Of a stretch of 64,000 bases of DNA, positions 1 through 64,000 are shown piece by piece. The stretch spans positions 1,674,001 through 1,738,000 of the forward strand of contig NZ_CP036150.1 in assembly GCF_008329965.1 (NCBI RefSeq). The letters run 5' to 3'. Under the pieces are notes generated by a model. The model was given only the letters and a program-made list of their open reading frames with translations, made no database searches and was not told the origin of the DNA. The translations under genes were made by a program, and so were the position numbers. Numbering within the stretch: the stretch's first letter is position 1; every line of letters starts with the position of its first letter. The stretch comes from Oceanispirochaeta crateris. GTDB taxonomy: Bacteria > Spirochaetota > Spirochaetia > DSM-2461.

Positions 1-1
1 A

Positions 2-1177
2 GCCGCAGAAATCCTGAAAGGGGTCACCAAGAGAACAGATTTGATTCAGAGCCCTGTCTTCAGCAATGAATCAGGAAACGATATCTACCTCAAGCCAGAG
101 AATCTTCAGCTTACAGGTGCCTTTAAGATCAGAGGTGCCTACTTTAAAATATCACGCCTCAGCAGCGATGAGAAAAAGATGGGCCTTATCGCTTCTTCTG
201 CAGGCAACCATGCCCAGGGAGTAGCCCTGGCTGCACAGATGCAAGATGTAAAAGCCACCATTGTCATGCCTAAAACCACACCGCTTATAAAAGTGGAAGC
301 GACAAAAAACTATGGAGCCGAAGTTATCCTGAAGGGCGACTGTTATGATGACGCCTATCAGGAAGCCCGACGACTTGAAAAAGATCAGAATCTTGTTTTT
401 ATTCATCCCTTTGATGACCCGGATGTCATGGCCGGACAGGGAACTATCGGTCTTGAAATATTAGAAGAGTTGAAGGATGTTCATTCCATCCTAGTTCCCA
501 TCGGCGGTGGTGGTCTGATCGCCGGAATAGCCACTGCTGTGAAGGCCATAAATCCAAATGTGAAGGTCATCGGTGTAGAACCCGACGGGGCAAGGGCTAT
601 GACGGACTCTCTTTTCAGGAACAAGATTCAGACCCTGGAAAAGGTCAATACCATCGCCGATGGAGTGGCTGTAAAGACTCCGGGAACTCACACATTTTCT
701 GTCATAAAAGATCTTGTTGATGAAATTATAACTGTAACTGACTCGGAATTGATGGAGTCTTTCCTTCTCTTACTGGAACGCCATAAGCTGATTGCAGAGA
801 ACTCGGGAGTACTCTCCCTGGCCGCCTTAAACAAATTAAAGATCCGAGGGGAGAAAATCGTTTCTGTCATTAGCGGTGGAAATATTGATGTGGTGACCAT
901 CTCCTCCATGATCGACAGAGGATTGGTAAAACGAGGGCGAATATTCTGTTTTTCTGCCGAGATGCCCGACGAACCGGGTCAGCTGCTAAAAATATCGACC
1001 ATCCTTTCCGAAGAAAATGCCAATATCATAAAACTGGATCATAATCAGTTCAAAACCCTGGATAGATTTAAACAGGTTCAGCTGGAAGTAACTGTCGAAA
1101 CCAATGGTCACGAACATGTTCGTAAAATAATCAAAGCTCTTGAAGAGGGCGGCTATTCTATTGAAAGAGTCTATTGA
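2..1177 (+). CDS. ilvA: Threonine ammonia-lyase (threonine dehydratase), 5' end cut by window edge
   Basis: PLP enzyme converting threonine to 2-oxobutanoate, the first step toward isoleucine. The frame is open to base 2 and the residues before the first possible start (a TTG at 41) already match the family, so the true start lies outside the window. Seen: the PLP lysine in TGAFKIRGA, the SSAGNHAQGVA loop, the phosphate-binding PIGGGGLIAG loop and SGGNIDV near the end of the catalytic domain. The last ~75 residues (FSAEMPDEPGQLLKIS onward) look like an ACT regulatory domain, as in the shorter single-ACT enzymes. It converges on the cheA-like gene with 11 bases between the stops. A catabolic isozyme cannot be excluded. 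Confidence 0.93.
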   Translation, partial: AAEILKGVTKRTDLIQSPVFSNESGNDIYLKPENLQLTGAFKIRGAYFKISRLSSDEKKMGLIASSAGNHAQGVALAAQMQDVKATIVMPKTTPLIKVEATKNYGAEVILKGDCYDDAYQEARRLEKDQNLVFIHPFDDPDVMAGQGTIGLEILEELKDVHSILVPIGGGGLIAGIATAVKAINPNVKVIGVEPDGARAMTDSLFRNKIQTLEKVNTIADGVAVKTPGTHTFSVIKDLVDEIITVTDSELMESFLLLLERHKLIAENSGVLSLAALNKLKIRGEKIVSVISGGNIDVVTISSMIDRGLVKRGRIFCFSAEMPDEPGQLLKISTILSEENANIIKLDHNQFKTLDRFKQVQLEVTVETNGHEHVRKIIKALEEGGYSIERVY

Positions 1178-1188
1178 TCAAAGAGTTT

Positions 1189-3060
1189 TTATCCAATTAA
1201 TCCGGGAGAGAGGTAAAGAAAATCAGCCTTCTCCCCTGAAAGAGTGACCTCGTATAGGAAGGGTTCTTTCTGCTGTCCTAGGTAGAAAGATTCACGGGGG
1301 ACCTCTTTTTCCATAACAAGATCATCAACAGGCAGGGCCGCTTTTCTTCCCAGATGCTGTAATACAAGAATATAAGGGGTATCTATGCTGCTTTGCCGGC
1401 GACTGAGCATCCCGCCGGGACTGAAAAGGGGAAGCTGATCTCCCGATATTTCATAGTACAGCAGATTGTGTTCTTTTTTGATGACATGCACCTCTTCCAT
1501 GGGAAAAACACCGGCGACATTTCTTTTAGGCAGAGCCAGCAATCTATTTTCCATCTGAAAGATCATAAGAGGCAACAGGTCTCTTTGTCCCGGAAGATAA
1601 ATTGAAAACCTGCTTCCCTGCCCCTCTTTAGATGTAAAAGAAAGGGATCCGCCCAGGGCATTTTCCACATCGTGATTCACAAGATCCAGTCCAATGCCGC
1701 GTCCGGCCAACCTGTCCACTTTGGGAGAGGTAGTAAACCCCGGTCGTGTGAGAATTCTAAGGAGATGATCCTCATCAAGATCTTCCAGAGGAAGCCCCAT
1801 TTTTTCGGCAACAGCCATCCGATTAACTCCACGCCCATCATCTGAGACATCAATACGAAATGAATCTCCAACTGCACGGGCATCAATCAAAACGAGACCC
1901 GCTTCATTCTTACCCGCAGCCAGACGTTCCTCCGGAGATTCAATTCCATGACTAACAGCATTTCTAATAAGCTGAATGAGTATCCTAGAGACGATTTCCA
2001 ATGTCCTGATTTTTAAACCGAACAGCCCTCCCCGAAACTCAGTGACAGCCTTCTTATCCACCCTTACCGCAGACTCCTCTGTAAAACGCCTGAGGTTGGG
2101 ATACAGGGACGTAAGGGGTATGAGTGAGACGGCACTAAGATTCTCCTCCATTTCCTTTATCAAGCCCAGCAGTGGGGTTCTTTGGGGTAAACCGGGAGGA
2201 AGGGGAAGAACAATTTCTTTCATTTCATGAAGGGTATCTTTCAATCTGGACACCGCGTCGGTTTCAAGTTCAACCTTTCTGATAACAGGTGCCAGACTCT
2301 CCTTGATGAGAGTTTCAGAATACTTGGTTTCTCCCCTGTCATCATCTGAAAAAAGTGAATAATCGAGGCTCACCAGACTGGTTTGTAAAATACCATCTAC
2401 ATTGACCGCCTGAAAAACGGGATCATCACCATCCTCTGAAGTGAGGATGAAGGTGAGATTGGAAAAATCCTGGTCCGGATTATCAAGACTGGGAAGGGTT
2501 CTGATCACATTGACCTTGAGTTCCAAATTATTCAGTAAAAGATAGGACCGCACATAAGGCAGTCTTTCTTCAGGATCAATCTGAACACTAAGCCTGAATA
2601 ATGTTTCACCCCGGTCTTCTGCTTCTCGAAGGAGCTGTTTTTCAAATACGCTGAGTTCAATGGCTTCATTCGCTCTTTTTTCTTCTGTTTCCTTTTCAGG
2701 AAATAGAGACTCACCTTCTTCAGATTCTCCATCTGGACGAAGAACACGTGTTAGGATAAGGTCTTCCAGTAAAGGAAGCCCCTGATAGAGTCTGTCGCTT
2801 AGAGAACTGAACTGAGCTGTTCCAGCTGCGCCCTTCATATCCGAAAAGAGAGATTCCATGGAATGGATGTGCTGTTCAATCTCGGAGAGCTGAAAAAATG
2901 CGGCTCCCGATTTAAGAGAATGAAGGTGTCTGAAGATGTCATCCAGAACATCATCGTTTGGAGTTTCAGACCTGCAGGATTCCACTTGAGTCTTGAGCTT
3001 CTCAAGGATGGGCCCTGCATCGCTTATATACTCCCTTAAATGCTTCTGAAGGTCTGTCAC
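1189..3060 (-). CDS. cheA: CheA-family chemotaxis histidine kinase, divergent
   Basis: Last gene of the long minus-strand block. Domain order in 623 residues: N-terminal HPt domain with phospho-acceptor His47 in RHLHSLKSGA; no clear CheY-binding P2 domain; a short dimerisation region; a GHKL kinase core with N-box LIRNAVSHGIES, DDGRGV and GRGIGLDLV; and a C-terminal CheW-like receptor-coupling domain. The ATP-binding motifs look intact, so activity is expected, but the linkers and dimerisation part are far from classical CheA. Starts with GTG overlapping the previous stop (GTGA) behind a strong GGGGGAG ribosome site. No cheY or receptor gene is beside it; it could be a second, flagellum-specific CheA. 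Confidence 0.85.
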   Translation of the reverse strand: MTDLQKHLREYISDAGPILEKLKTQVESCRSETPNDDVLDDIFRHLHSLKSGAAFFQLSEIEQHIHSMESLFSDMKGAAGTAQFSSLSDRLYQGLPLLEDLILTRVLRPDGESEEGESLFPEKETEEKRANEAIELSVFEKQLLREAEDRGETLFRLSVQIDPEERLPYVRSYLLLNNLELKVNVIRTLPSLDNPDQDFSNLTFILTSEDGDDPVFQAVNVDGILQTSLVSLDYSLFSDDDRGETKYSETLIKESLAPVIRKVELETDAVSRLKDTLHEMKEIVLPLPPGLPQRTPLLGLIKEMEENLSAVSLIPLTSLYPNLRRFTEESAVRVDKKAVTEFRGGLFGLKIRTLEIVSRILIQLIRNAVSHGIESPEERLAAGKNEAGLVLIDARAVGDSFRIDVSDDGRGVNRMAVAEKMGLPLEDLDEDHLLRILTRPGFTTSPKVDRLAGRGIGLDLVNHDVENALGGSLSFTSKEGQGSRFSIYLPGQRDLLPLMIFQMENRLLALPKRNVAGVFPMEEVHVIKKEHNLLYYEISGDQLPLFSPGGMLSRRQSSIDTPYILVLQHLGRKAALPVDDLVMEKEVPRESFYLGQQKEPFLYEVTLSGEKADFLYLSPGLIG

Positions 3061-3620
3061 CCAGCTCCCCCCTGACCCGTTTTCAAACTGATAATCAGGT
3101 CTACTTCAGAGATCGATGCTCCCAGCTTCTGGGAGATGATTTCGCTGGAAAATCCCTGTTCATAAAGGTCCATGACACGGTCCTTTAGAGATTTCGCAGG
3201 AGGATTGACCTCTTTCTTACTTTTTTCGGATGACAGAGTGTCGGAACTTGTATTCTCAAAAAGAAGCAATTCTACCTCTTCAACTGATTTTTTAACGCTG
3301 GGTGAAGCGGGTGTCACGGCCTGTTTTTTAAGATGAGAATAAACTTGTCTTGACAGATCGGACTTCTCAGACTCTTTTTGAAGGACGGTTAATTTTTTAT
3401 CAGCTTCATCCAGAAGCGTCCGGAGGGCCTTGACCCGATGCTCCAATAAAGCGACATTCCTTTCGGCCGTCTGGTTCATTTCCAAAACCAACTGATCTAT
3501 TTCATCCCTAATTTTATGAATCCACTCCTCACCCGAAACGACCCGGTCAATCCGGACTTTAAGATAGAGAAAAGCTCCTCCGGTGAGTATAAAAAATAGG
3601 ACAGCAAAGACAGTTGTCAT
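3057..3620 (-). CDS. Membrane-anchored coiled-coil protein with C-terminal helix-turn-helix-like segment
   Basis: 187 residues. An N-terminal membrane helix (about 3-21) is followed by a long charged coiled coil (about 35-90), a low-complexity Ser/Lys/Glu linker, and a C-terminal segment of ~45 residues (LYEQGFSSEIISQKLGAS) that reads like a small helix-turn-helix. This plan, an anchored coiled coil ending in a short degenerate HTH, recalls the DUF2802/DUF6115-type proteins found beside flagellar and chemotaxis genes elsewhere; that link is by eye only. Good ribosome site (AAAGGAG, 5 bases). Coupled to cheA by a 4-base overlap. Function unknown. Confidence 0.75.
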   Translation of the reverse strand: MTTVFAVLFFILTGGAFLYLKVRIDRVVSGEEWIHKIRDEIDQLVLEMNQTAERNVALLEHRVKALRTLLDEADKKLTVLQKESEKSDLSRQVYSHLKKQAVTPASPSVKKSVEEVELLLFENTSSDTLSSEKSKKEVNPPAKSLKDRVMDLYEQGFSSEIISQKLGASISEVDLIISLKTGQGGAG

Positions 3621-3693
3621 AGTACTCCTTTAATCCAGGATGAGTATTATATTCCCTCGCCCTGTGAGTCCGGTTATATTGCTCCGGACATCC

Positions 3694-4011
3694 TTAGCCT
3701 GATATATCAATATGGATTCCCATTTCAGGGTCTTTTACGACTTCCTTTTTGGAATCTTCCTTAGATTCTTTAGAACCACTTTGCTTTTTCTCATTCTGTT
3801 TTTTCTTTTCTTCCTTGTCATCAACCTTACCAGGTTCTTTATCCTCGAAAGTTTTATTAACAGAACTATCCTGCTTCAGTTCTTGTTCTACCAATTTCTT
3901 GGCCTCAAGATTCTGCTGCAATGCTGAAGCATGCAGGTTTTGAGATTGTTCTTTACTGACCTCATTCAAACGGACAAACATTGTCTGCAGGTCCAGAGGT
4001 GTAATAGACAT
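3694..4011 (-). CDS. Small lysine/glutamate-rich protein of the flagellar operon
   Basis: 105 residues, soluble. A short ordered N-terminus (ITPLDLQTMFVRLNEVSKEQ) is followed by a highly charged, probably disordered Lys/Glu/Asp/Ser tail and a hydrophobic end (MGIHIDISG). The gene starts one base after the fapA stop with a GGAGG ribosome site 5 bases upstream, so it is a translated member of the operon. The ordered head and tail around a variable charged middle suggest a small binding protein. I do not recognise the family. Confidence 0.65.
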   Translation of the reverse strand: MSITPLDLQTMFVRLNEVSKEQSQNLHASALQQNLEAKKLVEQELKQDSSVNKTFEDKEPGKVDDKEEKKKQNEKKQSGSKESKEDSKKEVVKDPEMGIHIDISG

Positions 4012-5970
4012 CTAATCCCTCCTCTGAATATCCTCCTCGGCGATATCCTCATACTTAGCAGTAGTAATAAACCCATCTTCCAGAATGAAAGTTACAGGAT
4101 AATCAAATGGATTTGATACTTCATATTCTTCATCCTTGATATATACCTTGACTCCCGAATTGACATTCTTGGACGCTGAAATCTTTCCTTGTAACTGGAG
4201 AAAAGATAAATACTCTTCCTTATGCTCTATGGATTCCTTTAAGCGTTCCATTTCATCAACCAGGTCATTGTGCCTCTGCCTTAACTCGATAAAGAGAGCT
4301 TCTTTTTCAGCACTCAGCTTTTTCCTGGATCGTTTTTGCTTCATCAACCCCTGCAGGTTTCTATCTGTTTCGTTTTGTTCCTTATCCAGTTCTTCCTGGC
4401 GTTTGATGAGTTCATCCAGTTCCACCTTGGCCTTGGGATCATACCCAACTTTGAGTATTGTTTCCGCCCCACCCGAAGACCCAAGAGTGGCTGCATTGAT
4501 CTCCTCTGAGGCCTGAAGGACACCACCGACGATTCTGGCCCGTTTTCCCTTGCAGAGGACCCTGCCTGCTGCATTGACATGGGCATTCACAATGCCGTCG
4601 GAAACGACTACATTTTCTCCCGCATCTACGGAGGCATTATTTATAAAACTGGACCACACAGACTTACCTGCGCTGATTTTTCCGAATTCCCCTTCACCAC
4701 CATTGATTCCACGCTTCACAACCAGATCACCTCCGGCTTGAAGATTGGATTTTCCAACAAATCCGTTTACCTCGATGTTGCCCTGGGCGAAGACCTGAAA
4801 ACCATCCTCAACATTTCCTTTGATGATGACAGTACCCAGTCCATTGACATTCCCTGTGGAGGCATTCACATCTCCGGGAATGACCAGGACTGTCTCTACA
4901 GTGACCTTTCCCTTCAATAAGAGAACTTGCCCGCTGGCTGTGGCGATAACAGTTTTGCCATTATCTGTGATAGAAACATTTTTACCGAGCCCAATTTGAA
5001 GGTCAGTCCCATCTTTAGCGGGGATGTATTTACCGTAGACTGTTCGGCCATCCTTGCCCGCTTCGGGTGGAATTTTCCGGGCCAGAGGCTGTCCCTTAAC
5101 CACATTCTGAATAAGATTCAATTCTTTAAAATCAACAGATCCATCACTTTTTTGTTTCAATTTGACATGAGAAGCATCCTGCTCGAAGAGATAACTGATG
5201 GACGCATTCCTGCCGTTCACAGGTGGTTCCGCTTTAGCTATAAGATAGGGTTTATTATAGACTGGATGATCTTCAAAGGATGTTAGCGCTTCTTCCAGTA
5301 TTCCGAAGACCACATTATTATTCCTCAAAAAAGAGGTAATGTCAGAAGAAGTCAGATCTGCACCACCGGGACCCGGCTCCATTACCTCAATAAAGGCCTG
5401 CATTTCATCCTCTGTCACTTCTACTGTGATACGGGCGTCGTTGATAGGATTATAAATAAAATCACCGACTTTAACATAAACACTGTCAGCATTGCTGACA
5501 CATTCCTTGAGACGTTCCATATTGATATCGGTAACAACACGGAAGTGAAGTTCCTTCAAAACATCATCTTCATTAACGGGAGTACCGCCATTCTCTGGGG
5601 GAGACACCTTCAAGTAGGCACCGTCACTGGACAGGCGGACTGTAAAATCTCCGTCCCGGACGATTTCTTTCTCTTCAAAATCATCATCTTCTAACTCTTC
5701 AAGGATGACTTCCCCACCAGCGGTTCGGGCGATCTTTCGTTCCGCTTCATAAACTGTCATAGAAAAGTTCTTTTTACCGATGCCTATGAACCCTCGCTTG
5801 CCCTTTTCTAATAATTCATACTCCAAACGCCTGACAGGAACACCCAACTCAATGGCTGCCTGTCCAAGGGCGTCCTCTATAGTACTGCCTGAGACAATCA
5901 CAGATCTCCGTTCCTTATCTTTCTCGGATAAAGTACGCATGATATCCTGAAACTGATCCTGGCCGAGCAT
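4012..5970 (-). CDS. fapA: FapA/DUF342 family flagellar-cluster protein
   Basis: 652 residues from the preferred start. The N-terminus carries a Jag-N-like module (SGSTIEDALGQAAIELGVPV, then KRGFIGIGKK) and the centre is a DUF342/FapA region with repeated short beta-strand turns (GNVNGLGTVIIKGNVEDG, then GNIEVNGFVG), suggesting a bactofilin-like right-handed beta-helix. A ~75-residue coiled coil follows (about 545-620), then a short tail. DUF342 proteins are common beside flagellar genes, but their molecular role is poorly known. An earlier ATG at 5994 lies inside fliA with no ribosome site; the ATG at 5970 follows AAAGGA and begins just after the fliA stop, so I prefer it. Confidence 0.85.
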   Translation of the reverse strand: MLGQDQFQDIMRTLSEKDKERRSVIVSGSTIEDALGQAAIELGVPVRRLEYELLEKGKRGFIGIGKKNFSMTVYEAERKIARTAGGEVILEELEDDDFEEKEIVRDGDFTVRLSSDGAYLKVSPPENGGTPVNEDDVLKELHFRVVTDINMERLKECVSNADSVYVKVGDFIYNPINDARITVEVTEDEMQAFIEVMEPGPGGADLTSSDITSFLRNNNVVFGILEEALTSFEDHPVYNKPYLIAKAEPPVNGRNASISYLFEQDASHVKLKQKSDGSVDFKELNLIQNVVKGQPLARKIPPEAGKDGRTVYGKYIPAKDGTDLQIGLGKNVSITDNGKTVIATASGQVLLLKGKVTVETVLVIPGDVNASTGNVNGLGTVIIKGNVEDGFQVFAQGNIEVNGFVGKSNLQAGGDLVVKRGINGGEGEFGKISAGKSVWSSFINNASVDAGENVVVSDGIVNAHVNAAGRVLCKGKRARIVGGVLQASEEINAATLGSSGGAETILKVGYDPKAKVELDELIKRQEELDKEQNETDRNLQGLMKQKRSRKKLSAEKEALFIELRQRHNDLVDEMERLKESIEHKEEYLSFLQLQGKISASKNVNSGVKVYIKDEEYEVSNPFDYPVTFILEDGFITTAKYEDIAEEDIQRRD

Positions 5971-5971
5971 T

Positions 5972-6760
5972 TTACATGATTCCTTTCTTAACATTGGTTA
6001 ATTTGGAACGCAAACGAATAATCGCTTTGGTATGAAGCTGTGAGATTCTGGATTCGGTGACTTCCAGCACCTTTCCGATCTCTTTGAGTGTCAAATCTTC
6101 ATAATAGTAGAGAACAAGAACTTTCTTTTCTTTATCTGGAAGTTCATTGATCGCCTGCACAATAACGCGCCGTATTTCGTCTTTCTCTGCTATTGTGTCG
6201 GGCTGAAGACTCACAGGAGACTCAATGCTGTCCTGAATGGAGACTTTATCGCTGTCATCACCGGTAAACCAAACATCATTCAGTGAAAGGATACTCGTCC
6301 CTCTGACCTTGAGAACCACCTGATTATACTGCTCCCGAGACATATTCATGGCTTTGGCGATCTCGTTATCACTGGCAGAACGCCCAAGATCCGCCTCTAA
6401 AGTTTGAATGGTATCCTCGATTTCCCTTGTTTTCTGTCTTACCGATCGGGGAACCCAGTCAATTGAGCGCAATTCATCAAAGATAGCCCCTCTGATTCGA
6501 GTGACAGCGTACGTCTTGAATTTAACATGTTTCTCGGGATCAAATTTCTCAACGGCATCAAAAAGACCGAAAACACCAAACCCGACAAGATCGTCAAAGT
6601 CCACATTTTGAGGCATTCCGACAGAAATTTTTCCAGCCACATATTTTACAAGAGGAGCATACTGTTTGATAAGGATATCCCGAACTTCCTGTTTATGGTT
6701 CTTCCGGTAGTCCTTCCACAATTCTTCTTCTGTCACATTTTCCAATACCTTTTCAGACAT
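5972..6760 (-). CDS. fliA: RNA polymerase sigma-28 factor for flagellar genes (FliA/WhiG)
   Basis: 262 residues, usual length. Region 2 is clear ([20 protein letters not shown], then [18 protein letters not shown]), followed by the family-typical WVPRSVRQK of region 3 and a region 4 helix-turn-helix ([20 protein letters not shown]). It directs polymerase to late flagellar and motility promoters. It is encoded near the end of the early operon, which places its synthesis after the export machinery. No anti-sigma FlgM gene is visible in the window. Good purine-rich ribosome site before the ATG. Confidence 0.97.
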
Positions 6761-6773
6761 TCCCCATCACTTC

Positions 6774-7421
6774 CTATTTCTGCTTATCTCTTGCCAATAC
6801 GGTTTTTACTGCCTTTGCTATATCCGAAGGATCTCCATGATCTCCCGGTTCAAAGGCTCCCGGTCGAATATTTCCAACCGGCTCAGACTCTGCAGACTCA
6901 AAATTATCAGATGAATGCATTTCTTCAGAAGAATTACCCATACTGATCTCCAGCGAATCAAGATTCGGAAGAGTATCCAAGCCGTCCGATCCATCTATAC
7001 CAATATCAGAATCCTCTGGTTTATTATTATGCACATTTTCTTGACTTTCTGCAATTTCATTCAAATCCTGCCCTTCTGAGGGACCATTCTCACTCAAACT
7101 AGTCAATTTTGACTGATTCTGCACATTGGCAGTCGGTTCATGCAGATCATCCTGCATCACAATATTAACACGGTTCCCCATGGTTTCATCCTGATTCTCA
7201 CCAGAAGGTTTATTTTCTGAAATCTGAACCAGTTCAGGAAGATAAGTTTTAATAAGCCAGGCGGTAATGAAAACAAAACCTGATGCAAAGGCTCCTGAAA
7301 AGAATCCTCGAATCAGCAGCATTCCAGGGGATACACCGCTGATAACACCTGTCAGGATCGAAAACAACCCAGCACCACCACCTATGGAGAGAGGTAAAAT
7401 ATTTTTGCTGTTTTTGTTCAT
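6774..7421 (-). CDS. Membrane protein with acidic Ser/Asp/Asn-rich cytoplasmic tail, between flhG and fliA
   Basis: 215 residues. Two hydrophobic segments near the N-terminus (about 9-28 and 32-56) form a probable hairpin, followed by ~140 residues rich in Glu, Asp, Ser and Asn with no obvious fold, and a short basic helix at the C-terminus (PSDIAKAVKTVLARDKQK). The terminal helix is the only part that looks constrained and may be a binding motif. Position between flhG and fliA suggests a link to flagellar placement or FliA control; that is inference. I do not recognise a named family. Confidence 0.7.
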   Translation of the reverse strand: MNKNSKNILPLSIGGGAGLFSILTGVISGVSPGMLLIRGFFSGAFASGFVFITAWLIKTYLPELVQISENKPSGENQDETMGNRVNIVMQDDLHEPTANVQNQSKLTSLSENGPSEGQDLNEIAESQENVHNNKPEDSDIGIDGSDGLDTLPNLDSLEISMGNSSEEMHSSDNFESAESEPVGNIRPGAFEPGDHGDPSDIAKAVKTVLARDKQK

Positions 7422-7474
7422 TAAATCGATCCCTCCCCTTTCAAAAATACGCCAGATAATGCCACCGGGTCAAA

Positions 7475-8368
7475 TCAATCCATACGGTTTAATAGCCGTT
7501 TAATAAAATGGCCGACACCCCGACCTTCTCTATACTCCACGTTCTCAAGCCTGTTCACAATATGCTGAATACACATTGAAGCCTGCCCTCTTGGATCTGA
7601 AATCATAAAGGGGAGCTGTTTTCTAACGGCTGTGGGTACAGCCGGATCATCATATACAAACCCAAGATAATCAATTTTAAGATTAAGAAACTGTGCGGCT
7701 ATATTGATGACCTTATGGGATACCTTTTTTGCTTCTGATACATTTGCAGCTCTATTGACTATAAGCTTCATTCCCATATCCAGATTGTCAATTTCTGTAG
7801 AGATGATTTTAATGATACCGTAGGCATCAGTGATCGCCGTAGGTTCAGGTGTTGTCACAATCAGGACATCATCTGCTGCCTCAACAAAAGCGAGGACATT
7901 CTGGGAAACACCGGCACTTGTATCGATGATGATAATATCCGCAGAGGATAGTTCGGATAATTCGCTTATAAAATTATTCCGCTCTTCATCTGTCAGATTG
8001 GCAACCCTGGAAAATCCACTGGCACCGGCCACAATCTGAATCCCGTAATTCGTATCCAGGATGACTTCTTTCATCGTTTTCTGCTTACGAATAACGTGGT
8101 AAAGATTATACTTGGGTATAACCCCCAGCACGACATTCACATTGGCCAATCCAAGATCCGCGTCCAGAACGATGACTTTCTTACCCATTCGGGCATAAGC
8201 CAGGGCTAAATTGATAGAGATATTGGTTTTACCCACCCCTCCCTTGCCACTGGCTACGGTTATAATTCTTGTGGAGGATGTTTGAGATTCCCCTGAGCCA
8301 CTATCATTCTTTTTTTTCATCATCTCCCGAAGGAGTTCTGCCTGATCCTGCATACTAATCAGCTCCAC
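7475..8368 (-). CDS. flhG: FlhG (YlxH/MinD-like) ATPase controlling flagellar number
   Basis: 297 residues. ParA/MinD-type ATPase with deviant Walker A GKGGVGKT at 41-48, the LDADLGLANVNVVLG loop and the IIIDTSAG switch. The N-terminus contains DQAELLR (8-14), matching the DQAxxLR motif by which FlhG stimulates the FlhF GTPase. The C-terminal stretch (HFIKRLLNRM) could be an amphipathic membrane-targeting helix. It overlaps flhF by 10 bases, consistent with matched synthesis of the pair. With FlhF it sets where and how many flagella are built. Confidence 0.96.
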   Translation of the reverse strand: MELISMQDQAELLREMMKKKNDSGSGESQTSSTRIITVASGKGGVGKTNISINLALAYARMGKKVIVLDADLGLANVNVVLGVIPKYNLYHVIRKQKTMKEVILDTNYGIQIVAGASGFSRVANLTDEERNNFISELSELSSADIIIIDTSAGVSQNVLAFVEAADDVLIVTTPEPTAITDAYGIIKIISTEIDNLDMGMKLIVNRAANVSEAKKVSHKVINIAAQFLNLKIDYLGFVYDDPAVPTAVRKQLPFMISDPRGQASMCIQHIVNRLENVEYREGRGVGHFIKRLLNRMD

Positions 8369-9537
8369 ATCCTGTTATATTTTTTGTCTAGTTTACTGAG
8401 AATCTGTTCTGTATCACAAGAAAACCCTGTTAAGTAGTTCAGGAGTTTGGCTCGTGTATTTCGTGAAATATCCTGAGGAACACCCTGACCGTCTGTGATG
8501 TAGGAGAGGGCCTTCTTCCGCTGAGAGAGGATACTGATCAAATTACCAACCTGAGTTGTTTCATCTAATTTTGTCAGAATAACCGATTTGTAATGAAAGG
8601 GCTCAAACTGATCCAGAATCTCATGAATATCCTTGTCTTTGGTGGTAGAAGAGATGGCCAGATGGATTTCCGCATTATCTCCACAGGCTTCGACAATGGA
8701 TCTCATCTCGGCCAATTTCATAAAATCCCGGGGGCTTTTTCCTATGGTATCTACAAAAATCAGATCCTGATCCCGATTGATTTCTATCTTTTCTTTCAGA
8801 TCCTCATAAGATTCTGCCGTAAAAACAGGAATCCCCATGATATCTCCGTAGGTTTCAATCTGAGTTCTGGCACCGATTCTGTAATTGTCAATTGTGATCA
8901 TACAAACCGACAATGAGGCATCTCCGGAGGTCACTCCATTGATGGCCGCCAGCTTGGCAATGGTTGTGGTCTTACCCACACCGGTCGGTCCTACAAGGAC
9001 AAAAACCCGGGGTGAGGGCACCAGAGGGTCCTGATGTTCTCGAAGGGATTCACCCACCCAGGTCATGACGGCTTCCTCCAGGAGGGAGTACTGATCCAGA
9101 TCTTCCAGTGAAAACTCTCGCCTCAAGCGGGTGATCATATCATCGATATATGTATCTGAAAAATCATTATCTTTTAACAGAGACTTCATCTGACTCAAGG
9201 AGGGGTGAAGAGGCGCCTCCTCCCTGGGATGAATATTCATTTTCTCTTTTAATTCCTTCACTTCTTTCAGAACTTCATCCAGGGTAGACCCTTTCTGACT
9301 CTGGGCAAGATTCAAAATTTCTTTTTTATTCTTTTCATCCGCTTCTTTACGTTTTATGCCGGGATTATCAGTGATATAACCCGTATATTCCACACCATCT
9401 TTTGAAAACAGGCCCATAAAACCGCCAAGACGAACGCTTTTATAAAAGAGTATTTTTGCCTTGTCACCATATTTGACACGGATATTACTGATGACTTCAG
9501 CATGTGTATAACCTGATTCTGTAAAATGCTGTTCCAT
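8359..9537 (-). CDS. flhF: FlhF SRP-type GTPase for flagellar placement
   Basis: 392 residues. N-terminal B domain (EQHFTESGYTHAEVISNIR, then the typical GGFMGLFSKDGVEYTG), a helical N domain, and an SRP-family G domain: P-loop GPTGVGKTT (183-191), DTIGKSPRD and TKLDE. In other bacteria FlhF recruits the earliest basal-body parts to the pole; in spirochaetes it would act at the subpolar sites of periplasmic flagella. Lies 20 bases after flhA and overlaps flhG. Confidence 0.97.
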   Translation of the reverse strand: MEQHFTESGYTHAEVISNIRVKYGDKAKILFYKSVRLGGFMGLFSKDGVEYTGYITDNPGIKRKEADEKNKKEILNLAQSQKGSTLDEVLKEVKELKEKMNIHPREEAPLHPSLSQMKSLLKDNDFSDTYIDDMITRLRREFSLEDLDQYSLLEEAVMTWVGESLREHQDPLVPSPRVFVLVGPTGVGKTTTIAKLAAINGVTSGDASLSVCMITIDNYRIGARTQIETYGDIMGIPVFTAESYEDLKEKIEINRDQDLIFVDTIGKSPRDFMKLAEMRSIVEACGDNAEIHLAISSTTKDKDIHEILDQFEPFHYKSVILTKLDETTQVGNLISILSQRKKALSYITDGQGVPQDISRNTRAKLLNYLTGFSCDTEQILSKLDKKYNRMWS

Positions 9538-9557
9538 ATCCTGCCTTTATCTATCCT

Positions 9558-11645
9558 TTAAACCTGTTGTTCCGCTAGGGAAATGACACCCAGGGACTCA
9601 ATATTAATGCCGTTAACAACCTCCGGCACAGAAAGGATAACCAGATCCGGCATGGCTCTCTGCGTCGAGGATTTGACCAGAGGTCTGGCCGCTTCGCTAC
9701 TCAGTATGACAGGGAAATAACCGGCTTCCTGCATTTTCCGGACTTGATTTGCCACAGAATTGATCCAGGCTCTCTGAAAGTCCGGTTCCAGCGCCGCCAC
9801 ATCCCCGTTACCGGTTTCCATTCTTGCATCTATGATGCTTTGTTCTACCGCCGGATCTATCGTAAGAACTTTGAGATCCTTTCCATCTGTAGCATACTGC
9901 AAACATATCTGTCTTCCAAGGGTCTGTCTTACTTTTTCTGTGAGGAATCCGATATCCTTTGTGACCGTTCCATAGTCACTCATAGACTCAAGAATCATGA
10001 CAAGATTCCTGATGGAGACCTGTTCTCTTAAGAGATTTTGAAGGACTTTCTGCACCTCTCCAGTGGAGAAGATCTTATTCACTTCATCAACAACAGCAGG
10101 ATAATCTTCCTTGAGAGCATTCAGCATAGACTGAACTTCCTGACGGCCCAGGATTTCAGGAGCATGACGCTTGATGGTTTCCGTTAAGTGAGTGGCAATA
10201 ATTGAGGGAGGATCAACCACAGTATACCCCTCCCGTTCCGCACGATCTCTCTGATCTCCGCTGATCCAGACTGCGGGGAGTCCAAAAGCAGGATCCACCG
10301 TACGCTCTCCTTCCAGCGCTTCCCGATCTCCGCCAGGATTGATGGCAAGGTACTGATCAATACGGATGACACCGTTTCCCACTTCCACCCCTTTAATCTT
10401 GAGGCAATATTCGGAGGGTTCCAGCCTCATGTTATCGATGATCCTGATTCTAGGTACAACCAGTCCCAAATCCAGGGCGGATTCTTTACGGATTCTGGTA
10501 ATCCTTTCTAAAAGTTCTGCCCCCTGATCCTTATCTACGAGAGGAATAAGCCCATATCCAAGTTCAAGACTCAGAGGGTCAAAAGGAACAACAGGGGACA
10601 TCTCAGCCGGTTCTGCTGCGACATCTTTATCCTCTTGATCCACTTTCTCTGCCTGACGTTTATCCCGTCTCCCCAGATTCCAGGCCGTATAGGCCGATAA
10701 AGCTCCCATGGGCAGGAGGATGTACCAGGGAAAACCGGGAAGGATGCCCAGCAATACCAGGAAGCCGGCCGCAATCCAATAAATGCGGGACTGGGATGTG
10801 AATTGCGTAGAAACATCTTCTCCGAAGGTACCATCCGAGATCGATCGTGTGACCACCAGACCGGTGGCTACTGAAATCAGCAATGCCGGCAGCTGGGAGA
10901 CAAGACCATCACCGATGGTAAGAGAGGTGTAGGTGGCCAGGGCATTCCCAAAGGATTCTCCATGAATGGAAACCCCAACGATGAGCCCGCCAATGATGTT
11001 CACAAGGGTGATGAGGATTCCGACTTTCACGTTTCCTGAAACAAACTTGGAGGCACCATCCATGGCTCCATAAAAGTCTACAGACTTTTGAAGGTGTTCT
11101 TTTCTCTTTCTGGATTCCTCTTCTGATATGGCTCCAGAGTTCAACTCCGCTTCTATTGCCATTTGTTTACCGGGCATAGCATCCAGTGCAAACCGGGCGG
11201 CAACTTCGGAGACTCTCGTTGAACCTTTGGTGATAACCATAAACTGTACGGCCACGATTATGATGAAGATGATTAATCCGACAACGAGTCCTTCCTGCCC
11301 CTCAGAGCCCACCACAAAGGTGGCAAAAGCCTTGACTATTTTTCCATTAAAGAGAGTTCCTTTTGTCAGAATAAGCCTGGTGGAAGAGACATTCAAAGCC
11401 AGAGAAAAAACCGTCGTGATGAGGAGCATGGTTGGAAATACAGAAAACTCCAAAGGATCCTTGTTATACATGACAATCAAAATAATCATGATACTTAGGA
11501 GAAGGTTCACGACCATCAAGGCGTCCAACATGACCGTAGGAAGGGGTATGATGAGCATCACAACGACGGCCAGTACACCAACAGCAACGAGCATATCGCT
11601 GTTTTCCGATGTGAGTAAGCGTTTTATATTATCCTGCCATGCCAC
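9558..11645 (-). CDS. flhA: FlhA, flagellar type III export gate protein
   Basis: 695 residues, normal length. About eight membrane helices in the first ~330 residues, with the conserved LALNVSSTRLIL segment, the charged cytoplasmic loop (VAARFALDAMPGKQMAIEAE) and FVSGNVKVGILITLVNIIGG, followed by a soluble C-terminal domain that forms the substrate-docking ring (DPPSIIATHLTETIK, LRSER-like turns). It forms the export gate with FlhB and FliPQR and uses the proton motive force. Lies between flhB (15-base gap) and flhF. Confidence 0.98.
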   Translation of the reverse strand: MAWQDNIKRLLTSENSDMLVAVGVLAVVVMLIIPLPTVMLDALMVVNLLLSIMIILIVMYNKDPLEFSVFPTMLLITTVFSLALNVSSTRLILTKGTLFNGKIVKAFATFVVGSEGQEGLVVGLIIFIIIVAVQFMVITKGSTRVSEVAARFALDAMPGKQMAIEAELNSGAISEEESRKRKEHLQKSVDFYGAMDGASKFVSGNVKVGILITLVNIIGGLIVGVSIHGESFGNALATYTSLTIGDGLVSQLPALLISVATGLVVTRSISDGTFGEDVSTQFTSQSRIYWIAAGFLVLLGILPGFPWYILLPMGALSAYTAWNLGRRDKRQAEKVDQEDKDVAAEPAEMSPVVPFDPLSLELGYGLIPLVDKDQGAELLERITRIRKESALDLGLVVPRIRIIDNMRLEPSEYCLKIKGVEVGNGVIRIDQYLAINPGGDREALEGERTVDPAFGLPAVWISGDQRDRAEREGYTVVDPPSIIATHLTETIKRHAPEILGRQEVQSMLNALKEDYPAVVDEVNKIFSTGEVQKVLQNLLREQVSIRNLVMILESMSDYGTVTKDIGFLTEKVRQTLGRQICLQYATDGKDLKVLTIDPAVEQSIIDARMETGNGDVAALEPDFQRAWINSVANQVRKMQEAGYFPVILSSEAARPLVKSSTQRAMPDLVILSVPEVVNGINIESLGVISLAEQQV

Positions 11646-11660
11646 TTAAATACCTCTTCC

Positions 11661-12851
11661 TCAACTGACACTTTTACCTGTCATTTCATAAATCTTAACT
11701 AGAATTCCAGAAACGACGCTGTAATACTCTTCCGGTATTTCATCGCCGATCTCTACATTAGCATGAAGTGCCCGTGCCAGGGGCTTGTTCTCTAGAATGG
11801 GAATATCATGTTCCCTAGCGATTGTCTTGATCCTTTGAGCCACTTCATCCATCCCCTTCGCCGACACTCGGGGAGCGGTCATGCTGTCCTGCTTGTATTC
11901 CAAGGCCACAGCATAATGAGTCGGGTTGGTTATGACAACATCTGCATCAGGAACACTCTGCATCATCTGATTTGTCAACAGCTCTCTCATTTTCTGACGG
12001 AGTCTACTCTTAATCATGGGGTCCCCATCAGACTGCTTCATTTCTTCCTTGATTTCATGGCGGGTCATCTTAAGAGATTCCCTGTGCTTCTGCCTCTGAA
12101 AAAAATAATCAGGTAATGAAAAAACAAGCAGTATCAAAGCGGCTTCAATCATCAATGTGAAGGCAAGAGAGGCAATAACACCAGCAGCCTCCGCTACGGA
12201 GGCATATACCAAATTTGTTATTTCTGGAACCTTTCTACTTATATTCCACCAGGCCAAAACTGTAATAACCCCAATTTTAAAGAGGGACTTTCCCATATTA
12301 AATAGCCCTTCAGTAGAAAAAATGACTCTTTGTGCCCATTTTAACACATTAGGAGAAATCTTTGAAAAATCAGGCTGAATCGGTTTTGTTGTGAATAAAA
12401 ACCCGACCTGAAAGAGGTTCCCCAACAATGCCGACAAAAATGCCATACCCATAATAGGCAAGGTAAGCCTGAGATAAAATCCCATAAAGGCCTGGGGAAT
12501 ATTGCCGTCACTACTGATGTCGGACTGAAGACTGATGTTCAAGAAATACTCGAGCATCGATTTCATTGTTTTCACCATATAAGGACTCAAGACTGCGATC
12601 AGTAGGAGAGGAAAGAGCAGGACTAAGGCCGCAACAAGATCTGACGACTTGGCAACCTTACCATCTTCTCTGGCTTTCCTGATTTTCTGTTCTGTCGGCT
12701 CTTCGGTCCTCCCCTCATCTTCGGCGGCAAACCATTGGAGATGAAACGAGTAGAGGGTATCCTCGGCAAGGGGAGGAATTGATGCTCCCTGACTGAAATT
12801 CATAAAGAAAGAAAGATCCATTGAACTCTCTGTTTGATAGAAACTCATCAC
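11661..12851 (-). CDS. flhB: FlhB, export gate and substrate-specificity switch
   Basis: 396 residues: four membrane helices and a C-terminal cytoplasmic domain with the self-cleaving NPTH motif in VVITNPTHYAVALEY. Cleavage there switches export from rod/hook to filament substrates once hook length is set by FliK. The classical start region (LQWFAAEDEGRTEEPTEQK) is preceded by ~38 extra residues; the ATG overlaps the fliR stop (ATGA), which supports the long form, but an internal start is possible. Confidence 0.97.
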   Translation of the reverse strand: MMSFYQTESSMDLSFFMNFSQGASIPPLAEDTLYSFHLQWFAAEDEGRTEEPTEQKIRKAREDGKVAKSSDLVAALVLLFPLLLIAVLSPYMVKTMKSMLEYFLNISLQSDISSDGNIPQAFMGFYLRLTLPIMGMAFLSALLGNLFQVGFLFTTKPIQPDFSKISPNVLKWAQRVIFSTEGLFNMGKSLFKIGVITVLAWWNISRKVPEITNLVYASVAEAAGVIASLAFTLMIEAALILLVFSLPDYFFQRQKHRESLKMTRHEIKEEMKQSDGDPMIKSRLRQKMRELLTNQMMQSVPDADVVITNPTHYAVALEYKQDSMTAPRVSAKGMDEVAQRIKTIAREHDIPILENKPLARALHANVEIGDEIPEEYYSVVSGILVKIYEMTGKSVS

Positions 12852-13648
12852 AATGAGACTCCATCAAAATGATACAACCTGAGAAGTTCTTCGATTTGAG
12901 AAAACCCAGTCTCAATCACAAGGACCATTTTTTCCATCAGGAAGGGAGAAGCCATCATAATGATAAGAAAACCCACAGAGATCTGTATAGGAAACCCCAC
13001 CATCATGAGATTCATCTGCGGAGCCGCCTTTGCCAGAAGTCCCATGGTAACAGAAATCATAAGCAGAGTACCCATCATGGGAAAGGCCAAGAGGAGAGAT
13101 TGCTGAAAGAGTTGGCCCAGGGCCTGAATCAGACTGTCTGACAGGAATCCCGGATTTGTCAAAAGATAATCACCTTTCATGGCCTGAAACGACTGATAGA
13201 TACCAATGAGAAACACCTTCTGAATGCTACCAGAGATTATAAATACAAAGATGCCGAAAAGGTTAAACATTTGACCCACAAGGGGAATTTCCACCTGTGC
13301 CAGCGGATCAAAGGCTGAGGAAGCTCCAAATCCCATCTGGATGGAAAACATCTGGCCTGCCAGCTGAAATATGGCAAATATGATTTGGAGGAATAATCCG
13401 ATAAGTAGACCTGTCAGAACTTCAGAAATAAGGAGTACGCCATAGACCATTCCCGTATCGGGAATTACGTATCCGAGAGTTTTAACCAAGGGATAAACCG
13501 CTATAGCCGTAAACAGAGTCAGACCACCTCTGACCATGGCAGGAATACCCGTCGAAGAGAGGACGGGAGCGACCATAAAAAGAGCAAAAATCCGTGCAAA
13601 GATGAGGAAATACAACTGTAGATCCGGGATCAGCTCGCTTAAGATCAA
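12848..13648 (-). CDS. fliR: FliR, export gate membrane protein
   Basis: 266 residues, about six hydrophobic helices with the family-typical LIFARIFALFMVAPVLSS near the N-terminus and GFGASSAFDPLAQVEIP in the middle. It completes the FliP5-Q4-R1 export pore. Overlaps flhB by 4 bases and follows fliQ by 9 bases. Confidence 0.97.
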   Translation of the reverse strand: MILSELIPDLQLYFLIFARIFALFMVAPVLSSTGIPAMVRGGLTLFTAIAVYPLVKTLGYVIPDTGMVYGVLLISEVLTGLLIGLFLQIIFAIFQLAGQMFSIQMGFGASSAFDPLAQVEIPLVGQMFNLFGIFVFIISGSIQKVFLIGIYQSFQAMKGDYLLTNPGFLSDSLIQALGQLFQQSLLLAFPMMGTLLMISVTMGLLAKAAPQMNLMMVGFPIQISVGFLIIMMASPFLMEKMVLVIETGFSQIEELLRLYHFDGVSL

Positions 13649-13657
13649 AACTATCTC

Positions 13658-13927
13658 CTACCCTGCCATACTGGGTATTAATTCAAAAAGAGTGGTTGTA
13701 TAGTTGATCAGGGAATTCGCCATCCAGGCACCCAGAAACCCCAGAGTGGCAAAAATAGCCAAAATTTTGGGTACAAATGTCAGAGACTGATCCTGAATGG
13801 ATGTGGTAGCCTGAAAGATGGATATAATAAGACCAATTGTCATGGCAACAAGCAAAACAGGGGATGCCAGAATGAGAGTCTGAAAGACTGAATTTCTGAG
13901 AAGAGATATGACAAAACCTATAGACAT
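13658..13927 (-). CDS. fliQ: FliQ, export gate membrane protein
   Basis: 89 residues, the usual FliQ size, with two membrane helices (about 17-38 and 54-75) and the family-typical SIFQATTSIQDQSLTFVPK turn. Wraps around the FliP ring in the export gate. Lies between fliP (44-base gap) and fliR. Confidence 0.97.
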   Translation of the reverse strand: MSIGFVISLLRNSVFQTLILASPVLLVAMTIGLIISIFQATTSIQDQSLTFVPKILAIFATLGFLGAWMANSLINYTTTLFELIPSMAG

Positions 13928-13971
13928 TGGGTTCTCCTTTTACACATATAAGACTCCAGATCTTCCAAAGA

Positions 13972-14754
13972 TCACAAGAAACTGAGAACTAACTGTTTGG
14001 TAAGAAGGCTCCAACCGTCCACCAGAACAAACAACACCAGCTTAAAAGGCATAGAAATCATAACCGGTGGCAGCATGATCATCCCCATAGACATGAGAAC
14101 TGAGGCGACAACCATGTCGATTATAATAAAAGGGATATAAAGAAGTATCCCTATCTTAAAAGCAATTGTGAGCTCATTGAGAACAAATGCAGGAATGACC
14201 ACATAGGTCGGCACATCCGCAAAGGTTTCCGGCCTCGGCAACCCCCGTAGAGACATGAACAGTTCAATATTTTGAGTAGAATCCTTGAGCTGACTGTACA
14301 TGAAATACCGGATGGGACCCTCGGCGTTGCTGACCATTTCTTCAATCCCAATCTCACCTTCAGAAAAAGGAAGAAAAGATTCCTGATAGATCTGATCTAC
14401 AACGGGCCACATAATAAACAGAGTCAAAAACAGGGCGATTCCCATCAGAAGACTCGCCGGAGGAACCTGCTGCAACGAGAGGGCCCGCTTGATAAAGTCC
14501 AAAACAATGGAGACACGCAGAAAAGACGTCATTAGAATAAGTATAGAAGGAGCCAGAGAGAGAGTGGTCAATAGTAGAAGCAACTGAATTGACAGGGCTA
14601 CTTCCTGGTTTGTCTGAGCTTCCCGTATATTCAGATTGACAAAGGGTAAATCAAGAATACCGTCAGTTTCTCCAGGGTCCGGAACAGGAACCTCCTGTGC
14701 AAAGGCCGTAAATGAAACAAAGACCAGAAAGAATAGAATAAAAAGTCGCTTCAT
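13972..14754 (-). CDS. fliP: FliP, export gate membrane protein
   Basis: 260 residues. Cleavable-type signal (LFILFFLVFVSFTAFA), then the conserved FliP core: TSFLRVSIVLDFIKRALS, QQVPPASLLMGIALFLTLF and the C-terminal pair of helices ending LFVLVDGWSLLTKQL. FliP forms the pentameric base of the export pore. The start overlaps the fliO stop by 4 bases (ATGA). Confidence 0.98.
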   Translation of the reverse strand: MKRLFILFFLVFVSFTAFAQEVPVPDPGETDGILDLPFVNLNIREAQTNQEVALSIQLLLLLTTLSLAPSILILMTSFLRVSIVLDFIKRALSLQQVPPASLLMGIALFLTLFIMWPVVDQIYQESFLPFSEGEIGIEEMVSNAEGPIRYFMYSQLKDSTQNIELFMSLRGLPRPETFADVPTYVVIPAFVLNELTIAFKIGILLYIPFIIIDMVVASVLMSMGMIMLPPVMISMPFKLVLFVLVDGWSLLTKQLVLSFL

Positions 14755-15368
14755 TCCCTGTCCTCCAGATTTTTTAGCCTGTCCCGCTGAGACCTGAGAA
14801 AATCTGGTGATTGTTCGGTAATTTTCCGTCCGGAACTCAAGGAGAGCCCCGCTCTGAACAAGTTTCTGAAACTAGCTGCACCCGTAGTGTGAGTCTCTTC
14901 TGCTTCCAGTTGAATCTTATCCAGAGTTTCCTTATCTGTAATCTCGGAAATCACATTAACCGAGCTGCTACCAGAACCAATGAGAAAGACCTGATTACCA
15001 ACTTCAACAAGGTGGAGTGCTGAATCTCTCTTCAAATGCCGGGTGGACAGAATTTGAATCCTATCTTCTCCGCTTTCGGCCATGGGGGTGATTTTTTTGA
15101 GAAAATACAGAAGAAGGTATATGGCAGCAATAACAGCTGCCAAAATGACCGTGACTCTGACAAGATCAGAGAAACCAACCGAGGACGGAACAGCATCCTC
15201 CTCTGCAGGAGCCACATTGTCTTCAAAAAGAGTCAAATCTTCTTCATTGATGATTGGAAAATTACTTTCCTGTGGAGAGATTTCTTCCTGTGCTATCAGG
15301 AAAAAAGGATTCCCCACGATGATGAGTAGCCATATCAGTTGTTTCAGTGTCCCCCTCCCAAGTTCCAC
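14751..15368 (-). CDS. fliO: FliO/FliZ-type export gate assembly protein
   Basis: 205 residues. Signal-like N-terminus (IWLLIIVGNPFFLIAQ), an acidic periplasmic stretch, one membrane helix (about 72-92), then a FliO cytoplasmic domain (IQILSTRHLKRDSALHLVEV, VFLIGSG). It stabilises FliP during gate assembly. Start is uncertain: the outermost codon is GTG at 15368 with no ribosome site, while a strong GGGAGGGG lies just downstream and would serve a CTG at 15347 or a later codon. A hairpin lies upstream in the 82-base gap after fliY. Confidence 0.88.
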   Translation of the reverse strand: MELGRGTLKQLIWLLIIVGNPFFLIAQEEISPQESNFPIINEEDLTLFEDNVAPAEEDAVPSSVGFSDLVRVTVILAAVIAAIYLLLYFLKKITPMAESGEDRIQILSTRHLKRDSALHLVEVGNQVFLIGSGSSSVNVISEITDKETLDKIQLEAEETHTTGAASFRNLFRAGLSLSSGRKITEQSPDFLRSQRDRLKNLEDRE

Positions 15369-15395
15369 TATTTGTATTTTTTATATCCGCCCTAG

Positions 15396-15425
15396 ATCCA
15401 GAAGGCTGTCGGTAACCCTCTGGAT
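15396..15425 (-). promoter_or_regulatory. Hairpin in the fliY-fliO spacer
   Basis: Inverted repeat ATCCAGA/TCTGGAT, extended past one mismatch by GG/CC, with a 10-base loop. There is no T-run after it, so it is not an ordinary terminator. It sits upstream of fliO, whose start codon is not ATG. A role in mRNA processing or translation control is possible but unproven. Confidence 0.35.
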
Positions 15426-15450
15426 TTCAGGAGAATGATTCAATCATTTC

Positions 15451-16686
15451 TTAGGTTTCTCCAACCCTGTCTAAATTAGACACAATATCGGTAACACGCA
15501 CACCAAAGTTTTCATCGATGACGACAACCTCACCTTTGGCGATCAAGTTATTATTCACAAGTATATCTACGGGTTCTCCCGCCAGTTTATCCAGCTCAAT
15601 AATCGTTCCTTCACCAATACCGAGGATATCCTTGATTTGCCATTTTGTGCGGCCCAGCTCTACGGTAAGCTCCATGGAGACATCCATGAGTAAACCAATA
15701 TTCCTCTGTTCCGAAGGTGATATATTCGCACCAAACTCGGGAAACTGAACACCCTGAACATTGGGTGGCGGAGACTGTTGCATCATATAGGGATTCATCT
15801 GATTTCCCATGCCGCCCATGTTTCCCATCTGCTGGCCCATGCCGCCCATGTTTCCCATCTGCTGGCCCATGCCGCCCATGTTCCCCATCTGCTGACCCAT
15901 GCCGCCCATGTTTCCCATCTGCTGACCCATGCCGCCTGAGTTTCCCATTTGATTGCCCATACCGCCTGCATTCCCCATCTGTTGACTCATATCAGGCATT
16001 CCCATACCTGACATATCATTAGAAGCAGTGGATTGTGAGCCCAGCTTGGAAGCCAGAGAAGAGGCGACGGAAGACTCTAGGATTTCAATCATTTCCAGAC
16101 TGCCATGACCTTCAATCTCAACGGGATATGTAATTTTCACCAGGGAATCGCCACCGGGAGACAAGAGTCCTTTGGCCATTTTCTGGCTCTCAGGACTGAT
16201 GGTCATAATGTTGGCACCGATAGAATCTCCAATGGCTGTGACTTCCGCTCCTGTTAACTGAGAGACGGCTTCACCTACGGCGCTGATCGCCGTACCGTCT
16301 AGTTCAACATCACTTTGTCCAATCATTGGACCGGCTATTTTTACGGCGTTTTCAGGAGAGAAAACAAAGGCATGACCACCAGAGATTCCCTTATTAAAAT
16401 CCATCTTGACTTCAACAACTTCATCACTCAATCCTGACATGAGATCGGTTCTTGACAGACTCTCAATACGAGGGGCCTTGATTGAGACCGGTGTCGACAT
16501 GATACCGCTCAAGGTTGAGCTGAGATTTCCCACGACTTTGCCGAATAATCCCTTTAAGGCATCCAGTTCTGAAGAACTCAATCCTTCGGCAGCAAAGCCA
16601 TCAGAAGATCCATCCATACCGCCTAAAGAGTCATTACCCATGAGTAGAGCATCTATTTCATCTTGAGAGAGGGAACCATCACTCAT
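15451..16686 (-). CDS. fliY: FliY (FliN-type) flagellar switch protein with Gly/Met/Gln repeat linker
   Basis: 411 residues, long for the family. N-terminal LSQDEIDALL resembles the CheY-P-binding tip shared with FliM; a CheC-like domain follows (about 40-215); then a low-complexity linker (about 229-300) made of repeats of MGQQMGNMGG type; then a C-terminal FliN/SpoA domain (LLMDVSMELTVELGRTKW onward) that forms the lower C-ring. The repeats are near-identical 30-bp DNA units. Starts in a 4-base overlap with fliM. It may combine rotor and CheY-P phosphatase functions, as in Gram-positive FliY; that is inference. Confidence 0.95.
   Translation of the reverse strand: MSDGSLSQDEIDALLMGNDSLGGMDGSSDGFAAEGLSSSELDALKGLFGKVVGNLSSTLSGIMSTPVSIKAPRIESLSRTDLMSGLSDEVVEVKMDFNKGISGGHAFVFSPENAVKIAGPMIGQSDVELDGTAISAVGEAVSQLTGAEVTAIGDSIGANIMTISPESQKMAKGLLSPGGDSLVKITYPVEIEGHGSLEMIEILESSVASSLASKLGSQSTASNDMSGMGMPDMSQQMGNAGGMGNQMGNSGGMGQQMGNMGGMGQQMGNMGGMGQQMGNMGGMGQQMGNMGGMGNQMNPYMMQQSPPPNVQGVQFPEFGANISPSEQRNIGLLMDVSMELTVELGRTKWQIKDILGIGEGTIIELDKLAGEPVDILVNNNLIAKGEVVVIDENFGVRVTDIVSNLDRVGET
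15806..15990. repeat. 30-bp tandem repeat inside fliY
   Basis: About six head-to-tail copies of a 30-bp unit (plus-strand phase begins CCCATGCCGCCCATG). The four central copies differ at only one or two positions, while the outer copies are more diverged. Each copy encodes ten residues of Met/Gly/Gln/Asn. The unit is a multiple of three, so gain or loss of copies keeps the frame. Confidence 0.92.
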
Positions 16687-17711
16687 TCTTCATCTCCTTC
16701 AACGGCCAGTTCTTCAAAGTCCGTCTGATCAACATCTTCTATTTTCCTCGTGACCTGTACGGCAATCTTGTTACCCACAGCCCCCGGACGGCAGTCAAAT
16801 TTAGGTCTATTACCGATCTTCAGAACCATGGGGTCATTCAGGCTGGTATTGGACAAGCGGATAACATCACCCTTCTTGATGGAGAGGATATCCCGCATCG
16901 TCAACTGAATCCCTCCAACTTCGGCGACCATGGCCACGTTAATCCCGGCCAGTCTTTCCCTCAGTATATTCAGGTTTTCCGTTGTTGTTCCTCTTCTAAT
17001 AGAGGAATAGTAATACTGAGCCGATAACTTTGAAATAATCGGCTCAATGGTCAAATAAGGGATGCAGAAGTTCATCATACCTTCCACATCCTCCACCTTG
17101 GTTTCCAAAGTTACCAGAACGACCATCTCTGTAGGCGGTACAATCTGTGCAAACTGCGGATTTGTTTCGATTTGCCCAAGACGGGGTCTAAGATCGATAA
17201 CCTGGCTCCAGGCCTCTCTCATATTCCCCAAGATTCGGACAATAATGGATTCCATAACGGAACGTTCTATTTCTGAGAGCTCTCTATTGATCTTTGAACC
17301 TTCACCCGTACCTCCGAAGAGTCGGTCGATGATCGAAAAAGTAACCGCCGGATCTATCTCCAGGATAGCAGACCCTTTGAGAGGGTCCATATTGATGACA
17401 GCCAAGGCTGTTGGAGAGGGAATAGAACGGATAAACTCTTCATAGGTCAACTGGTCTACAGAGGCAACATGAACATTCACAAGACTCCGCAGCTGGGCAG
17501 AAAGAGAGGTCGTCGTTAAACGGGCAAAGGTCTCATGCATAAATGAGACCGTACGAATCTGTTCTTTTGAGAATTTATCCGGACGTCTGAAGTCCCAGAT
17601 CCTAATATTTTTCCGTTCTGTGACCTGCTGCGCCTCTTCCGGTTCTGTGTCTCCCGTTGAGATGGCTGTCAGGAGCTGATCTATTTCATCTTGTGACAGA
17701 ACTTCTGTCAT
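16683..17711 (-). CDS. fliM: FliM, flagellar switch protein
   Basis: 342 residues. N-terminal LSQDEIDQLL is the CheY-P docking motif; the middle CheC-like domain includes FDRLFGGTGE-type features (IIDRLFGGTGEGSK), and the C-terminal SpoA domain (LTMRDILSIKKGDVIRL) joins the FliN/FliY ring. Switches rotation direction. Coupled to fliY by a 4-base overlap; fliL is 18 bases upstream. Confidence 0.98.
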   Translation of the reverse strand: MTEVLSQDEIDQLLTAISTGDTEPEEAQQVTERKNIRIWDFRRPDKFSKEQIRTVSFMHETFARLTTTSLSAQLRSLVNVHVASVDQLTYEEFIRSIPSPTALAVINMDPLKGSAILEIDPAVTFSIIDRLFGGTGEGSKINRELSEIERSVMESIIVRILGNMREAWSQVIDLRPRLGQIETNPQFAQIVPPTEMVVLVTLETKVEDVEGMMNFCIPYLTIEPIISKLSAQYYYSSIRRGTTTENLNILRERLAGINVAMVAEVGGIQLTMRDILSIKKGDVIRLSNTSLNDPMVLKIGNRPKFDCRPGAVGNKIAVQVTRKIEDVDQTDFEELAVEGDEE

Positions 17712-17729
17712 GCTGTCCCCTTTTCATGG

Positions 17730-18287
17730 TCAGAATTCATATACTTGCAATTCGGGAAAAATGATATCCTGAACCTTCCCCTGGCTGAGAACTCTATTCA
17801 CAAGATCCTTGAGTTCAGTTTTTATGATATGCTCCCGTTCCGGAGCCAATTCTGCTGCTGTTTTCTGACTGAAATAATTTCGAATAATGTCTGTGAGCTG
17901 AGCGGTTCTGGCAACGAGCTCTGTTTGAACCTGACTATCTCCCTCTTTATATCCGATATCGACCTTGACGATAACTGAATGGGGTGACTGATCCCGTGTG
18001 ACGCCTCTGATCTGCGGTATCAATGTATAATAGGTGTAGGGCTCAGGAATGGTTTCATAAGCCTGGGACACCTCAGCAAAACTCCTGTTGACACTGCCCT
18101 TGTCTAAGACGCGGAAAGTCACAACACTGATGGTCACGGTCAACAGAACGGCAATAATTCCGGAGGCTATATAGACCAGAACTTTGGCAATTTTGTCGGA
18201 GATAAATCGTTTTTTCTTAGCCTCACCCAAATCATCCGGTGATCCTGCTTCCAGAGCATTTCCTAATTCTATATCATCATCAGCCAT
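17730..18287 (-). CDS. fliL: FliL, stator-associated membrane protein
   Basis: 185 residues: a short acidic cytoplasmic head, one membrane helix (about 34-57), and a periplasmic FliL domain (EPYTYYTLIPQIRGVTRD, then the C-terminal LKDLVNRVLSQGKVQDIIFP). FliL surrounds or supports stator units. Good AGGTGAT ribosome site. An 85-base gap separates it from motB and holds no clear signal. Confidence 0.95.
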   Translation of the reverse strand: MADDDIELGNALEAGSPDDLGEAKKKRFISDKIAKVLVYIASGIIAVLLTVTISVVTFRVLDKGSVNRSFAEVSQAYETIPEPYTYYTLIPQIRGVTRDQSPHSVIVKVDIGYKEGDSQVQTELVARTAQLTDIIRNYFSQKTAAELAPEREHIIKTELKDLVNRVLSQGKVQDIIFPELQVYEF

Positions 18288-18372
18288 TATATCACCTGCA
18301 TCCTATTTAACAGACAAATTTTATCAGATATACGGGTTTTATGCAAACACTTCCGCATTTCCGATACTTCTA

Positions 18373-19107
18373 TCACTCATGTGCTTCGGCCAGCACGATA
18401 ACATCCACTCTCCGATTATAGGCCCGCCCTTCGGGCGTATCATCAGGAACCAGAGGGACAGTATCGGACATTCCGGCAATCTGAAACTGGGCCTCATCCA
18501 CTCCAAGATCCACCAGATAGTGCAGGACGCTTGCCGACCGTGCAGAAGAGAGTTCCCAGTTGCTTGGCCAGGGTCCATCCGGATCGGTAGGACTGGCATC
18601 AGTATGCCCCTCGATTCTGAATTTTCTGTCATCCAGTTCTTCAGAAGAGAGCAACCCCGACAACTTTTGAAGAATCTCCCTTGTACTTTCAATATCCACA
18701 TCCGCACTGGCTGGTCTGAAAAAAGCATCCGATGCAAGGGTGATCACAAGTCCCCGTTCATCTTCGGTAATCCTGACCTGCTTGCTTTTGACTTCCGGCT
18801 TAAACATGGAGACAGCTGTCTGCCTGGCCTTATCCAGCCCTCGGGCCCTCTTTGTGGAGGGCATGGCCATGATATTATTTCCCAGTTCGGCAAGTTCTCC
18901 TACATCCAGGGTATTCCCACCCTGAAGAGGCCCTAAACCATTAAAGGAAACCATGATGAGCTCCATACGAGCCCCTTCGATGGTTTCCGGATTCATAAGT
19001 ATTACAAAGAAACAGAGGAGGAGGGTTACCATATCGCCGTATGTAGTCATCCATTCGGCAGCCCCTTCTTCACACTTTGGGCATTTTTTATTGTCTTCAT
19101 CGGCCAT
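18373..19107 (-). CDS. motB: MotB, stator protein
   Basis: 244 residues. Starts with a Cys motif (CPKCEEGAAEW), then one membrane helix carrying the proton-binding Asp25 in YGDMVTLLLCFFVIL, a plug/linker region, and an OmpA-like peptidoglycan-binding domain (FRIEGHTDASPTDPDGPWP, NWELSSARSASV). Anchors the stator to the wall and conducts protons with MotA. 11 bases after motA. Confidence 0.98.
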   Translation of the reverse strand: MADEDNKKCPKCEEGAAEWMTTYGDMVTLLLCFFVILMNPETIEGARMELIMVSFNGLGPLQGGNTLDVGELAELGNNIMAMPSTKRARGLDKARQTAVSMFKPEVKSKQVRITEDERGLVITLASDAFFRPASADVDIESTREILQKLSGLLSSEELDDRKFRIEGHTDASPTDPDGPWPSNWELSSARSASVLHYLVDLGVDEAQFQIAGMSDTVPLVPDDTPEGRAYNRRVDVIVLAEAHE

Positions 19108-19118
19108 GATGTATCATC

Positions 19119-19895
19119 CTATTCCCCTCCACTACTCTTCTGGGGACGTTCTGCAGGTGGCAGATAGGTATAAAGCTTATCTTCGAGAATACGGGGATTG
19201 TCTCCCGATTGTATGGACAGGATTCCCTGAACCATTATTTCCTTAACCAAAAGCTCTTCCTTGTTTCTGTCGTCCAGTTTGATCTGGAGTGGCATGAGAA
19301 CCAAGTTGGCAAAAATAGAACCATAAAGTGTGGTAATCAGAGCAACAGCCATGTTTGGTCCAATAGATGCAGTATCTTCTAAGTTTGCCATCATACCAAT
19401 GAGCCCTAAAAGTGTACCGATCATCCCGAAGGCAGGGGCTATTTTTGCCCAGTTTCCAAAAAACTCTATCCCGTCCTGGTGCCGTGCATCAATCATGGAA
19501 AGGTTGCCATATAGGATTTTTTTAATCACATCCGGGTCGGTACCATCAACAACAAGGCGCAGTCCTCCCCGCAAAAAATCATCATCCACATCATTTAGGG
19601 CATCATCCAGGGAGAGGAGACCTTCCTTTCTGGCATTGTCGGCGAAGGTTACCAGCTGGGTTATAATGGCTTCCTTGTTAAAAACCTGCACATTCATGGC
19701 AATATTCAAATATTTGGTAAAACCGAGTGTGCGCTGCAGGGGGTTGGCGACAATCATGGCGGCGAAGGAACCGAATATAACGATGATCACTGAAGCAACG
19801 TCCAAGTACAGGGACATTGCATTTCCTGCGGCGATGATCGATCCGACGATGAGTAAAAAACCACCAATCAAACCACCTATTGTTGCTATATCCAT
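19119..19895 (-). CDS. motA: MotA, stator protein
   Basis: 258 residues, four membrane helices: two near the N-terminus and two after a long cytoplasmic loop, with the conserved WAKIAPAFGMIGTLLGLIGM and GSIFANLVLMPLQIKL. The loop carries the charged residues that touch FliG. Follows flbD by 7 bases. Confidence 0.98.
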   Translation of the reverse strand: MDIATIGGLIGGFLLIVGSIIAAGNAMSLYLDVASVIIVIFGSFAAMIVANPLQRTLGFTKYLNIAMNVQVFNKEAIITQLVTFADNARKEGLLSLDDALNDVDDDFLRGGLRLVVDGTDPDVIKKILYGNLSMIDARHQDGIEFFGNWAKIAPAFGMIGTLLGLIGMMANLEDTASIGPNMAVALITTLYGSIFANLVLMPLQIKLDDRNKEELLVKEIMVQGILSIQSGDNPRILEDKLYTYLPPAERPQKSSGGE

Positions 19896-19902
19896 GTAAA
19901 AA

Positions 19903-20106
19903 CTACTCCTCGTTCTTGAAACCGCCGATCAAACGTCTGTACTCCACAATCCTATTGAAAAGTGTGGAATAATCTTCCTGAACTACCAGACGTTTTCCCG
20001 ACAGCATCACAATAGTGGTGCTTGCATCAGCTTCTATATATTCAATCTGATGGGGATTGAGATACAATACCTTGTTCAATTTCCCCATTATCGTTACTTC
20101 TACCAT
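19903..20106 (-). CDS. flbD: FlbD/SwrD-type small flagellar protein
   Basis: 67 residues with the FlbD core: LNPHQIEYIEADASTTIVML, then GKRLVVQEDYSTLFNRIVEYRR. In Bacillus the homologue SwrD affects stator output; its placement directly before motA here agrees with that. Starts 14 bases after flgE. Confidence 0.93.
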   Translation of the reverse strand: MVEVTIMGKLNKVLYLNPHQIEYIEADASTTIVMLSGKRLVVQEDYSTLFNRIVEYRRLIGGFKNEE

Positions 20107-20120
20107 TTAATCAATGAACC

Positions 20121-21509
20121 TTATCTCTTGAGAGACAGGAGTTCCTGCAACATGGTATCACTGGTTGTTATGGACTTGCTATTGGCCTGAAAACCTCTTT
20201 GGGTCACAATCATATCTGTAAACTGCTCTGCTAAGTCCACATTACTCATTTCAAGAGCTCCGGAAATAAACTTTCCTTTCCCGGCGATACCCGATGGTCC
20301 GATATTAGCTTCACCCGAGTTTATGGTGGCCATATAAGTGCTTTCTCCACCCTTTTCAAGACCTCCCGGATTGATAAAGCTGGCTAAGGCAACCTGCCCG
20401 AGTGAGCGGTTTGTACCATTGGAGTATACACCAGTGATAACACCCCTGGAATCAATCTGAAAAGTTTCAAGATATCCCATGGAGTATCCATTCTGTCTGA
20501 AGGCCTTGGTAGAGGATGTTTCGGCAAACTGAGTCACGGTATTGGTATAGCTGCCTACTTCTCCGAGGTTCAAATTGAGAGTCTGCCTGATGGGAGCTCC
20601 GTCCGCTCCGGGTGTTGAATCAATGACGTCAAAAGAAACCGGAATAAGAAGATTTCCCTCGGTGATTGTATCTCCCTGGGCATCAAAGGCAGCAGTTAAG
20701 GCTCCCAGGTTGTCAAATTCCATGGTGAATGTGCCGTCGGCATTATTTTCAGCGCCGATGTCCAATGTTGTATTTGTTGGATTTTCTCCATTTTCATCCA
20801 CATTGACAGATACATTCCATTGATTGTTTACCCCGGGATTCTTGGTAAAGCTAATGGTCATCTTATGAACATTGCCAAAGGAATCATAAATATCTTTATC
20901 GATGGTCCATGTTCCTTCTCTGGTATCTGCAGTACCAGCACCGGGAAGAATTTCGGGTGTCCTCTTATCCAGGTTACAGGCTAGTTCCACTTCTGTAGTG
21001 GCACTGGCCGGATCTTTGCTTCCCACGGGAATAAACAGATCGCTTGTATCGCTGGCTGTATTCAAATAGGTCTCGCCGTCAATAGTTTCGGCCTCCCATC
21101 CCTGAACTCTCATTCCGTTAGCAGGATTAACGAGCATACCGCCCTCGTCTAATCCGAAGGCTCCGGCTCTTGAATAGTATTCTTTATCTCCCTGACTGAG
21201 GATAAAAAAACCATTTCCCTGGATGGCAAGGTCTGTGGTATTCCCCGTTGACTGGAGAGATCCCTGAGTATGAATCGTATCGATAGTAGCCACGGTCATA
21301 CCAAGGCCCACCTGCATGGGATTCACACCACCGAGTTCTTCAGTAGGTCTGGCAGCCCCGCGCATGCCTTGGGATATCATATCCTGGAAAATAACCCGGC
21401 CTTTTTTAAACCCGATTGTATTGACGTTGGATACGTTATTACCGATCACGTCCATTCTTGTCTGATGATTCTGAAGACCGGATACACCGGAATAGAGTGA
21501 GCGCATCAT
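20121..21509 (-). CDS. flgE: FlgE, flagellar hook protein
   Basis: 462 residues. N- and C-terminal coiled-coil rod motifs ([20 protein letters not shown] and [17 protein letters not shown]) surround the hook domains. Lys165 and Cys178 are present in [16 protein letters not shown], the same residues and spacing known from Treponema denticola FlgE to form the lysinoalanine cross-link that joins spirochaete hook subunits covalently. Overlaps flgD by 4 bases (ATGA). Confidence 0.98.
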
Positions 21510-21961
21510 AACTGTGACTCTCCTTTATTGTTATAAACTGTATGTAATGTACTAAAATCATAATAATTGCCATTGACGAGAAGTTGAGGGAAGTCTCCGC
21601 CGGTAACGGCTTCAACCTGGCCCTGAATAAGCTGTCCTGACGACATAAGCTCCACATCTTTTCCCAATACATTGAATGCCTGAGAGCTGTTGAGCCGTTC
21701 AGCCATGGCTGTGAACTGCTGATTCATGTTGGTAATCTGCTCCAGGCTTGAAAATTGTGCCATCTGTGAGATGAATTCTTTGTCTTCCATAGGAGCCGTT
21801 GGATCCTGATGGGACAGCTGAGTAATGAGGATTTTCATAAAATCATCTTTATCCAGGTTCTGACTCTGCACCTTACTGCCACCCAGGGCTTTGTTAAAGC
21901 TTTCTACCTGCATGGAAGTTCTTGCACTGTCCGCCGCGTTCATCTGTGTACTAAAGTCCAT
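21506..21961 (-). CDS. flgD: FlgD, hook cap scaffold
   Basis: 151 residues, short but with the diagnostic N-terminal export/cap region: [20 protein letters not shown] and [20 protein letters not shown]. The C-terminus is a reduced beta domain ([19 protein letters not shown]). Guides FlgE polymerisation. A 68-base spacer separates it from fliK. Confidence 0.96.
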
Positions 21962-22029
21962 TCTAACTATCTCCTAACCCATAGGGTTCAAATCGATTCT
22001 ATATAACGCCTCTGATAAAACGACCGGTC

Positions 22030-23325
22030 CTACACGACCAGATTGATTTGACTGAGGGACATTCCCTCTTCATAAACCACCGGTATCTGTCCATCCATAT
22101 CATCCAAAACTGAATTAGTAAAATAGACAGGTTTCTCATTCTTGTGTTGCTGTCGACCATCGGCCTGTCCTCCACCCACAGAAACATCCAGGGATGCAGA
22201 ACTGAATCCGCTGTCTTCAAGGGCTTTGGTTAAATCTGCCAAATTGTTCATAAAAGCCTGACGTACACTATTATTTTCGACAATAATCTTCCCGACTATA
22301 TTATTTTCATGAAGATTCAGATTAATCCTGACTTTTCCAAGGGATTCAGGCTTCAAAATCAGCTTTATTTCACCCTCTTTATTGTCTTTCAAAACAAATC
22401 GAATGTTTTTAGTAAGTTCTTGAGTTCCCTTATCCTGAAGTTGCTTGTCCAGAAGGACAGCACCTTTCTGCTCTTCCGCCGTTTGAAGTGAAAATGTTTT
22501 ACCGCTGGTATCCATCTGATCTGCCTGTGCCATTCCTGTAGCGGCATCATCAGAGGGAACCAGTTCCATGGTCATCTGATTGTCTGGCCCGGGAGATTCC
22601 ACAACCTTTAAAAGGGAAGCCGATTTGTCTACAGTCGAAACGGTCCTTCTGTCTTCCACTGTAATTTTGGTCTCTTCTGCTGCCATTTTCGTTTTAGCTT
22701 TTAACAAAGAGGAGTCTTTCTTCTCCACAGCAGATTTGACATCATTTTGAGCAACAAGCTGGGATGTCTCGCTACTTTTCACAATCCCTATGGATTCTCC
22801 GCTTATACCGGTATCGTTTTGAAGGATTTCTTCCTCGGGGATTCCTTTATTCAAAGAAAGCTTTTCTGATTTTTCTATTTCTTTTTCAGATTCCACTGCA
22901 ACGGGTATCAGACCCTTTGCTTCTTGCTGAGTATTCTGATTTGATACGACCTGGATGTCTGGAAGTACTGTTTTTTTCTGAGATTTAGAGAGGGTGAGTT
23001 TCTTTTCATCCCCTCCTTTGATATCCAGATCTTTTACAACGACTCCGAGATTTTGAACCAGCCCTTTTTTTTCCGTAAATGTGTCCGCCAGTTTCAATGA
23101 AACGCGGATATTCCTTTTGTCATTGACGAGTGTAGCAAGCTCAGTCTTATTCGGATCTGCAGTCATTGCTGTTTTTTGGACCGATTCCGTATCATGGTTC
23201 TCTTTTTGCTTATTGAGAGCCGTTTTGAAGCCGTCACTCTTATTTTTCAGGCCGGGAGCCTTATCAGGTGATTTTCCCTGTTTTACCGGAATTATATCCG
23301 CTGAGGGAGAAGACAGCTGAACCAT
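22030..23325 (-). CDS. fliK: FliK-type hook-length control protein
   Basis: 431 residues. A long, low-conservation Lys/Ser/Glu/Asp-rich N-terminal ruler (about 1-300) precedes a C-terminal Flg_hook domain (EIKLILKPESLGKVRINLNL, SVRQAFMNNLADLTKALEDS) that contacts FlhB to stop hook growth. The last ~45 residues form a polar tail. Position between flbB and flgD fits. Confidence 0.93.
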   Translation of the reverse strand: MVQLSSPSADIIPVKQGKSPDKAPGLKNKSDGFKTALNKQKENHDTESVQKTAMTADPNKTELATLVNDKRNIRVSLKLADTFTEKKGLVQNLGVVVKDLDIKGGDEKKLTLSKSQKKTVLPDIQVVSNQNTQQEAKGLIPVAVESEKEIEKSEKLSLNKGIPEEEILQNDTGISGESIGIVKSSETSQLVAQNDVKSAVEKKDSSLLKAKTKMAAEETKITVEDRRTVSTVDKSASLLKVVESPGPDNQMTMELVPSDDAATGMAQADQMDTSGKTFSLQTAEEQKGAVLLDKQLQDKGTQELTKNIRFVLKDNKEGEIKLILKPESLGKVRINLNLHENNIVGKIIVENNSVRQAFMNNLADLTKALEDSGFSSASLDVSVGGGQADGRQQHKNEKPVYFTNSVLDDMDGQIPVVYEEGMSLSQINLVV

Positions 23326-23341
23326 GGCACCTCCAGATTTA

Positions 23342-23965
23342 TTAGTCCTCCGGTTTTAAGGCCATTTTGCTTTGTATCTCAGCAGCTCGCTCAGCAGGCA
23401 TCAATGACAACCAGAAGGCAACAAGGGACGATTTACCAGATTCGGTAGCCAGTCGCTCTGATGTTCTCAGAAGGTCAACCAACTCCGTATCATCCATTTC
23501 CAGCATGATGGAAACAGCGTTCTGGGGAGGCATTCCCTCCAGATACGTAGCATTTTGTTCCAGGTTTGCTCTTTTATTGTCGTACGATTTCAAGGCTTCA
23601 TTAAGAGATTTCTCTTTCTCTTCGTTAGATTTCTGTTTTTCTTCCAATTGACTTGTCAATTCTTCCAGTTCTGCTTCTCTGATGAGGATGCCCTCTTCTC
23701 TAGCCACCAGGGATGCTTCAAAAATATCAAGAGCCTCCTGCTGTTTCTCAAGACGCTCACGGTCCAGCAGATACAAATCATCAGGTTGCTCTATAGGTTC
23801 GGGAACATCAAGCCGGACAATTTTAAGAATAGGAGCCAATGTTTCCCGGGCATCAATCAAGCCTAAGAAGTCGACCCAAAGCAGTCCTCCCACAATAAGT
23901 ACTACAATAAAAATGATGAGAAAAAAGATTTTCGCCACACCGGCGCCGCCATGTAAGCCAGCCAT
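23342..23965 (-). CDS. flbB: FlbB, spirochaete periplasmic collar protein (MotE-like)
   Basis: 207 residues. One N-terminal membrane helix (about 11-33), a long coiled coil (about 70-135), then a MotE/MgtE-N-like C-terminal region (YLEGMPPQNAVSIMLEMDDT, SLMPAERAAEIQSKM). FlbB is known in Borrelia as a base of the periplasmic flagellar collar that helps stator assembly. One base separates it from fliJ. Confidence 0.88.
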   Translation of the reverse strand: MAGLHGGAGVAKIFFLIIFIVVLIVGGLLWVDFLGLIDARETLAPILKIVRLDVPEPIEQPDDLYLLDRERLEKQQEALDIFEASLVAREEGILIREAELEELTSQLEEKQKSNEEKEKSLNEALKSYDNKRANLEQNATYLEGMPPQNAVSIMLEMDDTELVDLLRTSERLATESGKSSLVAFWLSLMPAERAAEIQSKMALKPED

Positions 23966-23966
23966 A

Positions 23967-24395
23967 TCAGTCCCCTGCCTGTTTCAGTCTATTCATGTTA
24001 TTTAAAAGGTCATCCAGGGTATGAGCTTCCGCCCGTCTCTGGATATCGCTATGTTCTTTCTTTCGTTTTTCTTTTAATTTATCAAGCCCTTCTCTCTTAG
24101 ATCTGGCCACTCTGTAATTTTCCCTCAAGTGCTCAAGTTCCCCTTCCCGGGAGTCCATTTCTTTTTGAAGGCCATGGATTTCCTGGTTGATTCGGGCATA
24201 ATAAAGACCGGACTGGAGTAGATCCTCCGAGCGTACTGCCGGGCTCTGACTTTCTCTGATTGCCATGCACTTCATTTTTTTTTCATTTAGATGATTCCAC
24301 TCTCCCATGGCTCTTCCCAGATGCATTTCGGCTTCCTGTTCTTCTTCCAGACGCAATTCCAGGATGGAATCAAGTGTAAATTGAAATCTTTTCAT
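23967..24395 (-). CDS. fliJ: FliJ, export chaperone-escort/central stalk
   Basis: 142 residues, almost entirely coiled coil, beginning with the typical FQFTLDSILELRLEEEQEAE. Inserts into the FliI hexamer and links it to FlhA. The gene overlaps fliI by 26 bases, an unusually long overlap for this block. Confidence 0.92.
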   Translation of the reverse strand: MKRFQFTLDSILELRLEEEQEAEMHLGRAMGEWNHLNEKKMKCMAIRESQSPAVRSEDLLQSGLYYARINQEIHGLQKEMDSREGELEHLRENYRVARSKREGLDKLKEKRKKEHSDIQRRAEAHTLDDLLNNMNRLKQAGD

Positions 24396-25767
24396 CCCTG
24401 AGATCCTTATCTGTTAGTTTTTCAGTCAAAGTATCCTTCAATTCATCCCTCAAATCATCACCGCTGATCCTTCCCGCTTCGATGAGTGTGGAATTCAGTT
24501 CGGCCTTTTCTTCAACGGCCTGCTGCAAAAATTCATTTATTTCATCAATCTTGCTAATGGCTTCATCCACCTGAGGATTGGATCCTCTGGCATAGGCTCC
24601 GACGGCTATGAGGTCTTCCTTTTCTGTATAAAGTGACAAAAGCTTCCGAATATAACCCGCATTTTTACGCATCCTCAGGGGCATAACCTTGTTTTCCAAC
24701 CTTGAAATAGAGCTTAGGACATCGACGGCTGGATAGTGGTATTTTTCAGCCAGTTTCCGGGTCAACACAATATGCCCATCCAGAATACCCCGAACTGCAT
24801 CGGTTACGGGTTCTTCCATATCGTCCCCTTCCACCAAAATGGTGTACACGCCTGTGATGGTTCCTTGATCGGAAGTCCCGCTGCGCTCCAGTAATTTTGG
24901 AAGGAGTGTAAAAACGGAAGGGGTATACCCTCTTGTGGCGGGCGGTTCTCCAACGGCCAGACCGATCTCCCTCTGACTCATGGCAAGGCGTGTGACAGAA
25001 TCAAAGAGGAGCATGACATTTTTGCCCTGATCTCTGAAGTATTCGGCAATGGTTGTGGCAGTAAAGGCGCCCCGAACACGGCTGAGAGCCGATGTATCCC
25101 CAGTAGAAACAACGAGGACCGACCTCTTCAGGCCCTCGGCTCCCAGGTCATTTTCAATGAATTCACGGACTTCTCTACCCCGTTCACCGATGAGGGCTAT
25201 GACATTGATATCTGCGGACGTATTGCGGGCAATCATTCCAAGGAGGGTGGATTTCCCCACTCCCGATCCGGCAAAAATACCGATTCTCTGTCCTTCCCCC
25301 AAGGGGATCATGCTGTCAATGGAACGGATGCCCGTAATGATCTGTTTTGTAATTGGCTTTCTGTGCAAGGGGGAGGGAGGAGTTCTGAACACAGAGAGGC
25401 GTTGGGCGCTGTTGTTGCCCTTGATACCGCCACGGCCGTCTATGGGATGGCCGAGACCGTCTAACACACGGCCCAGAAGGTCATCTGATACCTGAATGCT
25501 CAGTTGTTCTCCCGTGGCAATGACCGGACAACCCGCCTCTATACCTTGAATGTCGTCATATGGCATAAGCTGAACCCTCTGGTCCTTGAGAGCCACGACC
25601 TCGGCCAGATACTCCCGTCCCAAGCGGGGAATGATGATGCGGCAGACTTCACCCACAACGGCCTGGGGTCCGTTTGATTCGATGAGACTTCCTTGCACAC
25701 GGATCACACGACCCTGATATTTGATTGTATCCAGTTCTTCGACTGTATCGATGTATCGTTTCAGCAT
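24370..25767 (-). CDS. fliI: FliI, flagellum-specific export ATPase
   Basis: 465 residues. F1-beta/Rho-like ATPase: Walker A GSGVGKST at 167-174, GERGREVREFIE, and the Walker B segment NVMLLFDSVTRLAMSQREIG, with the T3SS/FliI signature PSVFTLLPKLLERSG. Energises substrate unloading at the export gate with FliH and FliJ. Confidence 0.98.
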   Translation of the reverse strand: MLKRYIDTVEELDTIKYQGRVIRVQGSLIESNGPQAVVGEVCRIIIPRLGREYLAEVVALKDQRVQLMPYDDIQGIEAGCPVIATGEQLSIQVSDDLLGRVLDGLGHPIDGRGGIKGNNSAQRLSVFRTPPSPLHRKPITKQIITGIRSIDSMIPLGEGQRIGIFAGSGVGKSTLLGMIARNTSADINVIALIGERGREVREFIENDLGAEGLKRSVLVVSTGDTSALSRVRGAFTATTIAEYFRDQGKNVMLLFDSVTRLAMSQREIGLAVGEPPATRGYTPSVFTLLPKLLERSGTSDQGTITGVYTILVEGDDMEEPVTDAVRGILDGHIVLTRKLAEKYHYPAVDVLSSISRLENKVMPLRMRKNAGYIRKLLSLYTEKEDLIAVGAYARGSNPQVDEAISKIDEINEFLQQAVEEKAELNSTLIEAGRISGDDLRDELKDTLTEKLTDKDLRDEKISIYT

Positions 25768-25815
25768 GTTCCCCTCCCCAGCGGCATGCGGTATCTTTTG
25801 AAAGATGGGCAGCTT

Positions 25816-26730
25816 CTACTGCTCACCCTTCACCTTGATAGGCACGAGTTCCATGATTTTCTCTTCAATTTCTTTCAACTGACTCGTTATTCTGGCATCT
25901 ATCTGCCCAAAATCTGTTTCAATAATACATCCTCCGGGATCCACAGAGGTATCTTCCAAAATGGTGATGGATTTGACATTCTCCACCATTTTCATAAAAT
26001 CCCTAGTATGATCCGTGGCCAGATCAAGATCGGCAAGGTTCACCCTCACAGCCACATCCCCCCGGCTCTTGAGCTTCCGCAGGGCCTGTACAATATTATT
26101 GACGACAACATTTTTCTGGTTCTCCGAGATGACCTTGATGACCTTGCGTGAAATGAGGAGAACCAGATCTATCATCTGAGTTTCAGCCTCATTAATCATA
26201 TCTTCCCGTTTCTGAATAGCCCGGTCGATGATGACATGAAGTCGTTCTATCAGCCTTTCCGCTTCCCTGTGGCCTTCCTGGAAACCCTCTTCACGGCCGG
26301 CTGACTCCCCTTTTTTTCTAGCTTCCTCTTCTATTTCGGCAACTCTCTGGCGGGCTTCTTCCACCAATTTTTCGGAATCCTCTTTGGCCTGGGCCAGGAT
26401 TCTCGCCGCTTCGCTTTCAGCTTCTATTTTTTCACGGGCTGCCTGGTCGGTCTTGCGACGAACCTCTTCAAAGGCGGTTTCTTCGGCTTCTGTCTGAATG
26501 CGCTGGGCCTCTTCTTCGGCTCTTTGCATCATCCTCAGCTTTTCTTCTTCCCAACCTGCCTTGAATAATTCGGCTTCTCGTCTCAAATCATCGGCTGTCG
26601 GACCTGTGTACTCTTCCACATCAACAACTTCGTCCAATTCGGCCTCTTTATAGAAAATCGGAGCCGAAATTTCCACCTTTTGAGCCGTGAGATTCACGAT
26701 TTCCATGGGTCTGAATAGATTTTTTGCCAT
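25816..26730 (-). CDS. fliH: FliH, regulator of the export ATPase
   Basis: 304 residues. Glu/Ala/Arg-rich coiled coil (about 45-165, including GREEGFQEGHREAERL with the GxxxG-like pattern of FliH) and a C-terminal vacuolar-ATPase-E-like domain (LVLLISRKVIKVISENQKNV, DVAVRVNLADLDLA). Holds FliI at the C-ring. Longer than enterobacterial FliH because of the extended coiled coil. Confidence 0.95.
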   Translation of the reverse strand: MAKNLFRPMEIVNLTAQKVEISAPIFYKEAELDEVVDVEEYTGPTADDLRREAELFKAGWEEEKLRMMQRAEEEAQRIQTEAEETAFEEVRRKTDQAAREKIEAESEAARILAQAKEDSEKLVEEARQRVAEIEEEARKKGESAGREEGFQEGHREAERLIERLHVIIDRAIQKREDMINEAETQMIDLVLLISRKVIKVISENQKNVVVNNIVQALRKLKSRGDVAVRVNLADLDLATDHTRDFMKMVENVKSITILEDTSVDPGGCIIETDFGQIDARITSQLKEIEEKIMELVPIKVKGEQ

Positions 26731-26749
26731 AATTTATACTCCCGAGGCC

Positions 26750-27787
26750 TTAAACCAGAACATCTTCTTCTCCACTTCTGGCAATGACGACTTCTCCCTG
26801 CTCTTCCAGCTTCCTGATGACAGATACGATTTTCTGTTGAGCTTCTTCCACGTCTTTTCTTCTCGTAGGACCCATAAAATCCATGTCTTCCTTGAGCAAA
26901 GCTGCCGCGCGCTTGGACATATTTCTAAAGATCTTATCCTGAACTTCCGGATCTACCGCCTTGAGGGCTTTAGCCAATTCGGCCGTATCTACTTCACGCA
27001 TAACCCGCTGTACGGCCCGGTCATCCAGCATGATGATATCTTCAAATACAAACATTCTCTTCTTAATTTCTTCTGCCAGTTCCGGATCTTCCTCTTCCAA
27101 TGACTCAATGATCGTCTTTTCTGTAGTACGGTCTACCAAGTTAAGGATATCGACGATGCTGCCGACACCACCGGCAGAGGTATAGTCTTCCGATGACAAG
27201 GATGACAGTTTTTTCTCAAGGACACGCTCAACCTCTCTCAGGATTTCTGGAGAAGTCCTGTCCATGGTGGCGATCCTCTTAGCAACATCCGACTGTTTTT
27301 CCTGCGGAAGATTCCCCAGAATCTGCGAGGCTTTCAAGGGCTCGAGATAGGCCAGAATAAGGGCGATTGTCTGGGGATGTTCCTGCTGAATAAAATTCAA
27401 CAGATGAGCAGGGTCGGTCCGCCGAACAAAATCGAAGGGTCTGGTCTTCAGAGAACTTGTCAGCCGGTTGATGATATCCACGGCTTTTTGGCTTCCAAGA
27501 GATTTCTCCAGCAGTTCACGAGCATAGTCGATTCCTCCCGAAGAGATAAAATCAGAGGCCATCATGAGTTCCTGGAACTCCTGAAGAACCATATCTCTCG
27601 ATTCAGAATCAATATTCTCCAGTCGGGCAATCTCGAAAGTCAGAATTTCTATTTCATCTTCTCGAAGGTGTTTGAATACTTCCGATGAGATATCTGCTCC
27701 CAAAGTGACCAGAAAAATAGCGGCCTTCTGCTTCCCTGTGAGATCTTCCTTGTGGGGACTTTTTCCACCCTGCTGGTTGTTAGCCAT
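26750..27787 (-). CDS. fliG: FliG, rotor switch protein
   Basis: 345 residues with the three FliG domains. EHPQTIALILAYLEP is the middle-domain EHPQ motif that binds FliM; the C-terminal domain carries charged torque residues around DDRAVQRVMREVDTAELAKA. Lies 3 bases after fliF. Spirochaetes often have two FliG paralogues; the operon copy is the rotor form. Confidence 0.98.
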   Translation of the reverse strand: MANNQQGGKSPHKEDLTGKQKAAIFLVTLGADISSEVFKHLREDEIEILTFEIARLENIDSESRDMVLQEFQELMMASDFISSGGIDYARELLEKSLGSQKAVDIINRLTSSLKTRPFDFVRRTDPAHLLNFIQQEHPQTIALILAYLEPLKASQILGNLPQEKQSDVAKRIATMDRTSPEILREVERVLEKKLSSLSSEDYTSAGGVGSIVDILNLVDRTTEKTIIESLEEEDPELAEEIKKRMFVFEDIIMLDDRAVQRVMREVDTAELAKALKAVDPEVQDKIFRNMSKRAAALLKEDMDFMGPTRRKDVEEAQQKIVSVIRKLEEQGEVVIARSGEEDVLV

Positions 27788-27790
27788 TCT

Positions 27791-29497
27791 CTATTCCTCC
27801 GCCAACCATGTTCTGATCAGATTAGCCACATCTTCTGGATGTTCTCTGGCCATGTTTTTAGCATTTTCCTGCATTTCCATGCGGGCCCTGTCCTGAACAG
27901 ACATTTCTACATCAATTCCTTCTTCTTCTGCCTGTCTGAGAGTCTGCTCTCTCATGGCCTGGTGCTGTCTGGCCAGCTCTTCTTCTCTGAGACGTCTCCG
28001 TCTTTCAAGCTCTTTGGAAATCATTCTAAAGAGGAAGAAGGCTGCAATCAGAATCACAAGGGCTACAATTGAGAAAAGCATGGTCTGTTGAATCTGCTGC
28101 TGACGGCGGTATTCATCGTCTTCAGCCTTGAATTCGGCGCTCCGGTCAAAGGGTATATGCTGTACTGTTACAGTGTCTCCCCGGGCTGTGCTGAAACCAA
28201 CAGCATGCTGTACAAGAGTCAGAGCCTTACCCAGATCCTCATCCGAAACAGGTGTATAAATTCTTTGTATACTTCCTTTTTCAATGATGGCTTTTCCATT
28301 CTCATCATAATCCCAGTTCCAGATTCCGTCCACGGCTACGGCGACTGAGATCCTGGCAATGGCAAAGGGACTCTTCTCTTCCTGAATATTTCTGGTGTTA
28401 ACCACTTCATTTCTTGTGGAACTGTTGCTCTGGTACTTACCAACCAGATTATTTAAATCCTTATAGGCAGAAGGGGTTTGTCCCTCCTGTCCGGGAGGTC
28501 CCTCGGGATTAAAACCGGTTCCCTCAAAGAGTTCATTGCTGTTATTTTCACTAATCGTAATGGAGTTGACCGTTTCCAATTCGCTGTAAGGTGTTTCCGG
28601 GTTATCCTCTATGACCGTAATGGGATAGTGTTCTTCCGTTGCAATTGTTTTATTGATAAACTCCAGATCAATATCTATGTTCACAATATTCACACGCTTG
28701 GCAGTAAAAACATTCTGCAAGGATGCCAGAATTGTATTTGTGTACTGGACTTCCAGAGACTTCTTCTGTTTCAGCATGCGGCTTGTCAACTCCAGCCTAT
28801 CCAGACTTTCCAGTCCTTCAAAATCATTGAGGATTCTACCGCTGTAATCGAGGATCGTAATATTTTCCGCCGAGAGACCCTCTACGGCAAACTGAATCAA
28901 TTTTACAATTCCTTCAATTTTATTACGGTTCTCACTGATGTCACTCCCGGGTCTTGGTGTGACAATGACAGAAACAGTAGTCGGATTCTGCTCACTGGAA
29001 AACAAGGTCCTTTCGGGCATGACAAGCGATACCTGGGCATTATCCACATCACCGAGAGCCTTAATGTGCTGCTCTAAATTGGAGGTGATCGCCCGTCTCA
29101 GGTTCACATCCCTTTCAAAATCAGTGAGAGTCCATCGCTCCACATCAAAGATGGCCCAGGGATCAGTTCCCGTGGGGATGAGATCTTCTCTAATGAGAAG
29201 GGCCCTCATCCGTCTTGCCACTTTGTCATCAGAAACATAGATGCGTCCGTCGGGGTTCAGTTTATAAGAGACCCCTTCTTCATCCAGCTTCAGAATAATA
29301 CGCTCATTTTGTGTTTGATCAGTTATCGGAACACCCAGCAAGGGTACCATGCTGGGTGAAGATGAGACTGTAAACAGTAAGACGATACCCACCACAGCTC
29401 CGATCAGAATCCCTGTGAATATCAATTTCTGGATGATACTCCACTTTCCCCAAATCGTACCGATCTGAGACATAAGTTTTTTAATCCATTCCAGCAT
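27791..29497 (-). CDS. fliF: FliF, MS-ring protein
   Basis: 568 residues. Two membrane helices (about 23-47 and 475-495) flank the large periplasmic ring-building region; the C-terminal cytoplasmic tail ends in the FliG-binding segment (EDVANLIRTWLAEE). This ring is the first platform of the basal body and houses the export gate. Confidence 0.98.
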   Translation of the reverse strand: MLEWIKKLMSQIGTIWGKWSIIQKLIFTGILIGAVVGIVLLFTVSSSPSMVPLLGVPITDQTQNERIILKLDEEGVSYKLNPDGRIYVSDDKVARRMRALLIREDLIPTGTDPWAIFDVERWTLTDFERDVNLRRAITSNLEQHIKALGDVDNAQVSLVMPERTLFSSEQNPTTVSVIVTPRPGSDISENRNKIEGIVKLIQFAVEGLSAENITILDYSGRILNDFEGLESLDRLELTSRMLKQKKSLEVQYTNTILASLQNVFTAKRVNIVNIDIDLEFINKTIATEEHYPITVIEDNPETPYSELETVNSITISENNSNELFEGTGFNPEGPPGQEGQTPSAYKDLNNLVGKYQSNSSTRNEVVNTRNIQEEKSPFAIARISVAVAVDGIWNWDYDENGKAIIEKGSIQRIYTPVSDEDLGKALTLVQHAVGFSTARGDTVTVQHIPFDRSAEFKAEDDEYRRQQQIQQTMLFSIVALVILIAAFFLFRMISKELERRRRLREEELARQHQAMREQTLRQAEEEGIDVEMSVQDRARMEMQENAKNMAREHPEDVANLIRTWLAEE

Positions 29498-29560
29498 TTC
29501 CCCCTCCCACGGTGAAACCTGAGGACCACGGATGAGAACCGCAGCCCTTCATAGGGTTCG

Positions 29561-29902
29561 TTACCTCATACTAATAATATCTTTATAAGCCTGAACGGCT
29601 TTATCAACTATGCTTTTTGTCATTTGAAGGGACATGTTGGCCTTAGCCATGGCAATACTCACATCATGCACTTCAACAGAATCAGGGTCACTGATCATTT
29701 TTACAAACAGATTCTCACTCTCAATTTGATCATCATTGGCAGCGGAAAGTCCTTTTCGAACAAGGTCTGCAAAGGATGATTCAGAAGGAATCTCTTGAGG
29801 ATCACTGTTTTTTACAGCCTTCATATGAAGAGGGCTGGTTGTTTTCATGGGAACAAAATTACCGTTCACCATATTTTCATTGATTGTATTCAACAGACTC
29901 AT
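29561..29902 (-). CDS. fliE: FliE, MS-ring/rod junction protein
   Basis: 113 residues. The C-terminal part (SVEVHDVSIAMAKANMSLQM, VDKAVQAYKDIISMR) is the conserved FliE region that joins rod and ring. Strong GGAGAGG ribosome site, preceded by a small hairpin in the 82-base spacer after flgC. Confidence 0.95.
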   Translation of the reverse strand: MSLLNTINENMVNGNFVPMKTTSPLHMKAVKNSDPQEIPSESSFADLVRKGLSAANDDQIESENLFVKMISDPDSVEVHDVSIAMAKANMSLQMTKSIVDKAVQAYKDIISMR

Positions 29903-29916
29903 TTTCCTCTCCTCAA

Positions 29917-29932
29917 AGGGGTTCTAACCCCT
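29917..29932 (-). promoter_or_regulatory. Hairpin just upstream of the fliE ribosome site
   Basis: Perfect 6-bp stem AGGGGT/ACCCCT with a 4-base loop, ending 14 bases before the fliE start and directly followed by the ribosome site. It lacks a real T-run, so it more likely tunes mRNA stability or translation than ends transcription. Confidence 0.4.
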
Positions 29933-29984
29933 GTTCTATACTTTTCTGACCTTAAAAGAAGCCTTCTACCGCCAAGAACGGGTA

Positions 29985-30443
29985 TTAACCCCCGATCTGC
30001 AGGGCTTTCTGGAACATGGATTTACTCCCGTCCATAATAGCCACATTGGCCTCATAGGCTCTGGTGGCAGAAATCATATCCACCATTTCATTGACAATAT
30101 TCACATTAGGATACTCAACATAGCCTTTTTGAGGCCCCGTCTTTATGGCATCCGGATGAGTAGGATCATAAACAAGCCTCAGCTCATCATCCATATCCTT
30201 CTCGATTTTGGAAACTCGAACCCCCTGGCCAATGCCATTGTCCAGATTATCCGGAAGAAAGGGACTTCGCCAATACGGCTGGTCTACGACAGGTCTGAAC
30301 ACAACACGGCTCCGTCTAAAAGGGCCGCCCTCGGCGGTTCTTGTCGTGTTGGCATTGGCAATATTATCTGAAATAACATCCAGACGCATTCTTTCTGCCG
30401 AAAGTCCTGTTGATGCTGTATTTATAGAACTGAATAATCCCAT
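29985..30443 (-). CDS. flgC: FlgC, proximal rod protein
   Basis: 152 residues, with the rod N-terminal motif (STGLSAERMRLDVISDNIAN) and the C-terminal motif (YPNVNIVNEMVDMISATRAY, FQKALQIG). Standard length. Forms part of the rod with FlgB, FlgF and FlgG; the last two are not in this window. Confidence 0.97.
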   Translation of the reverse strand: MGLFSSINTASTGLSAERMRLDVISDNIANANTTRTAEGGPFRRSRVVFRPVVDQPYWRSPFLPDNLDNGIGQGVRVSKIEKDMDDELRLVYDPTHPDAIKTGPQKGYVEYPNVNIVNEMVDMISATRAYEANVAIMDGSKSMFQKALQIGG

Positions 30444-30473
30444 TCTGTACTCCTGTCTACTATCCTTCTAGCT

Positions 30474-30492
30474 ACCCCAACTCAATCGGGGT
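30474..30492 (-). promoter_or_regulatory. Hairpin in the flgB-flgC spacer
   Basis: Short inverted repeat ACCCC/GGGGT with a 9-base loop, about 30 bases before the flgC start and upstream of its GGAG ribosome site. No T-run follows. It parallels the hairpin before fliE. Confidence 0.3.
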
Positions 30493-30514
30493 TCTTCTTT
30501 CCAAACTCTACGAA

Positions 30515-30931
30515 CTACCTCGTTACGATGTTCACCTGGGTGAATTGAAATCCAATAGACTGGGACATCAATTCATACATCATCTGATTCTGGGTAGCCA
30601 TCATCATTTCCTGCTCAATATCCACATTGTTGCCGTTATTTTTACTCTCTGTCAGATAATCCAGAACTCTACGAGGTCTGACACTGCGGTAATCAACGGT
30701 CTGGTTAAAACTCATATGACGGTCATTGGTGACCTTCGCAGGAAGTGTTTTTTTTGTTTCAGAAGCTAAAGCCCTGGTCAGTTCCGCCTCAAAGGAGACA
30801 TCGCTTCTCTTGAAGTTCGGAGTCTCGGCATTGGCTATATTGTTCGAAATAACTTCCCTTCTCAGAAGGCTCGTATCCATCGTCCGCTGTAGAATATCCA
30901 CGGTTTTTCCAAAACTGTTACCTGTAAACAT
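30515..30931 (-). CDS. flgB: FlgB, proximal rod protein; first flagellar gene of the block
   Basis: 138 residues with the rod motif (LLRREVISNNIANAETPNFK) and a C-terminal rod helix (EQEMMMATQNQMMYELMSQS). First flagellar gene, 108 bases after hslU, the widest gap inside the main block, so an extra promoter is most likely here. Confidence 0.97.
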   Translation of the reverse strand: MFTGNSFGKTVDILQRTMDTSLLRREVISNNIANAETPNFKRSDVSFEAELTRALASETKKTLPAKVTNDRHMSFNQTVDYRSVRPRRVLDYLTESKNNGNNVDIEQEMMMATQNQMMYELMSQSIGFQFTQVNIVTR

Positions 30932-30971
30932 ACAAATCTTCCTTCACTTAAAAAATACTTCTACCTTTTCA

Positions 30972-30999
30972 ATTTCGGCAGATACCCCGGGGTCACTTA
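30972..30999 (-). promoter_or_regulatory. Possible sigma-28-like promoter upstream of flgB
   Basis: Minus-strand TAAG, 16 bases, GCCGAAAT resembles the FliA pattern (TAAA, 15, GCCGATAA), ending about 40 bases before the flgB ATG. The -10 half is good, the -35 half is weak, and a CCCCGGGG palindrome fills the spacer. No convincing sigma-70 promoter was found in the gap. In Borrelia the flgB operon is driven by sigma-70, so this call is tentative. Confidence 0.3.
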
Positions 31000-31039
31000 G
31001 TTTTTTATACCCGTCGTCTCCCTGGACAACAGAGTACTA

Positions 31040-32416
31040 CTAAAGGATATACCGGCTTAAATCTCTATTCTGTATAATGTCTCCCAAACGTTCTTCCACA
31101 TATTCAGGAGTGATATCCACAGTTTCGCCCTGCATTTCGGGGGCATTAAAGGAGACCTCTTCCAGTAGATGCTCCATGATGGTATGCAAACGCCTGGCAC
31201 CGATATTCTCGGTGCTTGTATTCACCTCTTCTGCCAGTTCCGCCAGCCGGCGAATGGCCTTGTCTGTAAACTTCAATGAAACATCTTCTGTTCCCAGAAG
31301 TTCCGTGTACTGTTTAATCAAGGCAGTTTTCGGCTGGGTCAAAATCATTTCGAAGGCATCAGCATTCAAATCTTCCAACTCCACACGAATGGGAAAACGG
31401 CCCTGAAGCTCAGGTATAAGGTCAGATGGCTTTGAAAGATTGAAGGCTCCCGCTGCAATAAAAAGGACATGAGAGGTGTCTACCATTCCGTATTTTGTGT
31501 TTACAGAAGATCCCTCAACGATGGGAAGAATATCCCTCTGAACGCCTTCCCGAGAAACATCCTGTCCTCCGGATTTCCCATTATTATTAGCGATTTTATC
31601 GATTTCATCTATGAAAATGATCCCCATATTCTGCACTCGTTCCCGGGCAATATCGATGGCGTTGTCATTGTCAATGAGTTTATCAGTCTGTTCTCCCTGC
31701 AGGATCTCTCTGGCCTGAGCAACATTCACCTTCCGGGTTTTTTTGTTCATGCCTCCAAAGATATTTCCAAGGGCGCCCATTTTCATATCCATGGATTCAA
31801 AATTTGATCCGGAAAAGATCTCAATAGAGGGTCCGCCGCCTCCGGAAACTTTCACTTCTACAATTCTGTCTTCCAGCTCACCCGCCCGCAGCTTCCGTCG
31901 AAGAACTTCCCTCGTATGGGCTCCGGGAGATTCTGGGATGACATCGGGAAGATTCCCCTGGTTATCCGGTATGGACTGGGGAGCCTTAGATCCGGGAAGT
32001 AAGAGATCTAAAAGAGCTTCTTCAGTGGCCGCCATGACTTCTTCCTGAATGCCTTCTTTCAATTCGGTTTTAACCATGGAAACCGCCGCGGCCATCAGGT
32101 CTCTGACCATGGATTCCACATCCCGCCCCACATATCCAACTTCGGTAAATTTAGTGGCTTCGACTTTTATAAAAGGGGCTCCACAGAGTTTGGAAAGTCT
32201 TCTGGCAATTTCGGTTTTTCCCACACCTGTAGGACCAATCATGATGATGTTTTTTGGAGCAATCTCATCCCGGAGGTCATCTGGAAGCCTGGACCGCCTC
32301 AGCCGATTTCTCAGTGCAATGGCGACGGCTTTTTTGGCCTTATCCTGGCCGATGATGTATCTGTCCAGTTCTGAAACAATTTCCTTGGGAGTTTTCAATT
32401 CAAGTCCCATGCTCAT
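31040..32416 (-). CDS. hslU: HslU, ATPase subunit of the HslVU protease
   Basis: 458 residues. AAA+ unfoldase with Walker [10 protein letters not shown], Walker [12 protein letters not shown], a central I-domain insertion and a C-terminal SRYIL tail that inserts into HslV to activate it. Coupled to hslV by a 4-base overlap. Equivalent to ClpY. Confidence 0.98.
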
Positions 32417-32949
32417 GAAAGTTCCTCCACGATAATATTATGATTTGTAAACACACAAATATCTCCTGCGATGCCCAGGGACCTCTTGGCTATCTCCGCA
32501 GCACTCAGGTCTGACCCATCCAGATAGGCTCTGGCGGCAGCATAGGCATAATTTCCTCCTGAACCGATGGCAATGGCGCCTCCTTCGGGTTCTATCACAT
32601 CCCCATTCCCTGAAAGAACGAGTATTTTTTCCTTATCCATGACCAAAAGCATGGCTTCCAGTCTTCGCAAAGCCCGATCGGTTCTCCAGTCTTTGGCCAA
32701 TTCAACGGCTGACCGTGTAATGTCTCCACCAAATTCACGGAGTTTTCCCTCAAATCGTTCTTCCAGAGTAAAAGCATCAGCTGTTGATCCTGCAAAACCG
32801 CAGACGACCTGTCCACCCAGGAGCCGCCTGACTTTTCTTGCGTTTCCTTTCATGACAACAGAATCACCCATTGTTACCTGACCATCTCCGGCCATTGCCA
32901 TTTCGCCGTTTCGGGTGACGGCCAAAATGGTCGTGCCTCTTAACTTCAT
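32413..32949 (-). CDS. hslV: HslV, threonine protease subunit
   Basis: 178 residues. The catalytic Thr is exposed after removal of a 5-residue leader (MKLRG, then [10 protein letters not shown]). Other family features: [19 protein letters not shown] and [13 protein letters not shown]. Equivalent to ClpQ. Forms the proteasome-like core capped by HslU. Confidence 0.98.
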
Positions 32950-33001
32950 ACAAACTCCCTTCCTACCCGCTTATTCCGTATGATGCGGGGTATATTTTCG
33001 C

Positions 33002-33928
33002 TCAGGACCGTTGGGTCCTGTGAATGGCCTGTTTTCCATGGGGATGAGCATTCCGATAAACCTGACGGATTCTCTCAATCCCCGTATGGGTATACACCTG
33101 AGTCGTTGATAAACTGGCATGCCCCAGCAACTCTTGAACGACCCTGATATCAGCCCCTTCATTTAAAATTTCTGTGGCAAAGGCATGACGGAAAGCATGG
33201 GGACCGATTTTTCTATTCAGTCCGGACTTTCTCATATATTTCTGCAACAGATAATAGACCCCTCTGGTACTCAATCCCTGCCCCCTTTCATCTAAAATAA
33301 GAGACTGGATATCGGCCAGACCACATTGGATGAGCCTTTGACTCCTCAGGGGCAGGTACAGTTCGAGAGCATGCCTGGCTTTTTCACCAATAAAAACATA
33401 CCGTTCTTTGCCCCCCTTACCCTTGATGAGAATTCTATTGGTACTGACAGATTGAACCGTGAGATGACAGAGCTCACTGACACGGCAGCCCGTTGAATAG
33501 AGCATTTCAAAGAGGCTTCTATCCCTTTGTGCCGTAAAGTCATCCCCCTCCACATGGTCCAGGAGTATACTGACCTCCCTGTTTGTCAGGTACACTGGAA
33601 GGGTCGCCGGTTTTTTAATTGACCGGACCCCCAAAAAGGGATTGCCATCGACAATATTCCTTTTTTCCAGATAGCTGTAATAACTCTTGAGTGACGACAG
33701 GGATCTGTTGATTGTTGATGTCGCCAGCTGTCTCACCGAGAGTGTACTGATGTACATCCTAGCATCATCCCGTCCGGCTTCAATCTCGTTTAATCCCTGT
33801 TCATTTAGAAACTCGTGCCAGGCTGAGATATCATTACTGTACGCCCGAAGAGTTCTCTCTGAAAGCCCCCGGAGGGCTCTTAAGTGGTGCTCATAATCTT
33901 TTAAATGAACATCAAATTCTGATATCAA
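33002..33928 (-). CDS. xerC: Tyrosine recombinase, XerC/CodV type
   Basis: 308 residues with all catalytic positions visible: Arg149 (STGCRVSE), Lys171 (KGKGGKER), His244 and Arg247 (HAFRH), His270 (LLGH) and Tyr279. N-terminal SAM-like core-binding domain present. Resolves chromosome dimers, normally as a XerC/XerD pair; the second recombinase is two genes upstream. Starts with TTG overlapping the dprA stop (TTGA) behind a strong GGGGAGG. Its place beside hslV matches codV-clpQ of Bacillus. C versus D naming is not certain. Confidence 0.93.
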   Translation of the reverse strand: MISEFDVHLKDYEHHLRALRGLSERTLRAYSNDISAWHEFLNEQGLNEIEAGRDDARMYISTLSVRQLATSTINRSLSSLKSYYSYLEKRNIVDGNPFLGVRSIKKPATLPVYLTNREVSILLDHVEGDDFTAQRDRSLFEMLYSTGCRVSELCHLTVQSVSTNRILIKGKGGKERYVFIGEKARHALELYLPLRSQRLIQCGLADIQSLILDERGQGLSTRGVYYLLQKYMRKSGLNRKIGPHAFRHAFATEILNEGADIRVVQELLGHASLSTTQVYTHTGIERIRQVYRNAHPHGKQAIHRTQRS

Positions 33929-34926
33929 AACTGAACCCTCCCCTTATAGAATTTCAATTGATCTTTTAACTCATACCGCATCATTTTGGAAGCCATAGAA
34001 GCAGCCTCAACGGTTGTTCCTGATGCCATTGGATAGGCATCTTCCATAGAATGTCCGGGACTTTCAAGATTGGGATAGATATCTTTCAGACAGCCTATGA
34101 CCGGAGCCCCCTGGTCAGCCAGGAGTGCGCTTCCTCTTCCGGTCCTGCCACTCAATCCGTTTTCATGCACATAGACATCCCGCCCCTGATCCAGGGCAAA
34201 GTCCGCCGTGTGCAATGCTCCGGAGCGGCCGGGAGCCTGAACGATCACCACCGACTGGCTCAGTCCACTGATGATCCTGTTCCTTTTGGGAAAATTATAC
34301 CGCACAGGTCCCGTACCGGGTACAAACTCAGAAATGAGTCCGCCTCCCTTTGTGACGATCTCCGCAGCCAACTTCCTATGGGCACGAGGATAGGGTTTGT
34401 CACAACCTGTTCCAAGCACAGCCCATGTCACACCACCCCCTGCCAGAGCGCCCCGATGAGCAGCACCATCAATGCCGGCAGCCATGCCGGAAATAAGAGG
34501 AATACCCGCTGTCGCCGCATCCAATCCCAATGCATATGCACTACGGTCTGCCTGAAGGGTGGGTTTTCTTGTCCCCACAACGGCTAATGATTCCCGGAGA
34601 TCAGAAGGCAGAGAACCCTTCCAAAACAGAATGAAAGGTGGGTCGTAAATCTCTTTCAAAATACTAGGGTACTCTCGTCCCCCATACCAGGTCCACCGGA
34701 TACCCAGGGAATTGGTCTTCTTAAGATCCCCCTCGCCCAGGGCCATAAGCTCATCGGGTTCAAAGGACCGCATCCGCAACTTTCTTCCCAAAAGCCATTC
34801 CATTTCATACAAAGAGACTCTTGAAAAAAGATCGGGACTGCTGAATCCGTTCAGGATTTTAAGTTTCTCATTTAATTTAAGTGATCCCAGTCGATTGAGG
34901 GCAAACAAGACGTTGAGGTCTATCAA
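33925..34926 (-). CDS. dprA: DprA/Smf DNA-processing protein
   Basis: 333 residues. N-terminal helical region, then the Rossmann-like DprA core: LAVVGTRKPT, ISGMAAGIDGAAHRGAL, VLGTGCDKPYPRAHRKL, NFPKRNRIISGLSQSVVIVQ. It loads RecA onto incoming single-stranded DNA in transformable bacteria; many non-competent bacteria keep it too. Starts with TTG after GGGAGG, overlapping the TPR gene stop. No other competence gene is nearby. Confidence 0.95.
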   Translation of the reverse strand: MIDLNVLFALNRLGSLKLNEKLKILNGFSSPDLFSRVSLYEMEWLLGRKLRMRSFEPDELMALGEGDLKKTNSLGIRWTWYGGREYPSILKEIYDPPFILFWKGSLPSDLRESLAVVGTRKPTLQADRSAYALGLDAATAGIPLISGMAAGIDGAAHRGALAGGGVTWAVLGTGCDKPYPRAHRKLAAEIVTKGGGLISEFVPGTGPVRYNFPKRNRIISGLSQSVVIVQAPGRSGALHTADFALDQGRDVYVHENGLSGRTGRGSALLADQGAPVIGCLKDIYPNLESPGHSMEDAYPMASGTTVEAASMASKMMRYELKDQLKFYKGRVQF

Positions 34927-35642
34927 AATGAATCCTCCCTTATTCTGTTCAAATATAGTGCAGCCTGTTCTTTCTCGGCCGAATACCCAGACAGAGAGAG
35001 GAGACGGGTATACTGATCCATTGCTTTTTCGGGTTGGTCCATTTGTTCTAGGAGTTGTCCGTACAGGAGCAGAGCCCTGCCATCACTGCGCTCAACTTTT
35101 AAATACTTCTCCAAAAATGGTCCTGCTTCAAAAGGACGGGATAATTCGTAAATATAGAGGATAGCCAGACTGTAATAGGGAGACATATACTTAGGCTCTA
35201 GATCAATGGCTTTTAAATAGTCTTTTTCTGCCAGAGCCAGCTCTGCCAACTTTTCTTCATCATTGTCCCTTAAGACGGCCAGTCTGGACAGAGTCACAGC
35301 CCGGTAGTAGTAGAGCCGTCCGTTTTCGGGGGTGATCTCAATGGCTCTGGAAAAACTATCCCGCGCGGGGGCATACATCTTATAGTCCAGAAATTTAAGC
35401 CCTAAAACCCGATAATACCGACCCGTGTTTTTCCCGGCGCTGATGGCATCATTCAGCTCTTTTTCCCAGTGATTTATGTCTTTGCGGATTTCCCTGATTT
35501 CGTCGGGTTCTGCCTCTGCAGAACCGATCTGTTCCAATTCATAGACTCTTTGAGCCAATTCGTTGTTCCTTCCCGGCTTGCAAGAAATAAGAATCAGAAG
35601 AGAACTCATAAGCCAAAATATCAAAAGAAATCTTGTTTTCAT
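34923..35642 (-). CDS. TPR-repeat lipoprotein
   Basis: 239 residues. Signal peptide with lipobox ending LLILISC (Cys21), so probably a lipoprotein. Several TPR units follow (YRVLGLKFLDYKMYAPARDS, NGRLYYYRAVTLSRLA, MSPYYSLAILYIYEL, GRALLLYGQLLEQMDQPEKA). Coupled on both sides by 4-base overlaps (xerD-like and dprA). Partner unknown; placement between recombination genes may be only positional. Confidence 0.88.
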   Translation of the reverse strand: MKTRFLLIFWLMSSLLILISCKPGRNNELAQRVYELEQIGSAEAEPDEIREIRKDINHWEKELNDAISAGKNTGRYYRVLGLKFLDYKMYAPARDSFSRAIEITPENGRLYYYRAVTLSRLAVLRDNDEEKLAELALAEKDYLKAIDLEPKYMSPYYSLAILYIYELSRPFEAGPFLEKYLKVERSDGRALLLYGQLLEQMDQPEKAMDQYTRLLSLSGYSAEKEQAALYLNRIREDSF

Positions 35643-36538
35643 GACTTACTCCTGGGATGAAATTCACTATGGGCCTGCTGCAGATCATCTCTGTTCAAGT
35701 GAGTATAAATCTGGGTCGTACTGATATCGGAATGCCCCAGCATTTCCTGCACACTCCTGAGGTCGGCGCCCCCCTGCAAGAGGTGCGTTGCAAAGGAGTG
35801 ACGCAGAGTATGGATTTTACCGCTGACACCGGCTGTTTCGGCTATGGATTTGAAATTTTTCCACATGCCCTTTCGGGAGAGTCCCTTTCCCCGGTTGTTT
35901 AAAAACACCGTATTGGTCATGAAACCCGGCCTTAGCATTCGAGGGCGTACTTCGTTCAAATAGATACCCAGCCAGTGCTCGGCAATGGGTCCCAGGGGAA
36001 CCCAGCGCTCCTTTCCGCCTTTTCCAAAAACCTGAATCATACCGTCTTCGGTATACAGGTGGGTCATCTCAAGATCGACGGCTTCGGAAACACGCAGACC
36101 GCAGCTGTAAATCAGTTCAAAAAGGGTCCGATCCCTTTGTCCCAGGAGCGTATCAAGGGGTATGGCTGCTAAAAAAGCATCCACTTCCTCCAGAGTCATG
36201 ACCTCGGGAAGAGACTGGGTGATCCTGGGCATATCCATTCCCTGCAATGGGTTAGTCTTTCTTTCTCCGCTTAGAATAAGGAATTCCATCATGGAACGCA
36301 GGCTGCTCAGTATCCGGGAGATAGTCCGGGGGCTCAGATCCTGTTCTTTCTGACGGACAGCCAACAGATAATTCTCCAAGAGGGGAGTGTCCAGATCCTG
36401 CCAGGATCTGTCAGCCTGCTTAAGGAAACCTTCCAGTTTCAAAACTTCCCTCAGATAGGCATCCACCGTATTGGGAGACATACGGAGTTCAACTGTGAGG
36501 TAGGTTTGAAACCGTCCGGACAATTCCCTTGAAATCAT
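35639..36538 (-). CDS. xerD: Tyrosine recombinase, XerD type
   Basis: 299 residues with the catalytic set: Arg149 (SCGLRVSE), Lys173 (FGKGGKER), His243 and Arg246 (HTLRH), His269 (MLGH) and Tyr278. Length matches XerD. Begins 2 bases after ftsZ, so the recombinase that resolves chromosome dimers at the septum is translated next to the septal ring protein. Its likely partner lies 1.7 kb downstream in the same block. Confidence 0.93.
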   Translation of the reverse strand: MISRELSGRFQTYLTVELRMSPNTVDAYLREVLKLEGFLKQADRSWQDLDTPLLENYLLAVRQKEQDLSPRTISRILSSLRSMMEFLILSGERKTNPLQGMDMPRITQSLPEVMTLEEVDAFLAAIPLDTLLGQRDRTLFELIYSCGLRVSEAVDLEMTHLYTEDGMIQVFGKGGKERWVPLGPIAEHWLGIYLNEVRPRMLRPGFMTNTVFLNNRGKGLSRKGMWKNFKSIAETAGVSGKIHTLRHSFATHLLQGGADLRSVQEMLGHSDISTTQIYTHLNRDDLQQAHSEFHPRSKS

Positions 36539-36540
36539 AT

Positions 36541-37722
36541 TCAGCTACCGACCTTCCTGTTTCTCAAATAGGTGGGCACATAGAGGTCAGATTCAGAAGG
36601 CCCCGACCCGATAAGACTCTGAAAAGGGCTACCCATGCTATCAGACTGTTTGCTGTCATCATCATAGAAACTCTTCCATTTTTCATAGGGGAGGATTTCA
36701 TCACTATGCCCTGGAACCTCGGGGACACTGGCTTTTTCCTGGACTTCCTGTTCTTCCTGTCTGCATCTAAATCCAGTGGCAATGACAGTGACCTTGATTT
36801 CATCTTCCATAGAGTCATCGATTGTAGTTCCCGGTATGACAGTGGCATCGGGATCTATGTTTTCGGCAATGATATCCATGACCTCTTTATACTCTGCAAG
36901 GGTCAGACTGCTACCGCCGGATACATTGACAAGAAGCCCCTTGGCTCCGTCAATGCTGGCATCTTCCAGAAGCGGATTATTGATGGCACTGGTGGCGGCA
37001 TCGATGGCGCGGTTATCTCCCCGGCCGGTTCCGATGCCCATAAGAGCCTCACCCTGAGATCGCATCACGGCCTTGACATCGGCAAAGTCAATATTGATAT
37101 CACCGTGCTGTGTGATGAGATCGGAGATACCCTGAACACCCATACGCAGCACATCATCCGCCATCAAAAAGGCTTCCCGAATAGGCGTATTCTTTTCTAC
37201 AATCTTCATAAGGTTCTCATTCGGAATTGTTATGAGTGTATCCACTTCCTTGTAGAGTTTATCTATGCCGTCCTCGGCAAGACCCATTTTACGCCTTTGT
37301 TCAAATCCAAAGGGCTTGGTGACAACGGCAACGGTCAAAGCCCCCAGTTCACGGGCTATCCGTGCAATAATAGGAGCAGAACCTGTTCCGGTTCCTCCCC
37401 CCATTCCTGCGGTAATAAAGACCATGTCAGCCCCTTTGAGGACATTTTTAATGGTTTCCTTATCCTCATCAGCAGCCTGAGCCCCGATTTCCGGATTCCC
37501 TCCGGCTCCAAGTCCGCCTGTAAGCTTAGACCCCAGGGGCAGTTTAATGGGGGCTTCAGACTTATCCAGCGCCTGAAGGTCGGTGTTGGTCGCTATAAAT
37601 TCGACCCCTTTGACTCCACAAGCTATCATTCGATTGACAGCATTGCTGCCACCGCCACCGGCACCGATCACCTTGATGACCGTCTTGTTTCCCAACGTTT
37701 CTTCCAGTATTTCAAGTTCCAT
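36541..37722 (-). CDS. ftsZ: FtsZ, cell-division tubulin homologue
   Basis: 393 residues from the ATG at 37722, chosen because it follows GGGAGGGG; an upstream in-frame TTG at 37749 has no ribosome site. GTP-binding signature [10 protein letters not shown] present, with [13 protein letters not shown] near the start and the NVDFADVK-type T7 region ([11 protein letters not shown]). A variable linker leads to a C-terminal peptide ([10 protein letters not shown]) that would bind FtsA. Last gene of the dcw part. Confidence 0.98.
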
Positions 37723-37794
37723 AAATCCCCTCCCAAGGATAGATGTCAATCTAGTCGTTTTATTTTTTTTAACAGGTTTAAAACCCGCTGTTTC

Positions 37795-39027
37795 CTATAT
37801 AAAATTAGCAAACCATTCTTTCAGGCGCTCCCAAAATCCCCAGGCTCCTCCAATGATTTCAGAATCATTCCCTAGGCTATTCTCTTCACTTTTAGCGGCC
37901 ATAACCAGACCGACAACAGTAGACCATTCTGGTCCACGGCAATGACCCGGCAGATCTTTCAGTCCGGAGGGCATGGCAATTCTAACGGGTCTTCTGAAGA
38001 TATCAGAGGCCAATTCACCCGCTCCGGGAAGCAAGGCCCCTCCGCCAGCAATGACAACTCCACCACCCAAACGGTTTAAATATCCCTTCTGGTGAAGCTG
38101 TTTTCTGATGAGCAGTAGGATCTCTGCCATTCTGGACTGAATAATCCTGCAGACATCCACTTCGGGAATACTCCGGGGGGGTCTTCCGCCAATCCCTGGA
38201 AGAAGTACTTCCTGAGAAGGGTCAACCAGAGGCTCCCAACACTTTCCCTGATTCAACTTGATCGCCTCTGCCTGGTCCATGGGCTGTTCCAGAACAATGG
38301 ACAGATCGGTAGTCACCTGTTCACCCGCAACAGGAAGAGATCCAGAAAAATGAGGCGTTCCCTCAAAATAAACAATGGCATCACTGGTCCCGCCGCCTAT
38401 ATCCAAATACAAAACTCCCAACTCTTTTTCATCGTCGGAAAGAATATTCTGGGACGCCACAAGCGATTCGAGGGAAATCTCATTCACTTTATATCCACTG
38501 CGGTTTGTGCATTTAATCACATTTTGAGTGGCGGCGATGCTTCCTGTGATGATGTGGACATCCGCTTCAAGGCGCACACCGATCATATCCAGAGGATCAC
38601 GGATTCCCACCTTGTCATCAACCATAAAATGCTGGGGGACAACATGGAGGATTTCCCGGTCCATGGGGACAGCAATGGCTTTGGCGGCTTCGATGACCCG
38701 GCGGATATCCTGGACAGTGACTTCTCTCCCCTTACCGCTGACGGCCACAACACCTCGGGAATTGAGACCTTCTACGTTCCCGCTTGTTACGGCGGTGTAC
38801 ACATCGTGTACTGTCCGGCCTGCTTCCTGTTCTGCTGCTTCAATAGCATCGGCTATGGCTTTCTGAGCCGCCTCGATATTCACAACAACGCCCTTGCGCA
38901 AACCATCTGAGGGCACAGAACCAGCTCCGGCGAAGCAGAGCTCTCCTGCATCGTTATATTCTGCAATGAGTGCTGAAACTCTGCTGGTTCCAATATCCAG
39001 TCCTACGACAATATCTTTTTCCGGCAA
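37795..39027 (-). CDS. ftsA: FtsA, divisome actin-like protein
   Basis: 410 residues. Actin/Hsp70 fold with VGLDIGTSRVSALI, the LYLDIGGGTSDAIVYF phosphate loop and GVVIAGGGALLPG. The C-terminus GFWERLKEWFANFI is the amphipathic membrane-targeting helix that tethers FtsZ. Starts with TTG two bases after the ftsQ stop, behind GGGAGGG. Confidence 0.97.
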   Translation of the reverse strand: MPEKDIVVGLDIGTSRVSALIAEYNDAGELCFAGAGSVPSDGLRKGVVVNIEAAQKAIADAIEAAEQEAGRTVHDVYTAVTSGNVEGLNSRGVVAVSGKGREVTVQDIRRVIEAAKAIAVPMDREILHVVPQHFMVDDKVGIRDPLDMIGVRLEADVHIITGSIAATQNVIKCTNRSGYKVNEISLESLVASQNILSDDEKELGVLYLDIGGGTSDAIVYFEGTPHFSGSLPVAGEQVTTDLSIVLEQPMDQAEAIKLNQGKCWEPLVDPSQEVLLPGIGGRPPRSIPEVDVCRIIQSRMAEILLLIRKQLHQKGYLNRLGGGVVIAGGGALLPGAGELASDIFRRPVRIAMPSGLKDLPGHCRGPEWSTVVGLVMAAKSEENSLGNDSEIIGGAWGFWERLKEWFANFI

Positions 39028-39029
39028 AA

Positions 39030-39821
39030 CTAATTGCCCTCCCTTGTTTTCAGAACAACCTGTTCTGTTCTGAAGTCTGCATATTCCAGATTCTTCATAA
39101 GACTCCCAGAACTCAAAGAGTCGAGAACCAAAAGAATTTTTTTCATAACCGTATCCGATAAAGCTGCAGAAAGAAGGATCGGCAGTTTATAGGAGTTCAC
39201 ATATAACCTGATTTCATTGAACACTCCCTGGTTGTTTCTAACAGAGATTTCTGAAATCTGCCCAAATAAATGGGGGGAGTTCTTTTTGAGGTTCATTAAA
39301 TCCCTTAATAGAGGGGAAAGAGAATCGGGCAGCCTCTGTGTTCCGTTCCTGTCTTCAAGGCTCAACCCGGTCAGTACGGGAAGATCCATGTATCCGGAGT
39401 TTCCCGGAACTTCGAAGACCACACCATATTCATCAAACGCCAGAGGTTCTGACTCTCCCGGAGTACCCGCAAAGGCAAGCCCTAAGGGAGATCGTCCAAA
39501 GAGTATGATCTTTAGAGTACGGGGAAACTGTTTTTCCACATAGGCTTTTCTGATCATGGGAAAGGATTCAAAATTCTCTCTTATTTCGCTCTCATTCAGT
39601 GAAATATAGTTTTCACGCCCAGTCAGACCACCCATGGAAAGGAGAACCTCATCAGAAAGATCCAATGTGCTTTCCAGCAAGATCTGTCCAATCTGCATAC
39701 GCGGCAGAATCAAATAGGTCAGACACAACTGGATTCCGAGAAGCAGAAGCAAAAGCATAATAAAAATAAATAAGACCCGCCGCAGCTTTAAAACAACAGG
39801 AAGCTCTGCAAATTTAACCAT
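39030..39821 (-). CDS. ftsQ: FtsQ/DivIB-type division protein
   Basis: 263 residues: short cytoplasmic head, one membrane helix (about 13-37), a POTRA-like domain (IRKAYVEKQFPRTLKIILFG), and a periplasmic beta domain. Sequence is weakly conserved; identification rests on the membrane topology, the POTRA motif and position between ftsW and ftsA. Overlaps ftsW by 8 bases. Confidence 0.88.
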   Translation of the reverse strand: MVKFAELPVVLKLRRVLFIFIMLLLLLLGIQLCLTYLILPRMQIGQILLESTLDLSDEVLLSMGGLTGRENYISLNESEIRENFESFPMIRKAYVEKQFPRTLKIILFGRSPLGLAFAGTPGESEPLAFDEYGVVFEVPGNSGYMDLPVLTGLSLEDRNGTQRLPDSLSPLLRDLMNLKKNSPHLFGQISEISVRNNQGVFNEIRLYVNSYKLPILLSAALSDTVMKKILLVLDSLSSGSLMKNLEYADFRTEQVVLKTREGN

Positions 39822-40956
39822 AGCAAAGGACCTCCCTGTCTTTGGCTTTATACCTTGAAAAATTGATCAAGAGGCCAAATATCCCCAGAGTCACCAGAGT
39901 AGATGTTCCTCCGGCTGAAAACAGGGGGAGCGGGATTCCTGTGGCAGGCAAGGCGCCGCAAACAACAGCCGCATTGATCAAGACCTGAAAGTAAACCGAA
40001 GAGGTCAAGCCGAAGGCTGCTAATCTGACATAACAGCTGGAACTGTTTAATGCGACGGAGTAACCTTTTATGGCAAACACAAGGAAGAGGAACAGAATGA
40101 ACACAATGCCGGCAAATCCTGTTTCCTCTCCTACAACCGCAAATACAAAATCCGAATGAGCCGCGGGAAGACCGCCTAATTTCACCTGCCCCTGTCCAAC
40201 ACCCAGGCCCCAAAAATGACCGTTTTGAAGGGCCATCCTGGACTTGAGAAGCTGATATCCGGCCCCGCTGGGATCTGCAAGGGGGCTGAGCCAGGAACGG
40301 ATGCGTTCCAGACGATAGGGTTTGGCCATAACCATGGGGATGGCAGACAGCACAATGGCGGCTGATCCGCCAAAAATATAGGACCAGCGGATTCCGGCGA
40401 GGAACAGAAGCAGAATGGCAATGAGAAAGACGTAAATGGCCGAGGAGAAGTCATTCTGGAAATACACGAGGACAGTCATAAAAACTGACATGATCAGAAC
40501 GGGAAGGATTGAATTAAGAAAGTCATCCATCCTATCCTTTTTCTTATCTAGAATATGCGCCATATACAACACCAGTGCCACACGAACCAATTCACTAGGT
40601 TGAAAAGAGTTACCTCCAATTTCAATCCACCGACTGGCTCCTCCGGCGGTACTTCCTATTCCCGGAACATAGGTGAGGATATTCAATACAATGGTTGTTA
40701 TGATAAAGGGATGAGTCAGTCTTCGAATCAGGGTGAGGGGCATACGGCTCAAGATAAAGCTGAACAGAGTTCCCAGAACAATCCATAAGATTTGACGATT
40801 AAAAAAGTAAAACGGATCACCCGCTGCAACTCTACCAAAATGGTATGAAGCTGAGAACAGAGCACTCACCCCGGTCCCTGTTAACAGGACCATAATGCCT
40901 AAAAGGCCGGAGTCACTTACTCTGAGAACCATGCGGTCAGCTTCGAACCGTCTCAT
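39814..40956 (-). CDS. ftsW: FtsW, SEDS-family septal peptidoglycan polymerase
   Basis: 380 residues with about ten membrane helices. SEDS features: RWIEIGGNSFQPSELVRVAL, FQNDFSSAIYVFLIAILLLF, LPAAHSDFVFAVVGEETGF and the closing GIPLPLFSAGGTSTLVTLG. Works with a class B PBP, whose gene (ftsI) is absent from this cluster. Confidence 0.96.
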   Translation of the reverse strand: MRRFEADRMVLRVSDSGLLGIMVLLTGTGVSALFSASYHFGRVAAGDPFYFFNRQILWIVLGTLFSFILSRMPLTLIRRLTHPFIITTIVLNILTYVPGIGSTAGGASRWIEIGGNSFQPSELVRVALVLYMAHILDKKKDRMDDFLNSILPVLIMSVFMTVLVYFQNDFSSAIYVFLIAILLLFLAGIRWSYIFGGSAAIVLSAIPMVMAKPYRLERIRSWLSPLADPSGAGYQLLKSRMALQNGHFWGLGVGQGQVKLGGLPAAHSDFVFAVVGEETGFAGIVFILFLFLVFAIKGYSVALNSSSCYVRLAAFGLTSSVYFQVLINAAVVCGALPATGIPLPLFSAGGTSTLVTLGIFGLLINFSRYKAKDREVLCYG

Positions 40957-40972
40957 TGCTTCCTCATACCCC

Positions 40973-42052
40973 CTATTGGATCTTCAAGGTAGACAAACCC
41001 AGGATGGCAAACATGCCTCCGAGTATCCAGAACCGAGCCACGACCTTACTCTCTGCCCACCCGGATAATTCAAAATGATGATGAAGAGGTGCCATCTTAA
41101 AAACACGTTTCCCGGTTTTCTTGAAGGAATACACCTGAATCATCACAGATACGGTTTCAATCACAAAAACGCCGCCGATGATGACCAATAGGATTTCTTT
41201 TTTAAGGATGAGAGCCAGAGTTGCCAGGAATCCGCCCATGGCGAGGCTCCCCGTATCTCCCATCATGATCTCAGAGGGATGACAGTTAAACCAGAGAAAA
41301 CCGACACAGGCACCCATCAGAGCAAAGCTGGAGACGGTCAGTTCTCCAGAACCGGATAGAAAAGGGATTTGCAGATAGTCAGAAAAAACAGCATGACCTG
41401 TTAAATACGCAATGGCCGTGAAGGCAATCAGTGCAATGATCATCAGACCCGTTGCCAGTCCATCCAATCCATCGGTGAGATTTACAGCGTTAGAAAAGCC
41501 TACGAGAAGGAAGATCCCAAAGGGGATGTAAAGCAAGCCCAAATCCAAAACAGGATTCTTCAAAAACGGAATATAAAGCAAGGTCGTATGATCATTCTGA
41601 CAAAAGTAAAGGATGAGCATGATCACAAGAGAAACGAGGAGCTGTCCCCATAATTTCAAACCGGAGCGCAACCCGTCGGAACTTTTTCTGGAAATTTTCA
41701 AATAATCATCTAAAAACCCAAGTAATCCGAATCCTAAAAGAGAGACCAGGATGACCCAGGTATAATACTCGCTTAAATCCTGCCATAAGAGGATGGAGAC
41801 TGTCACAGACAGGACAATAAGGACACCGCCCATGGTAGGGGTTCCTGCCTTGGTCAAATGAGTTTCTGGTCCATCATTCCTGACCTCTTGACCTAGTTTT
41901 AACTGAGTAAGAACCCTGATCACCCTGGGTCCCAGCAAAAAGGACAAAAGAAGGGCTGTCACGGCGGCATAGGCCGAACGGAAACTGATATACTTAAAAA
42001 TATTGAAAAAAGAAAAATACTTTACAAGCGGATAAAAAATCGCTTCAAACAT
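40973..42052 (-). CDS. mraY: MraY, phospho-MurNAc-pentapeptide transferase
   Basis: 359 residues, about ten membrane helices. Catalytic motifs seen: GFLDDYLKISRKSSDGL, NAVNLTDGLDGLATG and PLHHHFELSGW. Makes lipid I, the first membrane step of peptidoglycan synthesis. Separated from murF by an 82-base spacer with a short GGGGC/GCCCC hairpin (42121-42135) touching the murF stop. Confidence 0.98.
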   Translation of the reverse strand: MFEAIFYPLVKYFSFFNIFKYISFRSAYAAVTALLLSFLLGPRVIRVLTQLKLGQEVRNDGPETHLTKAGTPTMGGVLIVLSVTVSILLWQDLSEYYTWVILVSLLGFGLLGFLDDYLKISRKSSDGLRSGLKLWGQLLVSLVIMLILYFCQNDHTTLLYIPFLKNPVLDLGLLYIPFGIFLLVGFSNAVNLTDGLDGLATGLMIIALIAFTAIAYLTGHAVFSDYLQIPFLSGSGELTVSSFALMGACVGFLWFNCHPSEIMMGDTGSLAMGGFLATLALILKKEILLVIIGGVFVIETVSVMIQVYSFKKTGKRVFKMAPLHHHFELSGWAESKVVARFWILGGMFAILGLSTLKIQ

Positions 42053-42134
42053 GTCCCCTCCCGAACATAAACAAAATCCCTCAGCACCGCTGAAGAGCTA
42101 TTTTAGAGTCATTTATTCCCGGGGCATTTGGCCC

Positions 42135-43541
42135 CTAGGAAATTTTCTTATGCCGTTCCTCAAGCAAAGGAGCCGCCAATCGTTCAAGCTCCATACCGCG
42201 GGACCCCTTCAAAAGGACAAGGTCACCAGGTTCTGAAGCAGTAAGCAGCATCTTTTCCAGGGTACGATAATCGTCGGTATGAAACGCCCCCTTTCCGGTC
42301 AACTGATACTCATCAAATGCAGCCTTCATTTCGGATCCAAAGAAAAAAGCCTGATCGACAGGGCTGTCGGTTAACGCCTTGCCAATCGTTTTATGAGCTA
42401 CCTCACTTTCTTCACCTAACTCAAGCATATCCCCCAAGACCAAAATCCTGCGCCCCCGCGCAGGCATGGCAGAGAACATTTTCACGGCGGCTAAAACTGA
42501 ATCAGGATTGGCATTGTAGCAATCCTGCACTATGTCGACGCGCCCTTTTAGGATTTGGCTCCGTCCAAAGACGGCACCCAGGCTCTCAAGTCCCTCACGA
42601 ATCTGATCCCACCTTGCACCAAGAGACCTTGAAACGGCAATGGCGGCCAGGGCATTATTCAAATTATGATATCCGGGCAAAGCCAAACGAATGGTGCAGT
42701 CGGTAAACACCAGCCTTTGTCCTTCAAGACCCAAATCCTGAACTTCTTGAAGCTCTGATAGAGACCGCTCACCATAACGATGCAATATCCCCTGCAGATT
42801 TTCTGTCAAAACATCCCCAAAGGGTTCATTTTCGTTGATGAATGCACGGTTGCTTTTCTTAAAAAGAGAAAAAATCTTGCGTTTTTCTTCTGCAATCTTT
42901 CTCTTACTGCCAAGATATCCAATATGCGCACTTCCAATATTTGTAATCAGCGCTGTTCCCGGCCTAGCAATATCGACCAGGACATCCATTTCACCAACAT
43001 GGTTGATTCCCATCTCCAAAACGGCAAAATCATATTCTTTATTCATCCTGAGAACCGTCAAAGGCAAACCAATTTCGGAATTAAGATTTCCCTGATTTTT
43101 ATAGGTTCGCCCCATGGTTTCCAAGACAGAGGCTATCATTTCTTTCGTTGTCGTTTTCCCATTACTCCCGGTAACGCCGACAACCTTCAACTTTGAAAAA
43201 CGGGCCCTATGGGCAGCGGCAAGCTCCTGCATTTGCTTCAAAGTATCCTGTACAGGAAAAAACAGAACCGGATACTGGGCAGCCCAATTTTGCAAAGTCT
43301 TGGAATGAGCCTCAGCCCAGTCCTGCTCTACCAAAACAGCGGAACTACCTGCGGCAATAGCAGATTCAATATGAAGGTGCCCATCTGTCCGCTCACCCTT
43401 GAGGGGAACAAACAAAGAACGTGGCCCGGCTTCTCTTGAATCGATGCAAATTGTCTGCGGTTCCTGACAGCGCGTTCGGTCACCCACAAAAAAGCCACCG
43501 GAAAGCTTTAGAAGCCTGGAACAACTAAAGGGGGAATTCAT
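42135..43541 (-). CDS. murF: MurF, UDP-MurNAc-tripeptide-D-Ala-D-Ala ligase
   Basis: 468 residues. Mur ligase with ATP loop GSNGKTT (125-131), FAVLEMGINHVGEMD, and the C-terminal substrate domain (DCYNANPDSVLAAVKMF, ILVLGDMLELGEES). Adds D-Ala-D-Ala to the stem peptide. Overlaps ftsL by 4 bases. Confidence 0.97.
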   Translation of the reverse strand: MNSPFSCSRLLKLSGGFFVGDRTRCQEPQTICIDSREAGPRSLFVPLKGERTDGHLHIESAIAAGSSAVLVEQDWAEAHSKTLQNWAAQYPVLFFPVQDTLKQMQELAAAHRARFSKLKVVGVTGSNGKTTTKEMIASVLETMGRTYKNQGNLNSEIGLPLTVLRMNKEYDFAVLEMGINHVGEMDVLVDIARPGTALITNIGSAHIGYLGSKRKIAEEKRKIFSLFKKSNRAFINENEPFGDVLTENLQGILHRYGERSLSELQEVQDLGLEGQRLVFTDCTIRLALPGYHNLNNALAAIAVSRSLGARWDQIREGLESLGAVFGRSQILKGRVDIVQDCYNANPDSVLAAVKMFSAMPARGRRILVLGDMLELGEESEVAHKTIGKALTDSPVDQAFFFGSEMKAAFDEYQLTGKGAFHTDDYRTLEKMLLTASEPGDLVLLKGSRGMELERLAAPLLEERHKKIS

Positions 43542-43813
43542 TCTTCCCCCTTTTGAAGCAGAATAATATCTTCTGCATCTGCCTTCTTAAGATCCGGACT
43601 GTCTTCTGCCAGTGCTCCGACCCTGGAAGGCGAGCTGTATACGGCGACAGCCGCTAAGGCCCTCTTATTTTTCTCGATCAGATCAAGCTGCTTTTTCTGC
43701 AAGGTCACCAGATCGGCCTGGAGTTGCTGATACCTGAAACTCTGCCACACATTCAAACACAGAAACACAGGAAAAAGCAGAAGAAAACAGAAGGTGATTG
43801 CCTTTTTAAGCAT
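43538..43813 (-). CDS. ftsL: FtsL-like small bitopic division protein
   Basis: 91 residues: one N-terminal membrane helix (about 5-24) followed by a short coiled coil (QLQADLVTLQKKQLDLIEKN) and a polar tail. FtsL is poorly conserved; the call rests on size, topology and position between rsmH and murF, with overlaps on both sides (8 and 4 bases). The usual next gene, ftsI, is missing. Confidence 0.78.
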   Translation of the reverse strand: MLKKAITFCFLLLFPVFLCLNVWQSFRYQQLQADLVTLQKKQLDLIEKNKRALAAVAVYSSPSRVGALAEDSPDLKKADAEDIILLQKGEE

Positions 43814-44771
43814 CTGCTTCCCTCCAGAACTCAGAAATTCTCCTAGCTACCCTGAACTTCGAACTCCTCGAAGCCGGATTTTCCCTGATTTCGGCCTGTC
43901 CGGGCACTACGGGTTTACGAGTAAGAACATCGACAACCCTGGCACCCCCACAACTGCAGCGCGGCTGCTGGGGAGGACAGATACAGTCCCGATGAAGGTC
44001 TTTAAAAAAATGTTTTACGATCCGATCTTCCAGGGAATGAAAGGTGATCACTCCAATCAATCCTCCGGGATTAAGAGCTTTTACAGCATCTCTCAAAACA
44101 GAACGAAGACGGCCCAATTCATCATTAACAACAATCCGGATGGCCTGAAAAGACCTAGTAGCAGGATGAATGCGGCCATGCCTATAGGCAGACGGTACAG
44201 AACCGGAAATGATCCCGGCTAACTGAAAAGCCGTTTCTATGGGGGCGAGAGTCCTTTCGCGGACAATGGCTCTGGCGATCCGTCTGGAATATCGCTCCTC
44301 ACCGTATTCGAAGAGAAGATTAGCTAAATCATTTTCTTCGTAATCATTCACCAGGATATAGGCCGATAGCGGATTATCAGGATTGAGGCGCATATCAAGT
44401 GGTTCATCCTTGCTGAAGGTAAACCCTCTGCCGCTTTTTTCGTAATGGAACATACTGATGCCCAGATCCATCAGGATTCTATCTGGCCCAGGTTCTCCCT
44501 GATGATCGCGAAAATACTGATCAAAATAAGTATTCACAAACTGCACTCTGTCAGCAAAGGAAGACAGCCGTTCTTTAGCCCGTTCCTGAATTTGCGGATC
44601 AGCATCAATACCCAGAACCTGAAGATCGGGAAATCTAGTCAAAAATTCTAAAGAGTGTCCGCCTTCACCCATGGTGCAATCCACAAGAAGCTGTCCCGGT
44701 TTATCCGGCGCCAGGTAAGAACAGACTTCTTCTTTCATGATAGAATAATGTACGTACTTCTGTTCTTCCAT
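43806..44771 (-). CDS. rsmH: RsmH (MraW), 16S rRNA C1402 N4-methyltransferase
   Basis: 321 residues. Class I methyltransferase with LLVDCTMGEGGHSLEFL (SAM loop), LGIDADP, GFTFSKDEPLDMRLN and the C-terminal LKPVVP-like end (LTRKPVVPGQAEIRENP). Starts directly after the mraZ stop. Confidence 0.97.
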   Translation of the reverse strand: MEEQKYVHYSIMKEEVCSYLAPDKPGQLLVDCTMGEGGHSLEFLTRFPDLQVLGIDADPQIQERAKERLSSFADRVQFVNTYFDQYFRDHQGEPGPDRILMDLGISMFHYEKSGRGFTFSKDEPLDMRLNPDNPLSAYILVNDYEENDLANLLFEYGEERYSRRIARAIVRERTLAPIETAFQLAGIISGSVPSAYRHGRIHPATRSFQAIRIVVNDELGRLRSVLRDAVKALNPGGLIGVITFHSLEDRIVKHFFKDLHRDCICPPQQPRCSCGGARVVDVLTRKPVVPGQAEIRENPASRSSKFRVARRISEFWREADA

Positions 44772-45230
44772 CTATAACCCCAGGTCGCCCATGCCGGACA
44801 AGTTACTCCAACCCTCTTTCACAGACTGAGAGCAGGCCTCTTCATATTCTTCGTAAACTCTTTCATCCCAAATCTCGATATGGTCATCCATACCAATGAG
44901 GGAGCAGTCTCGGCTCAAACCGACAGACTTCATCAGTGCGGGGAAAAGTTTAATCCGTCCGCTTTTATCAACAGGAATCTCTTCTGCAGGAGCAATAAGC
45001 CTTCGATAAATCATCTGGTACTGATCATTGAAAAGAGATTTTTTTTCACTGAGTCCCTGAACCAGACGTTCCCAGTGATCTACAGGAAAAAGCCAGAGAC
45101 ATCGGTCAACACTCTTTGTCAACACAAGAGAATCCATAGGGACCTGAGCTCTCAACTTTGCAGGAAGCATCATCCTTCCTTTATCATCAAGAGTTGTACT
45201 AAATTGGCCACGAATTCCCCGTATTTCCAC
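44772..45230 (-). CDS. mraZ: MraZ, transcriptional regulator of the dcw operon
   Basis: Two AbrB-like MraZ repeats: FSTTLDDKGRMMLPAKLRAQ and RRLIAPAEEIPVDKSGRIKL, each with the DxxGR core. Binds direct repeats in front of its own operon. An in-frame ATG at 45290 would give 172 residues, but that ATG lies upstream of the -35 box of a near-perfect promoter, and further ATGs at 45269 and 45260 lie within the promoter. The first plausible start after the predicted transcript start is GTG at 45230 (152 residues), beginning MEIRGIRGQFS in line with family N-termini. This GTG is inside the third MraZ box. Confidence 0.93.
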   Translation of the reverse strand: MEIRGIRGQFSTTLDDKGRMMLPAKLRAQVPMDSLVLTKSVDRCLWLFPVDHWERLVQGLSEKKSLFNDQYQMIYRRLIAPAEEIPVDKSGRIKLFPALMKSVGLSRDCSLIGMDDHIEIWDERVYEEYEEACSQSVKEGWSNLSGMGDLGL

Positions 45231-45252
45231 TTTCCCCCACTTTTTTCCACTT
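45227..45252 (-). promoter_or_regulatory. MraZ operator: three direct AAGTGG boxes at 10-bp spacing
   Basis: AAGTGG occurs at 45252-45247, 45242-45237 and 45232-45227, exactly one helical turn apart. Known MraZ sites in Escherichia coli and Mycoplasma are tandem GTGG/TGGG-type repeats near the mraZ start. Here the boxes run from about the predicted transcript start to the start codon, so bound MraZ would block initiation or escape: negative autoregulation is the simplest reading. Confidence 0.85.
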
Positions 45253-45258
45253 AATTCC

Positions 45259-45287
45259 ATAATATGCATGGAAATTTGGATTGTCAA
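45259..45287 (-). promoter_or_regulatory. Sigma-70 promoter of the mraZ/dcw-flagellar block
   Basis: TTGACA, 17 bases, TATTAT on the minus strand: -35 perfect, ideal spacer, -10 one mismatch. Predicted start near 45252, directly on the first MraZ box. The best promoter match I found in the window. Confidence 0.88.
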
Positions 45288-45361
45288 CATAGATTGAGAA
45301 AGTGAATTCCTTTATTATCAAATAGACAGAAAAATACCACACATATGTTTAGGTTTAGTGC

Positions 45362-45391
45362 AAAAAAAGACCCCGGAGGGAAATCCGGGGT
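45362..45391 (-). terminator. Intrinsic terminator of the branching-enzyme gene
   Basis: Stem CCCCGGA/TCCGGGG closed by an extra A-T pair, 6-base loop, followed on the minus strand by C and seven T. About 90 bases beyond the GH57 stop and 75 bases before the mraZ promoter, so it insulates the dcw block from upstream transcription. Confidence 0.88.
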
Positions 45392-45478
45392 TTTATTGAT
45401 CACATATATTATCTTATGAAAAAAAACACTAATATACTTTATCTCCGCTTGCTTTAGCCTGTAGAACCGTATTTTGTA

Positions 45479-47086
45479 TCAGTAATCTTTCCTAAAAACT
45501 CTATAGTCGAGGAAGGGAAAAATATTGTCTTTTTTCTCCAATTTGGTCAGCCATTCGGTCTTTATTGTATTTCTGGACAACGAGTCATATATGAAGTTGA
45601 AATTATGAATATGTTCTTTGATTCGTTTTCTGGCGTAGGGGACGGTGGTTCCGGCTTTCATGATAAAAGGCCAGTCTGAAGCCTGGGATAACAGCACTTC
45701 TCTCGCAGCCTGATTCAAGGTCCTCTCTTTTAGCCCCTTCTCATCGGGAAAGCGATTCACCAGTTCCTGCATCCGCTCAATCAATTTATGAGTATGTCTG
45801 TAGATCCAGTCATTGTTTCCATCCAGCCAGACCTGACCATAACCCTTATCTCCCCAGCTTGAAAATGCAGGTTTTGTCACCTGATTCTGAGGATAGACTT
45901 TCAAATAATCCGTGGGAGTAACAAGAACAACATCATCAGATTTCTCGTGGATTTTCCGGATCAGTGCCTCTAGAAAAAGAGGTCCCTCAAACCACCAATG
46001 GCCAAACAGTTCCGCATCATAGGGACAGGGAATAATAGGGGTTCTATCCATGTACTGACTCAGGGCTTCACACTGCCTGATCCTGTTATCTAGGAAGTGG
46101 TCAGCATGCTCTTTAGCCTTGACGGCAGCCGCCTCCGGATCGTAAATGAGCTTATTATCTGATTTGTCGGTTATGGCAAAATACTTAAGCCCCGTATTCA
46201 CACGGTTAACACCGCAGTTGATGTATGGAGCTATATAATCCAGAGGCCTGTCAAAACCCAGGTCTCTGTAAAAATCACGATATACGGGATCTCCAGGATA
46301 ACCATCCGTGGCAGACCATACGGCTCTTGATGAGGCTCTGTCTCTGGCAAAGGCATGAACACCATTGGGACAGCGGATAGGAGCAAAAAGCCCATTTACC
46401 GGCCTGTCCTCGGAATAGAGGAGCCCATGAGCCGAAGACATAAAATACTGAATTCCATAGGGCTTGATGAACTCTTCAACCCCCGGAAAATACCCGCACT
46501 CGGGCAGCCAGAGCCCCTTGGGCTGGGTTGAAAAGACGCGATCATGGGACTCAATACCGGTCAGAATCTGTGCTCTGATCATTTCAGGATAATTCTGATA
46601 ATGAGGAAGGAAGCTGTGGGTGGCACAGGTGGTAATGATTTCCAAATACCCCCGATCCTGATAATACTTAAGCTTTTTGAGGATGTTTCGTTCATAAACT
46701 TCCTCGTATTCCTTGAGATTCAGAGAATACAGCTCATGGTACATCTGTGCCATTCTATGTTCTTCTGGATTTCCGGCTGTATAAATCAGTTCTTTCTCTG
46801 CAAGCTCTATCAGCATATTCAGATGATTAACATAGCGCTGGCGCAAAAGATCATCCTGCAGCATATGGGTAAGGGTCGGTGACAATGAAATTGTCAGTCT
46901 GAAGGGGATTTCATCCTCATCTAGCCTGGAAAACATCCTGAGCAGGGGTAGATAGGTTTCTGACAGGGCTTCAAACAACCAGGCCTCTTCAAGAAACCGT
47001 TCATGCTCCGGATGTCTCACAAAGGGGAGATGAGCATGCAGGACAAGAGAAATCATGCCTTTTTTATTTTTCAGATGCTCAATCAT
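45479..47086 (-). CDS. GH57 1,4-alpha-glucan branching enzyme (DUF1957 type)
   Basis: 535 residues. GH57 features: LVLHAHLPFVRHPE at the N-terminus, catalytic nucleophile Glu196 in GLWLPECGY and acid/base Asp357 in CPYDAELFGHWWFEGPLF, followed by a helical C-terminal domain. Matches the branching-enzyme branch of the family, which forms alpha-1,6 branches in glycogen. Start chosen at 47086 because GAGGA lies 8 bases upstream; an earlier ATG at 47113 has no such site. It overlaps the DUF4912 gene by 8 bases, implying a linked function. Confidence 0.92.
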   Translation of the reverse strand: MIEHLKNKKGMISLVLHAHLPFVRHPEHERFLEEAWLFEALSETYLPLLRMFSRLDEDEIPFRLTISLSPTLTHMLQDDLLRQRYVNHLNMLIELAEKELIYTAGNPEEHRMAQMYHELYSLNLKEYEEVYERNILKKLKYYQDRGYLEIITTCATHSFLPHYQNYPEMIRAQILTGIESHDRVFSTQPKGLWLPECGYFPGVEEFIKPYGIQYFMSSAHGLLYSEDRPVNGLFAPIRCPNGVHAFARDRASSRAVWSATDGYPGDPVYRDFYRDLGFDRPLDYIAPYINCGVNRVNTGLKYFAITDKSDNKLIYDPEAAAVKAKEHADHFLDNRIRQCEALSQYMDRTPIIPCPYDAELFGHWWFEGPLFLEALIRKIHEKSDDVVLVTPTDYLKVYPQNQVTKPAFSSWGDKGYGQVWLDGNNDWIYRHTHKLIERMQELVNRFPDEKGLKERTLNQAAREVLLSQASDWPFIMKAGTTVPYARKRIKEHIHNFNFIYDSLSRNTIKTEWLTKLEKKDNIFPFLDYRVFRKDY

Positions 47087-47828
47087 TGAATTGTTCCTCG
47101 TCCAGCAGATCATGGATAGGTATGATCCTCTGGGGTATTTCCTGATATCCCGAAACGCCGTGGGCTTCGCCGAATTCCGAAGAGAACCCGGACATCCGGA
47201 TCAGTTCGTCGCTATGGGTTATATCATTTTCTCGGGGAGCTGTTACATACTCCCTTGTCGTTTCAATTGAATTGGAGCGGGTTATCAGATAATCTTTATC
47301 TTCCACCACGGCCCGGATTTCTACACAGTAACAGGTGTCTACCGATGGTAGATTGATATACCGCCTGTAATCGTTGAATTTGATGGGGATATCAAAATAA
47401 TCCAGAACGTTATCCTGTGAATACTCTTTTGTATTCAACTCAACCACCCGGAGAAGAAGCCCCTGGAATCCGGGAGAATTCTGGATTTCATCGACTTTTT
47501 TATCTTCAAGATCCCAGTAGCAAAAGACCCAGGAAGGATCCCGGAGCAACAGAGTGGCACTTGTATCGTTGTACCGGAGAGGAAGCTCGAGGTCATCATC
47601 CTGCCCCAGATCCAGCTCTTCATCCCTGGAAACTGAGAACTTGCGGGCTTCCATCTGGATAGCCAGATTATTCAGTTCTTCTCTCTCATCTCGGTCTTCT
47701 TCAAAGGCGTCCATCAGCAGGCTGATAAGAGTCTCCTTATCCACACCGGGAGTCACAAATATATTTCCCCGGTTTGAGATTTCTAGAAGCTGTTCATAGG
47801 AAAAAGAAAAAAGACGTTCTTCTGTCAT
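47079..47828 (-). CDS. DUF4912-domain protein paired with the branching enzyme
   Basis: 249 residues, soluble. N-terminal helical part (YEQLLEISNRGNIFVTPGVD, resembling a Rho-N/SAP fold), an acidic linker, then a DUF4912 domain (LLLRDPSWVFCYWDLEDKKV, CYCVEIRAVV), a beta-sandwich thought to resemble carbohydrate-binding or GH-associated modules. Translational overlap with the GH57 gene suggests a glycan-binding or regulatory partner; that is inference. Confidence 0.82.
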   Translation of the reverse strand: MTEERLFSFSYEQLLEISNRGNIFVTPGVDKETLISLLMDAFEEDRDEREELNNLAIQMEARKFSVSRDEELDLGQDDDLELPLRYNDTSATLLLRDPSWVFCYWDLEDKKVDEIQNSPGFQGLLLRVVELNTKEYSQDNVLDYFDIPIKFNDYRRYINLPSVDTCYCVEIRAVVEDKDYLITRSNSIETTREYVTAPRENDITHSDELIRMSGFSSEFGEAHGVSGYQEIPQRIIPIHDLLDEEQFND

Positions 47829-47857
47829 TTATAACCAATCCGTTTTAATGATTTTTC

Positions 47858-47887
47858 ATCGTAGGAAAAATAAAAGGATCATGTCAA
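47858..47887 (-). promoter_or_regulatory. Candidate sigma-70 promoter for the DUF4912-GH57 pair
   Basis: TTGACA, 18 bases, TACGAT, with the -10 about 30 bases before the DUF4912 start. The ribosome site of the gene is weak (GGA). Confidence 0.6.
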
Positions 47888-47927
47888 GAGGCATCGATTC
47901 TGAATGGTGGCCCCAATTAGGCCCAAT

Positions 47928-47944
47928 GTTGTACTAATTACAAC
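47928..47944. promoter_or_regulatory. Operator-like inverted repeat between divergent GH57 genes
   Basis: GTTGTA, 5 bases, TACAAC: a perfect 6+5+6 palindrome in the 160-base divergent intergenic region. It could bind a dimeric regulator controlling both directions. No regulator gene is adjacent. Confidence 0.4.
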
Positions 47945-47988
47945 TTGAACTGTTTACAAAAATCGTCCTTTCAAGTCACTATAATATA

Positions 47989-50331
47989 ATGAGAAACCTG
48001 ATCATTCACGGCCATTTTTACCAGCCTCCCAGAGAAAACCCATGGACCGGGATTATAGAAGATCAAAAAGAATCGGCGCCATATCCCAACTGGAATTCAA
48101 GGATCAACAGTGAATGCTACGAGGCCAATGCCTTTTCACCACTCTTAAATGCAAAGGGAAACATAGAAAGTTTTTTCAATAATTATAGATATATATCCTA
48201 CAACATAGGTCCGACCCTACTGAATTGGCTTCAGGAAGAATCTCCCCATGTCTATGAAAAAATCATAGAAGGAGACAAGCTCAGCATTGAAGATTTGGGC
48301 TTTGGCAATGCCATTGCCCAGGTATACAACCACATGATCCTTCCTCTGGCAAATGAACACGATCGAAGAACACAAATACTGTGGGGACTCGAGAACTTCA
48401 AGTCTCATTATGGTAGAGATTCTGAAGGATTGTGGCTCTCTGAAGCGGCAATCAATAAGGAAACAGCCGAAGATCTAGTCAAGGCGGGAGTAAAATACAC
48501 CATCCTGTCTCCCTGGCAGGCCCAGCGATTCAGATTCGAGGCGTCGGGATGGGAGGATGCGACTGGAGACTCTCAGCAGCTCTGGCAGCACCCTTGGCGT
48601 CTGAACTGTCCCTCGGGTGATCTTACAATTTTCTTCTACCATCCCCATCTTTCATCAGAGATCTCATTCAACCATCTTTTAAGAGATGCTGATTACTTCT
48701 ACAACCGGGTTACGAAAGAGTTGGATAACTCGGGAGCCACCATCCTCCCCATCGCCACCGACGGAGAAATCTACGGTCATCATGAACTCCTGGGCAATAT
48801 GGGTTTATCTGCCTTTTTGAGTAAAGTACAGAGATCCCAGGACTCCCGGCTTGTTAATTTTTCATGGCTCAATTCAAATGCCAGCCCCGCCGGACAGGTT
48901 GAGCTGAAAGACGGAGAGGACGGCCGGGGAAGCTCATGGAGCTGCTCACATGGCGTATCCAGATGGTACAAAGACTGTGGCTGCTCTACGGGAGGCCAGG
49001 AAGAATGGAATCAAGCCTGGAGAGGCCCCTTAAGAGAGGCATTGAGAGATCTACAGGCGTCATCCGACAGAATATACAAAGCGGCTATGCCACGCCTCTC
49101 CTCCAGCTCAGCTCAGGAAATAAGAGATCAATATGTACACGTCCTCACCAAGCGCATTCCCAAGGGTGATTTTTTCAGGCGATACTGCCCGTCAAGATCC
49201 TCTGAATCGGATCAGCAGCAGTTTTTCAGACTCCTGGAGGGGCAGAAGTTCAGCATGCTCATGTTCACCTCATGCGCCTGGTTTTTTTCGGATATATCCG
49301 GTGTTGAGCCTCTTCAGAACCTGATGTATGCGGCCCGCTTGATAGACCTTTATTCTCCCTTCTACTCCAATAGCCCCGAATCGGCATTCTTAGAAAAACT
49401 GTCCATGGCTCATAGCAATATTCCCGAAAAGGGAAATGGCGCCGTCCTTTATACCATGTCAAAATATCTTCGAAAAAAAGAAATAAACCAGAGTGCTCTC
49501 TCCTTTATCATCATGAACTACTATGGAATCAAGGAAGACACTCCCGGATTTCTGAGAGGAGAGATTGAACCAGAAAAAAATGAAGATCTACAAAGCCGAA
49601 AGTCGGGAATCCTAACCCTAACCCACCCCCTCACGGGTGAAAAGAATAGGATTCCCTATTTTCTCGAGGGAGAAGAACGACTTTTTTCATCCATAACACT
49701 CTATCCGGGAGATCAGAATTCGATCTATACACCCGAAGACATCAGCAGGAGAGACAAAGAGTCTCTTATGAAACAGTTATGCCTGATGGAGCTTGGAAAT
49801 CATCTAAGCATCAGCAAGAAATACAGCGGAATCATCAACCAGCTGGATGAATGGATGAAGCTCAGGCTTCCCGACGGAGAGAATTTAAAACATTCCATAA
49901 AGGCCCTGCTCCATTATGCATTCAGGGAGGTTACCTTCCTGATGGAAAGCGGGAATGCCGAAGGTTGGAATTGTTTTCTCGACCTCCAGGAGAAGAATAA
50001 GATTTGGAAGATACCGCTTCCTGAAGACTTGAATCTATGGCTAAACCGGATTATTGACCGAAAGCTTCTCCACAAGGATCAGATTCTCAATGCCCTGAAG
50101 TCGGATATTAACAGCATACTGAACCAGCTTATCATACTCCTTGAAGTGCAGCAGATCAGCAGCCGGATGACCCTCAGCTCATCCCTCTCTGGAAGGATTT
50201 TCGACCTTGTCATTCACAATAAAGAGGGCCAGATTCTCCTTGAAAAAGCAGACGGACAGATCAAGAAGAAGCTATTGAATCTCCTGAATCTCACAGAGGA
50301 TATTCAACTATCTCCATCTGAGGGCTTCTGA
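47989..50331 (+). CDS. GH57-family protein with DUF3536
   Basis: 780 residues. Begins with the family signature HGHFYQPPRENPW, so the start is secure. Candidate catalytic residues: Glu in GLWLSEAAIN and Asp in IATDGEIYGHHE. The C-terminal half is the DUF3536 helical region. Substrate unknown, probably an alpha-glucan. There is no ribosome site; a TATAAT sequence (47980-47985) ends three bases before the ATG, so the transcript may be leaderless or start elsewhere. The 3' end overlaps the convergent methyltransferase gene by 28 bases. Confidence 0.88.
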   Translation: MRNLIIHGHFYQPPRENPWTGIIEDQKESAPYPNWNSRINSECYEANAFSPLLNAKGNIESFFNNYRYISYNIGPTLLNWLQEESPHVYEKIIEGDKLSIEDLGFGNAIAQVYNHMILPLANEHDRRTQILWGLENFKSHYGRDSEGLWLSEAAINKETAEDLVKAGVKYTILSPWQAQRFRFEASGWEDATGDSQQLWQHPWRLNCPSGDLTIFFYHPHLSSEISFNHLLRDADYFYNRVTKELDNSGATILPIATDGEIYGHHELLGNMGLSAFLSKVQRSQDSRLVNFSWLNSNASPAGQVELKDGEDGRGSSWSCSHGVSRWYKDCGCSTGGQEEWNQAWRGPLREALRDLQASSDRIYKAAMPRLSSSSAQEIRDQYVHVLTKRIPKGDFFRRYCPSRSSESDQQQFFRLLEGQKFSMLMFTSCAWFFSDISGVEPLQNLMYAARLIDLYSPFYSNSPESAFLEKLSMAHSNIPEKGNGAVLYTMSKYLRKKEINQSALSFIIMNYYGIKEDTPGFLRGEIEPEKNEDLQSRKSGILTLTHPLTGEKNRIPYFLEGEERLFSSITLYPGDQNSIYTPEDISRRDKESLMKQLCLMELGNHLSISKKYSGIINQLDEWMKLRLPDGENLKHSIKALLHYAFREVTFLMESGNAEGWNCFLDLQEKNKIWKIPLPEDLNLWLNRIIDRKLLHKDQILNALKSDINSILNQLIILLEVQQISSRMTLSSSLSGRIFDLVIHNKEGQILLEKADGQIKKKLLNLLNLTEDIQLSPSEGF

Positions 50332-51167
50332 AGAACCATCATCATCACATCCCCCCATCCCAGAGGCTTAACCAGTTTATCGGCTGCTTTTTTGAGGAAT
50401 GCAGGGGCATATCCTTCACCCAGGCCTCCCCAGGTTTTTGTTTTGAGAACCCGAAATCCCTGGGATTCAGCACTGAGCCGGAGGGTTTTCTTAGAGAAGA
50501 GGCAGAGATGGTCGGCGATAGCAGATCGCCATTTATGAGCAAAAAGTTTGGCCTGAAACCCTGAACAATTAGGGGTAGCACAGTAGTAAAGGCCTCCCGG
50601 CTTCAGAATACGGAAGATTTCATTCAAAAACAAATCGGGCCGGTTCACATGTTCAATAACATGCGAAGAATGAACGAAACGAAAGTGCTCATCGGGAAAA
50701 CAGGCTTCATTCAGAGTCCCCGGGAAAATTTCAATATTATAATGCTTATTTCCATAGGCGGCCGCCTCTCTGCAGACTTCCACTCCTTGAGCATTCCATC
50801 CGGAATCATTTAAAAAAGCTCCCAACCGCCCTGTAGCACAGCCTATATCCAGAAAGCTCTTATCCTCAGAGTCGAGGCTATCCCATTCTGAAAATCCTAC
50901 ATCATGGAGTCCCATAAGCATAAGGTTTAAAAAGCCGTCTTCATTCTCGGTCTCATATTCAAAATACTCAGAATCGTAGCGTTCCAATATATCCTCAATA
51001 ACAGGCTGGGGGTTTTGAAGGATGAGGGAGCAGGACAGGCAGCGATGCCAGATTCCCTGATCGGCCTTCCAGTGGATTTTGAATTGACTGCCGCCGCAGC
51101 AGGGACAATCAATCATGACCCTTGATTCTCCAATATCTGGAGTTTTTGAAAATGTTTTATAACTCAC
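50304..51167 (-). CDS. Zinc-ribbon class I SAM methyltransferase
   Basis: 287 residues. An N-terminal four-Cys zinc ribbon (CPCCGG and CLSC) precedes a class I methyltransferase: SFLDIGCATGRLGAFL (SAM loop), VHSSHVIEHVNRPDLF and IFRILKPGGLYYCATPNC. This architecture is common among methyltransferases acting on sugars, lipids or small molecules in surface-glycan loci; the substrate is not predictable. GTG start overlapping the previous stop (GTGA). Third gene of a coupled trio. Confidence 0.85.
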   Translation of the reverse strand: MSYKTFSKTPDIGESRVMIDCPCCGGSQFKIHWKADQGIWHRCLSCSLILQNPQPVIEDILERYDSEYFEYETENEDGFLNLMLMGLHDVGFSEWDSLDSEDKSFLDIGCATGRLGAFLNDSGWNAQGVEVCREAAAYGNKHYNIEIFPGTLNEACFPDEHFRFVHSSHVIEHVNRPDLFLNEIFRILKPGGLYYCATPNCSGFQAKLFAHKWRSAIADHLCLFSKKTLRLSAESQGFRVLKTKTWGGLGEGYAPAFLKKAADKLVKPLGWGDVMMMVLQKPSDGDS

Positions 51168-52009
51168 CGTATCACCTGTATTGTGTATTCGGTACTATCC
51201 TCATTGCCCTGGGCATCACTCATGACAACTTCCAATTTAGCCTGTCCTGAAGTCAGGGAGATGTCCCCGAGAAATAGGTATCCCTGTCTAAAAAACACCG
51301 AAGAGACGGCCACACCATCTTGAAAATACAAATCATTATCCTTCTGTATCACCGCATCTAAAACTCTTTTAAGCTGTAGTGTTCCCAGATTATACATGGA
51401 AAATTCGTAGGGCGACCGATTCCTGCCGGCTTCGTGTATATCCCAGCCTTTGATATACACCTGATAGCGTCCCACGGGAAGAATCAGATCATTATTTAAA
51501 ATATACTCTCTCTCTTGATCTGATAAAATGACAGATTCAATCACAGGGGGATAGAAATCATCCATCCCCGGAAGGAGTATAAGAGGGTTGACTAACTGGT
51601 TCTGAAGAGCATCCCTGATGTAAAAAGAAGAATGTCCTTCCCGGGGACCGTCTTCTGGAGATTTCAAATATTCGCCCTCAGACAACCTAGTTCGATCGGC
51701 TCTGGTCTCTTCTTCACTGATGTGAGTATAAATGGACTGAAACCCATTTTCATGCTCTAAGACAAGCATGGAACCCTCAACAGGAGGAAGAGCCGAGTAA
51801 TCTCCCGGAGTAAATCGAAAGATTGTCTCTCCAAAATCAAAGGGTCTCATAGAGTCATACCCAGAAAAAATAAGACCAGGAAAGGGTTCTCCATTGTAAT
51901 CTTCAAGAAAACAGGATTCCAGGTATTCTACAGAAACCGGCCATTGAAGGGCTGAAATCTGAGAGCAAAGGATCAACAGGATGAGTTGAAGAATTCTTTT
52001 ATTTGTCAT
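51164..52009 (-). CDS. Secreted degenerate M23-like (LytM-type) protein
   Basis: 281 residues. Signal peptide (about 1-20). Residues 75-147 follow the M23 fold: SMLVLEHENGFQSIYTHIS matches the usual HGNGYxTxYxHL, and GHSSFYIRD then NPLILLP matches the HLHFEIR and NPLxLL end. The second His of the HxH zinc site is Ser128, and the first HxxxD site is not recognisable in YDSMRPFDFGE, so it is probably not a peptidase. Inactive LytM proteins often act as amidase activators. Coupled by 4-base overlaps on both sides. Confidence 0.72.
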   Translation of the reverse strand: MTNKRILQLILLILCSQISALQWPVSVEYLESCFLEDYNGEPFPGLIFSGYDSMRPFDFGETIFRFTPGDYSALPPVEGSMLVLEHENGFQSIYTHISEEETRADRTRLSEGEYLKSPEDGPREGHSSFYIRDALQNQLVNPLILLPGMDDFYPPVIESVILSDQEREYILNNDLILPVGRYQVYIKGWDIHEAGRNRSPYEFSMYNLGTLQLKRVLDAVIQKDNDLYFQDGVAVSSVFFRQGYLFLGDISLTSGQAKLEVVMSDAQGNEDSTEYTIQVIR

Positions 52010-53073
52010 GAATCGACCCTTTTTAAACTGATTAGATCATCATTCATCGATAGAAATATATCCCGTCCCGATCTAAAAAAGAAGGGAGGATACTCATCAA
52101 AACGATTCCTCATGATTAAGGTTCCTGTCATTGTGTAGACAGCAACTTCATAGGACTTATCACTGAAACTGGATGGACCCAGACGGTTGAGAACATAGAC
52201 CAGCCCCGCCTGCTCATCGCTATTTTGAGTTAGCAGGGTTCCATCCAAGAGCAGAGTAGACTCAAGATCTGCTCCACGGTATTGAAGAAGGGACGACTCT
52301 TGCTCCACCCATAAAAGAGAAGCGGATTCTGAATAAAAGAGTTTCACAGGTCTGGAAAAACGGCTTTCCAGCAACTCTTCATGAAAAAGTTCAGGAGCCT
52401 CATCCTCTTTCAGATGATACTGTCTGATATACTGCTTGTTCAAACCCGATAGAACAGCCAGTTTGCTGCAATCCTGTGAAAAGGCAATCCCATAAATGAC
52501 ATTATCTTCACGTTGATCTCCAGGTATAAATTCAGTCATTTCTCCCTGTCTCGAAAAAATTCTGATACGTCCATCAACAGATCCGAAAACAGTGCAGAGA
52601 GTGCTGGCACTGATGGCGGTTATGGGAGACGTACCTCTCCATTTCCAGAGGCTTTTTCCAGAAGAATCAAACTCTTCCAGGATAGCGGAACCAAAGTCGG
52701 CAGCATAGAAATGACCGGAGAGGATAAGAGGATAATCCTGGGATGGAATGATTTTTTCACTTTGACTCTCAAGATCTTTCAAGATAAGAGAAGCAGATGT
52801 TGATTGTATTAAAAAATGGGATTCTGATACGGCAGCACGCTCTTCTTCATTCAAAAGATAGGGTGTTCCTCCATCCGGGAGTAATACGCCCCGGTGCCGC
52901 CCCTGATTGATTACCAGCGGGACACTCAAAGAATCTGGAGAATGATTCATTGTGCCAAAATGATGAAGCTCAGAAGCGGTCCAATAGATCTCTTTACCAC
53001 CCTTAACAGGAAACATAAGGTAGTAGATGAGGAAAAAGAGAATAATCAGGGGAAGAAAAAATGTTTTATTCAT
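52006..53073 (-). CDS. Membrane-anchored propeller-like protein
   Basis: 355 residues. One N-terminal membrane helix (about 5-22) with the rest extracytoplasmic. The body alternates short beta-strands with patterns such as SLWKWRGTSPITAISASTLC and FGSVDGRIRIFSRQGEM, NVIYGIAFSQDCSKLAVLSG, suggesting a WD40/PQQ-like beta-propeller. First gene of the trio with the degenerate M23 protein and the methyltransferase. Function unknown. Confidence 0.7.
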   Translation of the reverse strand: MNKTFFLPLIILFFLIYYLMFPVKGGKEIYWTASELHHFGTMNHSPDSLSVPLVINQGRHRGVLLPDGGTPYLLNEEERAAVSESHFLIQSTSASLILKDLESQSEKIIPSQDYPLILSGHFYAADFGSAILEEFDSSGKSLWKWRGTSPITAISASTLCTVFGSVDGRIRIFSRQGEMTEFIPGDQREDNVIYGIAFSQDCSKLAVLSGLNKQYIRQYHLKEDEAPELFHEELLESRFSRPVKLFYSESASLLWVEQESSLLQYRGADLESTLLLDGTLLTQNSDEQAGLVYVLNRLGPSSFSDKSYEVAVYTMTGTLIMRNRFDEYPPFFFRSGRDIFLSMNDDLISLKRVDS

Positions 53074-53090
53074 ACTCTCTCTATTAAGGA

Positions 53091-53119
53091 TTGATTTGAA
53101 AAATATATTATACTATGAA
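53091..53119 (+). promoter_or_regulatory. Candidate promoter of cdd
   Basis: TTGATT, 17 bases, TATGAA, about 50 bases before the cdd ATG, which has a GAGG ribosome site 6 bases upstream. Confidence 0.45.
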
Positions 53120-53133
53120 TAAAGTCTGGTCAA
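53107..53133 (-). promoter_or_regulatory. Candidate promoter of the propeller/M23/methyltransferase operon
   Basis: TTGACC, 15 bases, TATAAT (or TTTGAC with 16). The -10 is perfect; the spacer is short. It overlaps the cdd promoter on the other strand, so the two units may compete. Confidence 0.45.
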
Positions 53134-53171
53134 ACTGACTGCATTAAAAACTAAATAATACGAGGATATCT

Positions 53172-53573
53172 ATGGATCTTCAATTCTTAATGAAAAAAGC
53201 AAAATCAGTAGCAGAGAACTCCTACTCCCCCTACTCTCATTTCAGGGTAGGGGCCGCACTGCTCAGCAAAGATGGAGATATTTTCTGTGGAACAAATGTT
53301 GAAAACAGATCCTTCGGTCTGACGATCTGTGCCGAGAGGAGCGCCATTTCCATGGCTCTCTCACAGGGCGTCCATGAATTTGTAGCCATTGCGGTATATT
53401 GCCCGGATGCGGATTACGCGGTGTCACCCTGCGGTGCCTGTAGGCAGGTTCTCAGTGAATTTGTAGCCAAAGACTTCACTATTTTGTTTCAAGGAGCAAA
53501 AGGAGATGCAGTTTCACGCCGGATGGAAGAGCTATTACCAGATGATTCACTGGATGAATTAAAAGAAAAATAA
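53172..53573 (+). CDS. cdd: Cytidine deaminase
   Basis: 133 residues, the compact tetrameric type. Zinc site: Cys53-Ala-Glu55 with Cys87 and Cys90 in PCGACRQ; Glu55 is the proton shuttle. Converts cytidine and deoxycytidine to uridine forms for pyrimidine salvage. Single-gene unit converging on the helical unknown with 4 bases between stops. Confidence 0.97.
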   Translation: MDLQFLMKKAKSVAENSYSPYSHFRVGAALLSKDGDIFCGTNVENRSFGLTICAERSAISMALSQGVHEFVAIAVYCPDADYAVSPCGACRQVLSEFVAKDFTILFQGAKGDAVSRRMEELLPDDSLDELKEK

Positions 53574-53577
53574 AAGA

Positions 53578-54402
53578 TTATTTTGATAGTCGTTTGAGGC
53601 GGGCAGCATTCTCTGACTGCTTTGCATCACTTTCCATTTTCTGTTTCCAGATATCAATTTTCTTTTTTAATTCCTCAATTTCCCGTTTCTGATTTGTCAG
53701 CATCAGAAAACGTTTTAATGCCGACAAATAATTGATGGCTGTTTTAAAGTCATCCATCCTGTTGGTCGACAGCTCATACTTCATCCTAAAGTTGTCTGCC
53801 GCATTCTGAAGAAGCTTGCAGGTCAGACGGAAGTGTTCCAACCGATCCCGGAATCCCTCGGAGCGGGGGTCCATACCGGGAACGAATTTCTTCAAGTCTA
53901 TCAGATTCTTTGAAAGTGTGGCCAAGCGACCTTCCAACTCTATAATAGACCATTTCCATTTGGAATTTTCACCGAATCCATCCTTGACCATCTGGATAGA
54001 AAACCCGAGTTTTCGGATGAGGGCGTACCTATTGAGTTCTGGATAATCCTGTACCATTTCAATTTTAGATGCATAGTCTGAATAGGGAACATCAATGTAA
54101 TCCGAAAAGACATCTTCCAAATAGATAACAATTTTATATGAGATTTTACGGGCATCATTCAAATAGTTTTCATTTTTAATGCCAAGGAGGTCCAGTGAAA
54201 GCTGATTCATGAGTAGATAGTTAGAGAGAATAGACAAATTTGCTTCGGCTAGCTCCAGTTTATGATAGGCACCGCTATCCTGGGCATTATCAATCAGAAT
54301 TTGTATCTTCTGTTCCTGAGTCAGAGTCGTTTCATTTTGAGTCTTATACTCTTTGATCTTCTCAAAATATCTGGTACGCGCTTCTTCACTGACTTTAGCC
54401 AT
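53578..54402 (-). CDS. All-helical protein of unknown function next to recN
   Basis: 274 residues, soluble and almost entirely alpha-helical, with a basic coiled coil at the C-terminus (about 225-274, FLMLTNQKREIEELKKKI). No catalytic motif, signal peptide or membrane helix. Follows recN by 11 bases, so it is cotranscribed with the recN-NAD kinase pair. I do not recognise a named family. Confidence 0.75.
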   Translation of the reverse strand: MAKVSEEARTRYFEKIKEYKTQNETTLTQEQKIQILIDNAQDSGAYHKLELAEANLSILSNYLLMNQLSLDLLGIKNENYLNDARKISYKIVIYLEDVFSDYIDVPYSDYASKIEMVQDYPELNRYALIRKLGFSIQMVKDGFGENSKWKWSIIELEGRLATLSKNLIDLKKFVPGMDPRSEGFRDRLEHFRLTCKLLQNAADNFRMKYELSTNRMDDFKTAINYLSALKRFLMLTNQKREIEELKKKIDIWKQKMESDAKQSENAARLKRLSK

Positions 54403-54413
54403 TCAATTTCCCT

Positions 54414-56096
54414 TCAACTTGATGCACTTCTCAGCAATTCCTCAGCATGGGTGAGTGATGCTTCCCCCTGACTGTCTCCAGACAGCATACGGGCAACTTC
54501 GGACACACGATCTTGGCCTGTAAGCGCAAATAGATCGGTAAGAGTCCTATTTTCCCGTTCTGATTTTTTTACCTTTATATGATTATCGGCATAAACGGCT
54601 ATTGACGCAAGATGAGTTATACACAATATCTGATGAAACCCGGCCAGCTTCTTCATATGCCGTCCTATTGAGGGAGCGACTTCTCCACCAATCCCGGAGT
54701 CAATTTCATCAAAGACGAGGATGGGTATTTGATCTGTTCCGGCTAAAGCGGTTTTGATTGCCAGCATGATCCTGGAAATTTCTCCTCCCGAAGCAACATC
54801 TTTTAAGGCCTTCAGGGGTTCTCCCTTATTCGCTGAGAAGAGAAACTCAACGCGGTCCAATCCATTCAAACCACACAGGGCCTGGCCTTTCTCTCCCGAT
54901 TTCTGAGTGATATCCACAGAGAAATGAGCAGAGGGCATACCCAGAGGGACCAGAATCTTGCTCACCATTTCCTCCAGCTCAGCTCCGGCATTCTTTCTTT
55001 CATTTGAAAGTACCTTAGCCTGGCTGATCAGTTCATCCTCCAATGCGGTTCGCTCAACCTTTAAGGCATTCAAGCGGTCGCTGCTGTTATCCAGATCTTC
55101 CAGCTTCTGGCGACATTCCTTCAAATACTCTTCTATCTCGCTCACTGTAGATCCATATTTCCTGCTCAATCTGCGTAGAAGGGCCAGGCGATCTTCAAGA
55201 GTCTCCTTCTCGCCGGGAGAAAACGATAGTTCGTCATTCAGCGATGAGATTGAATCTGCAATGTCCTCCAGCTCATAAAAAGCACTGGAGAATCGCTCCT
55301 TTAAAGGGATCTGGCCTTCATCAATTCTGCTTAATTTTTCCATGAGGTCCAAAGCTTTCCTCAGGGTCATAAGAGTGCCGCCCCGATTCTCAGGGAGTAT
55401 ATTAAGAAGAGAATCAACGATGGTATATAATTCCTGTGCTTGCCCCATCCTTTTCAAAGTTCCCCGGATCTCTTCTTCTTCACCCTCTTTCAACTGAGCG
55501 TCTTCTATCTCTTTCACAGAAAAGCTGAGGATTTCAATCTCCTTATCACGGTCTTCTAAAGCTGATACCATTTGGGAGATCTGCTCTGTTTTCTCTTTCA
55601 ACCTGTTGAACAGTGACTGGACGGTCCGATTCCTGTCCTCCAGTTTACCGCTCTGATCCAGAAGCTTGCGATGCTGTTCTATATAAAAAAGAGACTGATG
55701 ATCATGTTGCCCATGGATATCCACCAGCATTTTTCCAAGTTCATTCAAATCGGGTAAAGTAAAAGGCCTGGACTGTATATAGACCGCTCCCCGTCCGGAG
55801 GATCTGATTTTTCGTCTCAATATGAGAGTATCCTCATCAGGATCTAGATCATGTTTAGACAACCATTGGCGTACGTCGGGATTCTCAATTCGAAATACCG
55901 CCGTGACCTCGGCTTCATCACATCCCGTCCTGACATAGGAATTTTCTGTCTTATTACCCAAAACGAGTCCCATGGCACCAATAAGGACGGACTTTCCCGC
56001 ACCGGTTTCTCCTGTGAGAATATTGAGACCGGAATCAAACTGAATATGGACTTCGTCAATGAGGGCAAAGTTTTTTATATGAAGCTCTTCAATCAT
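54414..56096 (-). CDS. recN: RecN, DNA double-strand break repair ATPase
   Basis: 560 residues, SMC-like: Walker A GETGAGKS (29-36), long coiled-coil arms, ABC-type signature DVASGGEISRIMLAIK and Walker B ILVFDEIDSGIGGEVAP. Overlaps the NAD kinase gene by 8 bases. No SOS box was recognised nearby. Confidence 0.97.
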   Translation of the reverse strand: MIEELHIKNFALIDEVHIQFDSGLNILTGETGAGKSVLIGAMGLVLGNKTENSYVRTGCDEAEVTAVFRIENPDVRQWLSKHDLDPDEDTLILRRKIRSSGRGAVYIQSRPFTLPDLNELGKMLVDIHGQHDHQSLFYIEQHRKLLDQSGKLEDRNRTVQSLFNRLKEKTEQISQMVSALEDRDKEIEILSFSVKEIEDAQLKEGEEEEIRGTLKRMGQAQELYTIVDSLLNILPENRGGTLMTLRKALDLMEKLSRIDEGQIPLKERFSSAFYELEDIADSISSLNDELSFSPGEKETLEDRLALLRRLSRKYGSTVSEIEEYLKECRQKLEDLDNSSDRLNALKVERTALEDELISQAKVLSNERKNAGAELEEMVSKILVPLGMPSAHFSVDITQKSGEKGQALCGLNGLDRVEFLFSANKGEPLKALKDVASGGEISRIMLAIKTALAGTDQIPILVFDEIDSGIGGEVAPSIGRHMKKLAGFHQILCITHLASIAVYADNHIKVKKSERENRTLTDLFALTGQDRVSEVARMLSGDSQGEASLTHAEELLRSASS

Positions 56097-56940
56097 GAGG
56101 ACCTCCCTTCCAGTCCAGCTTTTTACGAACCACCTCGTAAAAATTCATTTTCTTAAAACTAAGAAGATCTGCAGAACAGTTATGCTTCCTGGTGATGACT
56201 TCGTCTCCCGGAAGCAGGGGTATAACATCCTGACCATCCAAAGTTAAAATAAGATTTGTCCTTTGCTGTTTGCTCACCAGAATAGTAACTTCTTCATCAG
56301 CGGGAATCACCAGGGGTCTGTTAGAAAGGGTAAAAGGATTAATGGGATTAACAATCATGGATGAGAGTTCCGGATGAACAATGGGGCCACCGGCCGCCAT
56401 GGAATAAGCAGTAGATCCCGTGGATGTGGCCAAAATGATTCCATCGGCTCTGTACTCGATGACTTCCTGATTGGAAATATTCACCTTTAGATTCACAATT
56501 TTAGCCATACCGGTTGAGGTGATCACACAGTCATTGAGACAACAAAAGGAGGCGATATCTTTACCATCCCGCCTTAAGACTGTATTGAGCATGATGCGGT
56601 GACTGATTCCCATCGTTCCATTCTGATAGGACTCAAAGGCCTGTTCCCATTCATCGGGGTTCACTTCTGCCAGAAAACCAAAAGTCCCCAGGTTCACAGC
56701 TAGAATCGGCATGTTCATACCGACACAGAGGCGGGCACTGTACAAGACAGTCCCATCTCCTCCCAAAACAATGGCGAGATCGGACTTTTTAATTTCATAT
56801 TTTCCTGGATTGCCACTAAATGAGTGCTCATGAATTTGCACTCCCCTATCTATAAGATAGGTTCTAATTTGATCACGAAGCACAGCTGCTCGGTCTTTGG
56901 AGAGGTTCGTTATAATGAGGGCACTTTTAACAGCAGCCAT
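56089..56940 (-). CDS. nadK: NAD kinase
   Basis: 283 residues. GGDGT at 60-64 and the second signature (YRADGIILATSTGSTAYSMA, GGPIVHP). Phosphorylates NAD to NADP. The nadK-recN pairing is widespread in bacteria. A 45-base gap separates it from the DegT-like gene. Confidence 0.96.
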   Translation of the reverse strand: MAAVKSALIITNLSKDRAAVLRDQIRTYLIDRGVQIHEHSFSGNPGKYEIKKSDLAIVLGGDGTVLYSARLCVGMNMPILAVNLGTFGFLAEVNPDEWEQAFESYQNGTMGISHRIMLNTVLRRDGKDIASFCCLNDCVITSTGMAKIVNLKVNISNQEVIEYRADGIILATSTGSTAYSMAAGGPIVHPELSSMIVNPINPFTLSNRPLVIPADEEVTILVSKQQRTNLILTLDGQDVIPLLPGDEVITRKHNCSADLLSFKKMNFYEVVRKKLDWKGGPHD

Positions 56941-56985
56941 AAATATCCTTTAATCTATTTTTGATTTCCCGTGTAAACATGAATA

Positions 56986-58011
56986 TTAAGGCAAGGTTGC
57001 TAATATTCTGGCAATCGTTTCGCTATGTGTTTTGCCAAGAGACGGATACAAGGGAAAAAGGATACAGTTTAGGATCAGAGTCTCCGCCACTGGACATACT
57101 ATCAGATCTCCCAATTCTTCTTCCAGGCAACAACCCTTGAAGGCCAAGGATGTTTCTACATTCTTTTTTTGAGCGTATTTCTGTATTTCCTGACGATTGC
57201 CTTTGACAAGCACAGGCAATGAAGAACGGATGGTTTTTTCATCCTGATACCCAGACAAATACCCATGTTTTCCTTTCCGGAGTGATGATAGAAATAACTG
57301 ATAAATCTCTTCCCGCAATTCAAAATTCTTTTCAAATTCCTTGATCTGACTGTATCCTAAGGCAGAATTCATATCAGAAAGAAGTATGGTTTCATCAAAA
57401 TTTTTCATTTCATCTTGTAGGGCATCTGAATGAATTTTACTTCGGGCCATGAGGGCAGAACCACCGCCTGTGGTAATCAAATCATTCGGTTCGAGCCTCA
57501 TGATGACAAGATCGCCGGTATGGCCGGCAGGAATATCAGAGACAACGGAGCCGAAATTGAAGCTGATGTCCTCAATGACTGGAACCTCAGGATGCTCCCA
57601 TTTAGAAAAATCCCACTGATATCCGAAGGCTCCCATCAAGAGTAAGACTCCTGTCTTATCATTGATTTTATCCAGATACTCATCCAGATCAGGCACAGCT
57701 GTTGATGGGTTAACATCAATAAATACAGGGACCAGACTCATTTTTCTGATGATATGTAGATAGGTATCCGGAACAAGGGGAGAGAGAATGATCTCCATTC
57801 CGGCTTTAAGACCGAGGACAAGAAATGCAATTTCTATGGTTCTTTCATACTCCCTGAGGAGAAAACCGCTCTTAACAGCACAGAGCTGTTTAAACTCATC
57901 CATGAGCTGCTCAGAGTACTGCCCCGGACCGATGTGATCGGAAACCATGCACGAGAGTACAGAATCCATTTCTTTTCGTTTGATTGAGGGTCTGAATACT
58001 GGAATTGACAT
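56986..58011 (-). CDS. DegT/DnrJ/EryC1-fold protein without the PLP lysine
   Basis: 341 residues. Overall pattern follows the sugar aminotransferase family: IPVFRPSIKRKEMDSVLSCM and HIGPGQYSEQLMDEF at the start, the PLP-ring Asp148 in PVIEDISFNFG, and the ITTGGG segment (179-184). The lysine that should precede ITTG is Asp177 (MRLEPNDLITTGGG) and the serine of the usual FSF motif is missing, so ordinary aminotransferase chemistry is unlikely. One base separates it from cheW, so the two are coupled. It may be a dehydratase-like variant or a non-enzymatic protein. Confidence 0.72.
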   Translation of the reverse strand: MSIPVFRPSIKRKEMDSVLSCMVSDHIGPGQYSEQLMDEFKQLCAVKSGFLLREYERTIEIAFLVLGLKAGMEIILSPLVPDTYLHIIRKMSLVPVFIDVNPSTAVPDLDEYLDKINDKTGVLLLMGAFGYQWDFSKWEHPEVPVIEDISFNFGSVVSDIPAGHTGDLVIMRLEPNDLITTGGGSALMARSKIHSDALQDEMKNFDETILLSDMNSALGYSQIKEFEKNFELREEIYQLFLSSLRKGKHGYLSGYQDEKTIRSSLPVLVKGNRQEIQKYAQKKNVETSLAFKGCCLEEELGDLIVCPVAETLILNCILFPLYPSLGKTHSETIARILATLP

Positions 58012-58012
58012 T

Positions 58013-58486
58013 TTACCGATTTACAATGCTTATTTGCTGAAGTTCCTCTGGGTCAAATAAACGACGGATATCCAGAATGATAAGGTAACCTTCATCCTGA
58101 TGGATAACCCCCTGTATGTATTCAGTTCCAATACCGGTGATCATTTGTGGAGGAGGCTGTATTTTGCCCATATCAACAGTGACAACCCTGAGGACTTTAT
58201 CAATGATAACACCCAACTGCATGCCATCCAGATTAATGATAATAAATCCGCTCAAAAGGGCTTCATCTTCAGTCAGTTTTGCCTTGTTAATATGAAATCT
58301 CTTATGAAGATTTATAACAGGAATAATATCTCCTCTGAGGTTAAATATTCCCTCAACGTATGGAGGAGCATTGGGTATGTCACGAACTTCCTGAACACTG
58401 TATATCTCCTTAACATCCATGATATTAATACCATAGTTTTCAACTCCGAGTTGAAAAGTGACCATCTGTAAAGTTGTATCTATCAT
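58013..58486 (-). CDS. cheW: CheW chemotaxis coupling protein
   Basis: 157 residues. CheW fold with VTFQLGVENYGINIMDVKEI, IPNAPPYVEGIFNLRGDIIP and GVIIDKVLRVVTV. Links receptors to CheA. Good AGGGAG ribosome site and its own candidate promoter. Not adjacent to the cheA-like gene at the other end of the window. Confidence 0.96.
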   Translation of the reverse strand: MIDTTLQMVTFQLGVENYGINIMDVKEIYSVQEVRDIPNAPPYVEGIFNLRGDIIPVINLHKRFHINKAKLTEDEALLSGFIIINLDGMQLGVIIDKVLRVVTVDMGKIQPPPQMITGIGTEYIQGVIHQDEGYLIILDIRRLFDPEELQQISIVNR

Positions 58487-58503
58487 TCGAATCTCCCTGC
58501 TTT

Positions 58504-58532
58504 ATTATGTTCTATTATGATTCTAAAATCAA
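58504..58532 (-). promoter_or_regulatory. Candidate promoter of cheW
   Basis: TTGATT, 17 bases, CATAAT, with the -35 overlapping the end of the nucleosidase-like gene and the -10 about 18 bases before the cheW start codon. Confidence 0.5.
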
Positions 58533-59137
58533 TGACTTATATTCATTAGAAAGTCCTTTAAATATGCATATAGTTTCATGCAGTAAGGCCTAATATTTTT
58601 TTTAAATTCTGATATTCCCTGGTCATTCGCGAGATCGGTAACAATGCGAATACTTAAGAATTCACATTTCCAAAGCAATGATTTTTCAAAGATCCTGTAG
58701 CTTTCCATATTGCACACATCTGCCTGATTCTGCAAGAGACTCTTTTGAAAGTCTGAAAGCACCCCCTGGTAAACTTCCAGAATACAAACATCAGGAACCT
58801 TTGCATCATGAAATGAAGTCTCTAAAAAATCCGACTGCCCTTCACTTTCCTCATTTTTAAAGATGATACCATGAACAATATCACCCAAATGGATGCTGTT
58901 GTTCAAAGAACCACAGCTTCCTGAATCGATAAGTAAATCAGGAATCCCAAAGGATTCAGAAAACTGATCCAAGGCTTCATTCACTTGCTTTAAGCATAAT
59001 AAAATATAAAAGCTGTCCCCATGAATTAAAAATTGAGAGATCCGGAATCCACTGGGAATAGATATTTCTTTAGCAGAAAAGGTTTCACGGGCACTATGAT
59101 ACTCCTTAAGCATGGGAGTTATGATTAAAATATTCAT
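58529..59137 (-). CDS. Nucleoside phosphorylase/MTA-SAH nucleosidase family protein
   Basis: 202 residues. PNP/UDP phosphorylase superfamily pattern: LIDSGSCGSLN with LGDIV, CNMESY (ribose-binding Met-Glu) and RIVTDLAND, equivalent to the SDxAD loop with the catalytic Asp. Shorter and more diverged than MTA/SAH nucleosidase; futalosine hydrolase or another purine nucleosidase is possible. AGAGG ribosome site. Confidence 0.72.
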   Translation of the reverse strand: MNILIITPMLKEYHSARETFSAKEISIPSGFRISQFLIHGDSFYILLCLKQVNEALDQFSESFGIPDLLIDSGSCGSLNNSIHLGDIVHGIIFKNEESEGQSDFLETSFHDAKVPDVCILEVYQGVLSDFQKSLLQNQADVCNMESYRIFEKSLLWKCEFLSIRIVTDLANDQGISEFKKNIRPYCMKLYAYLKDFLMNISH

Positions 59138-59253
59138 ATATACCTCTATATTGCCCCAAATTGCAGGAATTTAAAACCTTAGTTGTTTTATACTAAATAG
59201 AATATCCGGATCTTCCTATGGTATGATCCGTAAGTAGCTATTTCATATGATAA

Positions 59254-60564
59254 ATGAATCCTTCTAGATTAGGAAAATTAATTAAGCACAAAAATATATT
59301 GCAGACAGAACTAATCAAGCTTGAACAATACAAAGAACGTCTCAAATTTTTAGAAGAGAACTCCTTTGAAGCCATAACAGTCTATGATAGCAATTTGATT
59401 TGCATAGACACGAACTTCCAATCTACAAACCTTTTTCAATACACCAGGGATGAAATTATTGGAATGAACGGTTTAGATTTTTTTGAAGCCTCTTCAAGAC
59501 AGACAGCCATAAATAGCGTAGAAGCGAAAAATAACATGCCCTATGAGGCATTGATGCGCCGTAAGGACGGATCCATATTTCCCGGCCTGATTCAGGGTTC
59601 CACCATTGTCTTAAAAGGAAAAAAAATCAGAGTTTCCACCTGTAGAGATATCAGCGACTATAAAAAAATTGAGAGAGAAGCCGAAAAAAACAGGGATGAG
59701 CTGGAGACGATTTTCAATAACAGCCAAGTAGGTATTGTCATGCTGAAAGGAGACCGTACCATACAGAGAGGAAACTTGGCAGTAGCCAAAATTTTTGGAT
59801 TTGACAGTCCAGAAGAGATCGTTGGTAAAAGTATCAGAGAATTCCATTTAAAGGACAGTGATTTTATTAAATTCGGAAAATTTTACGATACGGTACTCCA
59901 TAAGAATGAAACTATAAAGATAGATTATAAATTCAAAAAGAAAGACGGCAGTGTCATTTGGGCTTCTCTTTCGGGCAGTGTTGTGGATAAGAATACCCCA
60001 CCGGACTTTGACAAAGGAGTGGTTTGGATTCTAGACGATATCACAAGTCGAAAGGAAACAGAAGAAAAGCTGCTCAATTTAACCCGCGTCGATTATTTAA
60101 CCGGCATCAGCAATAGACGTTACTTTATGGAGTTAGGTAACCGGGAAATAGGCGTACAAAAAAGGTACAAACAAACCTTGTCACTTTTGATGCTGGATAT
60201 TGACAATTTTAAAAAAGTCTATGACACCTATGGTCACAGCTGCGGTGACCGTTCTATCCAGTTTGTCTGTGACTTGTGTAAAAAGAACATAAGAGAAAAT
60301 GATATTTTGGGACGTTTGGGAGGTGAGGAATTTGCCATTATACTGCTCAATGCAGACCATGAAAAAGCCTTTTCAATAGCAGAAAGAATTAGAACAGAAC
60401 TGGAAGAAGCCAGCTCATCCAACAGCCATTCAATTCCTCCATTGACAATTAGCATCGGACTGAAAAGCATTGATGGTGAATCTTTGGAAACCGCCTTGGA
60501 TAAGGTTGATAAACTGCTCTACAAGGCTAAAATGAATGGAAAGAATCAAACCTGTTCCGAATAG
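59254..60564 (+). CDS. PAS-PAS diguanylate cyclase
   Basis: 436 residues, no membrane helix. A short N-terminal coiled coil, two PAS domains (about 28-140 and 150-265; SCRDISDYKK-type and VWILDDITSRKE PAC ends), then a GGDEF domain with active-site GGEEF at 356-360 and an intact inhibitory I-site REND at 347-350. Expected to make cyclic di-GMP under feedback control. In spirochaetes cyclic di-GMP affects motility, and cheW lies close by. No ribosome site is visible before the ATG, so the start is not firm. Confidence 0.92.
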   Translation: MNPSRLGKLIKHKNILQTELIKLEQYKERLKFLEENSFEAITVYDSNLICIDTNFQSTNLFQYTRDEIIGMNGLDFFEASSRQTAINSVEAKNNMPYEALMRRKDGSIFPGLIQGSTIVLKGKKIRVSTCRDISDYKKIEREAEKNRDELETIFNNSQVGIVMLKGDRTIQRGNLAVAKIFGFDSPEEIVGKSIREFHLKDSDFIKFGKFYDTVLHKNETIKIDYKFKKKDGSVIWASLSGSVVDKNTPPDFDKGVVWILDDITSRKETEEKLLNLTRVDYLTGISNRRYFMELGNREIGVQKRYKQTLSLLMLDIDNFKKVYDTYGHSCGDRSIQFVCDLCKKNIRENDILGRLGGEEFAIILLNADHEKAFSIAERIRTELEEASSSNSHSIPPLTISIGLKSIDGESLETALDKVDKLLYKAKMNGKNQTCSE

Positions 60565-60725
60565 ATTCAGATTTTTAAAAAAGTCTATTGAATCAATTAT
60601 GTTTAGAACGCATGGTAAAACAGATAGAAAGCCAAAATACACTTTAGATTTAACCAAATTCAGAAATGGAGAGCCCTTCTTTGTAACCATGCCATTTGGT
60701 TTCAACTTAGATCCTTTTGACCCTT

Positions 60726-62825
60726 TTAAGAGTTGAGGTTTTTATACTTCCTTTTCATTTTCACAGTATAATCTAATACCGATTTCCCTTCTTTATCACG
60801 AACATTCTTATCGGCTCCACCAGCCAACAAGAGTGAGACAATCTCAGCGGACTGTTCATCAAAATCAGATTCGATGGCATGCATCAAGGGTGTCTTCCCG
60901 TCTAGGTCTACGGCATTGACCTCTGCCCCATGAGAGAGTAAGAGCTTTACAGATTCTGGATTCCCCCAGTAGGCGTGCATCATTATGGGAGTCATCTGGA
61001 AGGAATCCCGGAAATTTACATCCGCTCCCTTTTCGATCAAATACTCAAGCACATCGGGCTCAAGAAACATCTCGGCAGAAATATTAAGCAGACTATTCCC
61101 CCTATAGATGGACCTAGCTATTTCTGGATTCAAATCAATGATGCTCTTCAAAGCGGGTAGATTCGCCTCGGCTATAGCCTTAAAAGCGGGAGGTATCATT
61201 TCGACAGACTCCAGGGAAGATATAGATTCATTGGAATGACCACTGTCAACAAACTGCGAGTTCTCCTGCTTAGAAAACTGAACCATCTCTACTCCGAGGG
61301 CGATGAGTCTCTGCCTTTTTTTCTTTGCTTTATCCATCTCTGTTTTCTCATCACTATAGAAATTGAAGGCATTCTCCTTGTTGCTCAATAAAGCCATAAG
61401 AATGGGCATAAACTGATAAAGCAAAAGAAACAGGAAGATATAATTTAAAGCGATAGTCCCCAAAATACCGTAAAAACGGAGGGAATCGTATGGCTCTCTG
61501 TACCCTTCGAGTTTTTTGTAACCATTCCTTTCGATATTGATACGCCCCAAAAAGCTATATACCTTTGGAGATCTGGGCTCAATCAAAAAAGTAGAAAGCC
61601 ATTCCAACTTACTGTCGGCCATTTTTCCATACCAACTCCAGCTGAAATCCCCTATCTTAAAGGTTTCTGATGAACCGAAATCGGGAAACAAAAGAGAGTC
61701 ATCTGCAAGACGACTCTTATCCCCGACAAGCTCAACGGGAAGAAGTATACTATTCGCCTTCAGTTCCTTTATCAATAAATAAAGAGATCGGTTCAGAGAA
61801 GAAAAATAATTTGAATTCTCAAGATCATCCATGATCAGATCATAAATTAAGTAGTTTGACCCGCGCTGAAAGGGCTTATCTTCCCAAAACTCTGGATTGG
61901 GAAATGATCTTTTTCCCAATTCATAAACAACAGAATCTGAGAAAATATGATCATAGGGAGCCCAGTTCGCTTCAATGAGACAGTCTTCCATATGAATAAA
62001 ATCAACAAAATCACTCAAGAGAGAGGCATCTCTTACCACAGCTTCCCACTCCTCTTGGGGAATCTCATAGTTGGGATCAATATAATAGACACTTTGATCT
62101 TCATCGGGAAAAACAAAGCAATCCAAACGAGAGCTTTTCAGATAGATAGCCGATGCTTCGGATAATTCAAAGAGTTTTGCACTATCCTCTTCATTTAAAA
62201 CAATCATTTCTTGATAGAGTTCCTCTCTATTCTGCCATTCATTCAATAAACCCTTATTGGGGATTATTGACAGGGGGATTAGAAAGGCGGTAGCCATCAG
62301 TATCATACTAAACCAGAGATTTTGCTGCTGAAACTGCAAAGCCCTGATCTTTATTCGACCAGCAACCCCTGTATTAATCTGAAACCGGACAGGAATAAGA
62401 TTCCCATTATCTTTGAAATAATCCAGAGAGACCTTCATCTGGCGGTAGGGATATAATAAAATGTTTAACGCATAGGACGTTTTGATCTTATGTCCCCGAT
62501 CATGATGACTCTCTCCCAAAAAGATCTTGTACACCCCACGACTCGGTACAAACTCATCCTTTTTTAATGCATTGCCAAGAAGCGTCGTTTCCAGAAGGAT
62601 TCCCTCTGCACTTTGAATACTGGCATGATTCTTTCTTTTCCAAAAAATGATAATAAAGCTGACTAAGCTCATAAGCAAGGCAAGGATAGGCTGGGCAGGG
62701 CCAACGGAATCGGCCATTAACATACAAATATTCAGGGGGCCAAATATAATTATAAAACGAAACAATTCTTTACGAAAATCCAGACGAGCCAGAAATTCTT
62801 CATTGGCCTTACTCAGTTGCTCCAT
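60726..62825 (-). CDS. Membrane protein with C-terminal ankyrin repeats
   Basis: 699 residues. Two membrane helices near the N-terminus (about 22-38, 44-62), another near 175, a large extracytoplasmic domain (about 195-450), a helix near 455-480, then a cytoplasmic linker and three to four ankyrin repeats (about 560-690: DSFQMTPIMMHAYWGNPESV, DLDGKTPLMHAIE, DKEGKSVLDYT). GAGGGAG ribosome site. The extracytoplasmic domain suggests sensing or surface work passed to the ankyrin part; function unknown. Confidence 0.8.
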   Translation of the reverse strand: MEQLSKANEEFLARLDFRKELFRFIIIFGPLNICMLMADSVGPAQPILALLMSLVSFIIIFWKRKNHASIQSAEGILLETTLLGNALKKDEFVPSRGVYKIFLGESHHDRGHKIKTSYALNILLYPYRQMKVSLDYFKDNGNLIPVRFQINTGVAGRIKIRALQFQQQNLWFSMILMATAFLIPLSIIPNKGLLNEWQNREELYQEMIVLNEEDSAKLFELSEASAIYLKSSRLDCFVFPDEDQSVYYIDPNYEIPQEEWEAVVRDASLLSDFVDFIHMEDCLIEANWAPYDHIFSDSVVYELGKRSFPNPEFWEDKPFQRGSNYLIYDLIMDDLENSNYFSSLNRSLYLLIKELKANSILLPVELVGDKSRLADDSLLFPDFGSSETFKIGDFSWSWYGKMADSKLEWLSTFLIEPRSPKVYSFLGRINIERNGYKKLEGYREPYDSLRFYGILGTIALNYIFLFLLLYQFMPILMALLSNKENAFNFYSDEKTEMDKAKKKRQRLIALGVEMVQFSKQENSQFVDSGHSNESISSLESVEMIPPAFKAIAEANLPALKSIIDLNPEIARSIYRGNSLLNISAEMFLEPDVLEYLIEKGADVNFRDSFQMTPIMMHAYWGNPESVKLLLSHGAEVNAVDLDGKTPLMHAIESDFDEQSAEIVSLLLAGGADKNVRDKEGKSVLDYTVKMKRKYKNLNS

Positions 62826-62883
62826 ATCATCTCCCTCAAAGTTGTATCACTGTAATAGCTAATGAGGATCAACCATCATCAGC

Positions 62884-62933
62884 ATCATCCTGTCGAATCC
62901 CATGATATTGATCAGGGGATTCGACAGGATGAT
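62884..62933. repeat. Perfect 18-bp inverted repeat between the ankyrin and coiled-coil genes
   Basis: Arms at 62884-62901 and 62916-62933 match over all 18 bases around a 14-base spacer. On either strand it would fold into a very stable hairpin, but no T-run follows, so it is not a standard terminator. It lies 60 to 110 bases upstream of the ankyrin start, in what would be its leader or the tail of the upstream gene. Confidence 0.8.
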
Positions 62934-63020
62934 TCATTGAATCATTGCCCCTCCAAGAGAAGCAATTTTAATGAAATTCTACTCCTTACGAAGTTCGGCT
63001 TTAGGGCTGGGTTCAACCTT

Positions 63021-63536
63021 CTAAGTGGTTTTAAACAAAGAATCCAAAAGGTCATTCTTCATTGTATCCGCCGCATGGGGATGGATTGCACTGATAGGTT
63101 GATGGCTTCCTTCCATCCCTGTAATGACCGAAACTTTAACAACATCAAAAAGTGTTAGAGTCTCTGCAAAAAGAACGATCAGTTCCTTAAAATTATCGAT
63201 CAAATAGGTAACAGCTCCCTGTTCCCCTTGGGTTTTAAGGATACGAATAGTCTCCTTAAGCTGATCAATGAGAGCCTCTTCCTCACCTCGGATTTCGGCA
63301 GCTATAATCTTAGCATCCAGGATCATTTTCTCTTTCTGGGCAATAGCGGGAGTTATCACATCCGCCTGCAATTTGGTACGGAGCATAATTATTTTCTCTT
63401 TCACAGAGGCAATTTTAGACTTAAGCCCAATAACCTCGGCATCTACCGATTTTAGGGCGCCTTCCATACCCACAACCCCATGCTGTTCCTGTTCTAAAAG
63501 AGAAACCCTGTTTTCAGCCATGAGATTTTCGTACAT
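63021..63536 (-). CDS. Coiled-coil protein of unknown function
   Basis: 171 residues from the ATG at 63536, chosen because GGAG lies 7 bases upstream; an earlier ATG at 63557 has no ribosome site. The middle (about 25-110) is coiled coil (LKSKIASVKEKIIMLRTKLQ), followed by a helical segment (AVTYLIDNFKELIVLFAETL). No signal peptide or membrane helix. Not recognised. Separated from the ankyrin gene by 195 bases that hold the inverted repeat. Confidence 0.65.
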   Translation of the reverse strand: MYENLMAENRVSLLEQEQHGVVGMEGALKSVDAEVIGLKSKIASVKEKIIMLRTKLQADVITPAIAQKEKMILDAKIIAAEIRGEEEALIDQLKETIRILKTQGEQGAVTYLIDNFKELIVLFAETLTLFDVVKVSVITGMEGSHQPISAIHPHAADTMKNDLLDSLFKTT

Positions 63537-63557
63537 TAAATTTCTCCAAATAATCAA

Positions 63558-63848
63558 AAATTAAAGGCCCAAAGGCAGTGAATGTCGGAAATGAGAATGA
63601 GATAAAAATGAGAATATCACCAGCAGGGATCAGATCAGTGATATTGGCAAAAAGAGAGAAAAATTATTCACTACCACAACAAAGTTGATGTATTGAGAAT
63701 TGTTCTCAAGGTCGTTGATCTTTCTTATTTTTAAATTTCATCATACCGATGTATAGAGATTTAAATAAATAATACATCAATTTGATTATATTTCCAGAGC
63801 CATCAAAAAATTTAATACTTTATTAATTGAATTCGAAGTTTTATAAAA
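63558..63848. other. AT-rich intergenic region between the coiled-coil gene and the rRNA terminator
   Basis: No gene found. It is AT-rich and contains one palindrome, TTGAGAA, 3 bases, TTCTCAA (63693-63709), of operator size. A promoter for the coiled-coil gene should lie here, but I see no convincing match. Confidence 0.6.
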
Positions 63849-63877
63849 AAAAGCCCCAGTCCTAAGACTGGGGCTTT
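63845..63877 (-). terminator. Intrinsic terminator of the rRNA operon
   Basis: Perfect 11-bp stem AAAGCCCCAGT/ACTGGGGCTTT with a 6-base loop, followed on the minus strand by a run of T. Ends about 10 bases after the 5S RNA. Confidence 0.95.
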
Positions 63878-63886
63878 GAAGTTTAA

Positions 63887-63993
63887 ACCGGCGACGACCT
63901 ACTCTCCCACCGTAGCAGTACCATCGGCGCGATTGAGCTTGACTTCCGTGTTCGGGATGGGAACGGGTATAACCTCAATGCTAAAATCACCGG
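63887..63993 (-). rRNA. rrf: 5S ribosomal RNA
   Basis: The minus strand contains the conserved 5S core (CCCGAACACGGAAGTCAAGC) and the late GGTGGGAGAGTAGGTCG, with ends able to pair (CCGGTGA with GCCGG). Length about 107 bases. It marks the 3' end of an rRNA operon whose 23S gene would lie just beyond the right edge. Exact ends are approximate. Confidence 0.93.
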
Positions 63994-64000
63994 ATCACTG

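Follow-up and report, generated by a model that had tools for sequence, protein, structure and literature searches.

The closest described counterparts of the locus reported here are LytM proteins that lack full zinc ligands (EnvC, NlpD, ActS and DipM) and the Csd1-Csd2 pair of Helicobacter pylori, in which Csd2, as a passage of PMC5053510 has it, possesses incomplete ligands and pairs with Csd1. Evaluating a 64,000-nucleotide stretch of Oceanispirochaeta crateris DNA (the window), we found a protein, here pseudo-M23, that likewise has a LytM fold without full zinc ligands, in a genome that carries the cognate amidase type. EnvC, NlpD and ActS possess an N-terminal coiled coil or LysM, whereas pseudo-M23 possesses a C-terminal Ig-like domain, and it departs from these three and from DipM in being coupled to an anchored propeller protein (WD) and in having outgroup members of its own family with an intact active site. 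WD shares a predicted eight-bladed periplasmic propeller fold with BamB (YfgL), but BamB is a lipoprotein while WD is membrane-anchored and coupled to a LytM protein. The third gene product (MT) shares a CxxC...CxxC ribbon and a SAM-binding domain with zinc-ribbon class I methyltransferases (Methyltransf_23), though here it is coupled to envelope genes. To our knowledge, how spirochaetes place wall growth and division is poorly known. We lean towards reading WD and pseudo-M23 as a two-gene Spirochaetota cell-wall module whose LytM protein is catalytically dead in the class Spirochaetia and may serve in wall control.

The three minus-strand ORFs occupy 50304-53073 in the order WD (53073-52006), pseudo-M23 (52009-51164) and MT (51167-50304), and the ORF calls bear out the 4-base overlaps described in an earlier, sequence-only reading of this DNA, namely ATGA between WD and pseudo-M23 (52006..52009) and GTGA between pseudo-M23 and MT (51164..51167). 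A single-protein query gave no relative, while a search with the MT alignment as query recovered related loci. Within the family, the WD and M23 stop-to-stop frames abut or overlap, WD first, in 21/22 loci (in the sole exception, L045, a WD match was not found), and MT follows the pair in 21/22, the remaining locus (L037) stopping at its contig end; with both arrangements this frequent, the gene order is not due to chance. Beyond the family, direct WD-M23 linkage was present in 24/27 further class loci and in 11/40 loci outside the class, and the pair occurs in most class families sampled. The expectation that the trio would be kept together in relatives thus holds within the family, whereas the unit conserved class-wide is the WD-M23 pair, with MT optional.

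WD (52006..53073, minus strand, 355 aa, ATG start) is modelled with high confidence (pLDDT 92.9) as an N-terminal hydrophobic helix at residues 3-20 followed by an eight-bladed propeller at about 28-355, matching BamB and eight-bladed designs (Foldseek/VIA), so that the anchored, propeller-like protein proposed from the letters is upheld by the model. Orthology is unsure for 22/56 WD matches because these score weakly, at 50-112 bits.

Pseudo-M23 (51164..52009, minus strand, 281 aa, ATG start) is predicted to comprise a signal-like helix, a LytM fold at about 18-148 and an Ig/FN3-like sandwich at about 148-281 (pLDDT 93.6, N-terminal helix at 2-16). The model superposes on EnvC (4bh5, Z 13.7, rmsd 2.7 over 118) and its residues 18-148 on StM23 (9gy1, Z 14.4), with the DipM LytM domain and Csd1-Csd2 also among the structural matches. 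PF01551 was matched at E<=0.01 by 65/81 M23 family members, the window protein scoring 12.7 bits on Pfam M23, below the gathering score of 28.7. At the five active-site columns, those given for MepM in the relevant part of PMC8360153, the aligned window residues are F, I, H, H and S (2/5 kept), and the H-x3-D motif is absent from the window protein. The earlier reading held that the M23 scaffold was kept in an inactive protein whose zinc ligands were lost, HLHF having become HSSF; fold and incomplete zinc site agree with this, and the loss is real, with the complete five-residue site in 0/43 class rows of the alignment, though HSSF retains one His. Even that His has no conserved position: where the window protein has HSSF, its closest relative (67% identical) has CHFY. 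The M23 residues invariant in the family look structural, and a conserved replacement groove was not seen among the pseudo-M23 sequences. A conserved grouping and non-intact metal-binding residues, the two points on which the earlier reading had staked itself, are therefore both found.

Outside the class, the same alignment finds the complete site in 40/40 loci. Among 58 MT-linked homologues in a named-record set, 12 were repeats of counted loci, and the remaining 46 included 10 with a complete site (a motif-only count, rechecked by alignment, gave the same 10) and 5 with three of the five residues. An 83-row tree placed the pseudo rows on one side of a branch (support 98/96). A single clean ligand loss is a less firm claim with the named loci added, as the 91 loss rows of a quick 141-row tree need 3 changes; its starred branches are also compatible with 1, and the zinc site may have been lost in a single event or in as many as three. 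Because the site is complete outside the class and lost within it under the same gene order, we infer that an ancestor with an intact active site turned into the pseudo-enzyme in place, so that intact, half-lost and dead forms within one gene order make pseudoenzyme evolution traceable. The pseudo-M23 gene is under purifying selection among close relatives, with NG86 dN/dS of 0.09-0.14 in the 4/10 pairs with finite dS, values that are only rough because dS in those pairs is 2.5-4.4; the nearest pair has pN 0.20 and pS 0.72.

We then consider the neighbourhood of the pair, which is linked to a division and wall gene cluster in some families. Three Borrelia-like loci carry the pair followed by RsmH, FtsL, MurF, MraY, FtsW, FtsQ and FtsA, and in f14 it is followed by MraZ, RsmH, a Mur-ligase protein and MraY. 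This heading of a division cluster in some groups suggests that the pair is a probably unstudied part of wall building or splitting, and the Borrelia-like gene order ties to division and wall synthesis two conserved proteins that also occur in genomes apparently related to the Lyme and syphilis agents. The window's own pair lies outside a division cluster, near genes for a DUF4912 protein (47079..47828) and a GH57 branching-enzyme-like protein (45479..47113), both downstream of the trio on the minus strand. These two genes follow the pair in f1, f2, f6, f7 and f11, and since they recur in f7 and f11 as well as in f2 and f6, though not in the f5 and f14 loci, their link to the pair may be more than local. 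On the other side, also on the minus strand, stand a conserved protein of 274 aa that matches no Pfam family (53578..54402, between RecN and the pair), RecN (54414..56096), whose synteny is common to two Borrelia-like loci, f7, f11 and f14, and NAD kinase (56089..56940). Outside the class, a large-protein cluster precedes the active relative in 14/40 loci, with class A PBPs making up 2 of the 14 scanned.

On the likeliest reading, pseudo-M23 is a LytM factor without catalytic activity that works with a membrane-anchored scaffold to control a hydrolase or a synthase of the wall. In the mechanism we propose, an ancestral LytM protein with an intact M23 active site would have stood beside WD, and in the Spirochaetia lineage the zinc site would have been lost while the protein stayed next to WD. 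An inner-membrane-anchored, periplasmic WD would hold or position secreted pseudo-M23 in the periplasm, and the dead LytM groove may bind such a hydrolase or synthase and would control it during septal or elongation growth, with MT presumably an optional cytoplasmic passenger that is co-transcribed where present. A more tentative extension, which we think possible but somewhat unlikely, is a phylum-wide wall machine in which an endopeptidase was converted in place into a non-enzymatic part of the divisome or elongasome, needed for a helical, flagella-bearing sacculus and lost in one lineage with flagella and most transpeptidases. That lineage would be f12, in which WD was not found in 5/5 genomes; these are without FliG and possess 0-1 transpeptidases, where the 14 further genomes tested have 3-5, and this pattern also counts towards the module reading itself. 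PMC12236494 gives two families as missing from non-spiral spirochaetes, one of them DUF2225 and one not deletable. Flagella as a general explanation of presence were rejected, FliG being found in 71/76 genomes, many without the pair, and seven FliG-bearing genomes outside the class (G028, G030, G043, G062, G077, G091, G098) gave no WD match. In one f10 genome (G210), WD and pseudo-M23 are both absent by profile though FliG and 3 transpeptidases are present, and the pair can thus be absent without loss of wall or flagella.

The rival explanation that survives best is an EnvC-like amidase activator, in which the dead groove would bind the Amidase_3 interaction helix and lift autoinhibition, with WD replacing the FtsEX anchor. 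The earlier likening of pseudo-M23 to amidase-activating LytM proteins stands insofar as the fold resembles the EnvC and DipM LytM domains and the genome encodes, by alignment, an amidase of the AmiA/AmiB type whose insertion resembles the interaction helix: over its domain this amidase aligns in one stretch with AmiA and AmiB, whereas against CwlV-type structures the alignment splits in two around a gap at the insertion. Amidase_3 was found in 34/37 sampled class genomes, the three without it being f12. The likeness is less clear at the groove, where the equivalents of EnvC 324, 350, 353 and 401, which we take to be the groove positions to compare, vary widely among pseudo-M23 rows; in the window protein, Pfam scans found no LysM and the model has no coiled coil; and a separate LysM-LysM-degenerate-LytM protein in the genome is more NlpD-like and may be the activator. 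The amidase side is mixed. Using interaction-helix residues of AmiA taken from a portion of PMC10268282, we compared 17 amidases (16 from 30 fetched loci, of which 11 without an ORF and 3 with a wrong ORF were left out, plus 1 of the genome's own 2), in which every residue in the AmiA 189 and 192 columns is hydrophobic, as are most in 185 and 188, but the 184 column (fifth helix residue) is polar or charged in 17/17 and three amidases, including two Borrelia-like ones, have Glu in the 188 column. Amidase activation by pseudo-M23 is plausible on these comparisons, and the full EnvC-like arrangement we regard as doubtful, if a serious contender.

Clearly less probable is a Csd2-like role, in which the dead LytM protein would heterodimerise with an active M23 enzyme to shape the helical wall. 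In both cases a helical bacterium carries a dead M23 protein, and the genome studied here encodes six further M23 proteins that have the H-x3-D and H-x-H motifs, but Csd1 and Csd2 pair via helical domains, whereas the pseudo-M23 model, besides its LytM and Ig-like folds, offers a signal helix and short helices only, and an active M23 gene is absent from the operon.

We give little weight to outer-membrane or envelope assembly, with WD acting like BamB and pseudo-M23 as a periplasmic binding partner apart from wall hydrolysis. BamB is the first Foldseek match of WD (4imm, TM 0.62) and BamB profiles match too, yet eukaryotic WD40 propellers match equally well. WD carries an N-terminal anchor by hydropathy, a lipobox is absent from the window protein, and lipobox-like sequence occurs in just 1/51 rows; the f5 and f14 context is moreover division and wall synthesis. 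The Borrelia WD is presumably, by gene order, BB0308. In its pertinent section, PMC4939628 lists BB0308 as a predicted outer-membrane candidate, which favours this reading.

MT (50304..51167, minus strand, 287 aa, GTG start) matches Methyltransf_23 (E 4.2e-24, 85.6 bits against a cut-off of 27), and its ribbon cysteines C21, C24, C43 and C46 are invariant in 21/21 rows, confirming the zinc-ribbon methyltransferase called from sequence; an NCBIfam scan towards its substrate gave none over its own cut-off among the 25 of 31 matches listed. That MT is the working enzyme of a surface-polymer or glycan operon, with the pair as accessory, could be argued from MT-pair coupling in 56/80 named MT loci (44/68 without the 12 repeats) and from the DUF4912 and GH57 genes behind the pair, but has only a slight chance of being right: an MT match beside the pair was not found in nine sampled Treponema-like (f3) loci, the f5 and f14 loci gave no GH57 or DUF4912 gene, and MT without M23 adjoins FapA in 5/14 and PASTA in 4/14 loci fetched for that purpose. 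Persistence of WD-M23 without MT in f3 also rules out MT as an obligate partner; MT sits elsewhere in further groups, and the trio is intact in some MAGs named Treponema. Decay of a pseudoenzyme drifting without function, to which missing active-site residues and low sequence identity across the class might point, is very improbable and largely contradicted by dN/dS far under 1 among close relatives, internal stops in 0/23 family matches and the pair's presence in most class families sampled.

Returning to the pair as a cell-wall module, our searches on LytM or EnvC in spirochaetes, the Borrelia dcw cluster and Treponema or Borrelia M23 returned no title on WD-M23, and a search on Borrelia BB0307 found no paper. 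By gene order, we take TP0781/TP0782 to be the Treponema pair. An excerpt of PMC3265458 gives these as fused genes, and PMC4403809 sets the label Peptidase M23 beside accession B2S421, which a second table there links to TPASS_0782; an M23 label may thus already exist for the syphilis homologue.

An ORF check of the window bore out the three genes and both overlaps that the sequence-only reading had proposed, all on the minus strand of a single-contig, 4.01 Mb genome whose bases 1674001–1738000 make up the window: a membrane-anchored eight-bladed propeller (WD, 52006–53073), an M23-like protein (51164–52009) and a Zn-ribbon class I SAM methyltransferase (MT, 50304–51167). The 3' end of MT shares 28 bases (50304–50331) with a convergent GH57/DUF3536 gene. 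The M23-like protein was modeled with high confidence (AlphaFold2, 81 rows, pLDDT 93.6), revealing resemblance of residues 18–148 to StM23 (9gy1; Z 14.4, rmsd 3.8 over 125), EnvC (4bh5; Z 13.7, rmsd 2.7 over 118) and DipM (7qrl; Z 13.6, rmsd 3.1 over 122), and of residues 151–281 to Ig/FN3-like sandwiches (9kvu; Z 9.2, rmsd 2.4 over 91). The window protein itself falls below the Pfam threshold (12.7 bits vs 28.7), and PF01551 was matched at E<=0.01 by 65 of the 81 members of its family. The WD model (51 rows, pLDDT 92.9) returned eight-bladed propellers and BamB among its top structural matches; since many WD40 structures fit equally well, this fold says little about function. Its N-terminus possesses one hydrophobic helix, with no lipobox seen on inspection of that sequence. 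A strongly conserved propeller motif in the WD alignments (PGGSR...YG.ALS.DG..IA.ISGLDPQRF) is a candidate binding face. MT is a Methyltransf_23 protein carrying a CxxC/CxxC ribbon at its N-terminus, the ribbon cysteines being invariant (21/21 aligned rows).

Evaluating conservation within the window's family (f1), we found the M23-like protein in 23 of 26 genomes; two misses (G001, G022) carry WD followed by the start of the M23-like ORF, truncated at a contig end, and in the third (G025) WD was unmatched and the pseudo-M23 unrecognized. WD lay immediately upstream, and MT immediately downstream, in 21 of 22 fetched family loci each. Across the phylum, 220 of 247 genomes matched the M23-like protein at E<=1e-5, a figure that is not an orthologue count because ordinary M23 proteins make up part of its low-scoring end. 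We fetched 60 hand-picked loci around better matches (one or a few per family) and later added 12 regions, mostly from genomes with weak first-search results; as phylum loci were picked for carrying an M23 protein, they do not measure how often it is absent. By profiles, 24 of 27 loci of the class Spirochaetia had a same-strand WD immediately upstream. In L081 it adjoins on the opposite strand, and in L214 and L217 one partner each fell below the profile cut-off, L214 carrying a WD homologue 69% identical to that of the Borrelia-like L212, and L217 (f7) a 243-aa protein after WD, without a significant M23 profile score, that we interpret as an M23 remnant. The WD–M23 pair was present in f1–f6, f8, f9, f11, f13 and f14, doubtful in f7, and not found by profiles in the single f10 genome or the five f12 genomes. 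Of 60 genomes, 56 had a single WD match, scoring >=150 bits in 34 and 50–112 bits in 22; outside the class, 11 of the 40 loci had WD upstream.

MT is an optional partner of this pair, being downstream in 11 of the 27 class loci and 2 of the 40 outside (L108, L117). Searching 60 genomes, we found MT at >=280 bits in every genome sampled from f2, f4, f6, f8 and f13 and in some of the families outside the class, at 140–180 bits in other outside genomes, and, at E<=1e-40, in none of nine Treponema-like f3 genomes and one f9 genome; some MAGs named Treponema possess the full trio (L283, L292, L295, L300–L303). Of 80 named MT loci, whose retrieval by MT similarity biases them toward the trio, 56 were WD–M23–MT (12 of these trio-bearing loci repeating loci already sampled), 7 M23–MT and 12 without M23, with 5 having <2.5 kb upstream. 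Elsewhere (f22, f50), MT occurs alongside FapA (5/14 fetched loci) and PASTA genes (4/14): FapA follows MT in L145, L146, L148, L151 and L153, and a PASTA-domain gene precedes MT in four of these five.

PMC8360153 lists five active-site residues for MepM (His, Asp, His, His, His); we assessed the matching columns and found the set complete in 40/40 loci outside the class and 0/43 rows inside it (the window, 22 family and 20 class rows; the count excludes the Borrelia-like, f11 and f14 proteins, whose divergence is greater). Named records, which carry no class assignment, added 58 alignable MT-linked homologues; removing 12 repeats left 46, 10 complete and 36 incomplete, 5 of the latter retaining three of the five residues. 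The pseudoenzyme rows formed one side of a branch in an 83-row tree (98/96; present in all 200 bootstrap trees), and a quick 141-row tree required three changes, its starred branches forcing only one; long branches leave this reading uncertain. The passage from enzyme to pseudoenzyme is visible within one gene order. NG86 dN/dS for the M23-like gene was 0.09–0.14 in the 4 of 10 pairs with finite dS (2.5–4.4).

In some families, gene neighborhoods tied the pair to division genes. The three Borrelia-like loci (f5) read NadK–RecN–(258–267 aa)–WD–M23–RsmH–FtsL–MurF–MraY–FtsW–FtsQ–FtsA, with RecN unmatched in L213, names taken from Pfam on L212 and by homology to it in the other two, and a weak FtsL call at L212 (17.4 bits, under cut-off). 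The f14 order is RecN–274-aa homologue–WD–M23–MraZ–RsmH–Mur-ligase protein–MraY. The f11 locus L215 (5066–12000) connects this division cluster with the window's neighborhood (NadK–RecN–274-aa–(Cdd)–WD–M23–MT, then DUF4912 and GH57), as it reads NadK–RecN–274-aa homologue–WD–M23–MT–DUF4912–GH57 with an RsmH homologue 3.4 kb past MT. The conserved 274-aa protein between RecN and the pair (53578–54402, minus strand; homologues in Borrelia-like, f7, f11 and f14 loci) had no match in a Pfam scan and, from its position beside recN, is probably T. pallidum TP0443, listed in PMC2386257 among proteins with DNA-metabolism partners. In 14 outside loci, the active relative immediately follows a cluster of large proteins, of which both of the two scanned were class A PBPs.

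Genomes without the pair were also evaluated. All five f12 genomes lacked a WD profile match and FliG (found in the other 71 of 76 genomes), with 0–1 weak M23 matches apiece and 0–1 transpeptidases vs 3–5 in 14 others. This pattern fits Sphaerochaeta/Bullifex, spherical spirochaetes reported in PMC7738495 without PBPs 1a, 2 and C, rodA and mreC, and cannot separate a wall link from a flagella link. G210 (f10) is a counter-example, missing both pair proteins by profile yet possessing FliG and three transpeptidases, and WD was unmatched in seven FliG-bearing genomes outside the class.

To summarize their biology, we interpret the pair, with somewhat better than even confidence, as a membrane-anchored, non-catalytic wall regulator controlling a hydrolase or synthase; degenerate LytM proteins generally work by protein contacts, according to PMC9662197. 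That the pseudo-M23 specifically activates an amidase is a doubtful though plausible narrower reading. Our genome encodes two Amidase_3 proteins, one aligning with AmiA and AmiB as a single continuous block across its domain and, against CwlV-type structures, showing a gap at the site of the regulatory insertion. Across 17 aligned spirochaete amidases, hydrophobic residues predominate or are universal at four of five AmiA interaction-helix positions (as identified in PMC10268282) but not at the fifth (184), AmiA-like features from which a LytM activator is expected. However, an NlpD-like protein competes for this role (L177 3256–4143, minus strand, at about 1.534 Mb of the same genome; LysM–LysM–degenerate M23, missing both H-x3-D and H-x-H), and groove positions of the trio's pseudo-M23 differ between aligned rows, so we prefer the broader wall regulator. 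A glycan or surface-polymer operon is very improbable, even as the wider GH57/DUF4912 neighborhood raised it slightly and lowered the wall regulator slightly. A degenerate LytM factor is of a known kind; new here, with no title describing the pair found in a title-level literature search, are the family itself, the way it is coupled to a membrane-anchored propeller, the link to the division cluster and the enzyme-to-pseudoenzyme passage. Separately, at L176 of the same genome a class A PBP gene lies close to a motif-intact M23 gene, and a PHP-domain gene is adjacent.
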